Below, in pieces: positions 1 through 64,000 of a stretch of DNA of 64,000 nucleotides. The notes below the pieces were generated by a model. That model had not been told where the DNA came from. It was given only the letters and a program-made list of their open reading frames with translations, and did not search any database. Position 1 is the stretch's first letter. Each line of letters begins with the position of its first letter. Made by a program: the position numbers and the translations under genes. The DNA comes from Halichondria panicea (taxonomy: Eukaryota; Porifera; Demospongiae; Suberitida; Halichondriidae), in contig NC_087377.1 of the NCBI RefSeq assembly GCF_963675165.1, positions 15,744,198 through 15,808,197 of the forward strand, read 5' to 3'.

Positions 1-483
1 CCAAACTGGAGGTAAAAGTTTACGTAAGGACTTTGAGAAGGAGCGGAAAAATGGGTACAACACGTTTCCCTGTACACACCTCTCGCTATTAGGTAAAGGT
101 CATGTAATTTACTTACTGTTATTATAACGTGTTATGTTAGGTAAGATCTTAGTATTATATTGGAGCATATTAGGTAAAGGGTTATCGTGTAGTGTTTTGT
201 AAAACAGTCATCATAATCCTTAGTTTTACCGTATAACGGCTCTTGGGCTATCAGAAATGCTCATGGGTTCTAATATTCATGTTTCAATGTTATGAAACCA
301 CACCCATCAATAGCTTTATCCCAGTTTTAATGTTCACGTTGGCTGCTCTGCCCCGAAAAACGTGAAATGTTGCACCTCACCTGCTACGGTACATGCTAAC
401 ACTGTATATCACTATACAACCACTTGAATGCAGATAAAGCACAATCACTCTCTTTATTGTCTCCCAAGAAGTTAAGTAGCTAA
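1..483. other. intergenic, no gene seen
   Basis: AT-rich DNA with repeated short motifs such as TTAGGTAA near the start. I see no coding exon with convincing splice sites and no inverted repeat. Confidence 0.4.
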
Positions 484-501
484 CTGTTCTCTGTTGCACA
501 G

Positions 502-562
502 GATGAGTGCTGACTCGGCTCTGTTTAAGTCCAAGAGCAAGAAATCAAAGTGGCTCGACTAG
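502..562 (+). pseudogene. exon fragment of unrecognised acidic gene (alternative last exon, ends KSKKSKWLD)
   Basis: After an acceptor (ttgcacag) the frame reads MSADSALFKSKSKKSKWLD and stops at 560-562. The exon begins with one base completing a codon, which fits the phase-2 end of the intact exon at 59928-60074, so it could be an alternative terminal exon of that gene. The same sequence recurs at 8789-8840, joined there without an intron. The upstream exons are missing here, so this is a fragment. The basic lysine-rich end is the only notable property; I do not recognise the protein. Confidence 0.45.
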
Positions 563-1024
563 TGAGTTGTGTCACGTCAGTTAGTGTGTAGAGTTGTAGT
601 GAAGCTTTTCTTATTCTAGTCACTCTATAGAGATTATTATAGAATACAGTCAGGTTAATTAATGGACTCCATAGCGGACCTATGCCACCTCTAGAGTACA
701 GCTATACTGTTTCACTGTATATCTTGAAGTAAGATTATAATCTAGTGCAATAAGATACTATTAGTGTTATGATTCTACTAAAACTCGTTCTCAAAAGTTT
801 CAGCCTATAGCCTAGTTTTATTTTATTGCTCCCGTTACTTGCTGCTTAGCCAGGTCATATATACTATTGTATAACACTCCTCTGGTTTCTATAGATCTTT
901 ATTATTTATGTCAACAGCCGAGGGTAGCACTTCAGTGCTCTAGTTCTAATTGTAGATTGACTGATCGATTTGTCTTCTGTACTATTGTTTGATTTTTCCA
1001 CCCCTCATCTTTTCCGACCCCCAG

Positions 1025-1094
1025 TTATGCGGCCATTTTTCAGCCCGGCCAAGTCTTGAGGAGATAAGAAGGGGCACTGAGAATAGAGGTAGAG
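1025..1094 (+). pseudogene. exon fragment YAAIFQPGQV, stop-containing copy
   Basis: This is a 70-base exon between a cccccag acceptor and a gtacag donor. Copies at 9499-9568 and 49380-49449 read YAAIFQPGQVLRRQEEALRM and onward without a stop. Here CAA has become TAA after LRR, so this copy is broken. It belongs to the same unrecognised plus-strand gene as the neighbouring fragments. Confidence 0.5.
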
Positions 1095-1325
1095 GTACAG
1101 AGTACATTAGCTGGAAAATGCATTTGTGTCATACTTTGTAGAGTCCCTTAACGTCATTCAAGGTCAGCTATAGTGTGTCCTATTTGAAGGTGTGCAATGT
1201 ACAATCATGTACGACCCCCCCCACACACACACATTTAGGCCTACTATGCTGCTAAGAAAGAGAGGGGCCTCACGTAAACTGGCCACTCAGTGTGACTGTG
1301 ACCATGTGACTCTTTAACCCCTCAG

Positions 1326-1444
1326 TTCCCGAGCCCCACCCCTCACTGTCTGACTCGGAAGAAGAGATAGACTTTGGATTCTGGGAGAAGGCGTCCACCC
1401 TACCCTCGGACAAGACCCCAACCAAGGACCTGAACTTGTTATGA
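1326..1444 (+). pseudogene. last-exon copy of unrecognised acidic gene (ends TPTKDLNLL)
   Basis: This is a 119-base exon after a cccctcag acceptor, encoding an acidic segment with SDSEEEIDFGFWEKAS and ending DLNLL then TGA. The exon is present five times in the window (also 9804, 41055, 53378 and 60713) and is usually the piece nearest the 3' end of a K gene, so plus-strand and minus-strand transcripts converge. Conservation of the frame in four copies suggests real coding origin. A faint resemblance of this gene's acidic N-terminus to centrosomal CEP162-type proteins came to mind, but I cannot support it. Confidence 0.5.
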
Positions 1445-1639
1445 GACTGTTAAATATTATTTTGTCTGTTTTTGTACTATTTTCTGGCAATGTAATTATG
1501 TATGTACCACTTCATGTCATCATAATAACTATAATTATATGCGATAAAATTCTGTTGCAACTTAATTAGAACATGATAAAAAAATTTATATTGTTAACGC
1601 ACAACATATAAAGAGAAACAAATTTAATTAACAAAATAA

Positions 1640-4591
1640 CTAATTAGCACTTACAGAGAAGAAATCAAGAGTTTGAATAATAGTATACACATCTGTCTGT
1701 CCTCCGGCTACAATTACCTCTCCACTAGGAAGTACTGAGCATGTGCAGCAATATCGTGCAGTAGGCAGGTCTCCCACTTTCACCCATCTCCTGGTGTCAG
1801 GCTGGTAGAGATGGATCGATGAACTTGGGTTGAATCTGTCGTCTCGTCCACCAACAGCTAATAGTGACCTCCCAATACTGAGAGGAGCTGACCAGAAGAG
1901 TGGTACTTCCTGTAAGGTCTGCCAGAGAGTGGGTGTGTCCAGGTTGGAAAGGGCTTTTGCAATGAGTTCATTGAGGTCGACGTGGTGCACTGTCTTGATT
2001 GCCCTAGTGTGATCGAACCCTTCCATTAGGTAGAGGGTGTTTCCTATGAGAGTCGATTTTAGAAATGATCGTGGGCTAGGTAGTGACTGAGCAATGTACC
2101 ATCTTCTTGATGCAACGTCCAAGACCTCCACAGAAGAGATATGTCCTTTATCATCATTCCCACCAGCTACAATGATGTGGTTGTTGAAGGAGACAGCTGT
2201 TGAGGAAGAACGAGCAATGTTTATTGGTGGGTACGGGTGAGTCCATTCCCCTGACTCAAACACTGCAAGCTGATTGGTGCGTTTGTTGTTATATGAATCA
2301 CATCCTCCAACCAGCACTAGTCGATTAGCGAGTGATGTCATAGCGAACCATTTGGCAGTGTACTCTGGTAGTTTGGTCCATTGATCTTGCTCGAGCTTCA
2401 TCACTGTACACTTGTCACGATCATTGATTGCAGTACCTCCACCAACATACACCGTGTCATCGATAACAACACTCTGTACCGAGTCACCCATCTTGATTGG
2501 CATGTCTTTTCCTCTTCTCCATTTCAGAGTGAGTGGAGGTCTCAACTCTCTGGGAGGGGGACCCTGAATAATGAATGAGTGTAATTAGGATAGTGTCTAC
2601 TAACAAGCGAGTGTTACTTGTAGCAATAATTGCATGCACACTAAATCACTTTCTCTAATTAGCTTAAGAGGCCACGCCCACCAGTCTAATAGAATGTACA
2701 GTACGATTATAAGAGATCAAAGCTTCTACTATAGCTCTGCAATAATATAATGGTGCATTTTGTCTCACCTGTCTCTGCTGTTGAATGATGGCGTCTCTCC
2801 TGACCAGCTCAGCATCTTTGTGCTGAATTTGTTCCCGGTGTGCCTGTACAGGGTAACGTTGGTGGAAATCTTTGAATTAAAACACAGACGTGAAATCATT
2901 AGTGGAATTCTACAACAGAATGAGAACAAAAAAACAATTTCTGCTAAAGGAAGTACATAATTATAGGCACACTCAAACGGATGTGTAGTTACGGCTTAAC
3001 ACATGAGACAGCATCCATGCATGTTAAGGTACAATACTATTGTTGCTGTGGGAATCTCATTATCACACTACATGTACGCACCTTCTTGACTGGTTGAGGG
3101 TCCTTTGACTCCCTCTTTGTTGCCTCCACTGTGTCCGAGCCTCTTGTATCTAAAAGAAAGATTATAGGATATCAAGTTGGCCAAACACTCATACCTTTAG
3201 TGTCCTTCATTTGAGTGAAGGTTGTCGTGCTCGTTCTTGTGTCTTTAGACATCTCCTCAACACCTTCTAGTTTGAGTTTGCTCAGATCCCTGTACATGAC
3301 ATGTACATACTCGTAATTACTATAATATTATATTAAATTATATACATAGGGCCCATGCTTGTTAGCTAATTAACTGACAGTATATAATTATTATAATTAT
3401 TATAATTATGCCAGGAGTACGGGTATACAGTGCCTCTTCAAGAACTTACTGTTCCAGCAGAAATGTCTCCACCTCATCCGTACTTCCACAGGTGAGAACT
3501 TTGACCCCCATCGCACTGAGAGCTGTCTGTACAGTAGGGGACACTGGGTAGATATGCTTGGCAACAGCTACAGTGATGAGAAAGTGGAGCTCCAAGCAGC
3601 CTTGTCTGACTGAACAGAGTTGTAGCGCTGCTCTTTGTAGACGAAGTGCTTTAGCAATTCTCGGAATCAGCCTTTTCACATACTCCAGTGTGGCTACTCG
3701 CTCAGTGCACTTGATAACAAACACTTTAGCCGTTTTGATACGAGATTTTGAAGAGAAAGCTTCGGCCGGAACTTCAAACATATTTCGCTTACAGAACTGA
3801 TCAAGTGCAGAGCAATACTCACGCAGTTGTGCTTGGTCGTCTGGTGATCCCAGCAGCTCGATGAGGTACTGCACTATCTCATAATTGAAGAAGGAGATGT
3901 AATCACGTAGAGTCATGAAGACTTGGGCCAAATTTTTGGCATTTTTGATTTCTTGCTTATCTTGTGGATCAAGCACTTTGACTCCAATCCCGTCGTTAAA
4001 AGCGTCGAGGCTGAGAACAAAATCTTTAATCTTATCCAATGGGATCCGTTTTTCAAATGACTTTTGGATAATTAGAGTGAAAGCAGTGAAACTAATCATC
4101 ATTTTCGTTGTATCCGCTATGAGCCGATCCTCCATTTCAATTCTATCATCCTCATCAAGGCTAGAGGTGTCGAGGTGTGGGAAGCTGAAGGATGTCGGAG
4201 CCTCTGGTGGAGGTTGCTGGTGTGGGGGTGGAGAGAGTTGTGGCTGTTCAACACGGCTGGTCGCAGTCTTGTGACGCTCGTAACTATCATGTAGCTTCTT
4301 GACAACATCGTCAGTAGAAGGGCAAGCGATGGCAACAATAAAGCCGTGGAATACACTGGGATTGAGCTTAATTCGATGGATGATAGTATCCAGAATCTTT
4401 CGAGATTTATCCGAGTCCATAACTCCATTTAGTCTAGAGTACTCGAGAACTTCATCTGGTATGTAGCCATTGGAGAAGAGGCTATCAGCGTATGCAGCAG
4501 GTTGAGCTTTGAAGGTGGACACCAATGCTTCAAAGTTCTCTTGAAAGGACAGGTACTCAGGAGAATGGTCGGGGGTTGCTTGAGTGGCCAT
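1640..4591 (-). CDS. K1: CARD-like, helical region and Kelch-propeller protein
   Basis: There are five coding exons, all with GT-AG borders: 4591-3450, 3289-3195, 3149-3082, 2843-2769 and 2563-1640. They join in frame to a protein of about 767 residues. Residues 1-100 resemble a CARD (helical, with FEALVSTFKAQPAAYADSLF and a SRKILDTIIHRI helix). A proline-rich linker lies near 122-142, followed by an alpha-helical region to about 380 that I cannot assign to a named family. Next come a charged linker, a 25-residue charged helix (HREQIQHKDAELVRRDA) and a six-bladed Kelch propeller from about 461. There is no signal peptide or membrane segment, so it is probably cytosolic. Signalling through the CARD after ligand binding by the propeller is inference. 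K4 is its closest paralogue in the N-terminal half. Confidence 0.85.
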
Positions 4592-5174
4592 TGACAGTTA
4601 GTTAGGCCAAGCAAAGTCAATTTGTAGTTTCTCAGACTATTATTCCTAAAATAGCAAGCGGATTGAGGCATTTGATAAATATTAATGATAATAATAATTA
4701 TTAATAGAATTTTAATTGAAAACACTCCCCTAACTTCCTCAATAAGCGGAAGTGCATAATTTTTATTTATTAATTTTAGTCATAATTATATTCATGACCA
4801 AAAAACCATACAAATTTATCCTTTTATTTTCTTTTAGTGCCTTTAATTTGAGGTCACGTGATATTTAACTTTTTGTAAAGCTGTCAATTTCCAAGCGCGA
4901 GGGCCTGAGAGACTTTGCATGGCCCTAGCCTGTGAGTGGACCAGGGAATTTCATACAATGGCATTGGTGCACATCAATTTTAGCATGTGTACAATCTAAA
5001 AGGCTCATTATAAAATATATATATATAATTTATCTATAATATTATTATAATTTTCTTTGAATAATATAATTTATATTATTCAGTGAAGTTAAACTGAGAC
5101 TCTTGATCAATTGCGACTTTGCATGAGTCAGCATGAGATGGGCTATAGAAAAAAATCTTCTGAGATATGAATCA
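4592..5174. other. upstream region of K1
   Basis: This is AT-rich sequence containing the presumed K1 promoter. Relative to the K4 upstream region, about 320 bases (4603 to about 4925) are extra here: the K4 sequence passes directly from the start region to the block around CCTGTGAGTGGACC. I see no gene. Confidence 0.4.
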
Positions 5175-5981
5175 CAGGGGCGTTTCTAGAGATTGAAGCA
5201 GGAGGGTGCTCAAAAGTACAGAAAAAAAAATGGAGCCGCGCGCATAGCGCGCGCGATTTTACGCCCCCGCATTTATTGCGGCGTATCTTTCATATATCCA
5301 GCTCCTCCCCCATGCAGCCTTGCAGCAAAAAAGTACAGCACACTGCCCAAGAAAAGAGCGGCTCCTACTATTCTCCTCTAGAGCTTCTCTCTTCCATTCT
5401 AGTTCTGTTACTATGTTACTAGACAAAGCATCTAGCTACAATAATTTTTCTGTGTATCTTCTTGTAAATGACAATATAATGTATAATGTTGTAGTTTGTA
5501 GCCCAGAGTAATCTATAGTACCGGTACTATAGCTCATAGTTCCCTGCTAAATACACTCAAATGGGATCTAATGCATGCATAGCGTGATAATAAGACATAA
5601 TTATGAGTCAGTCATCTTGTAGGATCTCCATGCACTATTCTTCTGGGGTACATCCTAGCAAACTGGTCAATCACAATGGGGATGTCCAGTCATTCTAGTG
5701 TTAGTCATTGCTTCTCAGTATCTCTCAGTGGAGCAAGAGGTGACTGGGATAGTGCAGAGGATCTATTATGCATGCAATTAGCATTACATAACAACATTGG
5801 AATGGCAATACTGATTGCACATGCTCAATTGGGCGTGGTCATAACTTGTAATCGTTGTGTCAATGAGATAGAGCTGCACAGTTAGCTAGCTAGCTACTGA
5901 GTGATACGATTAGTTTCATGGTTGTCTGGGAGGACAGGGGGGTGCTCAAGCCCCCAAAGCCCCCCATTGTACACGCCACTG
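5175..5981. mobile_element. non-autonomous DNA transposon, CAGGGGCG/CAGTGGCG ends
   Basis: The left end reads CAGGGGCGTTTCTAG and the right end, read inward, CAGTGGCGTGTACAA. The corresponding K4 upstream segment (44475 on) lacks the block, so it is an insertion. The CAG(G/T)GGCG ends recall hAT-like elements. No clear target duplication remains and no transposase is encoded. Confidence 0.45.
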
Positions 5982-6426
5982 ATTATCACGCATTCACCTT
6001 GTTGGTGGCTACTCACTCCTTGGAGGAAGTAACTAGTGAAGGACCCACAAAACCACTGATAATCTTTTCAGTGCGGAAGTCCAACCAACCTACGCAGAGG
6101 GTTGGACTCCACCCAACTAGTAGTCTCTGCCCTACATCTCTACCGAGATACGCCCCCTTTTCTGCAATAACAATGCTGAATCAGCAAAACACGTTTGAAG
6201 CATGGCCAAAATCTATTGCCTGGGCTGGAGCGAGGGGCTGGAGGCTTTGTCCAGTCCTATTGTGGGCCACAGTGACATAGCCAGGACCATGGAGAGAGAT
6301 CGACCATTGCTGAGGAAGTGGGAAGGCCAAGTTCCTGGCCAATCAGATGATCCTACATGACAAAGCTTAGATGCAAGTACGTCTGATGACAAACTCAGGA
6401 TGATGAGTGAGTGATAGTGTTGTTAT

Positions 6427-6595
6427 TTAATAGCCTGATGGGATATACCTACTGCCAACATTTTCATGTTCACTGTACCCAAGTATTGTATTTGGATGGT
6501 CCGGAAAAACTGCCTGATAGGATATACCTACTGCCAACATTTTCATGTACACTGTTCCTATAGGACGCATTTGATTTTGTTTGGATGGTCCGGAA
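6427..6595. repeat. two-copy tandem duplication of about 84 bases
   Basis: The block beginning GCCTGATGGGATATACCTAC and ending in GGATGGTCCGGAAA occurs twice in tandem. The paralogous segment at 45030-45130 has it once, so the duplication arose after the segments separated. Confidence 0.7.
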
Positions 6596-6647
6596 AGCTG
6601 TTTGAAACTTTTAAATAGTATGTTGAAGAGTGCGCCAGTAGACTAGC

Positions 6648-7116
6648 TAGTCTCATGAATCAGCCGCCGTTCTTTTGGAACCACCGTCTGAGCACTCTTG
6701 TCATCGTTTTATGTGCCAAGACGAAATTCCGTCTTGACCAATCAAATTGCAGAAGTCCAGTCAGGTGATGAACTTGGAGGCAGCAAAGAACTGCACTTTG
6801 CTCAACGCATTTGGATAATCATTACGCATGCATTACGCATGGTAAACACTTCATACATAGAAGCTGCTACGAAGCATAAGCAAGGCAAGCAGGGGTCCTT
6901 GGGCACAGATTTAGCACCACAGCAAAACACAAGTGGAGAGAGATGCCTTCGCTTGGCAATTTGTATAACAATTAGGAAATATGTGTGGGCGTAAGATCAC
7001 GATTTAATTACATTCCGTTGGTTTTGTGAGCAATCAACATTCCATTTTGAAATGACTTCATGACAAGAGTGCTCAGACGGTGGTTCCAAAAGAACGGCGG
7101 CTGATTCATGAGACTA
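6648..7116. mobile_element. 469-bp MITE, 57-bp TIRs, 9-bp target duplication
   Basis: The terminal inverted repeats start TAGTCTCATGAATCAGCC and run about 57 bases, at 6648-6704 and 7060-7116. The 9-base direct repeat TAGACTAGC flanks it at 6639-6647 and 7117-7125. The paralogous segment near 45170 lacks the element. A 9-bp duplication with long TIRs suggests a Mutator-like family. No transposase is encoded. Confidence 0.85.
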
Positions 7117-7344
7117 TAGACTAGCAAGCTCTGACAAGGGCTCTAATGACATGAGTATTTGACCTTATAGCCAGGGGTCGTGTTATGGTGAAGTTGCTTG
7201 AGACTATTATAGCCATTGCCTTGGTTACATGTGCAGTGTTTGAAGACGTGCTTGTGTGTGTACAGTTATTATTGTTTGACCATAATTCGTAGTAAGTACT
7301 GTTCACGTGTTTTCTCCTTACTAGACCTGAGGATTTGATGTGTG

Positions 7345-8639
7345 CACACGAGATCAACTTTCATGAGATCAACTCCCACGAGATCAATTTTTACCAGAGC
7401 AACTTTGCACGAGGTCAATTGTTAGTAGATCAACTCTCATAGAATCAACTTTTCATAGGATCAACTTCATGCATGCATGTGATCAACTCGGTTTTACAAA
7501 AAACCGCTACACTTCCAATTTTTACAATTAAGATGCTTGATGGCTGGTAAAATAAATATACTCTCCAGGGTCATGCCTCATGTGTTGAAGCAGTCAAACA
7601 GTCTTTGTATGGATTCTTCTCTTTTATTTTGCGTCTCTATGGCCGAGATGTAGCTACAAACATGCATGTAGCTCTGAATATTTGTTTTGGTTGGATGCAC
7701 TTAATCGGATGCCTGTCAGATGAATTTTTGCAGCTGCCATTATACTGTTCGGTATACTACTACAGGCTGTATGGCTGAATGGGTAAGAATTTGAAACAGC
7801 ACCTTTAAAGTGTGGGCCATTGACTTGAGTGGGTGTTGGTTATTAGAGGGCCTATAGGATTACATACCATATATAGTAGTTTAACAGGTTGATCAGTTCA
7901 GTGGCGCTTATCACGATAGAACGCAGTAACATTATCCTAGCTCTAAGCTATTATTTTCACCACCTCACTGAAATTTGAGTGTAACGTACCCTATTATACA
8001 TGTAACAAACATCTTCGTAGGAACTTTCAGGCCATTATACAGAGGCAGCCTTTGTGTTGAGCGGTTGCTTTTGTACTAACGATGACTTTTTCATTATTAA
8101 AATACCATTGTTGGTTCTGGGCTGATGTGATTGAAAGTGAATGTTTCCATTGGTCCAGGTTGTACTACATGTAAGTGCATGAAATAGTCCACTAGCTCGT
8201 CACTGTTTGTTGGATGGCAAGCCAGGCTGTTAACAAATGTCAGTGCATAAAATGCCACAGATACCATAAAATGTACGTCTTATTTTCGTGTAGATATACC
8301 TCTCGAAGTCTTTCCTATAGCTCTTCTGGAATTCTTGATGATTGAGCCATTGTGAATGAGCGTGCATTGTGCTAAATCTATAAGCTGGGGCTTATTACTC
8401 AATACCTGCCAACCTCTGGTATGGGCGCACATGCACAATAGTAATTAGCTAAAAAAAGTGAGGCCAACACCTTTAAAAAGTTAATCTCTGGATAACAAGA
8501 TTAGAGTTGATTTGAGTTGATTTCAGGAGTTGAGTTGATCCTATGAAAAGTTGATTCTATGAGAGTTGATCTACTAACAATTGACCTCATGCAAAGTTGA
8601 TCTGGTAAGAATTGATCTCGTGGGAGTTGATCTCGTGTG
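7345..8639. mobile_element. foldback-type element with long repeat-built arms
   Basis: The arms at about 7345-7490 and 8505-8639 are inverted copies made of about 19-base units around GAGATCAACTT, so each arm is itself a degenerate tandem repeat. The interior is AT-rich without a supported gene. About 100 bases of host sequence (TTTGAAGACGTGCTTGTGTG through the exon start ACCTGAGGATT) stand on both sides, at about 7239-7337 and 8649-8757. The element therefore sits within a direct duplication of the target exon. Confidence 0.8.
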
Positions 8640-8746
8640 AGGCAATCGTTTGAAGACGTGCTTGTGTGTGTATAGTTATTATTGTTTGACCATAATTCGT
8701 AGTAAGTACTGTTCACGTGTTTTCTCTCTACTATAGACCTGAGGAT

Positions 8747-8840
8747 TAGTACCAACCAGGTGAGCTGGACTTTGACCCCAACGAGTGCTGACTCGGCTCT
8801 GTTTAAGTCCAAGAGCAAGAAATCAAAGTGGCTCGACTAG
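8747..8840 (+). pseudogene. chimeric remnant of two exons of the unrecognised acidic gene
   Basis: The sequence starts as the exon that reads PEDLYQPGEVDFDPNE at 59928, but TTG has become TAG after PED. After the DPNE codons it jumps, without an intron, into the exon found at 502-562 (KSKSKKSKWLD). A further broken start of the same exon lies at 7325-7337, cut by the foldback element. Neither can encode the parent protein. Confidence 0.6.
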
Positions 8841-9145
8841 TGAGTTGTGTCACGTCAGTTAGTGTGTAGAGTTGTAGTGAAGCTTTTCTTAGTCTAGTCA
8901 CTCTATAGAGATTATTATAGAATACAGTCAGGTTAATTAATGGACTCCATAGCGGACCTATGCCACCTCTAGAGTACAGCTATACTGTTTCACTGTATAT
9001 CTTGAAGTAAAATTATAATCTAGTGCAATAAGATACTATTAGTGTTATGATTCTACTAAAACTCGTTCTCAAAAGTTTCAGCCTATAGTCTAGTTTTATT
9101 TTATTGCTCCCGTTACTTGCTGCTTAGCCAGATCATACTATTGTA

Positions 9146-9352
9146 CCGTATAGCGTGTAATTTTCGTGGCGTAAAATATTTGTGGTTTTTGTGGTTGGAG
9201 GTCTGACCACGAATATTTTACCCACGAATGAAGCGACCTTGCCTACACTTTACCTGCAGTGCAAGCAGCAAACCACGAAAATATTACCCACGAAATGTCT
9301 TAATATTGCTGAACCACGAATATTTTGTCCCCTGAAATTACCCGCTATACGG
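9146..9352. mobile_element. 207-bp TA-inserted MITE with CCGTATAGCG ends
   Basis: The inverted ends CCGTATAGCGnGTAATTT are flanked by TA on each side (9144-9145 and 9353-9354). The homologous segment at 870-871 has the uninterrupted site with one TA, so this is a clean insertion after duplication. The TA target fits a Tc1/mariner-type family. A related copy lies at 25396-25574. Confidence 0.85.
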
Positions 9353-9498
9353 TATAACACTCCTCTGGTTTCTTATTATTTATGTCAACAGCCGAGGGTA
9401 GCACTTTAGTGCTCTAGTTCTAATTGTAGATTGACTGATCGATTTGTCTTCTGTACTATTGTTTGATTTTTCCACCCCTCATCTTTTCCGGCCCCCAG

Positions 9499-9568
9499 TT
9501 ATGCGGTCATTTTTCAGCCCGGCCAAGTGTTGAGGAGACAAGAAGAGGCACTGAGAATGGAGGTAGAG
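9499..9568 (+). pseudogene. exon YAAIFQPGQV, open copy
   Basis: This is a 70-base exon with acceptor cccccag and donor gtacag, open throughout. The codon for the second alanine is GTC here, a valine. Its upstream partners are the broken pieces around 8747, so the copy is unlikely to be expressed as a full gene. Confidence 0.5.
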
Positions 9569-9803
9569 GTACAGAGTACATTAGCTGGAAAATGCATTTG
9601 TGTCATACTTTGTAGAGTCCCTTAAAGTCATTCAAGGTCAGCTATAGTGTGTCCTATTTGAAGGCTAGGTGTGCAATGTACAATCATGTACGACCCCCCC
9701 CCACACACACCTTTAGGCCTACTATGCTGCTAAGAAAGAGAGGAGCCTCACGTAAACTGGCCACTCAGTGTGACTATGACCATGTGACTCTTTAACCCCT
9801 CAG

Positions 9804-9922
9804 TTCCCGAGCCCCACCCCTCACTGTCTGACTCGGAAGAGGAGATAGACTTTGTATTCTGGGAGAAGGCGTCCACCCTACCCTCAGACAAGACCCCAAC
9901 TAAGGACTTGAACTTGTTATGA
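9804..9922 (+). pseudogene. last-exon copy of unrecognised acidic gene
   Basis: It is the same 119-base exon as at 1326, open to the TGA at 9920-9922 after DLNLL. Its frame needs a phase-1 exon before it, which is not present between it and 9568, so an exon is missing from this copy. Confidence 0.5.
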
Positions 9923-10121
9923 GCTCGAGACTGTTAAATATTATTTTGTCTGTTTTTGTACTATTTTCTGGCAATGTAATTATGTATGTACCACTTCATG
10001 TCATCATAATAACTATAATTATATGCGATAAAATTCTGTTGCAACTTCAACATTATTATAAATGAATATCAATATCGTTATAAACTCATCGCACAATTAA
10101 AGAGAAACAATAATAAAATAA

Positions 10122-13100
10122 CTAATTAGCACTTATAGAGAAAAAATCAACAGTTTCAAATGAATCTGTCCGTCCTCCGGCTACAATGACCTCTCCACTA
10201 GGAAGTACTGAGCATGTGCAGCAATATCGTGTAGTAGGCAGGTCTCCCACTTTCACCCACCTCCTGGTGTCAGGCTGGTAGAGGTGGATCGATGAACTTG
10301 GGTTGGCTCTGTCTTCCCGCCCACCAACGGCTAATAGTGACCTCCCAATACTGAGAGGAGCTGACCACACGAGTGGTACTTCCTGTAAGGTCTGCCAGAG
10401 AGTGGGTGTGTCCAGGTTGGAAAGGACCTTTGCAATGAGTTCATTGAGGTTGACGTGGTGCACTGTCTTGGTTGCCCACCCAGTGTGATCGTACCCTCCC
10501 ATTAGGTAGAGGATGTTTCCAATGAGAGTCGATTTCAGTACTGATCGTGGGTTAGGTAGTGACTGAGCAATGTACCATCTTCTTGATGCCACGTCCAACA
10601 CCTCCACAGAGGAGGTACATTCTTTATCATCACGCCCACCAGCTACAATGATGTAGTTGTTGAAGGAGACAGCTGTTGAGGAATGGCGAGCAATGTTCAT
10701 TGGTGGGTACGGGTGAGGCCATTCCCCTGATTCAAACACTGCAAGCTGATTGGTGCGTTTGTTGTTTCTTGGATCATATCCTCCCACCAGCACTAGTCGA
10801 TTAGCGAGTGATGTCATAGCGAAGTACCTGGCAGTGTACTCTGGTAGTTTGGTCCATTGATCTTGCTCGAGCTTCATCACTGTACACCTGTCACGATCAT
10901 TGACTGCATAGCCTCCACCAACATACACCGTGTCACCGATAACAACACTCTGTACCAGGTAGCCCATTCCGATTGGCATGTCTTTTCCTCTTCTCCATTT
11001 CAGAGTGAGTGGAGGTCTCAACTCTCTGGGAGGGGGACCCTGAATAATGAATGAGTGTAATTAGGATAGTGTCTACTAACAAGCGAGTGTTACTTGTAGC
11101 AATAATTGCATGCACACTAAATCACTTTCTCTAATTAGCTTAACCCTTTAACCGTCGGATTCTTAATTAACAGTGAAGTGAAATGTCTGTAAATTCTCTA
11201 TCGGGTTTCCAGAGCAATAAAATGCCTAGCAACCATATACCAATAGAATGCCCATACAACAAGGAAATAAAATGGTGCAACATGTGTTGCCATAACAACC
11301 ACGGTTATTACGCTCACCCGTTTTTATCATTTTAAGTGCTCGGCCAGCGGTGAGATAAAATCCAAAAATTTTTTTTATGGATCAGCCTATCATATGGTAT
11401 AAAGGCTTGACTAAGCTTGATTTTCACATCATATGAATGTAACAGTGCTAAGATATATCAATTTGAAGTACAATACGTACATGTATTACTATATCGGTGA
11501 ACGATCTATGAAATTTACAAGCTCACCTACAGACTGTTCATTACTGCTAATTCTATTTTAGCTATACTATACTCACTACTGATATTCTAGCTATACTATA
11601 CTACTTGCCAGAGTCACACAGTGAGCCCTCTCCTGGTCTTTCACCGTCCTGGTCAATAGCGCTAGCGTCTAGGTCCATGTCATGCATGTCCTCAGTCCCA
11701 GACAGTTCATCAGCGTCTAGCATAAAGCTGGTAGCCTTTGGGAGGTATCCTACTATCCCCTCTCCTTCATAGGCACTGTCATCACCAGAGGAGACATCGC
11801 CATTGCTGTCCTCAAGCTGTTCAAGCACATCGGCACAAGTAAACAACCTAGCCATAGCTATAAACTTTCTCTAATTAGCTTAAGAGGCCACGCCCACCAG
11901 TCTAATAGATGTACAGTACGATTACAAGAGATCAAAGCTTCTACTATAGCTCTGCAATAATATAATGGTGCATTTTGTGTCACCTGTCTCTGCTGTTGAA
12001 TGATGGCGTCTCTCCTGACCAGCTCAGCATCTTTGTGCTTAATCTGTTCCCTGTGTGCCTGTACAGGAGAACGTTGGTGGAAATCAAACACAGACGTGAA
12101 TATCATTAGTGGAAATTCTACAACAAAACGAGACAATCTTCACTAAAGGAAGTACATAATTATAGGCACACTCAAACGGATGTGCAGTTACGGCTTAACA
12201 CATGAGACAGCATCCATGCATGTTAAGGTACAATACTATTGTTGCTGTGGGGATCTCATTATCACACTACATGTACGCACCTTCTTGACTTGTTCAGTGT
12301 CCTTTGACTCCTTCTTTGTTGCTTCCACTGGGTCCGAGCTTGTTGTCAGGTAAGTATCTAAAATCGATACCAACATTAATAGACGGATGATGATTTTTTC
12401 GTTAGGGTTACAGTTAGCTGAAACGTAAAACACATATCATTGACTCACAGATGTCCCTGGCAGATGGTCTCCTCCTCATGTCTTCTTGCAAGCAACTGTC
12501 GATAAGCTTCCTCAACCTGTGTGTGTGAGGTATCTGGGCAACATGGAATGATCGATCTTCCACAGATTTGATCGTCTTCAGCTTGCAAACAATCTGCATC
12601 ATAATCGCCCCTAGAGAGAACACATCCAAGCTATTATCGTAATTATCCTTGTCCAATCGAATAGCCTCAAGAGGTAGATACCCCATACGGTGACCAATGG
12701 CTGTGAGGGTGTGGCTAAGCTTGGAGGGATCGTATAGCCGTGACATGCCAAAGTCGGATATCTTTGCGACAGGCACTGGTCGTGTAAGCTTCAGCAAGAC
12801 GTTATCACCACAGAGGTCACGGTGGATAATCTGCTTGCTGTGAATGTAGGCCAGACCACAAGCCATGTCTTTGGAGAGGCTAATTTCACATTCGCTAGTG
12901 AGGGACTCTTCATCAAGGCCGGAGAAATAGGATCTCAGATTGCAATCCATCAGCTCAACAACGAGGATTGTACTCCCTGATTTGGGGTGCTTGGCAGTCG
13001 ACAAAAACTGAACAACATTTCGGTGCTGGAACGACTTGAGAAAATCACTCTCACGATCAATTGCATCGCTAGCTTCTTCGTTTTTGCCGACTGAAATACT

Positions 13101-13619
13101 TGCCTGCATCTCCATAGCATCGTGAAGCAGCACTTTGACTGCACATATCTCGCCCTTGTAGCTGCCTTTGAAGACTGCTCCAAATGCACCTTTACCGAGA
13201 CGCTCGTCTAGGAAAACAGTCAAATCATCGTTGATCTTCTGGCGATCTTGGTCAACTGTAGAATGTTGTGTGGGGTAAAATATTATGCCGAATTGATGCT
13301 TACCTTGTAATTTAGGGTTGTTTGGACCAGTAGACTGTAGATGATCTCTCTCGATGGTCCTGGCTATGTGAACTTCACTCACGATGGGACTTGACAAAGC
13401 CTCCACCATCTCTTTCCAGCTCTTCCCTCCTTCATTAAGCCATTTAATCAAACCCTCACGATAGCAGTCATCAGGATTGTTGCTCCATTCTTTCCCGATG
13501 CTGTGGATTGTATCCGAGGGTACGTCAAGAATAAGCAAGATGTTTCGCCACTTAATTCGAGCATCAAACGTGACGAGATACAATCTCTTTAGATCTGCTA
13601 TTGTGAGATAGTCAGACAT
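10122..13619 (-). CDS. K2: death domain, kinase and Kelch-propeller protein
   Basis: There are five coding exons with GT-AG borders: 13619-13304, 13255-12449, 12357-12281, 12058-11984 and 11039-10122. They join in frame to 730 residues. Residues 1-95 form a death domain (WRNILLILDVPSDTI, then a C-x-E-GL-x-WL helix). The kinase occupies about 118-373: glycine loop GKGAFG at 126-131, ATP lysine K146, helix-C glutamate E174, HRD at 250-252, N257 and DFG at 273-275. All key residues are present, so catalysis is expected. The HRDL and LPLEA forms suit a tyrosine-kinase-like group member of the RIPK/IRAK sort. A linker, the charged helix and a six-bladed Kelch propeller (from 426) follow. It is probably a cytosolic sensor kinase. 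The intron before the Kelch exon contains a piggyBac remnant. Confidence 0.88.
11124..11883 (-). mobile_element. piggyBac remnant with one end and N-terminal ORF
   Basis: One terminus is seen at 11140: TTAA followed by CCCTTTAACCGTCGG, a piggyBac-style end with its TTAA target. On the minus strand an 84-residue ORF (11855-11601) starts MARLFTCADVLEQLEDSN and is acidic, like the N-termini of piggyBac transposases. The DDD catalytic core and the other end are gone. The 20-base host sequence ACTTTCTCTAATTAGCTTAA stands on both sides (11124-11143 and 11864-11883), which is longer than a normal TTAA duplication. The other K genes lack the insertion. Confidence 0.7.
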
Positions 13620-13956
13620 CTTCTCTGTAGAATAATTATGGTTATAATTTGTCAGAATTATGTGATAAAATAATATTTGGTGTGTGCAAACTATAATTAT
13701 CAAAATCATAGTAAAGACAGTGCTCTGCACTTACTGATAATAATCCAGAGGCTACAGTGCTAGTAGTGCAGTCAGTGCACGTGAGTATCTTCACAACATT
13801 CATAACAGTTGTACAATTACATGTACAAGACACGCCGTTTTTCCTGCAGAATAAACAATATCTTGTCACGTGATAAACCCCTCGGATTGAATTGTTCATT
13901 TTGAAGCTCTGAGCAAGTGGTCAAACTATTTGTCTGTATTGGTGGAGGCTGAAGAC
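13620..13956. promoter_or_regulatory. shared upstream region, K2 and plus-strand exon head to head
   Basis: K2 transcription leaves to the left and the plus-strand exon at 13957 starts to the right, about 340 bases apart. A likely non-coding first exon of K2 ends at 13737 (donor gtaagtg on the minus strand) and splices to an acceptor just before the ATG. The same donor context is seen upstream of K3 and K5. I see no clear TATA box. Confidence 0.4.
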
Positions 13957-14003
13957 ATGAGTCCATGGACAGGGACTACTGAGGAACCTTCATCAAGAAC
14001 AAG
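13957..14003 (+). CDS. first coding exon, MSPWTGTTEEPSSRTR
   Basis: The ATG opens an exon reading MSPWTGTTEEPSSRTR, ending in phase 2 at a gtacat donor. Related exons start at 49808 and 57408, and its tail alone is found at 52747-52771 and near 59736. Phase 2 fits the acidic-gene exons at 53058 and 59928, which begin with one base. It does not fit the USF exon that follows it at 50312 and 57911, so it belongs to the acidic gene. Confidence 0.45.
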
Positions 14004-14197
14004 GTACATGTTAATATTAATGTGTAGTTAACTTTGGCCTTGTGCATGATACCGTACCCAGGTAACACACACACACAGTTCCAAGTAACATATAAAGCTA
14101 GCACTTAAAAACAAGGTCTCCTAGGACGTTTCGTTTTCGTTCGCTTTCGTATTACATGGTTAGAATTTGCATGATGGTAACTACCTCCCAAATAACG

Positions 14198-14198
<1 letters not shown>

Positions 14199-14228
<30 letters not shown>
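14199..14228 (+). repeat. (AC)n microsatellite
   Basis: This is a run of 15 AC units just before a USF exon acceptor. The homologous place at 50657 is longer and interrupted. Confidence 0.95.
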
Positions 14229-14231
<3 letters not shown>

Positions 14232-14253
14232 TTGTTCCCGCCCACTCACACAG

Positions 14254-16323
14254 GAGGTCCACACTCTAACTAGCGATGATGGTTTGCCCTCTGACATGAC
14301 CTCTGAGGATGGCTCCACCCTCAACGCTATAGGCCACGCCCTCATCCAGATGCAACAAGGTGGACAGACCACCCCCTCATCTCAGCTCCTCGTCACTAGG
14401 AGCACCTCATCTGGTTCAGAGTCTGGCCAAAAATTAATGGTGAATAAAGAAGGCCAAATTTATCAGTGTGACGATTGCTTTTTTGACAAATCCAAAAGTT
14501 ATAGGCCTCGATAAGTTATCCAAGTGCTTGTACGTACTAATTACATGTAGAACCATGAGTATTATTGCTAATGTTTGAGGTTTCTTGGAAGTGGTGTTGA
14601 AAAATTGTTAATAGTCAGTTTTTATTATGTTGTTGTATGTGTTCAGGTCCTCTGTATGTGATGATCCCACCATCCAGTAGTGCTGAGATACTGCATGCAA
14701 TGGGTCGACCTATAGCACCCAAGATGAGCGGGATATCAACTATGGATTATCACACGGCCGACCCCATCGTTCAAATGCAGTTGTGAGTACACAGTTCATG
14801 TGATTGCCTACCTCTGCATAACATGTATGACAGTATGTTAGGGAAAGCATCATTCTCTTGCTACATACAGTATTACTAGAATATTTTGCTGTTGGTGAAA
14901 AACCTTTGCCAATCAGCCAAATCGGCAACCCTTTGCAATCTAACTATTGCGTTCTGGCAAGGATCGTGTGTATTTACCCAAAATTAGGTTTTGCAATTTT
15001 ATTGTTTAAAAATTCGCATAATTATGCTCATAAAACATTCTAGTGATACGGTAACTGTGAGGAGTATTGTTATTATGGTGGTTGGTTTGCAGGTCTAGGG
15101 ATATGGCCGCCAACAGGGAAGCTCAGAAGAAGGCTACACACAATGAAGGTGATGCAAATTCAATACTGAAAGTTATAGTGTACAACAGATGTACACATGT
15201 ACTTACGTGGTCATAATCAAATAGAAGCATTTACCACAAAGTACAGTTACGAAGCTTTAACATCAAATCTGCCGCTTCTAAAACTAATAACTTATTTGTT
15301 GTGTGGAGGCATCCATCCATGCTGTAAACGTCTAAGTATGCCTTGATTTTAATTTTATACTGTACAGTAGGTGTATGTGTGTGTGAGGTCAAGGTTCATT
15401 CATTTTGCCAATTGGCTCAGCTTCATTGTACATGCCCTAAACACGATAATTACCAGTTGTTGTTGTTCTTCCCACGCCCAGTTGAGCGTCGGCGTCGGGA
15501 CAGGATCAACGAGCTCATCAAGGTACTGGCTCAGATAGTGCCTGCTTGTCAAAAGAAAGACGCAACTACTGGTTCCATTGTCGGGGTGAGTGTGTGTGTC
15601 TGTTCATGTGTATACTAAAGTACTATTGAAAGCCATCGAAATAACTACTAACTTGGTTTTTTAAGCCTAATATTCCATATCTACTGCCATATATCTTCTA
15701 ATTTATCGGACACTTCTAATTACCCTGGACACTCTTTTGGGCAATTTTCGTTGTTCTAATACAACGGACACTCCAGTACTTTAATATTACATTTGTTCCT
15801 AACTATCCGGACAATACCTTGAAAAGTTGAGTTACCATTCATAGACGGCAAGTAAGACTTAGAGTGCTGCAGTTAGATTGCTTTGAGTAGCTAGTTTTAG
15901 ATAGTTAGTGCAACTATTCAGTCGCACACTGTTCTATTAAACTTAGCTAGCTCGCATGCAGCTGCTTGCTTGTTCTAATTATTCCGGACACTTCGCATGC
16001 TCTATAAAAATCTGTTCCAATTATATCTGGACAATTATTATTTTTTGCTATCTAGTAACTTGGTTTTTAAGCCTAAATTTCCTATTATTGCTGAGCATGC
16101 ACAGTGTATAGAGCACAGTGAATCCAGCAGAGTTCATTGTGTATACACATGTAGTTAGTTGGATATAAAATTAATGATCTATGATATTTTTTAATAGCAA
16201 CTAAGCATGTTTTTTGTTATCTCCACGTACATGTCTCACCCTCATGTCATGTTTCCCTGACTGCAGTATGTGTACAGCAAGGGAACGGTACTGGGCAAGA
16301 CAGTGGACTACTTGAAAGAATAG
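14254..16323 (+). pseudogene. U1: broken USF-like bHLH-zipper gene
   Basis: The exons are 14254-14439 (DDGLPSDMTSEDGS), 14647-14782 (GPLYVMIPPSSSAEILHAMG), 15093-15148 (NREAQKKATHNE), 15482-15585 (VERRRRDRINELIKVLAQIV) and 16267-16323. The HNEVERRRRDRIN basic region and helix 1 match the upstream stimulatory factor family, which binds CACGTG E-boxes as dimers. It is broken in three ways. The acidic exon present in the other copies is missing. The 14254 exon has lost its normal donor and ends in the wrong phase. The helix-2 exon stops at DYLKE before the zipper. It cannot make a dimerising factor. It lies head to head with K2. Confidence 0.75.
15649..16080. repeat. insertion rich in TCTAATTATCCGGACA motifs between direct repeats
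   Basis: The sequence AACTTGGTTTTTTAAGCCTAA occurs at about 15650 and 16052. Between them the motif TTCTAATTATCCGGACACT is repeated in diverged form at least five times. The homologous intron at 52060-52100 lacks the block. It is probably the remains of a DNA transposon with subterminal repeats. Confidence 0.5.
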
Positions 16324-17292
16324 GAACACAAGCATGAAGAAGCGCTCTGTGTACCTCTAGCTACTTCACGACAATCGAGATTATATTTTCTTTGTTTCCG
16401 ATTGATACCTACTATCAGGGGGCATGTGATTCAGTAATGGGGGTAGTAGCTCTGAGATGTATGCTTTGGACACAATAAGTTTCCTGGGCTTTTGCGGGAG
16501 TTATGAGGAGATACACGGATGGTCCCAGAGCCACTATGTAGACTTCATTGTAAAACATCACGTGAATCACTTCAGTTTCCAATCCCTCTTCTACATCTAT
16601 GATGCAATCAACCGAATAGTGGGTAATGATCAACCATGATTGTTGTTAAAAACGATGGATGCCAAACGTTCAAGTCAAAAATTGAGCCTTGCAGCTCTCT
16701 TCTCACTCTTGCAGCTACCAATAGTTAGAGTTCTAATGCAGAGCTAACTACTAAGTAGAGTAGTAACACTCGGTAAATAAGTTTTGCTACGGACTCTTCT
16801 GAAAAGGCTGCAATAGCATTCCAAGTAAGCAAAACTAGGCATAACTCGAGAAAGAAGCATTATTTTGCAAATCCATGAATTTAAATCCAAGTAAACATAA
16901 CTAGAAGCATATAGAAACTCTTACTTGCACTTAATTCATCCTTGAGCAGCTGTAGCGGTCTACACACACAGACACACAAACACACTACACAACCAAAAAG
17001 CCCTGATCTGTCTCGTGTCCGTGTACAAGTCCGTACAGTTGTGTACATTTGAACTTGTACATTTCATCTGGGCAATGATGTGTTACGGAAGTGATAGCAC
17101 ATGCAGATGTGTACGGAAGCTGTACAGTTGTGATTCAGCATTGTACATGATCTGGTACAGATACTTAAATATGAAGAAAATTAATTAGCTAGTGCTTGGT
17201 TTTAATTGTAATAATACAATTATGCAGGTTGGCAGAGACAATGATGTGTTGACATGCAGCAGTTAAAATAGCTAGAGAACAACTTATAAAAA
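16324..17292. other. repeat-rich spacer
   Basis: At 16790-16990 there is one arm of the MITE family that forms the full element at 22870-23287. At 17020-17170 the motifs TGTACA and GTACGGAAG are frequent. Similar TTTGTACA clusters stand at 22340-22390 and 26190-26260, which might be subterminal repeats of the large transposon. I see no gene. Confidence 0.4.
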
Positions 17293-20200
17293 TTACTGAT
17301 TCATACAGAAGACATTCAAACAGTACATATCATTAGAAAAATCATGATAATGAACAAGTTTTTCATTACTAAGTTGCTCTCGTTCTCGTTCGATTGTGAA
17401 AGGCTGCGTAGTAATGTTACAAGTGCTAGTACATTGATGAATCACTGAAATATGTGTAATAACAGCACTAGATGGAACAACACACAATGTTTTTGTCAAA
17501 GTTAACAAGGGACAGTCTTGCTCATTGTGTACGGTGAAACCCATAACTTGCTGCAACTCGAGCTCCTGTAGAATGCAGTAGGTTAAATTGTCCAGCGTAA
17601 CACATGTCAACAGGAGTCCGTACACAACCTGAAATATAATAATTGGTACATTGTGTGTATGTAAATTGATATTAAACACTTACATTCAAGCAAGGAGTAA
17701 TTCGTACATAGTGTCCATTATTGACGAGTTGACCCTTTTGGGAATAAACTGCTCCATAATAATTATGTTTGCACCAAAACATCCAAATTCAAGAAAGACG
17801 GTGATGAATGTATATCATATTCTCTTGAGACTTCACCATACATCTGATTGGCGCCATTGAAAGACAAGGCAACATCTTTCAATTTCTTGGTTGAGCCTTG
17901 TTTCTAGATGCAGATAAAATAATCCATGCATGTACAGTAAATATTCTTACCTTTCTCAGTGCTCCAGACTGATATATAGCCTTGCCAAGATTTAGTGATT
18001 TTGACGAGACACCATTCAAAACAGTTTGTACTGCATGCTGGTTGTAAAGATTAGTCAATCCAGCACCACACCTATACAAGTATAACGTAGGTAAACCAAC
18101 TAGCAAAATTATTACTCACTGTTGAAAATCCTCATTTGTCTCACTCTGGTAATAGCCACTTGAGCAGACAAATCTCAATGCTTCTAACGTTGAAAACGAA
18201 ACAGCAATATCACGACTTGGGGCTCGTCTGTTTGAAAAAATTTTCTGCTCCCTCATCAATGAATTAAAGGCTTCACACCTGCAAACACAAGACGAAAAAA
18301 GTGTCACATATCATTTTACGTACACGATTTAAACATTAACCTTTCAGTGTTGAAAGCAGCAGTGGGACCGAAGTCACAGAGGTCATCCACAAGGTGGAGC
18401 AGTAGGTGCACTTTCATTTTTTTAAGCATTTGTGGGTTGTATTCCTTCACCAGGTCTACAAACCCCTTACATACTTGTCTGCTTTCCTCAGAACAATTTG
18501 GATTAAATGGAACACAATATGCCAGTCTGAACACCTATACACACGCAAGGGTATAGAGTTTGAAATGCATAATATACATGTACATGTATACACATCCAAA
18601 TGTAGTGCACTCACTTTTAAAAGTGCCAACCATAATTTTCTTTCATTGGTAGTCACATATGGGGTCACAATAAAAGCAGCCATCTAAACATTGGTATAGA
18701 CATTATTATATTTTACTCAATAAAATACCTGTGCCCAGGCTTTGTAATCCCTCCCAACAAATGAACAATGGTGTTTGATTATGTTTCCATACAGTCGAAC
18801 GTCAAAGCCAGAATAATTAAATTGTTGAACAATAGCCAGAACTTCTGCTTTTTGTTCCTTTTTTAATCCAGCAATGAAGCGTTTCAGTAAGTACTTGACC
18901 GGGCCGAGCAAAATCGTATGGAGACATTCAACAGGTGTCGATCTAAAAGGGCAATAGTATGTTGTTATTGTCAGACTTAATGTACCCCTAAAAGTTGTAC
19001 TTAAATATACTGATATAAATCAACGTTCAATGACAGCATGGGATTTTCTCGTTCACGAAGTCCAAAGCTAGTTCGAAGACTCTCCTTCTCTGACTCTGTC
19101 CGTGCAGACTGTATAGTTCTCATTTGGCTAAGTGATACATCTTTCGTACGTAGAGTGCTCACATCAACAGGATCAACTTCTCTGTCAACCTATAATAATT
19201 ATACATGTACATACAAAACGTATCACATAATTAAATTATACCATGCACTTTCTGCAGTACTTCTTGCTACTTCCACCTCGATGATTAATGACTTCTGCTG
19301 CGCGAGGATTATCAGCAATCAAGCAAATCACAGGTGCCCTCACAATAACCTCAGTTTTGAGAAATGCATCAAAGACAGTTATTCCCTCTTGGAGTGTTTT
19401 GATATCCTCAGCAACAGGTCGTGACATATCCAACACAGAAACCTTGTTGGAACAAGTAATAAAGTGTATGTTACGTAATTGAGAATTTTCACTACGCGGA
19501 AGTCCTGCCACAAGGAAACACCAACTGTTAAAACAGTTCCACTTTTTACTCTTATTTCCACTTGTATCGTCAGAGTAAAGAATAATTGGTGCAGTGACAA
19601 CAGGCTTTCCTAATCCTGAATACTTAAGTGGATGAGGTTGAATGAAATCCTCAAATTCCTGCAAAGCATTATAATTATCCGACTAGAAAAACATTTGCAA
19701 TGTGAAAAATTGCTAGGATTGGCCAGGGGAACCACAAAAAAGCGTGGGAACAAGAAATCAGACGAGAGCATAACTCCAATCCGTTACAACGTCAATCACA
19801 TGTATACTGGTAGTTTTCCCATGTTTTCCCAGCCAATATGCCACGCAATTTTTACTGGTGGAGTGATGACTAATCCCTATATATATTTATTATACATCCA
19901 TTTTAGAATGTGGGGCACATAATTATGATGATTTGTGATGAATTGATGTTCCTAATACATGCAGTGTTGAGCACAGGTGTACACACAGTCCATCCATGCG
20001 TAGTAACATGCACGGACCGTACTGGTGACTGCATGGAATGATGTGGTGGATGGAAGCTGATAGGTGGATCTGGAACACAGTCTATTATTTAATATACTAT
20101 GTATTGTACATGTTCATGACGTTGTAACGGATTGGAGTTATGCTCTCGTCTGATTTCTTGTTCCCACGCTTTTTTGTGGTTCCCCTGGCCAATCCTAGCA

Positions 20201-23200
20201 ATTTTTCACATTGCAAATGTTTTTCTAGTCGGATTCCCTTTCTTTTTCAGTACAGTTTACGTATCATGACATGCATAAGTGGAACGTCAAGAGGCAGTAC
20301 AAGAAGAGAAGACAGGACTAATCAGATATCTTCTCGAATATCTCTGGACTAATAATTATAGTAGTCTATAATGAGTAATAATTATTTTATTGCTTGATAA
20401 TTATGTTGAATTTGCGAATCAGTATTAATTAAATGACAGCCATTTTAAGAGCATGATATCTAGCCAGTGCCATATAGCATGCCTGTCAGAGAAAGGGAGC
20501 TAGAGCTGAACAGTGTGAAGAAAAGGAACACCTCAGGCTCTGGAAAAGCACTGCTGCACTGATTTTAGGCGCACGGTTTATTAGCCACGCCTATCTATTA
20601 TTATTGGCCACAACGCAATTGCTGAGTCATTAAAGATGGCGGAATTGTCTAGGTAAGAGAAATAGAGACTGAGAGGTCATCTGCCTCGTGGAAGCAATCG
20701 CAAATCTGAAGAAGCGCTTTGTAATCCAGGTTGTAGTCGTTTGGAAACCCTGTGCAGAATGTCCTGGAGATGGCTGTACTTGGAGTAAATGCTGGGCAAG
20801 AAACTTACTTACTTACTTACTCACTTACTTACTTACTTACTTAGTCAGTCAGACAAAGAGCGGTGAAACGTAGAAATAGTGCAATTTTTAAAATGAAAAT
20901 ATTCATTCATTAAAATGTTTATGGATTATGAAATGAGAGATACAAAGAGAGAAAAGGCTAAATAAACTATCTGTTCAGCCAGTTTCTTGATGTGGCCTTT
21001 CCCTGCAGAGATAGAACAGTTTGAACATGAGTCAAAATAATTGAAATATTGCTAAACACGGGCAAACCCACTGCCAATCTTATGTAAAACCTACTGGTTT
21101 TACTAATACAGGTACACATTAGTAATACTATGACTTTTTTAAATAATTATACGTGCCAGTAATCATATACATGTACCTTCATTCCAAGTTGTTCGAGAGT
21201 GTTTAAATCCAACATATATCGAAGTAGGGAGCTAGGTGGTGAAACAATAGTTAGAATGTTCGTAACCTTGAAGTCAGAAGATTCAAGTATAACCAAAGCA
21301 CCCGGCTCAGGATACAGGTAGACAACTGATGTGAATGCTATTTTTAATTGGTCCAGTGTAAGCAATATATGTGCTTGGATATGCAACTCAGAACCCTGTA
21401 TACATGCATGTATGCACAGGTAAGTTTACGGTTTAAACATAATTATACTATAATACCTTGCAGTAAAATCTGTGAACCTTCACACATATACTTCCAAAGT
21501 GTGGATGTGAGACTATAACAAAGTCGTTGACAAACACGTGACCCACAGGCAAAACAGCCATATAGGGGTTTGAAGTTTTGGGTCTGTTCTCCAGCGCTCT
21601 CCATGATACATTTCCCTGGAATATTCAAATTCATTAAATACATACACACGTACATGCAATAAACTACTTACATCAACTCCATGTCAGGCTGAACTGGATA
21701 CCTCTGGACTACACTTGCAAACAATGGATTAGCGAAGCAATGACGTATTGTTGCCATCATTGAATTTGCATAAAAGGGTGTCCCATCAGATGAATAATAC
21801 TAAGAGTAGGAAGTTAATACACAAAGTTTGACATGCATGAACAAAGAAAGGTACCTTCGTTGGGGGCTCAAAAACAGGCAAAACAAGTTGCTTTATTTGA
21901 TGTATCGATGGCAAACAAGGGTTCATCTGCTTCAAACACCTTATGAAGCTAACCTTCCCTTTATGATATGCGAATAAAAACAAAATATAGAGTAATAATT
22001 ACACAACTTGCCAATTCACAACCTTTAGTATGTGTAGTACTTACATTGTGAACATAAATAAATAAATATGTTATCTTTTTAACACATGAATACACACATA
22101 AATACTATCAGATTAGTGGAATAAAGTGTCACTGGTCTTCACTCGGGGAAAAATGACTGTAACTTAGCATACAGTTTCGTCACTGCTCAATAGTGCATTT
22201 GCGAAGAAAATTCCTGTTTGCAATAGCGTAAATCCAAATAGTAAAACAGCAATTTTCCTTCTGTTCTTAGGATCCCGGATTTTCCAGGGTTTTCCAGTAG
22301 AGGAATAGATCTGGAGGGAGTAAATATGTGACTGAAGTGGTTATTTGTACAAATTTGTACATTTCCATATTGTACCGACTTCCGTGAACATTATGTAATT
22401 GGTTATATTGAGTGTACAAACCTATAATTATACTTCAGGTTCTACAACTTTGGTTATGTTGTCAAGGTAACAAGTGTGTAATAAAAGTCACAGTCCCTTC
22501 CGTGTTACATGGTCGCTCGATACATGATTTGGTAAGGGGTCGTTATGATACGAAACACAAATCCTTTTGTTTTATGCTACAATTATTTATTAAGGGCACC
22601 AGGCAACTCGTAAGCAACAGATTGCCGCAAATTTGCAAGCAACCAACAAGCAACTCGCTGCATGCAATACTTGTACCATGACCTTGTATCCTAGTGATTA
22701 AAAGTTTGGTTACGACACTAAAGGAAAGGAGGTGAAATCATCGAAATAAAGTCATTTGGACCGGAAAATGGATACGAACTTAATTTTGGGGCTTTATAAA
22801 ACCAGGGTCTCAAATTCACTAGTAACCTCTACCACTCACAAATGACTTTTGATACTAGTTCAGATAATCATGCCTCGGTGCACATGTGCAAGCGACGTAT
22901 ACGGTAGTGTGTTTGTGTGTGTATAGACTGTTATACAGCTGCTCAAGGATCATGAAGTGCAGGTAAGAGTTTCTATAGTCATGTTTTCATTCGTGGATTT
23001 GCAAAATACTTGAATGCTTCGTTCTCGAATTATGCCTAGTTTTGCTTACTTGGAATGCTGAAAAGGCTGCAATGGCATTCCAAGTAAGCAAGACTAGGCA
23101 TAACTCGAGAACGAAGCATTATTTTGCAAATCCACGAATTAAAATCCAAGTGAACATGACTAGAAGCCTATAGAAACTCTAACTTGCACTTGATTCATCC

Positions 23201-26200
23201 TTGAGCAGCTGTAGCAGTCTACACAGACACACACACACACACAAATACACTACCGTATACCTCGCTTGCGCATGCGCACCGAGGCATAATAACATTTTTA
23301 GTCGCAGTTTTAGTAACAAAATTATCCGCGGCCGTTATTCGAACGTGTGGTCGTCAAGGCAGTAATTGCATGTCGTTAATAACGATGTGCAATTACTGAT
23401 ATGCGATTAATCACTGTACGAATCCCAGTGAATAATAGGACATCATGCGATTATACTAATGAAGCTTGCTTTAAAAATAACCAGCCTATTATATTCATGG
23501 GCACTCGATCCTGATGGGAGTTTCATACTTAAATACCCCACTTGGCATCTGTATATATCTGTATCATATATAGTAACTAGAAAAATGTGGTTAGCGCATT
23601 TATCATTATCTCCCTGGCATATTGAAATGCTGATGTGGACAATAACTTGTATAATTATGCCGAGGCGTAGCCGCACGAGGGATACGGTAAAGCTGACTGT
23701 GTGTGTGTGTGTGTCTGTCTGTCTGAGTGTCTGTTCCAGCTGTAACTGCTCAAAACTAAAAGCTTCTATAGGCTTCTAGCCACGTTCTTTTATTTGTGGA
23801 TTTAGCATTAAAGCTTCTTTCTCGAGTTATGGCTAGTTAAATAAAAGGGATTATTTATATAGCCAGAGCACTCTCAAAGGTGCTCCACATTTATTAATAG
23901 CATAAGCAAGTGACATGTGCATTCATAGCTGTCACATCGTACATCATTTTCACAATTAGTACGTACCTGCTAAAGCGTTGTCAGAGCAAATTGAGGAGGT
24001 AAGATTGGTACTGTATCCCAATTCCAGTGTAAAAACTGTTCCCATTCGAAATAAGAATCATCGGACAACCAAATAATTATGTTCTAGGACAGATATTTAC
24101 AATGACTGCTGGTAGGTGATTCTTGTGCAGAGGTAGCTATGGAACAATTTACTTGTTAGCTTGGGACACTGCGAGGTAAACAAAGGAGAAAATTAGCAAT
24201 TGCAGTCTAATAATAAGTCTAGAATAAATCATACCCCCTCATTATAATTATTTTTGAGTGCATATTATTATAGATCTTAACATACCTTCTCTAAATGGTC
24301 AGTGCTGACAGCAAGTTGATAAGTGGTTGTCCTAAAAGAGTAGCTATACTAGCTATAATTATATATATCTATCTAGATAACAGACAGCTGCATGTAGCTA
24401 GACAAGTTTGCAACATCATATTAAAGCTATAGCAACACCATGTGCAGCTGGCAAGAATATAGCTAGCTAGCTAGCTCAGCTCAATTAAGCAAGCTCAGTG
24501 AAGCTTTTGTTGCAGCTATATACTCTTCCCACAAGTGAGAAATGGGTCATCACTCCTTCATCCAAGCAGAAGGTGGCACCCTAGTTGAGTCACAACAACA
24601 AGTGGATAGGGAAAACTGATTTACCCTCCGAAAGGAGAAGAGTTGTTCTCTTTTGCTGGCATGAATATGATATTAGGAAGTCAATCACCGGTTTCAAAAA
24701 GGCAAAGAAAAACGATGCAGCATATAAAGAAGAAATGGGAGCACACATCGACACAAAGAAAATTGGTATGTTTGACTATAGAGTTAGAGGGATTGGACAC
24801 AAAGGTATATAACATCTGCGCTATGCTGCGGCTTAATCGAGGCCATCACAACACTACATATTTCTACACACAGTGCCTAATAAACTACAAGTATATAACT
24901 GCATGTGCTCAGCCCACCAGTACGCTTACCTTGGAAATATCTTTTTTTACTGGGTCTGATCAGTCAGTAGCAAGTATACATAGGCATGTTATACAGCCCT
25001 GAAAGAGATGTCTCGAAGAAACACAACTTTCTTATTTTAAAAGAGTTATAGCTACCCATCAAAAAGTTTAATAGCCTCGTTTATAGGGCATAACACGAAT
25101 GCTAAAAGCATAACGTGCACCACTCTGTTGCAAATCCCTCTAATTCAATCTAACCCACTTACATGTATATAATAATGAAAAATGACATTTATATGAATGT
25201 CTGTCCGTTTTAAATTGCAGGTTTAAAGGACATCCTTATTCAAAACTGTGGTGAGCCACCTAAACACAGCATTTGCTAAAGAAGGTGGACAAGCAATTTG
25301 TCAATAAGACAATGACATAAATAGATGACATAATTGTACAGTGGACAAAAAGTCCGCAGAGGTAAGTTGTGTATACAGCTAATTACAAGCATGATACCGT
25401 ATAATTATATAGCAGGTAATTTTCATTGAGGGAAATTTTCGTATACAGCTCAGGATAGTGACGTTGAATCTATTGCGGTAGAATAATTTCGTATATAGTT
25501 TTAATTTTCGTATAATGCTCTTCAATATGAAATGAACGAACATTTCCACCGTACAAAAATAACCCGCTATACCTATGATTATAATTATACAAGCATTTAC
25601 ATATCAGGAGTGTATACGGTGGCCAAGAAGGGTCACCCACGTCCGCCTACTGCCACAATAATTAATCGCTCGCAGAAGCTTTGCTAGCTTCGCTCGCGGT
25701 GGCGTGTGCAGACTTACCGTTATTTGTTTAACCGCGCAGGCATTAGTTTAATGTGCTTACCGCAAGCGCTTAATTTTTAACACGCGTGGCTAATGCACCT
25801 ATCTATGCAAAGCCCCACTACCCCCCTCCCAGGACAATGGGGGGCTTTGTCAATTTGGAGGTGCAAAGGACTCTCCCCCTGGGCAATTTTATTTGACAAA
25901 CCCTCGGTAAATACCCCAAGGGCATGACAGTTTGACACAATAATACAATATAGAGACAAACGGCTATGATAGTACTAACGTACAAAGTTAAATTCCCACC
26001 TCCAGGGCTAGGTTTTATAAACAAAGCTCCCAGAAACCCCCCCCCTTGTCCAGGGAAGGGGGTAGTGGGACTTTGCATTGATAGGTGCATAACAAAGCCA
26101 CGCGCGGCATAGACGTAGGTGAGTGACCCTTCTCGGCCACCGTATAGGTGAAAATATAATTATGAGAGACGCGTTGTTTAATTAATGTATACAAATTTGT

Positions 26201-27167
26201 ACAGATCTGATGATTATGTACTAAAAATTGATTAAAGGTAGTGCAAATTTGTACAATTGTAAATTATTCTTTTCTCAATAATTTTCCAGGTTCAAATGGC
26301 CGGTTTTGAAGATGATACCACACCACAAGAGGAAAAATTTGACTCTGACTAACTACACTAGTGAAAAAAGAACGATATTTAACATCTGTAAAACTATTAT
26401 TATCCCGCTATCCTAAAATGGGACATTTATCAATGTATTCTGACAACGTGCAATTATATAGCAAATATTACACAAATGTTAGCATCTTAGAACGTATTTC
26501 ATAAAGGGAACCTGTAGGTCATAACCTGTTTTCATTGCAAACCAAACGAATTTTAAGTTTGTTTCTCCCTATAACACATAACAAGTACAATGGTAGATGC
26601 TTACAAACAACTCACAATCGGTCGTGGATAGTGAAGCAAAAGATAGAGTAAAGCATGTTGTTTCGATGGGAATGGAGAATACGAATCAGAGGACGATGAA
26701 GCATTGCACACAACTTGAATAGTATCTGGTAAGTAAAGACAGTCGTAACGTAGCTAGCTAACATTGTGAACACTGAATACAATGTACCTTGCAGTGTGTC
26801 ATATAACTCATCCTCTGTATCCTCACCATCATCGTCATCATCGTCATAATCTTCATCAGGTAGAACCTAGCGGCTTATAATTAAACGGTATTAAGTACTA
26901 TTGCTTGAGTTTACCTGAAAGTCATCATCACATTCTACATGCCTTCCCTGATCGTCCGAGTCATCCTGGATATCACCATCATCAACATCCGCCATTAAGG
27001 AATGAATTGAAGCTTGATGCTTGTGCTTCATTGTCTTTAGATGCCTCTCATAACCAGACTTAAATGAGCAGTCTATTTGGCACACTTCGCACCAATTTGC
27101 ACCTTAGTAATTATGATAATTAATACAGAGTATTAGACACATTGTATGTACCTATTGATGTTGCCAT
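17293..27167 (-). CDS. tnp2/KDZ-type transposase gene, multi-exon, interrupted by later insertions
   Basis: The N-terminal exons 27167-27152, 27102-26915, 26866-26788 and 26725-26616 join in frame. They give a U1-like zinc finger (C-x2-C-x12-H-x5-H), a very acidic stretch and SPFPSKQHALLYLLLHYPRP. After a 4.6-kb gap come exons near 21.97, 21.8, 21.6 and 21.4 kb, the core at about 19660-19243 (SDDTSGNKSKKWN, then FDAFL and a DNPRAAE acidic motif), TPVECLHTILLGPVKYL near 18.9 kb, KMKVHLLLHLVDDL near 18.4 kb, IFSNRRAPSRDIA near 18.2 kb and a last exon 17628-17293. These motifs are those of DDE transposases related to tnp2 and KDZ elements. The exon at 17.69-17.85 kb is hard to place in frame. 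It may be a decayed or a domesticated gene. The element ends were not found. Confidence 0.7.
19678..20233. mobile_element. hairpin MITE with identical 116-bp arms
   Basis: The arms starting TCCGACTAGAAAAACATTTG at 19678-19795 and 20118-20233 are inverted copies with no mismatch that I can see over about 116 bases. The element lies in an intron of the transposase gene, just upstream of its core exon. Identical arms suggest recent insertion or arm conversion. Confidence 0.85.
20803..20843. repeat. (ACTT)n microsatellite
   Basis: There are about ten ACTT units with one ACTC variant. Confidence 0.9.
22870..23287. mobile_element. 418-bp palindromic MITE, ATGCCTCGGTGC ends
   Basis: The outer inverted repeats ATGCCTCGGTGCnCATGnGCAA run about 40 bases and end in ATACGGTAGTG. 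Inside, a second pair of arms (GCTTACTTGGAATGC and its inverse) meets near 23060. The whole element is therefore close to a perfect foldback. It lies in the large gap of the transposase gene. Confidence 0.75.
23287..25395. other. transposase intron, repeat fragments, no supported gene
   Basis: At about 23655-23850 is a partial copy of the preceding MITE family (TATGCCGAGGCG end, then a GT run and CTTCTATAGGCTTCTAGCC). A 75-residue frame at 24585-24812 is rich in lysine and lacks clear splice sites or family features, so I do not call it a gene. The remainder is AT-rich. Confidence 0.4.
25396..25574. mobile_element. degenerate copy of the CCGTATA MITE
   Basis: The ends ATACCGTATA and, inverted, ATAGGTATAGCGGGTTA match the family inserted at 9146. 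The left arm has an 8-base insertion. Confidence 0.5.
25613..26146. mobile_element. nested inverted-repeat element, TATACGGTGGCC ends
   Basis: The outer TIRs of about 35 bases begin TATACGGTGGCCnAGAAGGGTC. An inner pair at about 25797-25840 and 26045-26091 reads CACCTATCnATGCAAAG inward. This indicates either one element inside another or a compound foldback. Short frames over it are by-products of the inverted sequence. Confidence 0.7.
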
Positions 27168-27368
27168 ATTGTGTTAATTGAACCTTCCAAGCTGCAAGGG
27201 GAACCTCAACAAAAGTGCTTTACTTCTTTATTCAAAAATAAGAATTCACGTGCCTTAGATCTATCCACGTGAGCGCGCACATTGGCCACCATTGCGCAGT
27301 GACCGAGACTGGAAGAAGAGATCCGCTGACAAATTCATGAGATTTGACTCTATTAGATCGATGTGATC
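27168..27368. promoter_or_regulatory. divergent promoter region between transposase and plus-strand gene
   Basis: The transposase ATG (27167, minus) and the ATG at 27369 (plus) are 201 bases apart and face away from each other, so one intergenic region probably drives both. Confidence 0.4.
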
Positions 27369-28698
27369 ATGTCTCGCTTGCTATCTGCACGAGGTTGAAT
27401 AAGTACAAGCTCATGGAACACTCCCCGTCCTGTTACAACACTCAGAACCCCCCACAGGGGTGAGTTTGATTAAGTTATATTATTAATGACCTATAATCTG
27501 AAAAATTGCTCATCCTACATGTTGCAGGTGGTTCAGTGCCAAGTCGTACTGACGGAGGTGCATCCGGTAATGGGGATGATGCTACCGTCGATGTGCTGGC
27601 TCAGAGAAGAAGCAGTGGAGATGGTAAACTATATAAATCATGCTATTTACTGATGTTTTGCTATTATATACAGGGCTCAGTGATGTGCAATCACGGAGGT
27701 CTCAGTCAGAGCAAATATCTACTCTTGCTGAAAGTGAGTATAACATTTTTTAGTCACGTCTATCTGACATTGCAATGCATAATAATAGATAGTGTTACAC
27801 TTATGGCAAGCAAGCAGCAGGAAATTTTGGAACGGGTGAAGGCCACTGACGTAAGGTTGAGCCATTATGGAGACAGTAATCAACAGAAGTTTTCGAGAAC
27901 TAAAAGTACTAATCGAAACACAGGAAAAGAAAACTTATACAATACGAAATTCTCCTTATGAGGTAGGTCAACTTCTTTGTATATAAAAATTGTCCCAAAA
28001 AATCGATTAATTATTATGTTTTAGGTGGAGCTTAAACACAAGATTGCCAACTTGTTTTGCGAGACACTAAATTCGTATCCTCAGGAAAATGAAGTGAATG
28101 TAAGTCGAACTTCATCAGTATTGTCTTGCAGTATATACAATATATGCAGGACGTTGTTAAAGATACTCTATCACGAGATGACTTCACCAAAAAATACAAA
28201 GTTGTTGTTGCTATCAAGGCGGCCAAAGATATGCTTTCAATTTTCCGAACTGAAGAAAGAAGGAAGGTTATAACTTATACCGTAATGAATGTATACTTTA
28301 TACTCCATATAGATATTGGGAATTCCTCCATACCCAAATGCTTGTCTTCAAGACACAGTCTCGTTATGTCGTAACCTCATCGATTTCTTGAAGGCCTCAA
28401 CAGAGAAAGTCGAACCGAACTACTTGAGGCACCTTGTTTTGATGGTTAGTTCCAGCCAAATTTTACTGTCCAAATTATTATTATTATACAGCGCAAATAC
28501 GTCAGAGAAAATCAGGCCTGTGCTCAGCACAGGTTTCATGAAGGCTTTAAAACATGGCTTTCGGATGTTTATGAAAATGGTGTCGAGGAGTCAGAATGGG
28601 AGACATTATTTGAGGAAGATGAGCATCACCCATACAATGAGTACCCCGTATCGTATCCTGACATTACGCTGACACAAGAAGGAACACCTGCTCAATGA
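27369..28698 (+). CDS. unrecognised gene divergent from the transposase
   Basis: The exons are 27369-27393 (MSRLLSARG), 27528-27623, 27674-27733, an exon from about 27786 to 27961 whose frame changes midway, 28025-28099, 28150-28266, 28311-28444 and 28492-28698. The splice phases agree except within the 27.8-28.0 kb exon, where a small intron or a frameshift must be assumed. The protein starts with a serine- and glycine-rich region and then a charged helical part (VELKHKIANLFCETLNSY, DVVKDTLSRDDF). It ends with an acidic tail, TLFEEDEHHPYNEYP. It has no signal peptide or membrane segment. I do not recognise the family. Its position beside a transposase suggests a second transposon-borne gene, possibly a DNA-binding or targeting partner; that is inference. 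Confidence 0.5.
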
Positions 28699-29200
28699 GT
28701 GTATAGGTTTCAGGCAACTTTACGTCACATGCATGACTGACTCTTGTTTTCAATTATCGTTCTTTATACTCGATATCAATCACCACTTGTATTATCGACT
28801 AGGTGTTATTATTATTGTGTTACCTCAATTATATCTCTGCCCAACAAATCATCTCTTTACTTCTCTCGACTTGCATTAATCATTATTTTGATCCAACACT
28901 ATCTTTACTCCTCACATGCACAGTCATGGTTCATTAATTCTCAATGGAAAGTTCAAAGTTCATCACACTACCTTAATAAACACTAATTTCAAAGAAAAGT
29001 AACACTAATTATTACTCATCGTCAGAAGATGAGAAAGAAATGTTCCAAAGCTTTGGAGGAGTTATGTACAGTTCTTTCTTGTGTCTGCAAGTCTTTCTTT
29101 CATGAGATATTTGGTTTTCCGAATCATACCACTGCATGTACGTGTATACAGATATTGATCGATAAAAACAGATGATAAAAAGTCATAACTTACACTAGCA
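28699..29200. other. spacer between convergent genes
   Basis: This is AT-rich sequence after the stop of the plus-strand gene. Weak open frames exist on both strands, and none has convincing splice sites. Confidence 0.35.
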
Positions 29201-29803
29201 CAATCGTAACAGCTCAGACTCTCTTTAAGTTTACCACTGCATCTTGGATGCTTGAGCCTCTTCCTTTCTGCAATCTTGGAAGGTGTGCTGATTGTTGATT
29301 TCTATGTGTAGGTTAATGGGTATTTATACGCTTATTACTATAAACGGTCACGTACCTTGGTATATATCTTCTTACTAATAGATGTCTTTCGACGACTTGT
29401 CAACCAACCACTAGCACTGTACCAGGCATTGTGGTATAAATCACATGCTTTGTATTCGTATTACTCACGAAGATGTGGGATGATTAAAACTACCACCATC
29501 ACGATCAGTGGGGTCCGGGTCATCAGCAGTTTGCTATGAGTATTAATATACCATTAATGTAGATGTCTTGTAAAAAATCACTCCTACCACAGAGTCTAGA
29601 CTATAACAGGAAAGTAGTAGATCATCAACCCCCTCATCTGCAATGTCGTCAAACGACAATTTTCGACTTGTAAGCTTAAAATTATAATTTTGATCATCAG
29701 TGCATACACAGTTTAATAGAAAGTAACTCACGTGTTTCCACTGTCTAGATGACTGACGTCTATTAGCTGTTTGGCGTTGAGCTATCTGGCCAGTTGTTCT
29801 ACC
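29201..29803 (-). CDS. possible gene, cysteine-containing, exons only partly joined
   Basis: The exons 29803-29732 (GRTTGQIAQRQTANRRQ), 29674-29591 (SRKLSFDDIADEGVDDLLL) and 29533-29469 have GT-AG borders and agree in phase. Further down, the segments KACDLYHNAWYSASG (about 29450-29357) and RLKHPRCSGKLKESLSCYDC (about 29300-29210) look coding, but the join between 29469 and 29450 leaves too little room for an intron. The cysteine-rich end could bind a metal. I do not recognise the family. Part may be decayed. It may be a third gene of the same transposon. Confidence 0.35.
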
Positions 29804-30584
29804 CTACACAATAAAAAAAAACCAAAGTAACTCTGTAAACCTTCGTGGGAGTTTGCACCTTTCCACACTGTCAGCGAGCATCAGTGCCTGCTTCTTAATA
29901 GCTACAGTAACAATAAACAATTGGGTTTAAGTGCTAATACTAATATACACAATCACAGATTTTGATCAGAAGGCCTTGCTTTTATGTACTGGGAAAATTG
30001 GACAAGAAACTGTATGTCCTTTCAGCTCATGCTCACCCTTTAACTCTCCAAGAATCTTAGCAAGGCTCATATTAATCACTCATGTCACTCAACAAGCTCT
30101 CATTTGCTCACATGCACAGATGTGTAGCAGAGCAGCTCCTTCCTCACTTGTGATACATAGTTGAACATCAGATTTGCAATCTTAGTGAAGTACATATTAC
30201 ACACACATCTTTAACACATATATGATCCACTTGTATAGTAAATAGATTTGATACGGTTCTGTGCACACATCAGTATAATAAGTGCACCTCTCACATATCC
30301 TAATCATGTATGTGGATTTTTGGTTGTGTATACACGAATATAAATGTCACAAAAGTGAACGAGAATATCCATTTGTCAAAATCGACTGACACATGCGCAG
30401 ACAACTAGTACCAGGCCTAGTTGTTCGCCTAACCGTTATAAAAGCGAAAACTCGGCCTGGGATCGAGGCTAGGAGAAAGCATGAATTTGTAAGCAGAATG
30501 AAAGAAGGATTGCTTTTTTGGACGTTTCTGGTTTTAAAATTCTGCTGTAAACAAAAAGTACGCACAACTTGAATGCATAATTAT
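29804..30584. other. spacer, no gene seen
   Basis: This is AT-rich DNA. The sequence AGGCCTAGTTGTTCGCC near 30415 and CCTGGGATCGAGGCTAGG near 30456 recalls the ends of the element at 38845-39610, so a remnant of that family is likely. No coding exon is supported. Confidence 0.35.
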
Positions 30585-30824
30585 TATACAAAGTTCAGTG
30601 TGTTCAGTTCTCCCCGCCATCCACACAATCAAATTCTCTTTACACCACATGTGGGTACCTCATCCCACAAGCATTCCTTTTTAATACCGAAATGGAACTC
30701 TTTACCACCAGAAGTTATTAATAGCCCCTCTGCCCCTCTGCTTCATCATTTAAATCGAACCTCAGTAATTTCTATTCAACAATGTAATATCATAATTTTC
30801 TGTTCCATTTTTAATAAATAATTT
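30585..30824 (+). pseudogene. 3' end of a LINE reverse-transcriptase ORF
   Basis: The frame reads KHSFLIPKWNSLPPEVINS, the signature found near the C-terminus of many non-LTR retrotransposon polymerases (a hydrophobic patch, then WN-x-LP). It is followed by a stop and AATAAATAAT. The catalytic parts are absent, so this is a 5'-truncated copy, as is usual for LINE insertions. It lies just 3' of K3. Confidence 0.55.
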
Positions 30825-31027
30825 ATGGCCATCATAATAGCTACAGTAGCTTTATGTCCACATGTTATGTAGCTTTGGCATCTCCACCGAGGCATCAGCA
30901 CCCCCCGGTGCTTTCATTTATTCTGTAATTATGCTTTCAATGTTGAACTTAATATCTAGAAAAGCTTTTTTCAACACAATAAAAAAATCAAGATTGATCG
31001 TTGAACAATGTTAACTCCACAAAATAA

Positions 31028-33786
31028 CTAATCACTTATAGAAAAGAAATCCACAATTTGAATACGATCAGAATATAGTTCTGTCTGTCCTCCGGCTACA
31101 ATGACCTCTCCACTAGGAAGTACTGAGCATGTGCAGCCGTATCGTGCAGTAGGCAGATCTCCCACTTTCACCCACCTCCTGGTGTCAGGCTGGTAGAGGT
31201 AGATCGATGAACTTGGGTTGCGTCTGTCGTCCCGTCCACCAACGGCTAAGAGTGACCTCCCAATACTGAGAGGAGCTGAGAACACGAGTGGTACTTCCTG
31301 TAAGGTCTGCCAGAGAATGGGTGGGTCCCGGTTGGAAAGGGCAATTGCAACGAGTTCCTTGAGGTTCAAGTTGTCCGATTTGGTTGCCCCAGAAAGGGCA
31401 TTGGCAATAAGTTCATCGAGGTTGACGTGGAGCACCGACTTGGTTTCCCCAGTGTGATCCAACCCTCCCATTAGGTAGAGGGTGTTTCCTATGAGAGTCG
31501 ATTTCAGTACTGATCGTGGGCTAGGTAGTGACTGAGCAATGTACCATCTTCTTGATGCCACGTCCAACACCTCCACAGAGGAGGAGAACTGTCCTTTAAT
31601 ACCCCCACCAGCTACAATAATGTGGTTGTTGAAGGAGACAGCTGTTGAGGAAAAACGAGCAATGTTCATTGGTGGATACGGGCGAGTCCATTTTCCTGCT
31701 TGAAACACTGCAAGTTGATTGGTTTCTTCACTGGTTCCCGGATCCTGTCCTCCCACCAGCACTAGTCGATTAGTGAGTGATGTCATAGAGAACCACTTGG
31801 CAGTGTACTCTGGTAGTTTGGTCCATTGATCTTGCTTGAGCTTCATCACTGTACACTCGTCACAATTGTCATCAAGACTAATATTTCCGTACCCTCCACC
31901 AACATACACCGTGTCACTGATAACAACACTCCGTACCGCGCCACCCATCTTGGTTGGCAAATTTTTTCCTCTTTTCCATATCAGAGTGAGTGGAGGTCTC
32001 AACTCTCTGAGAGGGGGACCCTGAATAATGAATGAGTATAATTAATTAGGATAGTGTCTACTAACAAGCGAGTGTTACTTGTAGCAATAATTGCATGCAC
32101 ACTAAATCACTTTCTCTAATTAGCTTAAGAGGCCACGCCCACCAGTCTAATAGAATCTATGGTACAGATATATCGGATTAAAGTTTCTACTATATATAGC
32201 TCTACAATAATAAAATAAGAAACTGGTGCATTTCGTCTCACCTGTCTCTGTTTTTGACAATTTTCGCTAACGGAGTACATAATTATAGGCACACTCAAAC
32301 GGATGTGTAGTTACGGCTTAACATACAAGACAGCATCCATGCATTGCTGCTGTGGGAATCTCATTCACACACTACATGTACGCACCTTCTTGACTGGTTG
32401 AGTGTCCTTGGACTCTCTCTTTGTTGCCTCCAATGTGTCTGAGCATCTAGTCAGGTCATCATCTAAAAATCGAACCAACATTAATAAAGACGAATTTGAT
32501 TTTTTCGTAGAGTGTATAGTGTTAGCTGTAACAGCTAAAATGTAAATTGACTCACAGATGTCCCTGGCAGATGGTCTCCTCCTCATGTCTTCTTGCAAGC
32601 AACTGTCGATAAGCTTCCTCAACCTGTGTGTGCGAGGGATCCGGGCAACATGGAATGATCGATCTTCCACAGATTTGACTGTCTTTAGCTTGCGAACAAT
32701 CTGTACCATAATCGCCCCAAGGGAAAAAACATCCACGCTATTATCGTAATTCTCCTCATCCAATCGAATAGCCTCGAGAGGTAGATACCCTCTACAGTGA
32801 CCAACAGCTGTGAGGGTTTGGCTAAGCTTGGAGGGATCGTATAATCGTGACATACCAAAGTCGGAAATTTTTGCGATAGGCATTGGTTGTGTAAGCTTCA
32901 GCAAGACGTTATCGCCACAGAGGTCACGGTGGATAATCTGCTTGCTATGAATGAAGGCCAGACCACAAGCCATGTCTTTGGAGAGACTAATTTCACATTC
33001 GCTAGTGAGGGACTCTTCACCAAGGCCAGAGAAATAGGATCTCAGATTGCAATCCATCAGCTCAACAATGAGGATTGTACTACCTGATTTGGGGTGCGTG
33101 GCAGTCGACAGAAACTGAACAACGTTTGGGTGCTGGAACGACTTGAGAAAATCACTCTCACGATCAATTGCATTGCTAGCTTCTTCGTTTTTGCCGATTG
33201 AAATACTTGCCTGCATCTCCACAGCATCGTGAAGCAGAACTTTGACGGCACACATCTCGCCCTTGTAGCTGCCTTTGAAGACTGCTCCAAATGCACCTTT
33301 ACCAAGAAGCTCGTCTAGGAAAACGATCAAATTGTCGTTGATCAACTGGCGATTTTGGTCATCTGCAGAACATTATGTGTGTATGTCACGTGTGTGTGCG
33401 TGTGTGTGTGTGGGGGGGGGGGCAGGGGGTGAAATTATACCAACTAATTATGAGATATGCATTCCTGTGCTGAACTAATGCTTACCCTCTGAAGTAGACT
33501 GTAAATGATCTTTCTCGATGGTCTTGGCTATGTGAAATTCACCCACGATGGGACTAGACAAAGCCTCCACCATATCTTTCCAGCTTTTCTCTCCTTCTGC
33601 ATTAAGCCATTCTTTCAAACCCTCACGATTGCAGTCATCAGGAATGTTGCTCCATTCTTTCCCAATGCTGTCAATTGTAGCTGAGGGTACATCAAGAATA
33701 AGCAAGATGTTTCGCCACTTGATTCGAGCATCAAACGTGACAAGGTACAATCTCTTTAGATCTGCTATTGTGAGATAGTCAGACAT
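31028..33786 (-). CDS. K3: death domain, kinase and Kelch protein lacking the charged-helix exon
   Basis: The coding exons are 33786-33486, 33362-32556, 32462-32386 and 32020-31028, all GT-AG, joining in frame to about 725 residues. The death domain is at about 1-95. The kinase retains the GKGAFG loop, the AVK lysine, HRDLCGDN and SDFG. The 25-codon charged exon of the other K genes is deleted: the region at 32235-32275 keeps only its last codons and donor. Because the flanking introns are phase 0 the remaining exons still join in frame. The Kelch exon is longer, with an internal repeat (NLDELIANALS then NLKELVAIALS) between blades 4 and 5 and a longer loop in blade 1. K3 is the most diverged Kelch of the set and lacks plus-strand USF or acidic-gene neighbours. 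Confidence 0.85.
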
Positions 33787-34381
33787 CTTCTCTAGCTCTG
33801 CAGAGTGTGGGATGGATAGAGACATACTGATAAAATACTAGGCGGCGGCGGCAGCGGGTGACCCTGTCGGCCACATAAGTAAAGCTATATAGACTAGCTA
33901 GCTCTAAACCATCTACAGTATAAACAGTGCTGTCTGCACTCACTGATAATAATCCAGAGGCTACAGTATTTTCATTCAGATCACAGCATTAAAGTTACAG
34001 TAGAAAAACAATTTTTATCCCATGGCCGGATGCAGCAATAACAAAATTAATATCTTTGTAGTCACCTTGACGTCGTGCGCCGCCGCCCGTAGGGAGGGCG
34101 CTATAGGCAGCGGCGGCCCGGCGCGACTAATATCTTTGTTCTTTGTTGAAGACATTGGTCCCCTCCCCCCGGATACGGCAATATTTTCTGCCGTAGAGGG
34201 GTCCGGGGGGGGGGGATCATCGATGTACGGCAACTAAACGTAGACAGTCCGGTGGACCATTAAATTGTGCTGTTGCAGAGGGTCCCCCCTTACGGCCCCA
34301 CAGTGCAGTGCTGCCCGGTCAAGAGTAGTGTAGATCTGCTATAATTATTTGAATTGATTATATAACTATTGATTATATAAC
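33787..34381. other. K3 upstream region and GC-rich patch
   Basis: A likely non-coding first exon lies near 33946. From 34075 to 34220 the DNA is unusually GC-rich, with a self-complementary GATACGGCAATATTTTCTGCCGTA-like hairpin near 34172-34195 and a run of G at 34204. No gene is supported. Confidence 0.4.
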
Positions 34382-34731
34382 TAGGCCCTGATAAATTATG
34401 CTCAGAATAATTTTAGCATATCCCTAGGTGTCCAAAAAATTAATGTTCATTTTTGTAAAGATCCTTATAATTATTAAATTTTGCATAATGATGTTCTCAT
34501 GGCAAAAATGGCTGAAGGTGTTATTATGGATTAGTTCAAGTCAGCAAGATAACATAATTATGTCGTGTGTCAGTTGTGTGCTGTGTTTATGTCTACTAAT
34601 TCTGTCTATAATGTTTATGTCACATTTTTTGGTAGAGAATAATCGTATTTTTTATGACAATAATCGTAGAATAATAGGCACATTTTTCAAGAATTAAGGG
34701 GGAAAATAAAAGCATAATTTATCAGGGCCTA
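34382..34731. mobile_element. 350-bp MITE, perfect 20-bp TIRs
   Basis: The ends TAGGCCCTGATAAATTATGC are exact inverted copies at 34382-34402 and 34711-34731. The interior is AT-rich and has no meaningful frame. Confidence 0.75.
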
Positions 34732-35311
34732 ATTATAACCCAATAACGTAGATATGGCATAATAATTATGGGCACACGAATTATGTTACGCACATAAATG
34801 CAACAGTTGAGGCTGTATAATCAAGGAATCGAGGCTATAATAGTGTACAGTATGTTGTTACAGTACATTTACACCACTTTAAGTGATACTCTGGTTTCTG
34901 GTCTCACTGTCCACAAATATTCTATTTCCTACGCATGTGCACAATGGTCCATGGGCACAGAATATTGTGTTAATGATATTCATTTCAAAATAATGATTTC
35001 ATAAGGCCACTAGTGTAATGACAAAAGCCGCCTTCCCGCATTCAATTAGAGACACTTGAGGACCCGACAACCACACATACTCACAAAAGGAAGTTATTGG
35101 ATAATCCTAGTTATTAGATAATCATACCCACGCACACACTGACAGGGATCATACTCAGAATTCAATATTGATGTTGGTACAGTAAATATCATTATGTGGT
35201 GTGGGTATGAGGGTCAGTTTCTGCCAGTTACAGTTCTCTTGTGGGTGAACATTTACATGGGTATGATTTTCTGAGGGTATAGTTTCCTTGTGTATTTTGA
35301 GGGCATTTCTG
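34732..35311. other. spacer, no gene seen
   Basis: This is AT-rich sequence without supported exons or clear inverted repeats. Confidence 0.35.
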
Positions 35312-36058
35312 CTCTGCGCACTTAAGGCCCGGGTCCAGATTTCAACAGATTTCAATACCAAAATTTACACTATGTTCATACTGCTGTATTATTTGCAATA
35401 ATTATACAGTTTATGCTGCATCAAAATGATCCAAAATGAAGCTCAATGTTTTCTTTTTCCTATTATATAGCCACAACAATTATGATGACGTCATGGCACT
35501 TTGCAATAGATAGTAGATTGGACAGCGTTGAAGCATAGATAGTATCGAGGGGTCCGGAACTGTAATTTTTAGCGTACAAGATTTCAAAATCTCGAGATTT
35601 CACAAAGATTTCAGAGATTTCAAAGATTTCAGAGATTTCACAGAGCATCACTGGGATTGAAGATTGAAAGTTCTACCGTCATTCAACACTTGCACTAGTT
35701 AGTCATGCACCTCGAGCTCGGTCATGGATGCTGTGAGCAGATGCAATCAAGGCATAGATGGGCGTGCCCGTCCCCTTTTGTAGGCAGGCCACTCCCATCT
35801 AGTCAAGGCATGACACTGAGATTACAATAAGATTACGGAAAATGAGGTCAAAGGTGGGATTTCAGAGATTTCAGAGATTTCAAGATTTCGGGATTTCATG
35901 AGATTTTATGAGATTTCAAAAGATTTCAAAAGTAGGTGTACAAGATTTCACGGAGTGTCGGACCCCTCGTAGATAGTATAGTATGTTTGAAGATGCCAAG
36001 ATCAAGCTTCAAAAACAAGGCTAGATGAACATCTCATATAGCTAGGTAGGTACTAGCA
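35312..36058. mobile_element. partial copy of the CTCTGCGCA element, itself interrupted
   Basis: It matches 36958 to about 37250 from CTCTGCGCACTTAAGGCC through AACATCTCATA. It lacks the right terminus and is split by the insertion at 35546-35969. Confidence 0.65.
35546..35969. mobile_element. 424-bp element built of AGATTTCA repeats, 10-bp target duplication
   Basis: The ends CGAGGGGTCCG are inverted. The direct repeat TAGATAGTAT stands on both sides (35536-35545 and 35970-35979). Subterminal arrays of AGATTTCA and AGAGATTTC lie inside each end. The homologous stretch at about 37170-37200 lacks it. The interior has a short hairpin, GATGGGCGTGCCCGTCC. Confidence 0.8.
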
Positions 36059-36957
36059 GTCGAACAGCAACTGGAATAAATGCGAGAAGTTTATTTTCCA
36101 GGAGGTGGGCGTGTCCGGAAGCAAATAGCTGGTGCCATTGTGTGAGTAGCTGCCTGTAGTTAGAGCTGTGTAGCATAGACCCAGACCACTGTTAGAAGCT
36201 GTTCAAAGCTCAGAAGGTAAGTACAGAAGTTGGTTTTGTAGTATATGTTTGAAATTAGGCGTATACTTCAAGTTGAAGCAAGTTTTGTTGAGTAATGTAG
36301 CCAAAATTGCCATTCCTGTAAACATGATTTTGGGCTTTTACATGGAGTAGCTAGTCTGTTACGGGTGGGACACAACTTCTAACTATATAAGTCTGTTCCA
36401 ATGTTATTAAGCTAAGTGTATGCAGAGTTTTGTAAGTGTATTCTCTTTGCAACAATTTGTCAGTTGACTTTTGTAGATGGCACTACATTGTGAATATATC
36501 ATAAATAGTGTGTAAACAATACAAAGAGCACAGTTAAAACATTATCTATGGTTAAATGTTCAGTCATGTTTGCATATCTATCAATTCGTCTTTTACTCCA
36601 GGCCATTGATGACTTTTGTCTCTATATTCTCCTTGTCACTGTCACTGGTCTTCGCTGTCTGAGTCCAATTCAATTTCCGGCTCTTTCGTTTCAGCAATCT
36701 CTCTGCAAATGGACCAGAAGTACACCCTGGTCCACAGCCACAGTAATAATGGCTGTATCCCACTGCTGCTAACATTTAAAAACTCGCTGTTACGTGGCAA
36801 ATAACGGTGAGATTAATTAACCTGTTGCTCGTTAATGTTGGATGTTCAGGAATAATTTATGAGTAACATTACAGGTTTATTCCACTTGCTAGGTATACTA
36901 AATAAGCTGGGTAGGTTAGCTGAGCTTCTCTACAGTGGGGTAAGCATATACAGTGGT
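36059..36957. other. spacer with weak exon-like signals
   Basis: A donor GAAG-gtaagt at about 36215 on the plus strand could end a first exon. On the minus strand, at about 36698-36640, an acceptor tttgcag is followed by EIAETKEPEIELDSDSEDQ and a stop, which could be an acidic last exon. Nothing connects these, so no gene is called. Confidence 0.3.
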
Positions 36958-37660
36958 CTCTGCGCACTTAAGGCCCGGGTCCAGATTTCAACACCAAAAT
37001 TTACACTATGTTCATACTGCTGTATTATTTGCAATATACAGTGTATGCTGCATCAAAATGATCCAAAATGAAGCTCAATGTTTTCTTTTTCCAAAAAACT
37101 AATTAGCTTAATTCAATTATGCTAATTAGTCCCATAAACGGTGATGACGTCATGCCACTTTCAGAAAGAGAACTGCAAATACGGCGTTGAAGATGCCAAG
37201 ATCAAGCTTCAAAAACAAGGCTAGATGAACATCTCATAGCTAGGTACTAGTATCCTTGATGGGAAGAGTAAGAGTTATTGTATTCTTGAGATACACAAAA
37301 TAGCCTACCTCTAGAGTGGCTGTCAGAGCTAAAGAAGCTAGCATAGCTAAGAAAGTTTTGGACATTTTTACTTCCCATCAAGAAAACATAATCATAACAA
37401 CATACTCTATCTTTTGAGGGCCTAAACAGCTACTCTTACCTTGTTTAAGTCCGCCGTATTTGTTGCCAAAGATAATCTATAATAGTTCTAGCAGCTAGCT
37501 AAGCAAATACATTGACCTTATGATGTCATGTGCAATGAATAACATTAATAAACATTATGAATCTCATTAACACTACATGATCTACATCATCTACATAAAA
37601 TGTAGGCAATGAATAAAATTAATCTTATCAGTGCCTGACCCAGGCCTTAACTGCGCAGAG
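36958..37660. mobile_element. 703-bp TIR element, CTCTGCGCAnTTAAGGCC ends
   Basis: The inverted ends of about 24 bases read CTCTGCGCAcTTAAGGCCcG and the right copy differs at a few sites. An inner inverted pair CCTTGATGGGAAG / CTTCCCATCAAG lies at about 37254 and 37375. It has no coding capacity. Confidence 0.65.
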
Positions 37661-38439
37661 GTCTGTTCAGGCAATTCCTGATTAAAAAAATATTTGACCT
37701 GTAATAATAGCATATTTTTCGTACCGCAGAATACAAGTACGACTGATTTGGACGATGCTTAGAATGTATTGAGGAGGACATCTGTTGGATGTAATACACA
37801 AAATGTGGCTTATTGTGTGCTCACATCTCTCCAACTAGTACTATTTTATACAGCATTTTCAACGATGCATTTCTCGACTCTCAATGGATCGACACGAAAA
37901 ACAATTACATATAAATGTTCATCAATCCTATAAGATAGCACTGAACATGTTCAAATTCATCTCATATACTTTTGCAACAATTTGTCTGTTCAGTTTGCTG
38001 TGGCATGTAAATTTGTCTAAATTTGTTTGTGTTGAAGTTTCTAAGCCACGTGACTGCTTTGTGGCTATATTTAGTTCCTGCCATGTGTAATTGATTGGTG
38101 CAGGAAGCAGGAAACAAACTGCAAAGGGAAGAGGGTTATAAAAAAATGCTACTTTTGCGCAAGCAATTGCGAATAGCTCATTAATATATTCATGAGAAAA
38201 TAAAACTCCACGTAGGAGCATGCGCTGGAACCATTGCGGTTTGACTGCTAGTATCCTTGATGGGTTTGATTTCTCTCTCTTGACACTAAATAGTTTAATC
38301 AACCACGCGGGTGACCATAGTACAAAAGGTTAATTGATAAATTACAAAGAGTTTTACTAACAAATATTACTATTGAATCCACCCACGCGCAAACAGTGGT
38401 TACCAGGCCCTCTAGTGATAGGGGCTGGGATCGAGGCTA
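37661..38439. other. spacer, no gene seen
   Basis: This is AT-rich. Short frames on both strands around 37.9-38.3 kb lack family features. The motif TAGTATCCTTGATGGG at 38250 repeats that at 37248. Confidence 0.35.
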
Positions 38440-38729
38440 CTTGCAGACTACTTCAAGCCTAGTTTTTAGTGTCTATCAGTTTAAAACGTTATTTTTCAGG
38501 GGGGGTCAAATTTATTTTCGCCAATTTTGCTCAGAAGCAGAAATACAAGTCTCAAAGCCAGCTATGCAGTGACCTAGAGAACAAACCGCTCCTGCTATCG
38601 AGGCTAGTGCAAGAGCAATACGTATCTCTGCTTCTGAGCAAAATTGGCGAAAATAAAATTTGACCCCCCCTGAAAAATAACGTTTTAAACTGATAGACAC
38701 TAAAAACTAGGCTTGAAGTAGTCTGCAAG
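38440..38729. mobile_element. 290-bp hairpin MITE, about 104-bp arms
   Basis: CTTGCAGACTACTTCAAGCC and the following 84 or so bases are repeated inverted, with an 80-base loop. Because the arms are almost identical, the same short frame (MSISLKRYFSGG) can be read on both strands, which shows that those frames are by-products. Confidence 0.85.
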
Positions 38730-38844
38730 AGAAGTTTGGATAAATCCAATTAGTGACCTTAATTAGCTAAGGTCAAGTGGTTCCAGCCTCCTCTGATCCT
38801 GACATAGGTTTGAAACCCGACCTCCCGTTAGGGACGGTCGGGCT

Positions 38845-39610
38845 TAGCCTCGATTCCAGGCCGCTTGAACAAGGAGGCCTGGTATACCTTGTATGCGCAT
38901 GCGCGAAATAATTGACAATAATTTCATCATACAAATTGTAAAAAAACGGACAAAGTTACAAAAGGGAATAATACGTATGACAATGTGACCACAATGGCAG
39001 CTTTCAGAGACACTAATCAAAATAGAATAATTATGCTGCAGCAGTGTTGCTTCTTCTAGCTCTGTTTATCAAAGAGACAGTTTAAGAAAGCCTCCCAGAC
39101 AGCTAGAGCTGCCAGCTTGGAAGAGTGCAGTGGTGGACTCTTTAATACATCAGTAGATCTTGAGTGAATAACTTCCTAGATCCTGTGTGTCGAGTTAAAG
39201 CTTATTAAAAGCTTTCAGGAGTAATCATTAGCTTCTTTATCTTCAGCAATGACTTCTTGTCGAACATAAAGGCAATATTTAGTAGCAGAACACTCGCCTG
39301 GTCTATATTACCACAGCCTCATCAGGGGACCCACAGGAACACATCATGCCTTTCCTATAACATCTGTAGCCTTACTGTGGCTTACAGTGTAGGGTGTCGT
39401 TAAGTAGAGACTTGGCTTGGTACAATAAAGGGCGTAAGAAGTCAGTCATCTTTGCACAATACTTCTAAATCAGAATACAAATAATATATGGTTTATTTTA
39501 CTGACAGTATCCACAAATACACGGATTACCCCCTTTTTGGGGTAATGTACACGCATGCGCATACAAGGTATACCAGGCAGCCTTGTTCAAGCGGCCTGGA
39601 ATCGAGGCTA
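38845..39610. mobile_element. 766-bp TIR element, TAGCCTCGATTCCAGGCC ends
   Basis: The inverted ends match over about 63 bases (TAGCCTCGATTCCAGGCCGC and on to TGCGCATGCG). Short pieces of the same end recur at 39909-39955 as a compact hairpin, and near 30456, 38428, 50023 and 57618, so this is a common family here. No transposase was seen. Confidence 0.8.
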
Positions 39611-41054
39611 GTCTGGCTCCCCCCAACTACTATAACTGCTCAACGGTTGCAATGCGACGAAAACTAACAGCTTCTATAGGCTTCTAGCCACGTTCTCTTG
39701 GATTTTGATTCGTGGATTAGCAAACTAAAGCTTCTTTCTCGAGTTATGGCTAGTTTGACTCACATTGAAGGCTGTTGCAGAATCTTTCATAGCATCATCT
39801 GTCCGCACAAACTTTCTATTCAACATATGAGTTAGCCTTGCACTAAAGCGCTAGCTTTTTGTTAGCTACAATACTCAGAAAATATCTGTTAAAACAGCTA
39901 GCTAGCAGTTAGCCTCGATTCCAGGCCGGTTCAAGCGGCCTGGAATCGAGGCTAGCTAGTAGCCATTTGTGAAATTGATCTCTTTGGACACACCCTTTAA
40001 TTATTCCTGTGGATGTAATGCGCATGCGCGCTCATTCCCCATGTGTGTGAGAAAATAATATCCAAGATCCAGATCCAGATCCTCCTGGCAGAATCATCTT
40101 TGTCTTGAGGGCCTGGTAAACCACAAAACACTACCATATAACAATATAGATAACAATATGCATGTACACAGGTCTTTTCTTCTTAGATATGATATACACT
40201 GAACTACAGAGAATCAATTTTCTTCTTTCTTGATGTCCTGGTAAGCCACATAATACAATAAATAACAACTTACAATAGATGCATGTAAATAAGTCTTTTC
40301 TTCTCAGTGACTTTATATAGATAAGCTAACTTTAATATAAAATTCATTATAGATAACACTCTAATACTTTTGAGCGAAAGCAAAAACATGGCGAGAGGCA
40401 TTAGCACAGCGCCAGCTTGAACACTAGTTATGTAGTGCAATAATAGTGTCTATGATCCTACTACAACTCCTTTCTCAAAAGTTTCAGCCTCTAGTCTAGT
40501 TTAATTATATGGCTCCCGTTACCAGATTATACATTGTACACTACTGTATAACACTTTGATTATTTGTGTGGGTAGGTACTTCAGCATGTGATGTGTTAGA
40601 TGGGCGTGCCCGTCCCCAGCCATAAAATGGGGGGACAGGTTTCAGCCCTATCTAGCATTCGTTCTGCTGCATCCCATACTAACTATGAATATAGTTAATA
40701 TTAGCCGCGCCTCTAACCACAAAGCTCAGCTTGCTGCAGAGAAGGGGAGGAGCTGGGAAGCCAGGGAATGCATTACGTAAGAACTATACAATCTGATTGG
40801 TGCTGAAATGCATTACGTAAGCAGTCTGCAATCTGATTGCATGGTGCTGCATGATTTTCTGCAGCAGAACGTACATATTTTATACCCGTACATGTGTTGT
40901 GTGTGGTGTCCCTTTTATCATAGTTGAGCCATTTTGCATTTAGCCAGTATAAATTATAGCTACTGTTATCATGTGATTTTCTCCCCCCTTACTTCCTAAG
41001 CCCTCAAACTTCCACTCAGTATGACTATGACCATGTGACTCTTTAACCCCTCAG
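39611..41054. other. repeat remnants and degraded duplicated DNA
   Basis: At 39640-39770 there is a partial copy of the 22870 MITE family and at 39909-39955 a short hairpin. From about 40430 to 40580 the sequence is a decayed version of 745-905 (duplicated flank of the acidic gene). No open gene. Confidence 0.45.
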
Positions 41055-41173
41055 TTCCCGAGCCCCACTCCTCACTGTCTGACTCGGAAGAGGAGATAGA
41101 TTTTGGATTCTGGGAGAAGGCGTCCACCCTACCCTCGGACAAGACCCCAACCAAGGACCTGAACTTGTTATGA
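41055..41173 (+). pseudogene. last-exon copy of unrecognised acidic gene
   Basis: This is the 119-base exon as at 1326, open to TGA at 41171-41173, with one proline-to-serine change near its start. None of the upstream exons is recognisable nearby, so it is an orphan exon converging on the 3' end of K4. Confidence 0.5.
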
Positions 41174-41334
41174 GACTGTTATATATTATTGTGTCTGTTT
41201 TTGTACGTACCACTTCATGTCATCATATTAACTATGTACGATGAAATGTTGTTGCAACTTATAATTAGAACATGATAATATTAATATCGTTAACTCAATG
41301 CACAACATTACAAAGAGAAACAATAACAAAATAA

Positions 41335-44290
41335 CTAATTAGCACTTATAGAGAAGAAATCAACAGTTGGAATATAATTAATATATGCACTTGTCTGTCC
41401 TCCGGCTACAATGACCTCTCCACTAAGAAGTACTGAGCATGTGCAGCTGTATCGTGCAGTAGGCAGGTCTCCTACTTTCACCCACCTCCTGGTGTCAGGC
41501 TGGTAGAGGTGGATCGATGAACTTGGGTTGCCTCTGTTGTTTACTCCACCAACGGCTAATAGTGATCCCCCAATACTGAGAGGAGCTGACAGCCTGAGTG
41601 GTACTTCCCGTAAGGTCTGCCAGAGAGTGGGTGTGTCCAGGTTGGATCGGGCTTTTGCAATGAGTTCATTGAGGTCAACATGGTACACTGTCTTGGTTAC
41701 TGTCACATTTATATCCCAACCTCCCATTAGGTAGAGGGTGTTTCCTATGAGAGTCGATTTCAGTTCTGATCGTGGGTTAGGTAGTGACTGAGCAATGTAC
41801 CATCTTCTTGATGCCACGTCCAACACCTCCACAGAGGAGGTATATCCTTTATCATCAAACCCACCAGCTGCAATGATGTCGTTGTTGAAGGAGAGAGCCG
41901 TTGAGGAAGAACGAGCAATGTTCATTGGTGGGTACGGGTGAGTCCATTCCCCTGACTCCAACAGTGCTAGTTGATTAGTGCATTTGTTATTTCTCGGATC
42001 AGTTCCTCCCACCAGCACTAGTCGATTAGCGAGTGATGTCATAGCAAACCACTTGGCAGTGTACTCTGGTAGTTTGGCCCATTGATCTTGCTCGAGCTTC
42101 ATCACTGTACACATGTCACGATCATTGTCTGCAATACCTCCACCAACATACACCGTGTCACCGATAACAACACTCTGTACCGAGCCATCCATCTTGATTG
42201 GCATGTCTTTTCCTCTTCTCCATTTCAGAGTGAGTGGAGGTATCAACTCTCTGGGAGGGGGACCCTGAATAACGAATGAGTGTAATTAGGATAGTGTCTA
42301 CTAACAAGCGAGTGTTACTTGTAGCAATAATTGCATGCACACTAAATCACTTTCTCTAATTAGCTTAAGAGGCCACGCCCACCAGTCTAATAGAATGTAC
42401 AGTACGATTATAAGAGATCAAAGCTTCTACTATAGCTCTGCAATAATATAATGGTGCATTTTGTCTCACCTGTCTCTGCTGTTGAATGATGGCGTCTCTC
42501 CTGACCAGCTCAGCATCTTTGTGCTCGATCTGTTCCCTGTGTGCCTGTACAGGGGAACGTTGGTAGATATCTTTGAACACAGACGTGAATATCATTATAG
42601 TGGAAAATTCTACAACAGAATGAGAACAAACAACAATTTCCGCTAAAGGAAGTACATAATTATAGGAACACTCAAACGGATGTGTAGTTACGGCTTAACA
42701 CATGAGATAGCATCCATGCATGTTAAGGTACAATACTATTGTTGCTGTGGGAATCTCATTATCACACTACATGTACGCACCTTCTTGACTGGTTGAGTGT
42801 CCTTTGACTCCCTCTTTGTTGCCTCCAATGTGTCCGAGCCTCTTGTATCTAATTTAAGAGAGATTATAGGATATCAAGTTGGCCAAACACTCACCTTTAG
42901 TGACCTTCATTGGAGTGAAGGTTGTCGTGCTTATTCTTGTGTCTTTAGACATCTCCTCAATACCTTCTAGTTTGAGTTTGCTCAGATCCCTGTACGTGAC
43001 AGGTACATACTTGTAATTATTATAATAATACGAATATTATATTACTGTAACTATATACGGCCCATGCTTCTTAACTTACGGTATAATTATTATATTATGC
43101 CAGGAGTATGGAGTATGGGTATATAGTACCTCTTCAAGAACTTACTGTTCCAGCAGAAATGTCTCCACCTCATCCGTACTTCCACAGGTGAGAACTTTGA
43201 CCCCCATCACACTGAGAGCAGCCTGTACAGTAGGGGACACTGGGTAGATACGCTTGGCAACAGCTACAGTGACGAGAAAGTGAAGCTCCAAGCAGCCTTG
43301 TTTGACTGAACGGAGTTGTAGCGCTGCTCTTTGTAGACCAAGTGCTTCAGCAATTCTCGAAGTCAGCCTTTTCACATACTCCAGTGTGGCTACTCGCTCC
43401 GTGCATTTGAGAACAAATACTTTGGCCGTTTTCATACGAGATTTTGAAGAGAAAGATTCGGCCGGAACTTCAAACACATTTCGATGACAGAACTGATCAA
43501 GTGCAGAACAATGCTCATGCAGTTGTGCTTGGTCGTCTGGTGATCCCAGCAGCTCGATGAGGTACTGCACTATCTCATAATTGAAGAAGGAGATGTAATC
43601 ACGTAGAGTCATGAACACTTCAGGCAAATTTTTGGCATTTTTGATTTCTTGCTTATCTTCTGGATCAAGTACTTTGACTCCAATCCCGTCGTTGAAAGCG
43701 TCAAGGCTGAGAATAAGATCTTTAATCCTTTCCAAAGGGATTCGTTGGTTTTCAAATGATCTTTGGATAATTAGAGTAAAAGCAGTGAAACTAATTATCA
43801 TTTTCCTTGTATCACGTATGAGCCGATCCTCCAATTCAATTCTAATATCTTCATCAAGGCTAGAGGTGTCGAGGTGTGGGAAGCTGAAGGACGTCGGAGC
43901 CTCTGGTGGATGTTGCTGGTGTGGGGGTGGAGAGAGTGGTGGCTGTTCAACACGGCTGGTCGCAGTCTTGTGACGTTCGTAACTATCGTGCAGCTTCTTG
44001 ACAACATCGTCAGTAGAAGGGCCAGCGATGGCAGCAATAAAGCCATGGAATACACTGGGATTGAGCTTAATTCGATGGATGATGGTATCTAAAATCTTTC
44101 GAGACTTATCGGAATCCATGACTCCATTCAGTCTAGAGTACTCGAGAACTTCATCTGGTATGTAGCCATTGGAGAAGAGGCTATCAGCATATGCAGCAGT
44201 TTGAGCTTTGAAGGTGGACACCAATGCTTCAAAGTTCTCTTGAAAGGACAGGTACTCTGGAGAATGGTCGGGGGTTGCTTGAGTGGCCAT
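41335..44290 (-). CDS. K4: CARD-like, helical region and Kelch-propeller protein
   Basis: The exons are 44290-43146, 42989-42895, 42848-42781, 42544-42470 and 42264-41335, in frame, giving about 770 residues. The order of parts is as in K1: CARD-like residues 1-100, proline-rich linker (SPPPHQQHPPEAPTS), helical region to about 381, charged linker and helix, and Kelch from 462. Its N-terminal half is nearly identical to K1, while the propeller differs at many loop positions (for example GGWDINVT in blade 4 and GGVNNRGN in blade 5). No broken frame, so it is probably functional. Upstream sequence to about 45.3 kb matches that of K1, showing duplication of the whole unit. Confidence 0.85.
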
Positions 44291-45384
44291 TGACAGCTAG
44301 CCTGTGAGTGGACCAGGGCATTTCATACAATGGCATATGGTGCACATCAATTTAGCATGTAGAATCTAAAAGGCTTATTATATTTTTTAGTGAAGTTAAA
44401 CTGAGACTCTTGATCAATTGCAACTTTGAGATAGGCTAGCTATACTGCGAAAAAAATCTTCTGAGATATGAATCATGCACTCACTCCTTATATATAGGCC
44501 CTAGCTCTAAGTCATGGGATTAGATAGGAAGTGAACTGGTGAAGGACCCACAAAACCATTGATAATCTTCCTTCAGTGCATGCATGCATAGATACGGATA
44601 CGATGCTCTGTGATGCATGCGCCCTTATTGATAGACTGGCTAGGCTAGTTAGTCTGGCCACGCCCTCCCATACTTCTTGTCGAGACTAAGAGTGGCAGTG
44701 ACACAGCTACAAGACACGCTCTTTTCCTATTCTATCTCGATCCAATGCTGAATCAGCAAGCCACGTGGTGCCTCTGGAGAAACAACAAATCACTTTTAAT
44801 TTTTAAGCATGGAGCCAGTTAAATTGCCACATCTGTATTTGGTGGATGCTTTGTCCAGTCCTACTGTGGGCCATAGTGACATAGCCAGGACCATGGAGAG
44901 AGACCATTGCTGAGGAGGTGGGGAGGGCAAGTTCCTGGTCAATCAGATGATCTTACATGACAAAGCTGCTCGTAAAGATGCAGAGTCTGATGACAAACTC
45001 AGGATGATGAGTGAGTGATAGTGTTGTTATTTAATAGCCTGATAGGATATACCTACTGCCAACATTTACATGTACACTGTTCCTATAGGACGCATTTGAT
45101 TTTGTTTGGATTGTTTAGAATTAAAGCTGTTTGAAACTTTTAAATAGTATGTTGAAGAGTGCGCCAGTAGACTACCATCATGTAGCAAGCTCTGACAAGG
45201 GCTCTAATGACACGAGTATTTGACCTTATAGCCAGGGGTCATGTTATGGTGAAGTTGCTTGAGACTATTATAGCCATTGCCTTGGTTACATGTGCAGTGT
45301 TTGAAGACGTGCTTGTGTGTGTAGCGTTATTATTGTTTGGCCATAATTCGTAGTAAGTACTGTTCACATGTTTTCTCCTTTCTA
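44291..45384. other. duplicated upstream segment of the CARD-type genes
   Basis: It is homologous to 4929-7325 but lacks the insertions at 5175-5981 and 6648-7116 and the tandem duplication near 6427. It therefore serves as the empty-site reference for those events. Contains the presumed K4 promoter. Confidence 0.6.
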
Positions 45385-45524
45385 GACCTGAGGATTTGTA
45401 CAAAACAGGTGAGGTGGACTTTGACCCCAACTATGAGAGTTTACTAGCGGAGCTCCACCTAGCAACCAGCGGTAGCAACGCACCTGGAGTGGATCAGATA
45501 CAATGAGAAACTAATACTGGAGAA
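45385..45524 (+). pseudogene. frameshifted exon of the acidic gene
   Basis: It corresponds to the intact exon at 59928-60074 and keeps acceptor and donor. Ten bases are missing after GTGGATCAGAT, which brings a TGA into frame, and the early codons are changed (YKTGEVDFDPNYE). It is not functional. Confidence 0.7.
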
Positions 45525-45844
45525 GTGAGTGCTAGCATGTCAGACAACTACATACATTGGAGGTCTCTTTCTGAGAGCTTTGTTGACTTGTGTAGTCATC
45601 TGGTGTTGCAAACCTCCGATTTTATCGTATTTAATAGCATCTTTAATAGTGCTGCAATAATTATAGTGTGCTTAGATCAATAATAGTATTTATTTCAGGC
45701 CCAAATTGCAAATTGTACTTAATTGAAAATAACCAGCTACCTAAGTATCTGTATCTAACCGCAAACTTCCTTAAAACTCATACTTGTACATCGATCTTGA
45801 CAAATATAAAAAATTAGTACCCTAAAAACAGAGGAAAATCTTAA

Positions 45845-46389
45845 GGTTACGGTAACCGTTTGCTCATTAATTATTCATGAGCTAGATCTTTCCAGCTAGA
45901 ATGAGCTGGAAGTCCAGCTGAAACGCAGTAGTCATTTCATGGCTCGAATAGACACTTTTAGGTGCAGTCTGAACTAAGCTATATGCAGGGCCACACGAAG
46001 AGATATTTTAAAAAAAGGCTACTGAAGAGGCTGTTTTCCTTGGCTCTGTCAGCCATTTGTGTTTTGTGAGAGTTTCCTGGCCTGGAACGAAAAAACGCTT
46101 CGTGTAGCCCTCCAAAGTGGTAAGAAGTATCCTATAAGAACAAGAACACAAAGCTAAAAGTATTTTTGGAAGCATAAAATGACTACTAGTTTGTGTTGTT
46201 TCCAGTAACTTGATGATCGCTCAGAGCTTCCACTGAAAGATGTTTTGAAGATTGATACTTGTCATACAGATAGATACACCAATATATTTATCATGTATGT
46301 GCTTCAAACTTTTATCATGGCACTTATAGTTTCACAAAAATCATTATAAGAAAATCATGAATATTCATTGAGCAAACTGTTTACCAACC
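45845..46389. mobile_element. 545-bp TTAA-flanked TIR element
   Basis: TTAA stands on both sides (45841-45844 and 46390-46393). The ends read GGTTACGGTAACCGTTTGCTC and, inverted, GGTTGGTAAACAGTTTGCTC, with homology running about 35 bases. A related element is at 47824-48446. No coding sequence. Confidence 0.75.
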
Positions 46390-46916
46390 TTAAAATTACT
46401 ACCCTTAGTTGCTTGTCTCAGTAGTAGGAGATTGTTGCATGTGAGGTTTTAGTTATGTAAACATTGGCTACAACTGATCTGAGGAAATCTATATTGAATA
46501 CTCTGTGGAGCTTAGGTGCATGGAGAGCTGTTTGGATTGATTTGATATGTGGCAAATCAATTAAACATGAAATAGCATACAAATATTCTTTTCATGTCAA
46601 AGAGGTCATAAATAGGTACATTGCTCTGTACAATACAACAGGTACTGACAAGCAGCTAAGCAACGCCATGGACCTCAAATATTTACTCTCTGATTTATCG
46701 ATATTGCAATATTTGCGAATAAGCCAACAATGTACATGGAGGAGCTACACACAGCGCTTTAAAACCTAACAGTAACATACTTGGCAATTGGATGGATATG
46801 TGCCTATTAATCTATTAATTTTGCATTCCAAAGTTGTGGGATAGTTTACATTAAGACAAACCATAAGTTATCAAATCTCCTACAACTGAGACTGTAAGCA
46901 ACTTGCAAACCACTGT

Positions 46917-47593
46917 AGTACAACCTTTTTCACCTCACTTGAAATGTACATTTTAAAAACAAAAAAAGAAATGTACCACTAATTGACCTCAGGTATGTGT
47001 ACATATAGTAATGGTCAGAGCTGGGCATGCTCACAGTAAATGAATGATTGCAAGTAATAATGGGGGAACCTGGCTATACAAAATCCTATAATTATTTGTA
47101 TCTGAGGTGGAGAATGGTATGGCAAAAGCTTGTCAATTGCTGTACCATCGGGAAGCAGCAGATAGATTGTTTGTTGCTGAAGCTACTACATGTTTGGCCT
47201 GAGGGTTGTTGATAGATTTCAATGCACTGGAGATGTGTCGCTGCTTATAAAGCCAGCTCAAGGGAGCACTGTCTCACGATGAATTAAAATGATTTGTGAA
47301 AAGCCGACTACCTAAAATTCAGACCCAATTGCGTCAGATCTAAAGTAGATCTAAAGCTGCTGCCACATTATGCTGTCTACTTAAACGCCTAGGATTCACT
47401 CGAAAGAAGGCTAAACACATCAATACAATGCTCTAAAAATAGATGTAGGTCTTGCACAACCAATCATTCATTTACAATTTGAAACTGTGAGCATGCCCAG
47501 CTCTGACCATTACTATATGTACACATACCTGAGGTCAATTAGTGGTACATTTCTTTTTTTGTTTTTAAACTGATATTTCAAGTGAGGTTGTAA
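46917..47593. mobile_element. 677-bp MITE with about 120-bp TIRs
   Basis: The arms at 46917-47040 and 47485-47593 are inverted copies over about 100-120 bases, including GAAATGTACCACTAATTGAC. The inner part is unique. No frame of interest. Confidence 0.8.
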
Positions 47594-47823
47594 CACAAAT
47601 CACTATACAATGTTGCTATGCAAACAACATGTAGTCCTGAGCAATAAGGGCTTCTAGAATTTGTATAGCGGTACTTTTTGAGTAGACCCTCAAAAGTACC
47701 CACTATAAGGTATCAAGAGTAGATGCTTTTATCTACTCTTGGTGTGTGGAAACTCACATATAAATTATGGTGAGGTTTGAAGAAGTTTCAGGCTGAAGAA
47801 ACTGTTAGTACGAAGTACCTTAA

Positions 47824-48446
47824 GGTTATGGGAAACAATGTTTATGAATATTTAATTAGGTACATGTTTATTATAATTATATCCAGAGAACAAAGAAAGT
47901 TTTGCAGTACCAAACTTTATACACATATCTCAACAGCACAAATAACCTAGAAAAGAAAATATGGACACTATTCCAGCTTATTGTAGGTGCTGGTCTAACA
48001 TATACATGATTGCATAAAAATAAATTTTTCGCAACAGTTTATGGACAGGAGAAGGCTCAGAACCAGGGGCTTGCAGTATCCATGGCAAGGTATCAACCTA
48101 TACTGGAGGGCCAGAAATAACCAGATCCTTCTTTTTCATTCCATAGAGAGCTCAGTACTTGAGAACATACCGTGGATTACTCAGTAGAGCAGAAAGAAAG
48201 CAGACTAAAACAAGAATAACTCTTCTCTAATTATGAGTGTACTTGGATTTTTTGTTTCTGGCCCTGCCCTGACATTCTGATAATTAGAAAATCAATATTT
48301 CAGAGCTAAGCATGCTGTCAGAGCTGCAAAAACTGACGCAGAACTATTGGACCACTATCGCACGAGTGTCTTTGTGGGCTTTGCAGGTTTTATAATTATA
48401 TTCATAGCGAAATTTGTATGCGTGGGTGCAACTGTTGCCCATAACC
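47824..48446. mobile_element. 623-bp TTAA-flanked TIR element
   Basis: TTAA lies at 47820-47823 and 48447-48450. The ends GGTTATGGGaAACA and, inverted, GGTTATGGGCAACA mark it as a relative of the element at 45845. Confidence 0.7.
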
Positions 48447-48709
48447 TTAAACACTGACAGATCACCAAATATTGTTTGGAAGTGAAGGGAGTGAAAGCCT
48501 ATAGCTTATCTAGTAGAGGAATAATTATGTTCGGACCTGATGTTCAAAACCGGTATACGGCAGTGAGCGAGTTAGTAGGTTCTTTAGGGTAACAATTGTT
48601 CGTACAGTACAAGTCTCAGCATTAGACCATTCTCTACTTCAAATCCATGAGTCTCCATAGTCTAGTTCTAGAAGCCATGCACCATTGCTCACTTTTTATT
48701 TAGTCATGT

Positions 48710-49139
48710 CAAGAGTTTATGATAGAGGAGAGAGTATCGAACGTAGGCATACTGTGTATCAGATGTATGCGGAGAGTAACGTGACTTCCTGTATCTGTCA
48801 CTAGGCATACTGTACATCAGATGTATGCGGAGAGTAACGTAACTTCCTGTATCTGTCACAAGCTTGGAATTTGCACACTGACCAATCCAGTGTGGGTGAT
48901 GTAATCTATCAAGAAAGTAGATTACATCACCCACACTTGGATGGGTTGATAGATTACATCACCCACGCTTGGATTGGTCAGTGTGCAAATTCCAAGCTTG
49001 TGACAGATACAGGAAGTCACGTTACTCTCCGCATACATCTGATGTACAGTATGCCTACGTACAGTATGCCTACGTTCGGTACTCTCTCTCTCTATCATAG
49101 ACTCTCTCTCTATCATAGACTCTCTATCATAAACTCTTG
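48710..49139. mobile_element. 430-bp near-perfect foldback element
   Basis: CAAGAGTTTATGATAGAG and about 180 further bases return inverted at the other end, with TCTATCATAGA subrepeats in the right arm and a duplicated block (GCATACTGTACATCAGATG) in the left. The centre holds short copies of GTAGATTACATCACCCACAC in both orientations. The element leaves almost no loop. Confidence 0.8.
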
Positions 49140-49379
49140 GTCATGTGAATGTGAATGTGAATGTACCCAATACTATTTGTTTGCATAGCAACATTGCATG
49201 GTGGTTTTGTGGTAAGCAGTGACCGATATGTATCAAGAGTAGATAATTATTCTACTCTTGTATGTATGCAAACAGCTGTATCAGCAGGGTTAGCACTTCA
49301 GTGCTCTAGTTCTAATTGTAAATCGACTGATTGATTTGTCTTCCAGTTTAATTTTTCCACCTCTGACCTTTGCCCCCAG

Positions 49380-49449
49380 TTATGCGGCCATTTTTCAGCC
49401 CGGCCAAGTGTTGAGGAGACAAGAAGAGGCACTGAGAATGGAGGTAGAG
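49380..49449 (+). CDS. exon YAAIFQPGQV of the unrecognised acidic gene
   Basis: Open copy with both splice sites; the frame is YAAIFQPGQVLRRQEEALRM and a few more residues. It is the best preserved of three copies and stands 231 bases before another open exon of apparently the same gene. Confidence 0.45.
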
Positions 49450-49680
49450 GTACAGAGTACATTAGCTGGAAAATGCATTTGTGTCATACTTTGTAGAGTC
49501 CCTTAAAGTCATTCAAGGTCAGCTATTATAGTGTGTCCTATTCAGCACATGATGTGTGTTTCCCTGTAATGTATTGGAAGGTGTGCCATGTACAATCATG
49601 TACGACCCGCACACACACACACACACCTTTAGGCCTACTATGCTGCTAAGAGAGGGGTCTCACGTAAACTGGCCACTCAG

Positions 49681-49769
49681 ACGCTAACAGACCTCAGCAG
49701 TATGGAAAAGGGTCTGTCATCAGAGACTACAAACTGCCCAGCCCTTACATGCAGCCCACCTCCAGTCTG
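49681..49769 (+). CDS. exon RDYKLPSPYMQP of the unrecognised gene
   Basis: After cactcag, the frame ANRPQQYGKGSVIRDYKL and PSPYMQPTSSL runs to a gtgagc donor. The composition looks genuinely coding. The equivalent place in other duplicated segments (around 1290, 9757 and 60673) has lost this exon. I do not recognise the family. Confidence 0.4.
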
Positions 49770-49807
49770 GTGAGCAGCCTATAAGCAGTGAGGGACAGTC
49801 TGAAGAC

Positions 49808-49845
49808 ATGGGTCCATGGACAGGGGCTACTGAGGAACATCCAAG
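49808..49845 (+). CDS. first-exon copy, MGPWTGATEEHPR
   Basis: This is a diverged copy of the exon at 13957, ending in phase 2 at a gtacgt donor. The next exon downstream (USF, 50312) needs phase 1, so they do not splice in frame. Confidence 0.35.
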
Positions 49846-50311
49846 GTACGTACTTATTTGATTTAAGGCGATACTATTAGGAAGCCACAGAGCTCGTTTC
49901 TTTTGGAGACTGAACAATTATGGTGAAGTCTTGGTGTCGCATATTTAGAGGGTCGCATCTAATTGGAGGTTACTCTACTATCCTCGATTATAGGCTGCTT
50001 AAAATTATATTGTTTCTAGCGGCCTGGAATCGAGGCTGTGGTTTGACCTCTATTTAGGACGCGACATAAAAATATAATTGTCACCCGCAGCAGTCGCTAC
50101 TTTTAGAGGTCAAAATATTACCTAAGATCGAGGGTGTCGCATATTTGGAGGGTCGCCTTAAATTGAACAAGTACGGTACTTGTGTATAATGTGTAGTTGG
50201 TTATAATGTGGGCCCTAACTTTGGTCTTGTGCATGATACCCAGGTATGTACCCACACAGAGTTCACACCAAGTAACATAAAAGCAAACACTTAAAAACTG
50301 TTTTAATACAG
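49846..50311. other. intron-like sequence with repeated exon tail
   Basis: It contains a fragment of the TAGCCTCGATTCC element family near 50023 and, at 50205-50242, a second copy of the end of the next exon (CCTAACTTTGGTCTTGTGCA). The same arrangement occurs at 57480-57845. Confidence 0.45.
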
Positions 50312-50656
50312 AGATACTACACGTAGGAACAGAGCCGACCGACGTGGAGACGGTTACTATCGCTACTGAAGAGGTGGTACCCAGTTCACAGTTTGAGATA
50401 GAGATAAGTCAGAGTGATGATGGGGAGAGTGTGGAGCAGCTACAGGCCAGTGACTTGGACCCTAACTTTGGCCTTGTGCATGATACCCAGGTAACACACA
50501 CACACACAGTTCACACCAAGTAATATATAAAAACTAGCACTTAAAAACGCTTTTTTAAAGGTATCCGGCTTCTAAGACGTTTTGTTTTCGTATTATTTTT
50601 ACTTTCGTATTACATGGTTAGAATTTGCATGATGGTAACTACCTCCCAAATAACGA

Positions 50657-50724
50657 ACACACACACACACACACACACACTCACACACACACACACTCAC
50701 ACACACACACACACACACACACAC
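50657..50724 (+). repeat. interrupted (AC)n microsatellite
   Basis: It is 68 bases of AC units with two TC interruptions, in the intron before the exon at 50752. Confidence 0.95.
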
Positions 50725-51768
50725 GCTTGTTGTTCCTGCCCACTCACACAGGAGGTCCACACGCTCACTAGCGATGATGGTTTGCCCTCTGACATGACCT
50801 CTGAGGATGGCTCCACCCTCAACGCTATAGGCCACGCCCTCATTCAGATGCAGCAAGGTGGACAGACCACCCCCTCATCTCAGTTCCTCATCACTAGGAG
50901 CACCTCATCTGGTTCAGAGTCTGGCCAAAATGGTGAGTAATGGAGGCCAAATTTATCAGTGTGACGATACATTTTTGGGGGCAAATCCAAAATTATATAT
51001 AGGCTTCGATAAGTTATCCAAGTGCTTGTACTTACTAATTACATGTAGAACCATGAGTATTATTGCTAATGTTTGAGGTTTCTTGGAAGTGGTGTTGAAA
51101 AATGTTAATAGTCAGTTTTTATATGTTGTTGTGTGTGTTGAGGTCCTCTGTATGTGATGATCCCACCATCCAGTAGTGCTGAGATACTGCATGCAATGGG
51201 TCGACCTATAGCACCCAAGATGAGCGGGATATCAACTATGGATTATCACACGGCCGACCCCATCGTTCAAATGCAGTTGTGAGTACACAGTTCATGTGAT
51301 TGCCTACCTCTGCATAACATGTATGACAGTATGTTAGGGAAAGCATCATTCTTGCTACATACCGTATTACTAGAATATTTTGCTGTTGGTGAAAACCTTT
51401 GCGAATCAGCCAAATCGGCAACCCTTTGCGATCTAACTATTTCGTTCTGGCAAAAATTCGCATATGCTCGCTGTAATACGGTAACTGTGAGGAGTGTTGT
51501 TATTATGGTGGTTGGTTTGCAGGTCTGGGGATATGGCCGCCAACAGGGAAGCTCAAAGGAAGGCTACACACAATGAAGGTGCTGCAAATTCAATACTGAA
51601 AGTTATAGTGTACAACAGATGTACATGTACTTACGTAGTCATAATCACATTTCCCACAAAATACAAATTTGTCACTTCTAAAACTAATAACTTATTTGCT
51701 GTGTGGGGGCTATCCATCCATGCTGTAAACGTCTAAGTATGCCTTGATTTTCATTTTATACTGTACAG

Positions 51769-51771
<3 letters not shown>

Positions 51772-51804
<33 letters not shown>
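51772..51804 (+). repeat. (GT)n microsatellite
   Basis: About 16 GT units in the intron before the basic-region exon. The homologous site in U1 has only GTATGTGTGTGTG. Confidence 0.95.
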
Positions 51805-51808
<4 letters not shown>

Positions 51809-52631
51809 CAAGATTCATTTATTTTGCCAATTGGCTCAGCTTCATTGTACATGCCCTAAACACGATAATTACCAGTTGTTGTTGTTCTTCCCACGCCCAG
51901 TTGAGCGTCGGCGTCGGGACAGGATCAACGAGCTCATCAAGGTACTGGCTCAGATAGTGCCTGCTTTTCAGAAGAAAGACGCAACTACTGGTTCCATTGT
52001 CGGGGTGAGTGTGTGTGTCTGTGAGTGTGTGTACTAAAGTACTATTGGAAAAGCCATCGAAATATCTACTAACTTCGGTTTTTTTTTTTAAGCATGCATT
52101 AGTGCAGAGCCCAGTGTTACGTTAGTTACTAGTAGCATAGAATCCAGCAGAGGCCATCGTATATAACACATGTAGTTAGTTGCACATAAAATTGCTAAAG
52201 CATTTTTTTTTGTTATCTCCACGTACATGTCTCACCCTCACGTCATGTTTCCCTGACTGCAGTATGTGTACAGCAAGGGAACGGTACTGGACAAGACAGT
52301 GGACTACTTGAAAGAGCTCGTGTTTCAAAATGAACAACTCACAGCCAGTGCCAAAATCGCAGAGAAATCTTTAGCAATGCTTCAAAACCAGATCCAAGTC
52401 CTAGAGAAAGAGAACGCATTTCTTCAAGCACAGATTATCCAGTTTGGAATTGATGTAGCTGCCTCCTCTGGTCAGAAGCAACCTAACCAGCAACTTCTAA
52501 ACTCTCCTCTGGCCCAGAATCTCCCCTTCACTTACTATAGCTATACATTGTCAGTATTATTATGTATACCACACATAGTTTTTATACATGATATTTGTCT
52601 TATTGAACCTGAGCATAATAAAATGTTGTGA

Positions 52632-53057
52632 ACAAAGCTACGCCCCTCCATCTCAAGCCGCACTTCCTCGAAAATTGGCCTGGTAGTATACGCTGCTTGT
52701 GCATGCGCTAACCATAATTATGCTACTGAACATGAAAACTGTGCTGATGAAGAACCTTCATCAAGAACAAGGTACGTGTGTATAATGTGTAGTTATGCAG
52801 TGCAATGAGTTGACTGTGTACTATTGAATGTACAATACAGAGAATGGGAACCTAGCATGCTTACTAGTCTGTATGTACATGCACTTGTATACAAGGTATG
52901 CTTCAATGTATGCAGTTCAGGTGTGTACAGGGAAACGTGTGTCAATTGAGAACACTAGCTCACAATATTTGTACATGACATTGTACAGTACGTGTACCAG
53001 ACCCTTCATCACACTACCAGTTTGAATGTGTCCATGTGTTGTTTATCGTGGCTACAG
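52632..53057 (+). other. duplicated flank with tail of the first exon
   Basis: At 52747-52771 the sequence GAAGAACCTTCATCAAGAAC and a gtacgt donor repeat the end of the exon at 13957, but the ATG part is missing. A near-identical stretch is at 59714-59880. Confidence 0.5.
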
Positions 53058-53496
53058 AACACTGACTCAGGACGAGGAGGACTTTGACAAGTTCCTGGAG
53101 AGTGCCAAAGCTCAGCAGCTCTCACCCTCCACAATTAAAAGGTATCACTTTAACTGACTCTTACGATTATTCTAGTATTCATAATGTAAGTACGTACATA
53201 TTGTATACCAGTACGTGTGATGTGTGTGGTGTCCCTTTTATCATAGTTGAGCCATTTTGCTTTTAGCCAGTATAAATTATAGCTACTGTTATCATGTGAT
53301 TTTCTTACCCCTTACTTCCTAAGTCCTCAAACTTCCACTCAGTATGACTATGATCATGTGACTCTTTAATCCCTCAGTTCCCGAGCCCCACCCCTCACTG
53401 TCTGACTTGAAAGAGGAGATAGACTTTGGATTCTGGGAGAAGGCGTCCACCCTACCCTCGGACAAGACCCCAACCAAGGACCTGAACTTGTTATGA
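53058..53496 (+). pseudogene. two exons of the unrecognised acidic gene
   Basis: Exon 53058-53141 reads TLTQDEEDFDKFLESAKAQ and continues QLSPSTIKR. It starts with one base, which suits the phase-2 end of the first exon. It ends in phase 2, suiting the exon at 59928 but not the 119-base last exon that follows here at 53378-53496 (LSDSEEEIDFGFWE is altered to LSDLKEEIDFGFWE). So an exon between them has been lost from this copy. Confidence 0.5.
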
Positions 53497-53855
53497 GACT
53501 GTTAATATTATTTTGTCTGTTTTTGTACTATTTTCTGGCAATGTAATTATGTATGTACCACTTCATGTCATCATAATAACTATAATTAAAAGTCTGTTGC
53601 AACTTAATTTTCTCTTACCTGCTATAACGTGCAAATATTTAAGGCGTGGCTTCCGGTAAGCAGTCATTCCACGAACATTGTGCAACAAAAAGAGGCCTAT
53701 CCACAAAATATAAATGCCTCAAAAATTTCGCACTATACGGTATTTAGCACTTATAGATCAACAGTTCGAATAAAAATAAACGAAATATGCGAACTTAATT
53801 AGAAAACTTTTTTCAAAAAGATTGTTAACAATGCACAACATATTACAATAACTAA
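53497..53855. other. convergent 3' spacer before K5
   Basis: This is AT-rich. Around 53620-53742 a piece ending ATTTCGCACTATACGGTATT resembles one end of the CCGTATA MITE family seen at 9146. No gene. Confidence 0.4.
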
Positions 53856-56800
53856 TTAATCGCTTATACAAAAGAAATCAACTGTTTGAAGATAATTACC
53901 ATATAGTTTTGTCTGTCCTCCGGCTACAATGACCTCTCCACTAGGAAGTACTGAGCATGTGCAGTTGTATCGTGCAGTAGGCAGGTCTCCCACTTTCACC
54001 CACCTCCTGGTGTCAGGCTGGTAGAGGTGGATCGATGAACTTGGGTTGCGTCTGTCGTCCGCTCCACCAACGGCTAATAGTGACCTCCCAATACTGAGAG
54101 GAGCTGAATGCACGAATGGTACTTCCTGTAAGGTCTGCCAGGGAGTGGGTGCGTCCAGGTTGGAAAGGGCCTTTGCGATGAGTTCATTGAGGTCGACGTG
54201 GTGCACTGTCTTGGTTGCCCTAGTGTGATCGAACCCTCCCATTAGGTAGAGGGTGTTTCCTATGAGAGTCGATTTCAGTACTGATCGTGGGTTAGGTAGT
54301 GACTGAGCAATGTACCATCTTCTTGATGCCACGTCCAACACCTCGACAGAGGAGATATGTCTTTTATCATCATGCCCACCAGCTACAACGATGTGGTTGT
54401 TGAAAGAAACAGCTGTTGAGCAAACACGAGCAATGTTCATTGGTGGGTACGGGTGAGTCCATTCTCCTGCTTCAAAAACTGCAAGTTGATTAGTGCGTTT
54501 GTTGTTTCTTGGATCCTGTCCTCCCACCAGCACTAGTCGATTAGCGAGTGATGTCATAGCGAACCACTTGGCAGTGTACTCTGGTAGTTTGGTCCATTGA
54601 TCTTGCTCGAGCTTCATCACCGTACACTTGTAAAGATCATTGTCTGCAAACCCTCCACCAACATACACCGTGTCACCGATAACAACACTCTGTACCGTGG
54701 TACCCATCTTGATTGGCATGTCTTTTCCTCTTCTCCATTTCAGAGTGAGTGGAGGTCTCAACTCTCTGGGAGGGGGACCCTGAATAATGAATGAGTGTAA
54801 TTAGGATAGTGTCTACTAACAAGCGAGTGTTACTTGTAGCAATAATTGCATGCACACTAAATCACTTTCTCTAATCAGCTTAAGAGGCCACGCCCACCAG
54901 TCTAATAGAATGTACAGTACGATTATAAGAGATCAAAGCTTCTACTATAGCTCTGCAATAATATAATGGTGCATTTTGTCTCACCTGTCTCTGCTGTTGA
55001 ATGATGGCGTCTCTCCTGACCAGCTCAGCATCTTTGTGCTTAATCTGTTCCCTGTGAGCCTGTACAGGGGAACATTGGTGGAAATCTTAGAATAGAACAA
55101 GAAACAATTTGCGCTAAAGGAAGTACATAATTATAGGCACACTCAAACGGATGTGTAGTTACGGCTTAACACATGAGACAGCATCCATGCATGTTAAGGT
55201 ACAATACTATTGTTGCTGTGGGAATCTCATTCACACACTACATGTACGCACCTTCTTGACTTGTGGAGTGTCCTTTGACTCCCTCGTTGTTCCCTCCACT
55301 GTGTCCGAGCCACTTGTCAGGTCTACATCTGCTGTCAAGTTATTATCTGGTTGAGTGTCCTCCCGAGGTTGTATCTGTAGAGACTTCACTAGATGATCAA
55401 TTTCTCTGGGTTGAACTTCAAACTGTTCTTGTGGAGTGGTCACTTCTTCCAGTCCACGAACTTGCTCAGCTTGAAGCCGATCGATAGATGCTTGTGAATG
55501 AGTGTCTTTCTCAGATATTGGATGTAAAAGTTGATTTACTTGAGTATCCTTTGACTCCCTCTTTGTTGCCTCCACGGTGTCTAAGTCGCTTGTCAGCGAA
55601 GCATCTAAAGTAAAAGTTAAATGTTCAATAAGGAATTTTTTCTGGAACAAAATTTCGGAAAAACACACAATTGACTCACAAATTATTTGCGGTAAAATGT
55701 ACAACACATGTATTTAATTGACTCACAGATGTCCCTGGCAGATGGTCTCCTCCTCATGTCTTTTTGCAAGCAACTGTCGATAAGCTTCCTCAACCTGTGT
55801 GTGTGAGGTATCTGGGCAACATGGTCTAATCGATCTTCCACAGATTTGACCGTCTTCAGCTTGCAAACAATCTGTACCATAATCGCCCCAAGGGAAAAAA
55901 CATCGACACTATTATCATAATTCTCCTTGTCCAATCGAATAGCCTCGAGAGGTAGATACCCCATACGGTGACCAACGGCCGTGAGGGTGTGGCTAAGCAT
56001 GGAGGGATCATATAGCCGTGACATGCCAAAGTCGGAAATCTTTGCAACAGGCACTGGTCGTGTTAGCTTTAGCAAAACGTTATCGCCACAGAGGTCACGG
56101 TGGATAATCTGCTTGCTGTGAATGTAGGCCAGACCACAAGCCATGTCTTTGATGAGGCTACTTTCACATTCGCTAGTGAGGGACTCTTCATCAAGGCCGG
56201 AGAAATAGGATCTCAAATTGCAATCCATCAGCTCAACAACGAGGATTGTACCACCTGATTTGGGGTGCTTAGTAGTCGACAAATACTGAACAACGTTTGG
56301 GTGCTGGAGTGACTGGAGATACTCACACTCACGATCAAATGCTTTGCTGGCTTCTTCACTTTTGCTGGTTGGGAAACCTGTCTGCATTTCTACAGCCTCG
56401 TAAATTAGAAGTTTGACTGCACAAATCTCGCCCTTGTAGCTGCCTTTGAAGACTGCTCCAAATGCACCTTTACCAAGTAGCTCGTCTAGGAAAACAGTTA
56501 AATCATCGTTGATCTTCTGGTGATTTTCGTCTACTGTAAAAACATTGTGTGTGTGTGTGTGTGTGTGTTTATGAGAGGGACCCGGGTGAATATTATAGTA
56601 GCTAGCTAATAAACTAAGCATCATGTATGAGATATGCATTCCTGTTGAACTAGTGCTTACCCTCTGACTTCACATCAGTAGGATTGCTTGCATCAGTAGA
56701 CTGTAGATGATCTTTCTCGATGGTATTAGCTATGCCAACGTGGCCTACAATGGGACTGGACAAAGCTTTGACAACATCTTCCCAGCGTCTCTCACCACCT

Positions 56801-56985
56801 TTCAGCCATTCTTTCAAACCCTCACGATAGCAGTCATCAGGATCATCTCTCCATTTTGTACCAATGCTGTCGATGGTATCCGAGGGTATTTTAAGAACTA
56901 GCAAGAAGTTTCTCCACTTGATTCGAGCATCAAACGTAGCTATGTATAGATCTCCTAGATCTGCTATTGTGAGATAGTCAGACAT
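53856..56985 (-). CDS. K5: death domain, kinase and Kelch protein with expanded linker
   Basis: The exons are 56985-56661, 56533-55727, 55604-55252, 55059-54985 and 54779-53856, in frame, giving about 827 residues. The death domain at 1-95 and the kinase are intact (GKGAFG loop, AVK lysine, RECEYL helix C, HRDLCGDN, SDFG). The linker exon is 353 bases instead of 77. It encodes a glutamine- and glutamate-rich helical stretch likely to form a coiled coil, bounded by two copies of the DTVEATKRESKDT motif. It thus looks like a duplicated linker with new sequence between. The Kelch starts at about residue 521. In the kinase, K5 and K6 share LIYEAVEMQTGFPT and form one subgroup; K2 and K3 share LLHDA and form the other. 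Confidence 0.87.
56547..56568 (+). repeat. (GT)n microsatellite in first intron of K5
   Basis: There are 11 GT units between the death-domain and kinase exons. The same intron has about 62 units in K6 and almost none in K2. Confidence 0.95.
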
Positions 56986-57407
56986 CTTCTCTGTAGAGTG
57001 TGGAATAAGATAAACAATGATATGAAGGTCATGTAATTATGTATCAATATTTGGTGTGTGCAAATTATATCATCAAAACCATGTACCGTAGATCTATATG
57101 CAGAAAATAAAACAGTGCTGTCTGCACTTACTGATAATAATTCAGAGCTACAGCATCTTCACAGCTTGATACCAGGCACGATACAGAAATACAGGACAAC
57201 AGCTAGCTCAGCTACAACAAGACCCTCCCTCTTTCTCTGCAGAATAAACAAAAGCTGTCACGTGCGATAACATTGCTAAACCACATGGCTGGTCTTTCAC
57301 TTCCATAGCTAGCTAGCTAGCTAGAGAGAAGAAGAAATTGTGCTGTCAATTTTGAAGCTCTGAGCAAGTGGTCAAACTATTTGTCTGTATTGGTGGAGGT
57401 TGAAGAC
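56986..57407. promoter_or_regulatory. shared upstream region of K5 and the plus-strand exon
   Basis: It is the head-to-head arrangement seen at 13620-13956, about 420 bases here. The donor context of the non-coding first exon (TTATCAGTAAG on the minus strand) is present near 57131. It ends with an AGCTAGCTAGCTAGCTAG run near 57308. Confidence 0.4.
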
Positions 57408-57460
57408 ATGAGTCCATGGACAGGGACTACTGAGGAACCTTCATCAAGAACATTAACAAG
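57408..57460 (+). CDS. first-exon copy, MSPWTGTTEEPSSRTLTR
   Basis: It has two more codons than the copy at 13957 and ends in phase 2 at a gtacag donor. Confidence 0.4.
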
Positions 57461-57910
57461 GTACAGTTATTCATAAATATTAAATTACAAAACGAGAGGT
57501 CATTTCTTTTGGAGGTTGAGAAAAATTCCTGGTGTCGCATATTTAGAGGGTCGCATCTAATTGGAGGTTACTCTACTATCCTCGATTATAGGATGCTTAA
57601 AATTATATTGTTTCTAGCGGCCTGGAATCGAGGCCGTGGTTTGACCTCTATTTAGGACGCAACATAAAAAAATAATTGTCACACGCAGCAGTCGCTACTT
57701 TTAGAGGTCAGAAAATTACCTAAGATCGGAGGGTGTCGCATATTTGGAGGGTCGCCTTAAATTGAACAAGTACGGTACTTGTGTATAATGTGTAGTTGGT
57801 TATAATGTGGGCCCTAACTTTGGTCTTGTGCATGATACCCAGGTATGTACCCACACAGAGTTCACACCAAGTAACATAAAAGCAAACACTTAAAAACTGT
57901 TTTAATACAG

Positions 57911-59424
57911 AGATACTACACGTAGGGACAGAGCCGACCGACGTGGAGACGTTTACTATCGCTACTGAAGAGGTGGTACCCAGTTCACAGTTTGAGATAG
58001 AGATAAGTCAGAGTGATGATGGGGAGAGTGTGGAGCAGCTACAGGCCAGTGACTTGGGCCCTAACTTTGGTCTTGTGCATGATACCCAGGTAACACACAC
58101 ACACACACACTTCACACCAAGTAACATATAAAAACTAGCACTTAAAACGCTTTTTTAAAGGTATCCTAGGACTTTTCGTTTTGTTGGACGTCGGGACAGG
58201 ATCAACGAGCTCATCAAGGTACTGGCTCAGATAGTGCCTGCTTGTCAGAAGAAAGACGCAACTACTGGTTCCATTGTCGGGGTGAGTGTGTGTGTCTGTG
58301 AGTGTGTGTACTAAAGTACTATTGGAAAAACCATTGAAATATCACTAACTTGGTTTTTTTTAATTACTATTATTGCTAAGCATGCATTTAGTGCAGAGCA
58401 CAGTGTTACGTTAGTTACTAGTATCATAGAATCCAGCAGAGTTCATCGTATATAACACATGTAGTTAGTTACACATAAAATAAAATTGCTATTTTTTAAC
58501 AGCAACTAAGCATGTTTTTTTGATATCTCCACGTACATGTCTCACCCTCACATCATGTTTCCCTGACTGCAGTATGTGTACAGCAAGGGAACGGTACTAG
58601 ACAAGACAGTGGACTACTTGAAAGAGCTCGTGTTTCAAAACGAACAACTCACAGCCAGTGCCAAAATCGCAGAGAAATCAACCAACGCTTTAGCAATGCT
58701 TCAAAACCAGATCCAAGTCCTAGAGAAAGAGAACGCATTTCTTCGAGCACAGATTATCCAGTTTGGAATCGATGCAGCTGCTTCCTCTGGTCAAAAGCAA
58801 CCTAACCAGCAACTTCTAAACTCTCCTCTGGCCCAGAGTCTCCTCAACACAGTAGTGACCCACTCACCACCGACCACTTCTGTCTCCCCTCCACAACAAT
58901 CCACACAACAAACTAACAATGTAGCAGCACAGCAACTACTACTATCCCTGGCACAGAACCTCACCAACAGCCCTCTGTTGACCTCACTGGCACACAACCA
59001 AACACCAAGTTCTATCTCATCCCTACAACAACTTGGTGGCATTGTCTCCAGCCTGACACCTTCGCAAGCACAACCTATGCACTTGTCAGCTTCGTCACAA
59101 TTCTCTCCTCTCTTACAATCATCGCTGCCGACTGGAGCCTCTAATCCAAACACACCACTCTTAAGCTCACTCGTACAAACTCTATCCTCCATTGCGAGCA
59201 CGACCACTTCTCCGTCCACTCCTGTACCGAAATCCTCCATGCTGTCACAAGCCAACAACAATGGCGGGGGTGGTGGTGGTGGTGGTCTCTCTGCCGCGGC
59301 TGCTGCTAGTCTGCTCAACACTCTGATTCTGGCTCAGAATGTGCTCACAAGCAACTCAAGTGCTGGTAGCCCCGGGCAAGATTCAATGTCTATGGAAACG
59401 GTGGACCAATCCTCTCAACAGTAG
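57911..59424 (+). pseudogene. U3: USF-like gene with damaged basic region and intact C-terminus
   Basis: Exon 57911-58089 encodes the acidic region. The next three exons and the start of the basic-region exon are deleted: at about 58185 the sequence jumps from intron into GRRDRINELIKVLAQIV, so the acceptor and the HNEVERR residues are gone. Exon 58573-59424 is fully open for 284 codons counting the stop. It holds helix 2, the leucine zipper with EKSTNALAMLQNQ, and a long Gln/Ser/Thr-rich tail with repeated LLNSPLAQ and LLLSLAQN motifs and a run of glycine, ending ETVDQSSQQ. Without the basic residues it should not bind E-boxes. If translated it could only dimerise. Confidence 0.75.
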
Positions 59425-59927
59425 TGTACAGTATATTATAATTGTGGACTGTTTATACTGTTCTAGTTTTAACGTGTGTTTTTTAATAATCTCTCCTTCA
59501 CTTACTATAGCTACATTGTCAGTATTATTATGTATACATAGTTTTTATACATGATATTTGTGTGGAGCTCTTTGAGAAAAATATTGTAGCAAAGCCCATT
59601 TATATGTAACCACGCCCATTATAATTATGTGCAGCCTAGCCTCCATCTCAAGCCGCACTTCCTCGAAAGTTGGCCTGGTAATCGACTGCTTGTGCATGAG
59701 CTAACCATTAGCTGGCATTGAGAAGAACCTTCATCAAGAACAAGGTACGTGTGTATAATGTGTAGTTATGCAGTGCAATGAGTTGACTGTGTACTATTGA
59801 ATGTACAGTACAGAGAATGGGAACCTAGCATGCTTACTAGTCTGTATGTACATGCACTTGTATACAAGGTATGCTGGTAGAGGTGGATCGATGAGTAAGT
59901 ACTGTTCACGTGTTTTCTCCCTACTAG
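59425..59927 (+). other. 3' flank of U3 and rearranged junction
   Basis: It contains the tail of the first exon again (59716-59739) and then, at 59872-59893, 22 bases identical to part of the Kelch exon in antisense (TGGTAGAGGTGGATCGATGA), directly followed by the intron before the exon at 59928. So a small Kelch-gene piece sits at a duplication breakpoint. Confidence 0.5.
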
Positions 59928-60074
59928 ACCTGAGGATTTGTACCAACCAGGTGAGGTGGACTTTGATCCCAACGAGGAGAGCTTACTAGCGGAGTTCCAC
60001 CTAGCAACCAGCGGTAGCAACGCACCTGGAGTGGATCAGATCATTATAGACAATGAGAAACTAATGCTGGAGAA
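59928..60074 (+). CDS. intact exon PEDLYQPGEVDFDPNE of the unrecognised gene
   Basis: This is 147 bases with acceptor ctactag and donor gtgagtg. The frame reads PEDLYQPGEVDFDPNEESLL, then HLATSGSNAPGVDQIIIDNE and KLMLEK. It is the only undamaged copy of four. It begins and ends in positions that fit the exon at 53058 upstream and those at 502 or 49380 downstream. Confidence 0.5.
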
Positions 60075-60712
60075 GTGAGTGATAGCATGTCAGACAACTA
60101 CACACATTGTAGGTCTCTTTCTGAGAGCTTTGTTGACTTGTGTAGTCATCTTGTGTTGCAAACCTCCGATTTTATCGTATTTAATAGCATCTTTAATAGT
60201 GCTGCAATAATTATAGTGTGCTTAGATCAATAATAGTATTTATTTCAGGCCCAAATTGCAAATTGTACTTAATTGAAAATAACCAGCTAAGCTATAACCT
60301 TCATAGTATGTGTTTGGACCTGTGCCACCACCTACTGTTTCATTATAATATTAGTGCAATAAAGTACGTGTCTATGATGTTATGCTAAAACTCCCTTCTC
60401 ACCTCTAGTCTTTCAGCCTATATAGTCTAGTTTTATTTTATTGCTCCCGTTACTTGCTGATTAACCAGATCATATATACTATTGTATAACACTCCTCTGG
60501 TTTCTATAGATCTTTATTAGTTATGTCAACAGCCGAGGGTAGCAATGTAGTGCATGTGTCCTATTTGAAGGTGTGCAATGTACAATCATGTACGACCCCC
60601 CCCCCCCACACACACACACATTTAGGCCTACTATGCTGCTAAGAAAGAGAGGGGCCTCACGTAAACTGGCCACTCAGTGTGACTGTGACCATGTGACTCT
60701 TTAACCCCTCAG
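60075..60712. other. duplicated intron sequence
   Basis: It follows the exon with sequence shared with 45525-45770, then with 745-930 and 1190-1325, including the CCCCCCACACACAC tract. The YAAIFQPG exon expected here is deleted. Confidence 0.5.
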
Positions 60713-60799
60713 TTCCCGAGCCCCACCCCTCACTGTCTGACTCGGAAGAGGAGATAGACTTTGTATTCTGGGAGAAGGCGTCCACCCTACCCTCGGACA
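60713..60799 (+). pseudogene. truncated last-exon copy of the acidic gene
   Basis: This is the 119-base exon cut after TLPSD and continuing into CTTTTTTTTCC. Stop codon and final residues TPTKDLNLL are missing. Confidence 0.6.
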
Positions 60800-61009
60800 G
60801 CTTTTTTTTCCGACATGCAAGATAATAATATCAAGATTGCAAAGAGAATCTAACTGTTAGATTGTTTAATTTGTTTGTTTTTGTACGTACCACTTCATGC
60901 CATCGTATTAACTATGTACAATGAAATTCTGTTTCAACTTAGTTATAGAACATGATAAAAAAATTCATATCGTTAACGCACAATATCAAAGAGAAACAAT
61001 AACAAATAA

Positions 61010-63929
<2,920 letters not shown>

Positions 63930-64000
63930 CTTCTCTGTAGAGAGTGGAATAAGATAAACAATGAATGTATTATATAAATTATATATAGTGTGTGCAAATT

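Follow-up and report, generated by a model that had tools for sequence, protein, structure and literature searches.

The question raised by this locus of the sponge Halichondria panicea is whether the residues that differ between neighbouring Kelch exons mark a binding surface under positive selection, and what such a surface could recognise. The window, i.e. the whole stretch of 64,000 nucleotides that was analysed (C1:15744198-15808197, contig NC_087377.1), belongs to one 131.5 Mb assembly of 39 contigs. It carries six Kelch exons, K1 to K6, all on the minus strand. The positions of these exons, of neighbouring features and of the main variable residues are collected in Table 1.

The Kelch exon family

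The original prediction listed residues that vary between the six exons at equivalent positions of each blade. Every listed string is present in the codon alignment of the window exons, and the observation is confirmed. The residue that follows GG in K1 to K6 reads TYYIFD in blade 1, CYQTQN in blade 2, NRGFHY in blade 3 and FYLWFS in blade 4. The pairs SS/HS/FS/SS/VC/IF follow IAR, DS/YL/GA/GS/TT/ST follow MG in blade 1 (the G itself being D in K4), FW/VW/VF/RL/VH/VF precede SAPLS, and C/C/G/S/N/C follow a motif that is (A/T)RY. The accompanying statement that the flanking DNA is nearly identical stands in general; it is weaker for K3, only 77% identical to K2, because K3 is more diverged overall. 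Further variable positions, additional to those strings, are the BC-loop end of each blade (K2 residues 51, 95, 142, 189, 245 and 294) and, in blades 5 and 6, the residue that follows GG (K2 residues 241 and 290). In many of the variable codons, substitutions affect positions 1 and 2 and leave position 3 constant, as in ACC/TAC/GGC/GAC/ATC/GCC at residue 27 in the wider set of exons.

The insert of K3 (window 31343-31399) lies in the CD loop of blade 4 and has, by eye, the appearance of a partly duplicated adjacent helix (LNELIA-like). On the opposite strand, inside the array, a 285-residue frame (window 58567-59424) resembles by eye a leucine-zipper transcription factor exon and is without Pfam match.

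Table 1. Features of the window. Positions are those of the window; residues are counted from the K2 splice acceptor (window 11039, minus strand).
Feature	Position	Strand	Remark
K1 Kelch exon	1640-2584	-	3' of 383-residue head
Alternative N-terminal head (383 aa) 5' of K1	3446..4597	-	no Pfam match
K2 Kelch exon frame	10122-11060	-	coding from acceptor AG at 11039
K2 Kelch exon, spliced-in part	10122..11039	-	305 codons and stop, six-bladed propeller
K2 residue 273	10221..10223	-	blade 6 DA-loop site, after RY
K2 residues 241 to 245	10305..10319	-	blade 5 BC loop; 241, 244 and 245 selected
K2 residues 224-225	10365..10370	-	blade 5 DA-loop sites before SAPLS; 225 not robust with framework tree
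K2 residue 183	10491..10493	-	blade 4, first after GG
K2 residue 167	10539..10541	-	blade 4, entry to strand A
K2 residue 136	10632..10634	-	blade 3, first after GG
K2 residue 119	10683..10685	-	blade 3 DA-loop site, after IAR
K2 residue 88	10776..10778	-	blade 2, first after GG; 17 codons, 16 amino acids
K2 residue 44	10908..10910	-	blade 1, first after GG
K2 residue 27	10959..10961	-	blade 1 DA-loop site; 14 codons, 12 amino acids, third base C in 112/113 exons
Coiled-coil-like 28-residue exon, K2 gene	11984..12067	-	in-phase join to Kelch exon, donor GT
TKL-type protein kinase domain, K2 gene	12441..13244	-	HRD and DFG motifs
Death-domain-like N-terminal domain, K2 gene	13305..13619	-	weak similarity to FADD
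K3 Kelch exon	31028-32041	-	most diverged of window exons, 19-residue insert
Kinase domain 5' of K3	32548..33351	-	
K4 Kelch exon	41335-42285	-	DNA identical to C1:16723172 copy, other arm
Alternative 384-residue head 5' of K4	43142..44296	-	
K5 Kelch exon	53856-54800	-	
Kinase domain 5' of K5	55719..56519	-	
K6 Kelch exon	61010-61954	-	
Kinase domain 5' of K6	62574..63377	-	

A search of the genome with the K2 protein gave 463 candidates; 127 were scored and all 127 match. A 26-mer of the Kelch exon, allowing up to 3 mismatches, occurs at 173 places in the genome, as compared to 0 for the reversed control. The 127 scored copies comprise 102 in two blocks on C1, 18 on contig C6, 4 on C28 and 3 near C1:11.0 Mb. 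With K3 included, there are 54 minus-strand copies in one C1 block (15.48-16.13 Mb), the arm to which the window belongs, and 49 plus-strand copies in the other (16.71-17.39 Mb). Some exons, such as K4 and its counterpart at C1:16723172, are identical between the two opposed arms, pointing to a recent inverted duplication or to an assembly effect; such exact copies could partly be assembly artefacts.

For sequence analysis, 122 loci were fetched and, together with the window exons, yielded 128 exons. Removal of L001, L014 and L024 (the same as K2, K1 and K6) and of L025 (early stop) left 124, and removal of 11 exact duplicates left 113. The analysed copies were drawn from the 127 scored matches, with 3 of those left out and K3 added. 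The 113 distinct exons show a median pairwise DNA difference of 8.6% and 99 distinct residue combinations at 11 core positions. Elsewhere in the genome there is a large NLR-like set of at least 102 NACHT matches, many of them clustered (C7, C13, C14 and others), in a search that also gives a signal in 11 of 14 control genomes, above the cut-off in 3. Wnt exons, a mark of animals, gave 10 matches in this genome and none in 14 control genomes; compactness and the NACHT set would suit a demosponge.

Selected codons and the propeller face

Site-wise rates were estimated at 303 sites with a FUBAR-like grid of an MG94-type codon model (12x12 rates). Using the 113 exons, 55 sites had P(beta>alpha) of at least 0.95 and 38 showed the reverse. 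Omega averaged over the whole Kelch exon was 0.91, i.e. below 1, and permitting beta>alpha increased lnL by 339 (2dlnL 679). At each of the 17 strongest codons, between 8 and 16 different amino acids occur. When separate trees were used for six segments, 61 sites passed, 47 of which are shared with the single-tree set of 55. A tree of framework codons, from which selected codons were excluded, gave 60 sites, among them 45 of the 47.

Positive selection had been predicted at 11 sites named from the six window exons only, so that a test on the 107 exons outside the window avoids circularity. All 11 passed in this test, with P(beta>alpha) of 0.964-1.000 and a posterior mean beta of 1.9-10.3. In 29 independent closest pairs of the same exons, 111 nonsynonymous differences and 1 synonymous difference were counted at the named sites, as compared to 462 and 146 elsewhere. 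With the framework tree, 10 of the 11 hold; the exception is site 225 (P 0.20), owing to a synonymous rate that is raised too. Repeated on 20 exons that belong to other clusters, the test gives a P of at least 0.95 at 8 of the 11 sites and of 0.92 at site 44; sites 28 and 120 fall short, with 0.36 and 0.10 between them. Counted without a tree over all pairs of the 113 exons, uncorrected pN/pS was 3.33 at the named codons and 0.44 in the framework. Overall, we regard diversifying selection at these codons as nearly certain.

The K2 Kelch exon matches Pfam Kelch_1 (E 3.4e-27) and has the characteristics of a six-bladed Kelch propeller. With 39 family rows, the best AlphaFold2 model had a mean pLDDT of 82.3 and a pTM of 0.85; two of the five models were above 80 pLDDT and three at 40-45. 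A Foldseek search with the best model (best E 5.5e-16) returned natural or designed Kelch propellers at all of ranks 1-10, and the best 50 of 1542 matches comprised designed and human Kelch proteins (KLHL3, KLHL20, NS1-BP, KLHL12 and KEAP1).

Kelch domains are described as having the BC and DA loops on one face and the AB and CD loops on the other (PMC6650413). We set the loop and strand classes from the secondary structure of the model with the selected sites already known, and strand d in blades 2, 4 and 6 was positioned or shifted partly with the help of the conserved Trp; in these classes, the 47 selected sites fall at 28/62 BC, 10/45 DA, 0/14 AB, 3/28 CD, 6/142 strand and 0/12 terminal positions. 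Mapped by strand order on the AlphaFold2 model and not by measured distances, 38 of 107 BC and DA positions are thereby selected, as compared to 3 of 42 in the AB and CD loops. The 17 strongest sites comprise 12 in BC loops, 4 in DA loops and the first residue of a strand A, with none in AB or CD. Beta is low (0.7-2.2) at the 9 of 47 sites outside BC and DA (three CD, six strand), except at 167. Three registers recur across the blades, namely the point at which strand A is entered (either or both of a neighbouring pair of residues), the first residue after GG and the last residues before strand C. The original prediction had placed the variable sites on one face, scattered neither over both faces nor over the core, and with 38 of the 47 sites in BC and DA loops by strand-order mapping this was borne out in the main. 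Its interpretation as positive selection on a binding surface largely holds.

In KEAP1, compared here by loop class, the substrate face and its pocket are reported to be built from DA and BC loops (PMC4668279), and the contacts with Nrf2 are given as Ser363, Arg380, Asn382, Arg415, Arg483, Ser508, Ser555 and Ser602 (PMC12266349). By analogy with the KEAP1 and KLHL structures, this suggests that the variable face is a putative ligand face.

The ligands of such a face could be endogenous. Each paralogue would then have gained a substrate of its own, in the style of BTB-Kelch proteins, and the variety would reflect past functional divergence, with neither an arms race nor self/non-self recognition. 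Indeed, the faces of KEAP1, KLHL3 and KLHL12 are described as binding endogenous proteins (PMC4668279, PMC6650413), and the selection signal alone leaves the ligand unnamed. The BTB-Kelch proteins (KEAP1, KLHL2, KLHL3, KLHL12, KLHL20) share the six-bladed fold of the array, are among its nearest relatives by sequence and by fold, and have as binding face the same DA and BC loops that form the variable face in the array. However, the 10% most conserved positions of KEAP1, KLHL2, KLHL3 and KLHL12 are reported to cluster in the binding pocket, as are the most conserved positions of K13 (PMC6650413), whereas the pocket is the most variable patch in the array. This contrast is not decisive because orthologues are compared there and paralogues here. 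Also against endogenous targets, the near-identical exons K6 and L023 differ at 7 nonsynonymous codons, 6 of them selected sites, and at 1 synonymous codon. We consider divergence towards endogenous substrates possible, if rather unlikely.

Mutation, exchange and the other exons

Diversifying selection on the face was compared with the rest of the gene in 18 genes whose kinase and death-like exons could be read. Selected sites numbered 2 of 228 in the kinase exons (2dlnL 12.7) and 0 of 79 in the death-like exons (2dlnL 3.2), as compared to 31 in the Kelch exons of the same genes (2dlnL 112.6). Mean pN/pS was 3.29 at the 11 sites, 0.47 in the Kelch framework, 0.36 in the kinase and 0.43 in the death-like exons, with pS values of 0.085 for the Kelch framework, 0.168 for the kinase and 0.265 for the death-like exons. 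The near absence of the signal from kinase and death-like exons is a direct observation, like its concentration on one face by topology.

At the 17 strongest sites, mean heterozygosity was 0.51, 0.60 and 0.23 for codon positions 1, 2 and 3, as compared to 0.04, 0.04 and 0.07 at 256 others. Among pairs with equal first and second bases and the same amino acid, third-base differences amounted to 0.088 at the 17 sites and 0.058 at the 256 others. Because these silent differences are near background, the excess sits in the bases that alter the protein, and a regional mutation hotspot is ruled out. A mutational mechanism, either hypermutation or a template-driven retroelement, could still target the codons themselves, selection being secondary. 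Retroelement diversification in bacteria produces an NNY pattern, which sites 27, 46, 119, 136, 245 and 273, with first and second bases mixed and the third nearly fixed, superficially resemble. However, all four third bases occur at the 17 strongest sites, also in NNA and NNG codons, which random mutation would make stops, and the near-background silent third bases indicate that the neighbourhood is not hypermutable. Such a mechanism is very improbable.

Exchange between copies is apparent. In a Sawyer-type fragment test, 0 of 200 permutations reached the observed statistic. This statistic and a Kelch framework pS at half that of the kinase are both expected if exchange homogenises the Kelch exons; uneven rates along the exon could contribute to the fragment statistic. 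Counts in young independent pairs were made at the 47 sites, which were picked from the same data and are circular in this respect: nonsynonymous and synonymous differences at these sites and elsewhere were 13:2 and 38:22 in the 12 youngest pairs (DNA difference of at most 2%), 38:2 and 46:33 in the 14 pairs up to 4%, and 336:8 and 236:142 in the 30 pairs up to 6%. Since the concentration is weaker in the youngest pairs, part of the variety may have been moved by exchange and not created by new mutation. The jump in concentration with pair age may reflect exchange of face segments between copies.

An artefact of relaxed constraint on surface loops, or of recombination misleading the trees, is already largely refuted and deserves hardly any weight: exchange can inflate tree-based rates and two kinase sites also pass, but relaxed constraint is ruled out by pN/pS above 1 and by the conserved AB and CD loops, which by topology are surface loops too, and a recombination artefact by the kinase control, the tree-free counts and the segment trees.

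Heads, relatives and a possible role in recognition

An AG precedes the Kelch exon in 125/125 records with upstream sequence (three window exons being counted twice). Matches to the coil exon were found in 44 of 51 sequences over 2.5 kb, with no match in K3, L053 and L063; the exon ends in GT in 27/27 complete matches, 21 partial matches being set aside. From these conserved splice sites, head, coil and Kelch exon would be joined in one transcript.

A death-like plus kinase head stands 5' of K2, K3, K5 and K6, and a 383-residue module 5' of K1 and K4. Assigned by coordinates, the 103 main-array exons comprise 61 with the kinase head, 12 with the 383-residue head and 30 without assignment (second-kinase copies included). 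The 60 PDB matches listed for the kinase, which we take to belong to the TKL group, are mainly B-Raf, plus IRAK4, LIMK1 and plant receptor-like kinases, the first being labelled EGFR and two being TAO kinases. A profile of 14 death-like copies gave weak PDB matches, all FADD (11 chains, best E 0.0018), and the domain has no Pfam Death match up to E 10. The combination of a death-domain-like region with a TKL-type kinase, and the presence of IRAK4 among those listed matches, recall IRAK/Pelle; unlike IRAK/Pelle, the array family has over a hundred copies, and IRAK is not known to carry a Kelch or hypervariable tail.

The 383-residue head has no Pfam match up to E 10. Its PDB matches, with E values of 0.17 and above, were taken as chance, and its structure model (pLDDT 42.5) was unusable; the N-terminus is, to our eye, CARD-like. 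The genome holds 119 matches to this head or to parts of it. Its second half (residues about 130-370) is widely found and appears to represent a separate, large domain family without a name. Pfam gave no BTB or BACK match in the K2 Kelch exon, the K2 and K6 kinase frames and the K1 and K4 heads, and no NACHT in the array exons scanned.

Four copies (L055, L063, L065 and L066) have a second kinase upstream, which shares about 33% identity with the first across 161-170 residues and in L063 lies beside a long coiled-coil-like frame. L059 has Kelch and coil exons, and none of three head queries matched within 4.5 kb upstream.

A clean split of the Kelch sequences by head type was rejected. Of the 113 exons, 67 had a head label, and their framework tree, in which 42 of 64 inner branches are weak, requires 9 label changes, as compared to 2 at the least and 13.3 on average after shuffling. 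Head types therefore form clusters in part and are intermingled in part. Head swapping between Kelch exons is only suggested, because of the weak branches and because the well-supported ones force few changes, namely 2 of the death-kinase label, 2 of the second kinase and 1 of the 383-residue head.

As closest working analogue we regard the NACHT-WD40 (NWD) het genes of Podospora anserina. Positive selection is reported there at four WD40-repeat codons located in the d-a loop and the b-c turn (PMC1805685), and the same recognition module is reported to carry varied N-terminal heads (PMC4986451). Like het-d, het-e and het-r as described, the sponge array would combine a beta-propeller recognition domain, selection on one face, exchange within the family and different heads. 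Unlike them, it has Kelch and not WD40 repeats, no NACHT in the exons scanned, and resides in an animal genome. In addition, the Podospora repeats are described as near-identical within and between genes, in a family of 10, whereas the blades of one sponge exon differ mutually and the diversity lies between about 170 paralogues. The zebrafish NLR-B30.2 family, with nearly 400 clustered copies, shuffled N-termini, gene conversion and positive selection in the C-terminal recognition domain (PMC4852459), appears to share clustering, exchange and a selected recognition domain with the array; it is made of NACHT, LRR and B30.2 domains, the array of a Kelch propeller on a kinase. Because NACHT is absent from the exons scanned, the Kelch array belongs to neither the Podospora NWD nor the zebrafish NLR family.

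Sponges are described as capable of self/non-self discrimination of remarkable specificity (PMC5450542). Among the matches listed, the sponge receptor literature deals with NLR, SRCR, Ig and similar receptors; no title or abstract opening in this set, which covers few subscription journals and does not prove absence, names a hypervariable Kelch-kinase family. Two Kelch-motif transcripts are reported to have fallen after exposure of sponges to microbial patterns (PMC6208332), which is suggestive only.

Taken as a whole, the explanation that we consider probable is a germline repertoire of receptors in which propellers are carried on signalling heads. The Kelch exon would provide the recognition end of signalling proteins that form a very large germline family, its conserved six-bladed scaffold presenting three or more variable positions in each blade, chiefly on the DA/BC face. 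Diversifying selection would favour replacements on this face, and duplication with exchange would keep the scaffold and the silent sites alike. The same Kelch tail, with the coil exon before most copies, would stand behind at least two heads, with a distant second kinase in some. A ligand bound by the variable face would draw the heads together and start kinase or death-fold signalling. We infer a cytosolic location, ligand-driven activation and a non-self role, and hold recognition of non-self to be reasonably likely. That an animal independently built an anticipatory Kelch repertoire (about 170 germline copies, the majority with a face-residue combination of their own, a shared tail, several heads) for intracellular self/non-self or microbial recognition, in the manner of the fungal WD40 proteins, has in our view an even chance.

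If transcripts and alleles agree, the array would offer a compact, testable candidate, in which a few residues per blade are predicted to set specificity on a Kelch scaffold whose structural biology is already well known. If true, it would also be a case of striking convergence, fungal WD40 and animal Kelch propellers having acquired their variety in the same pair of loop classes (d-a and b-c).
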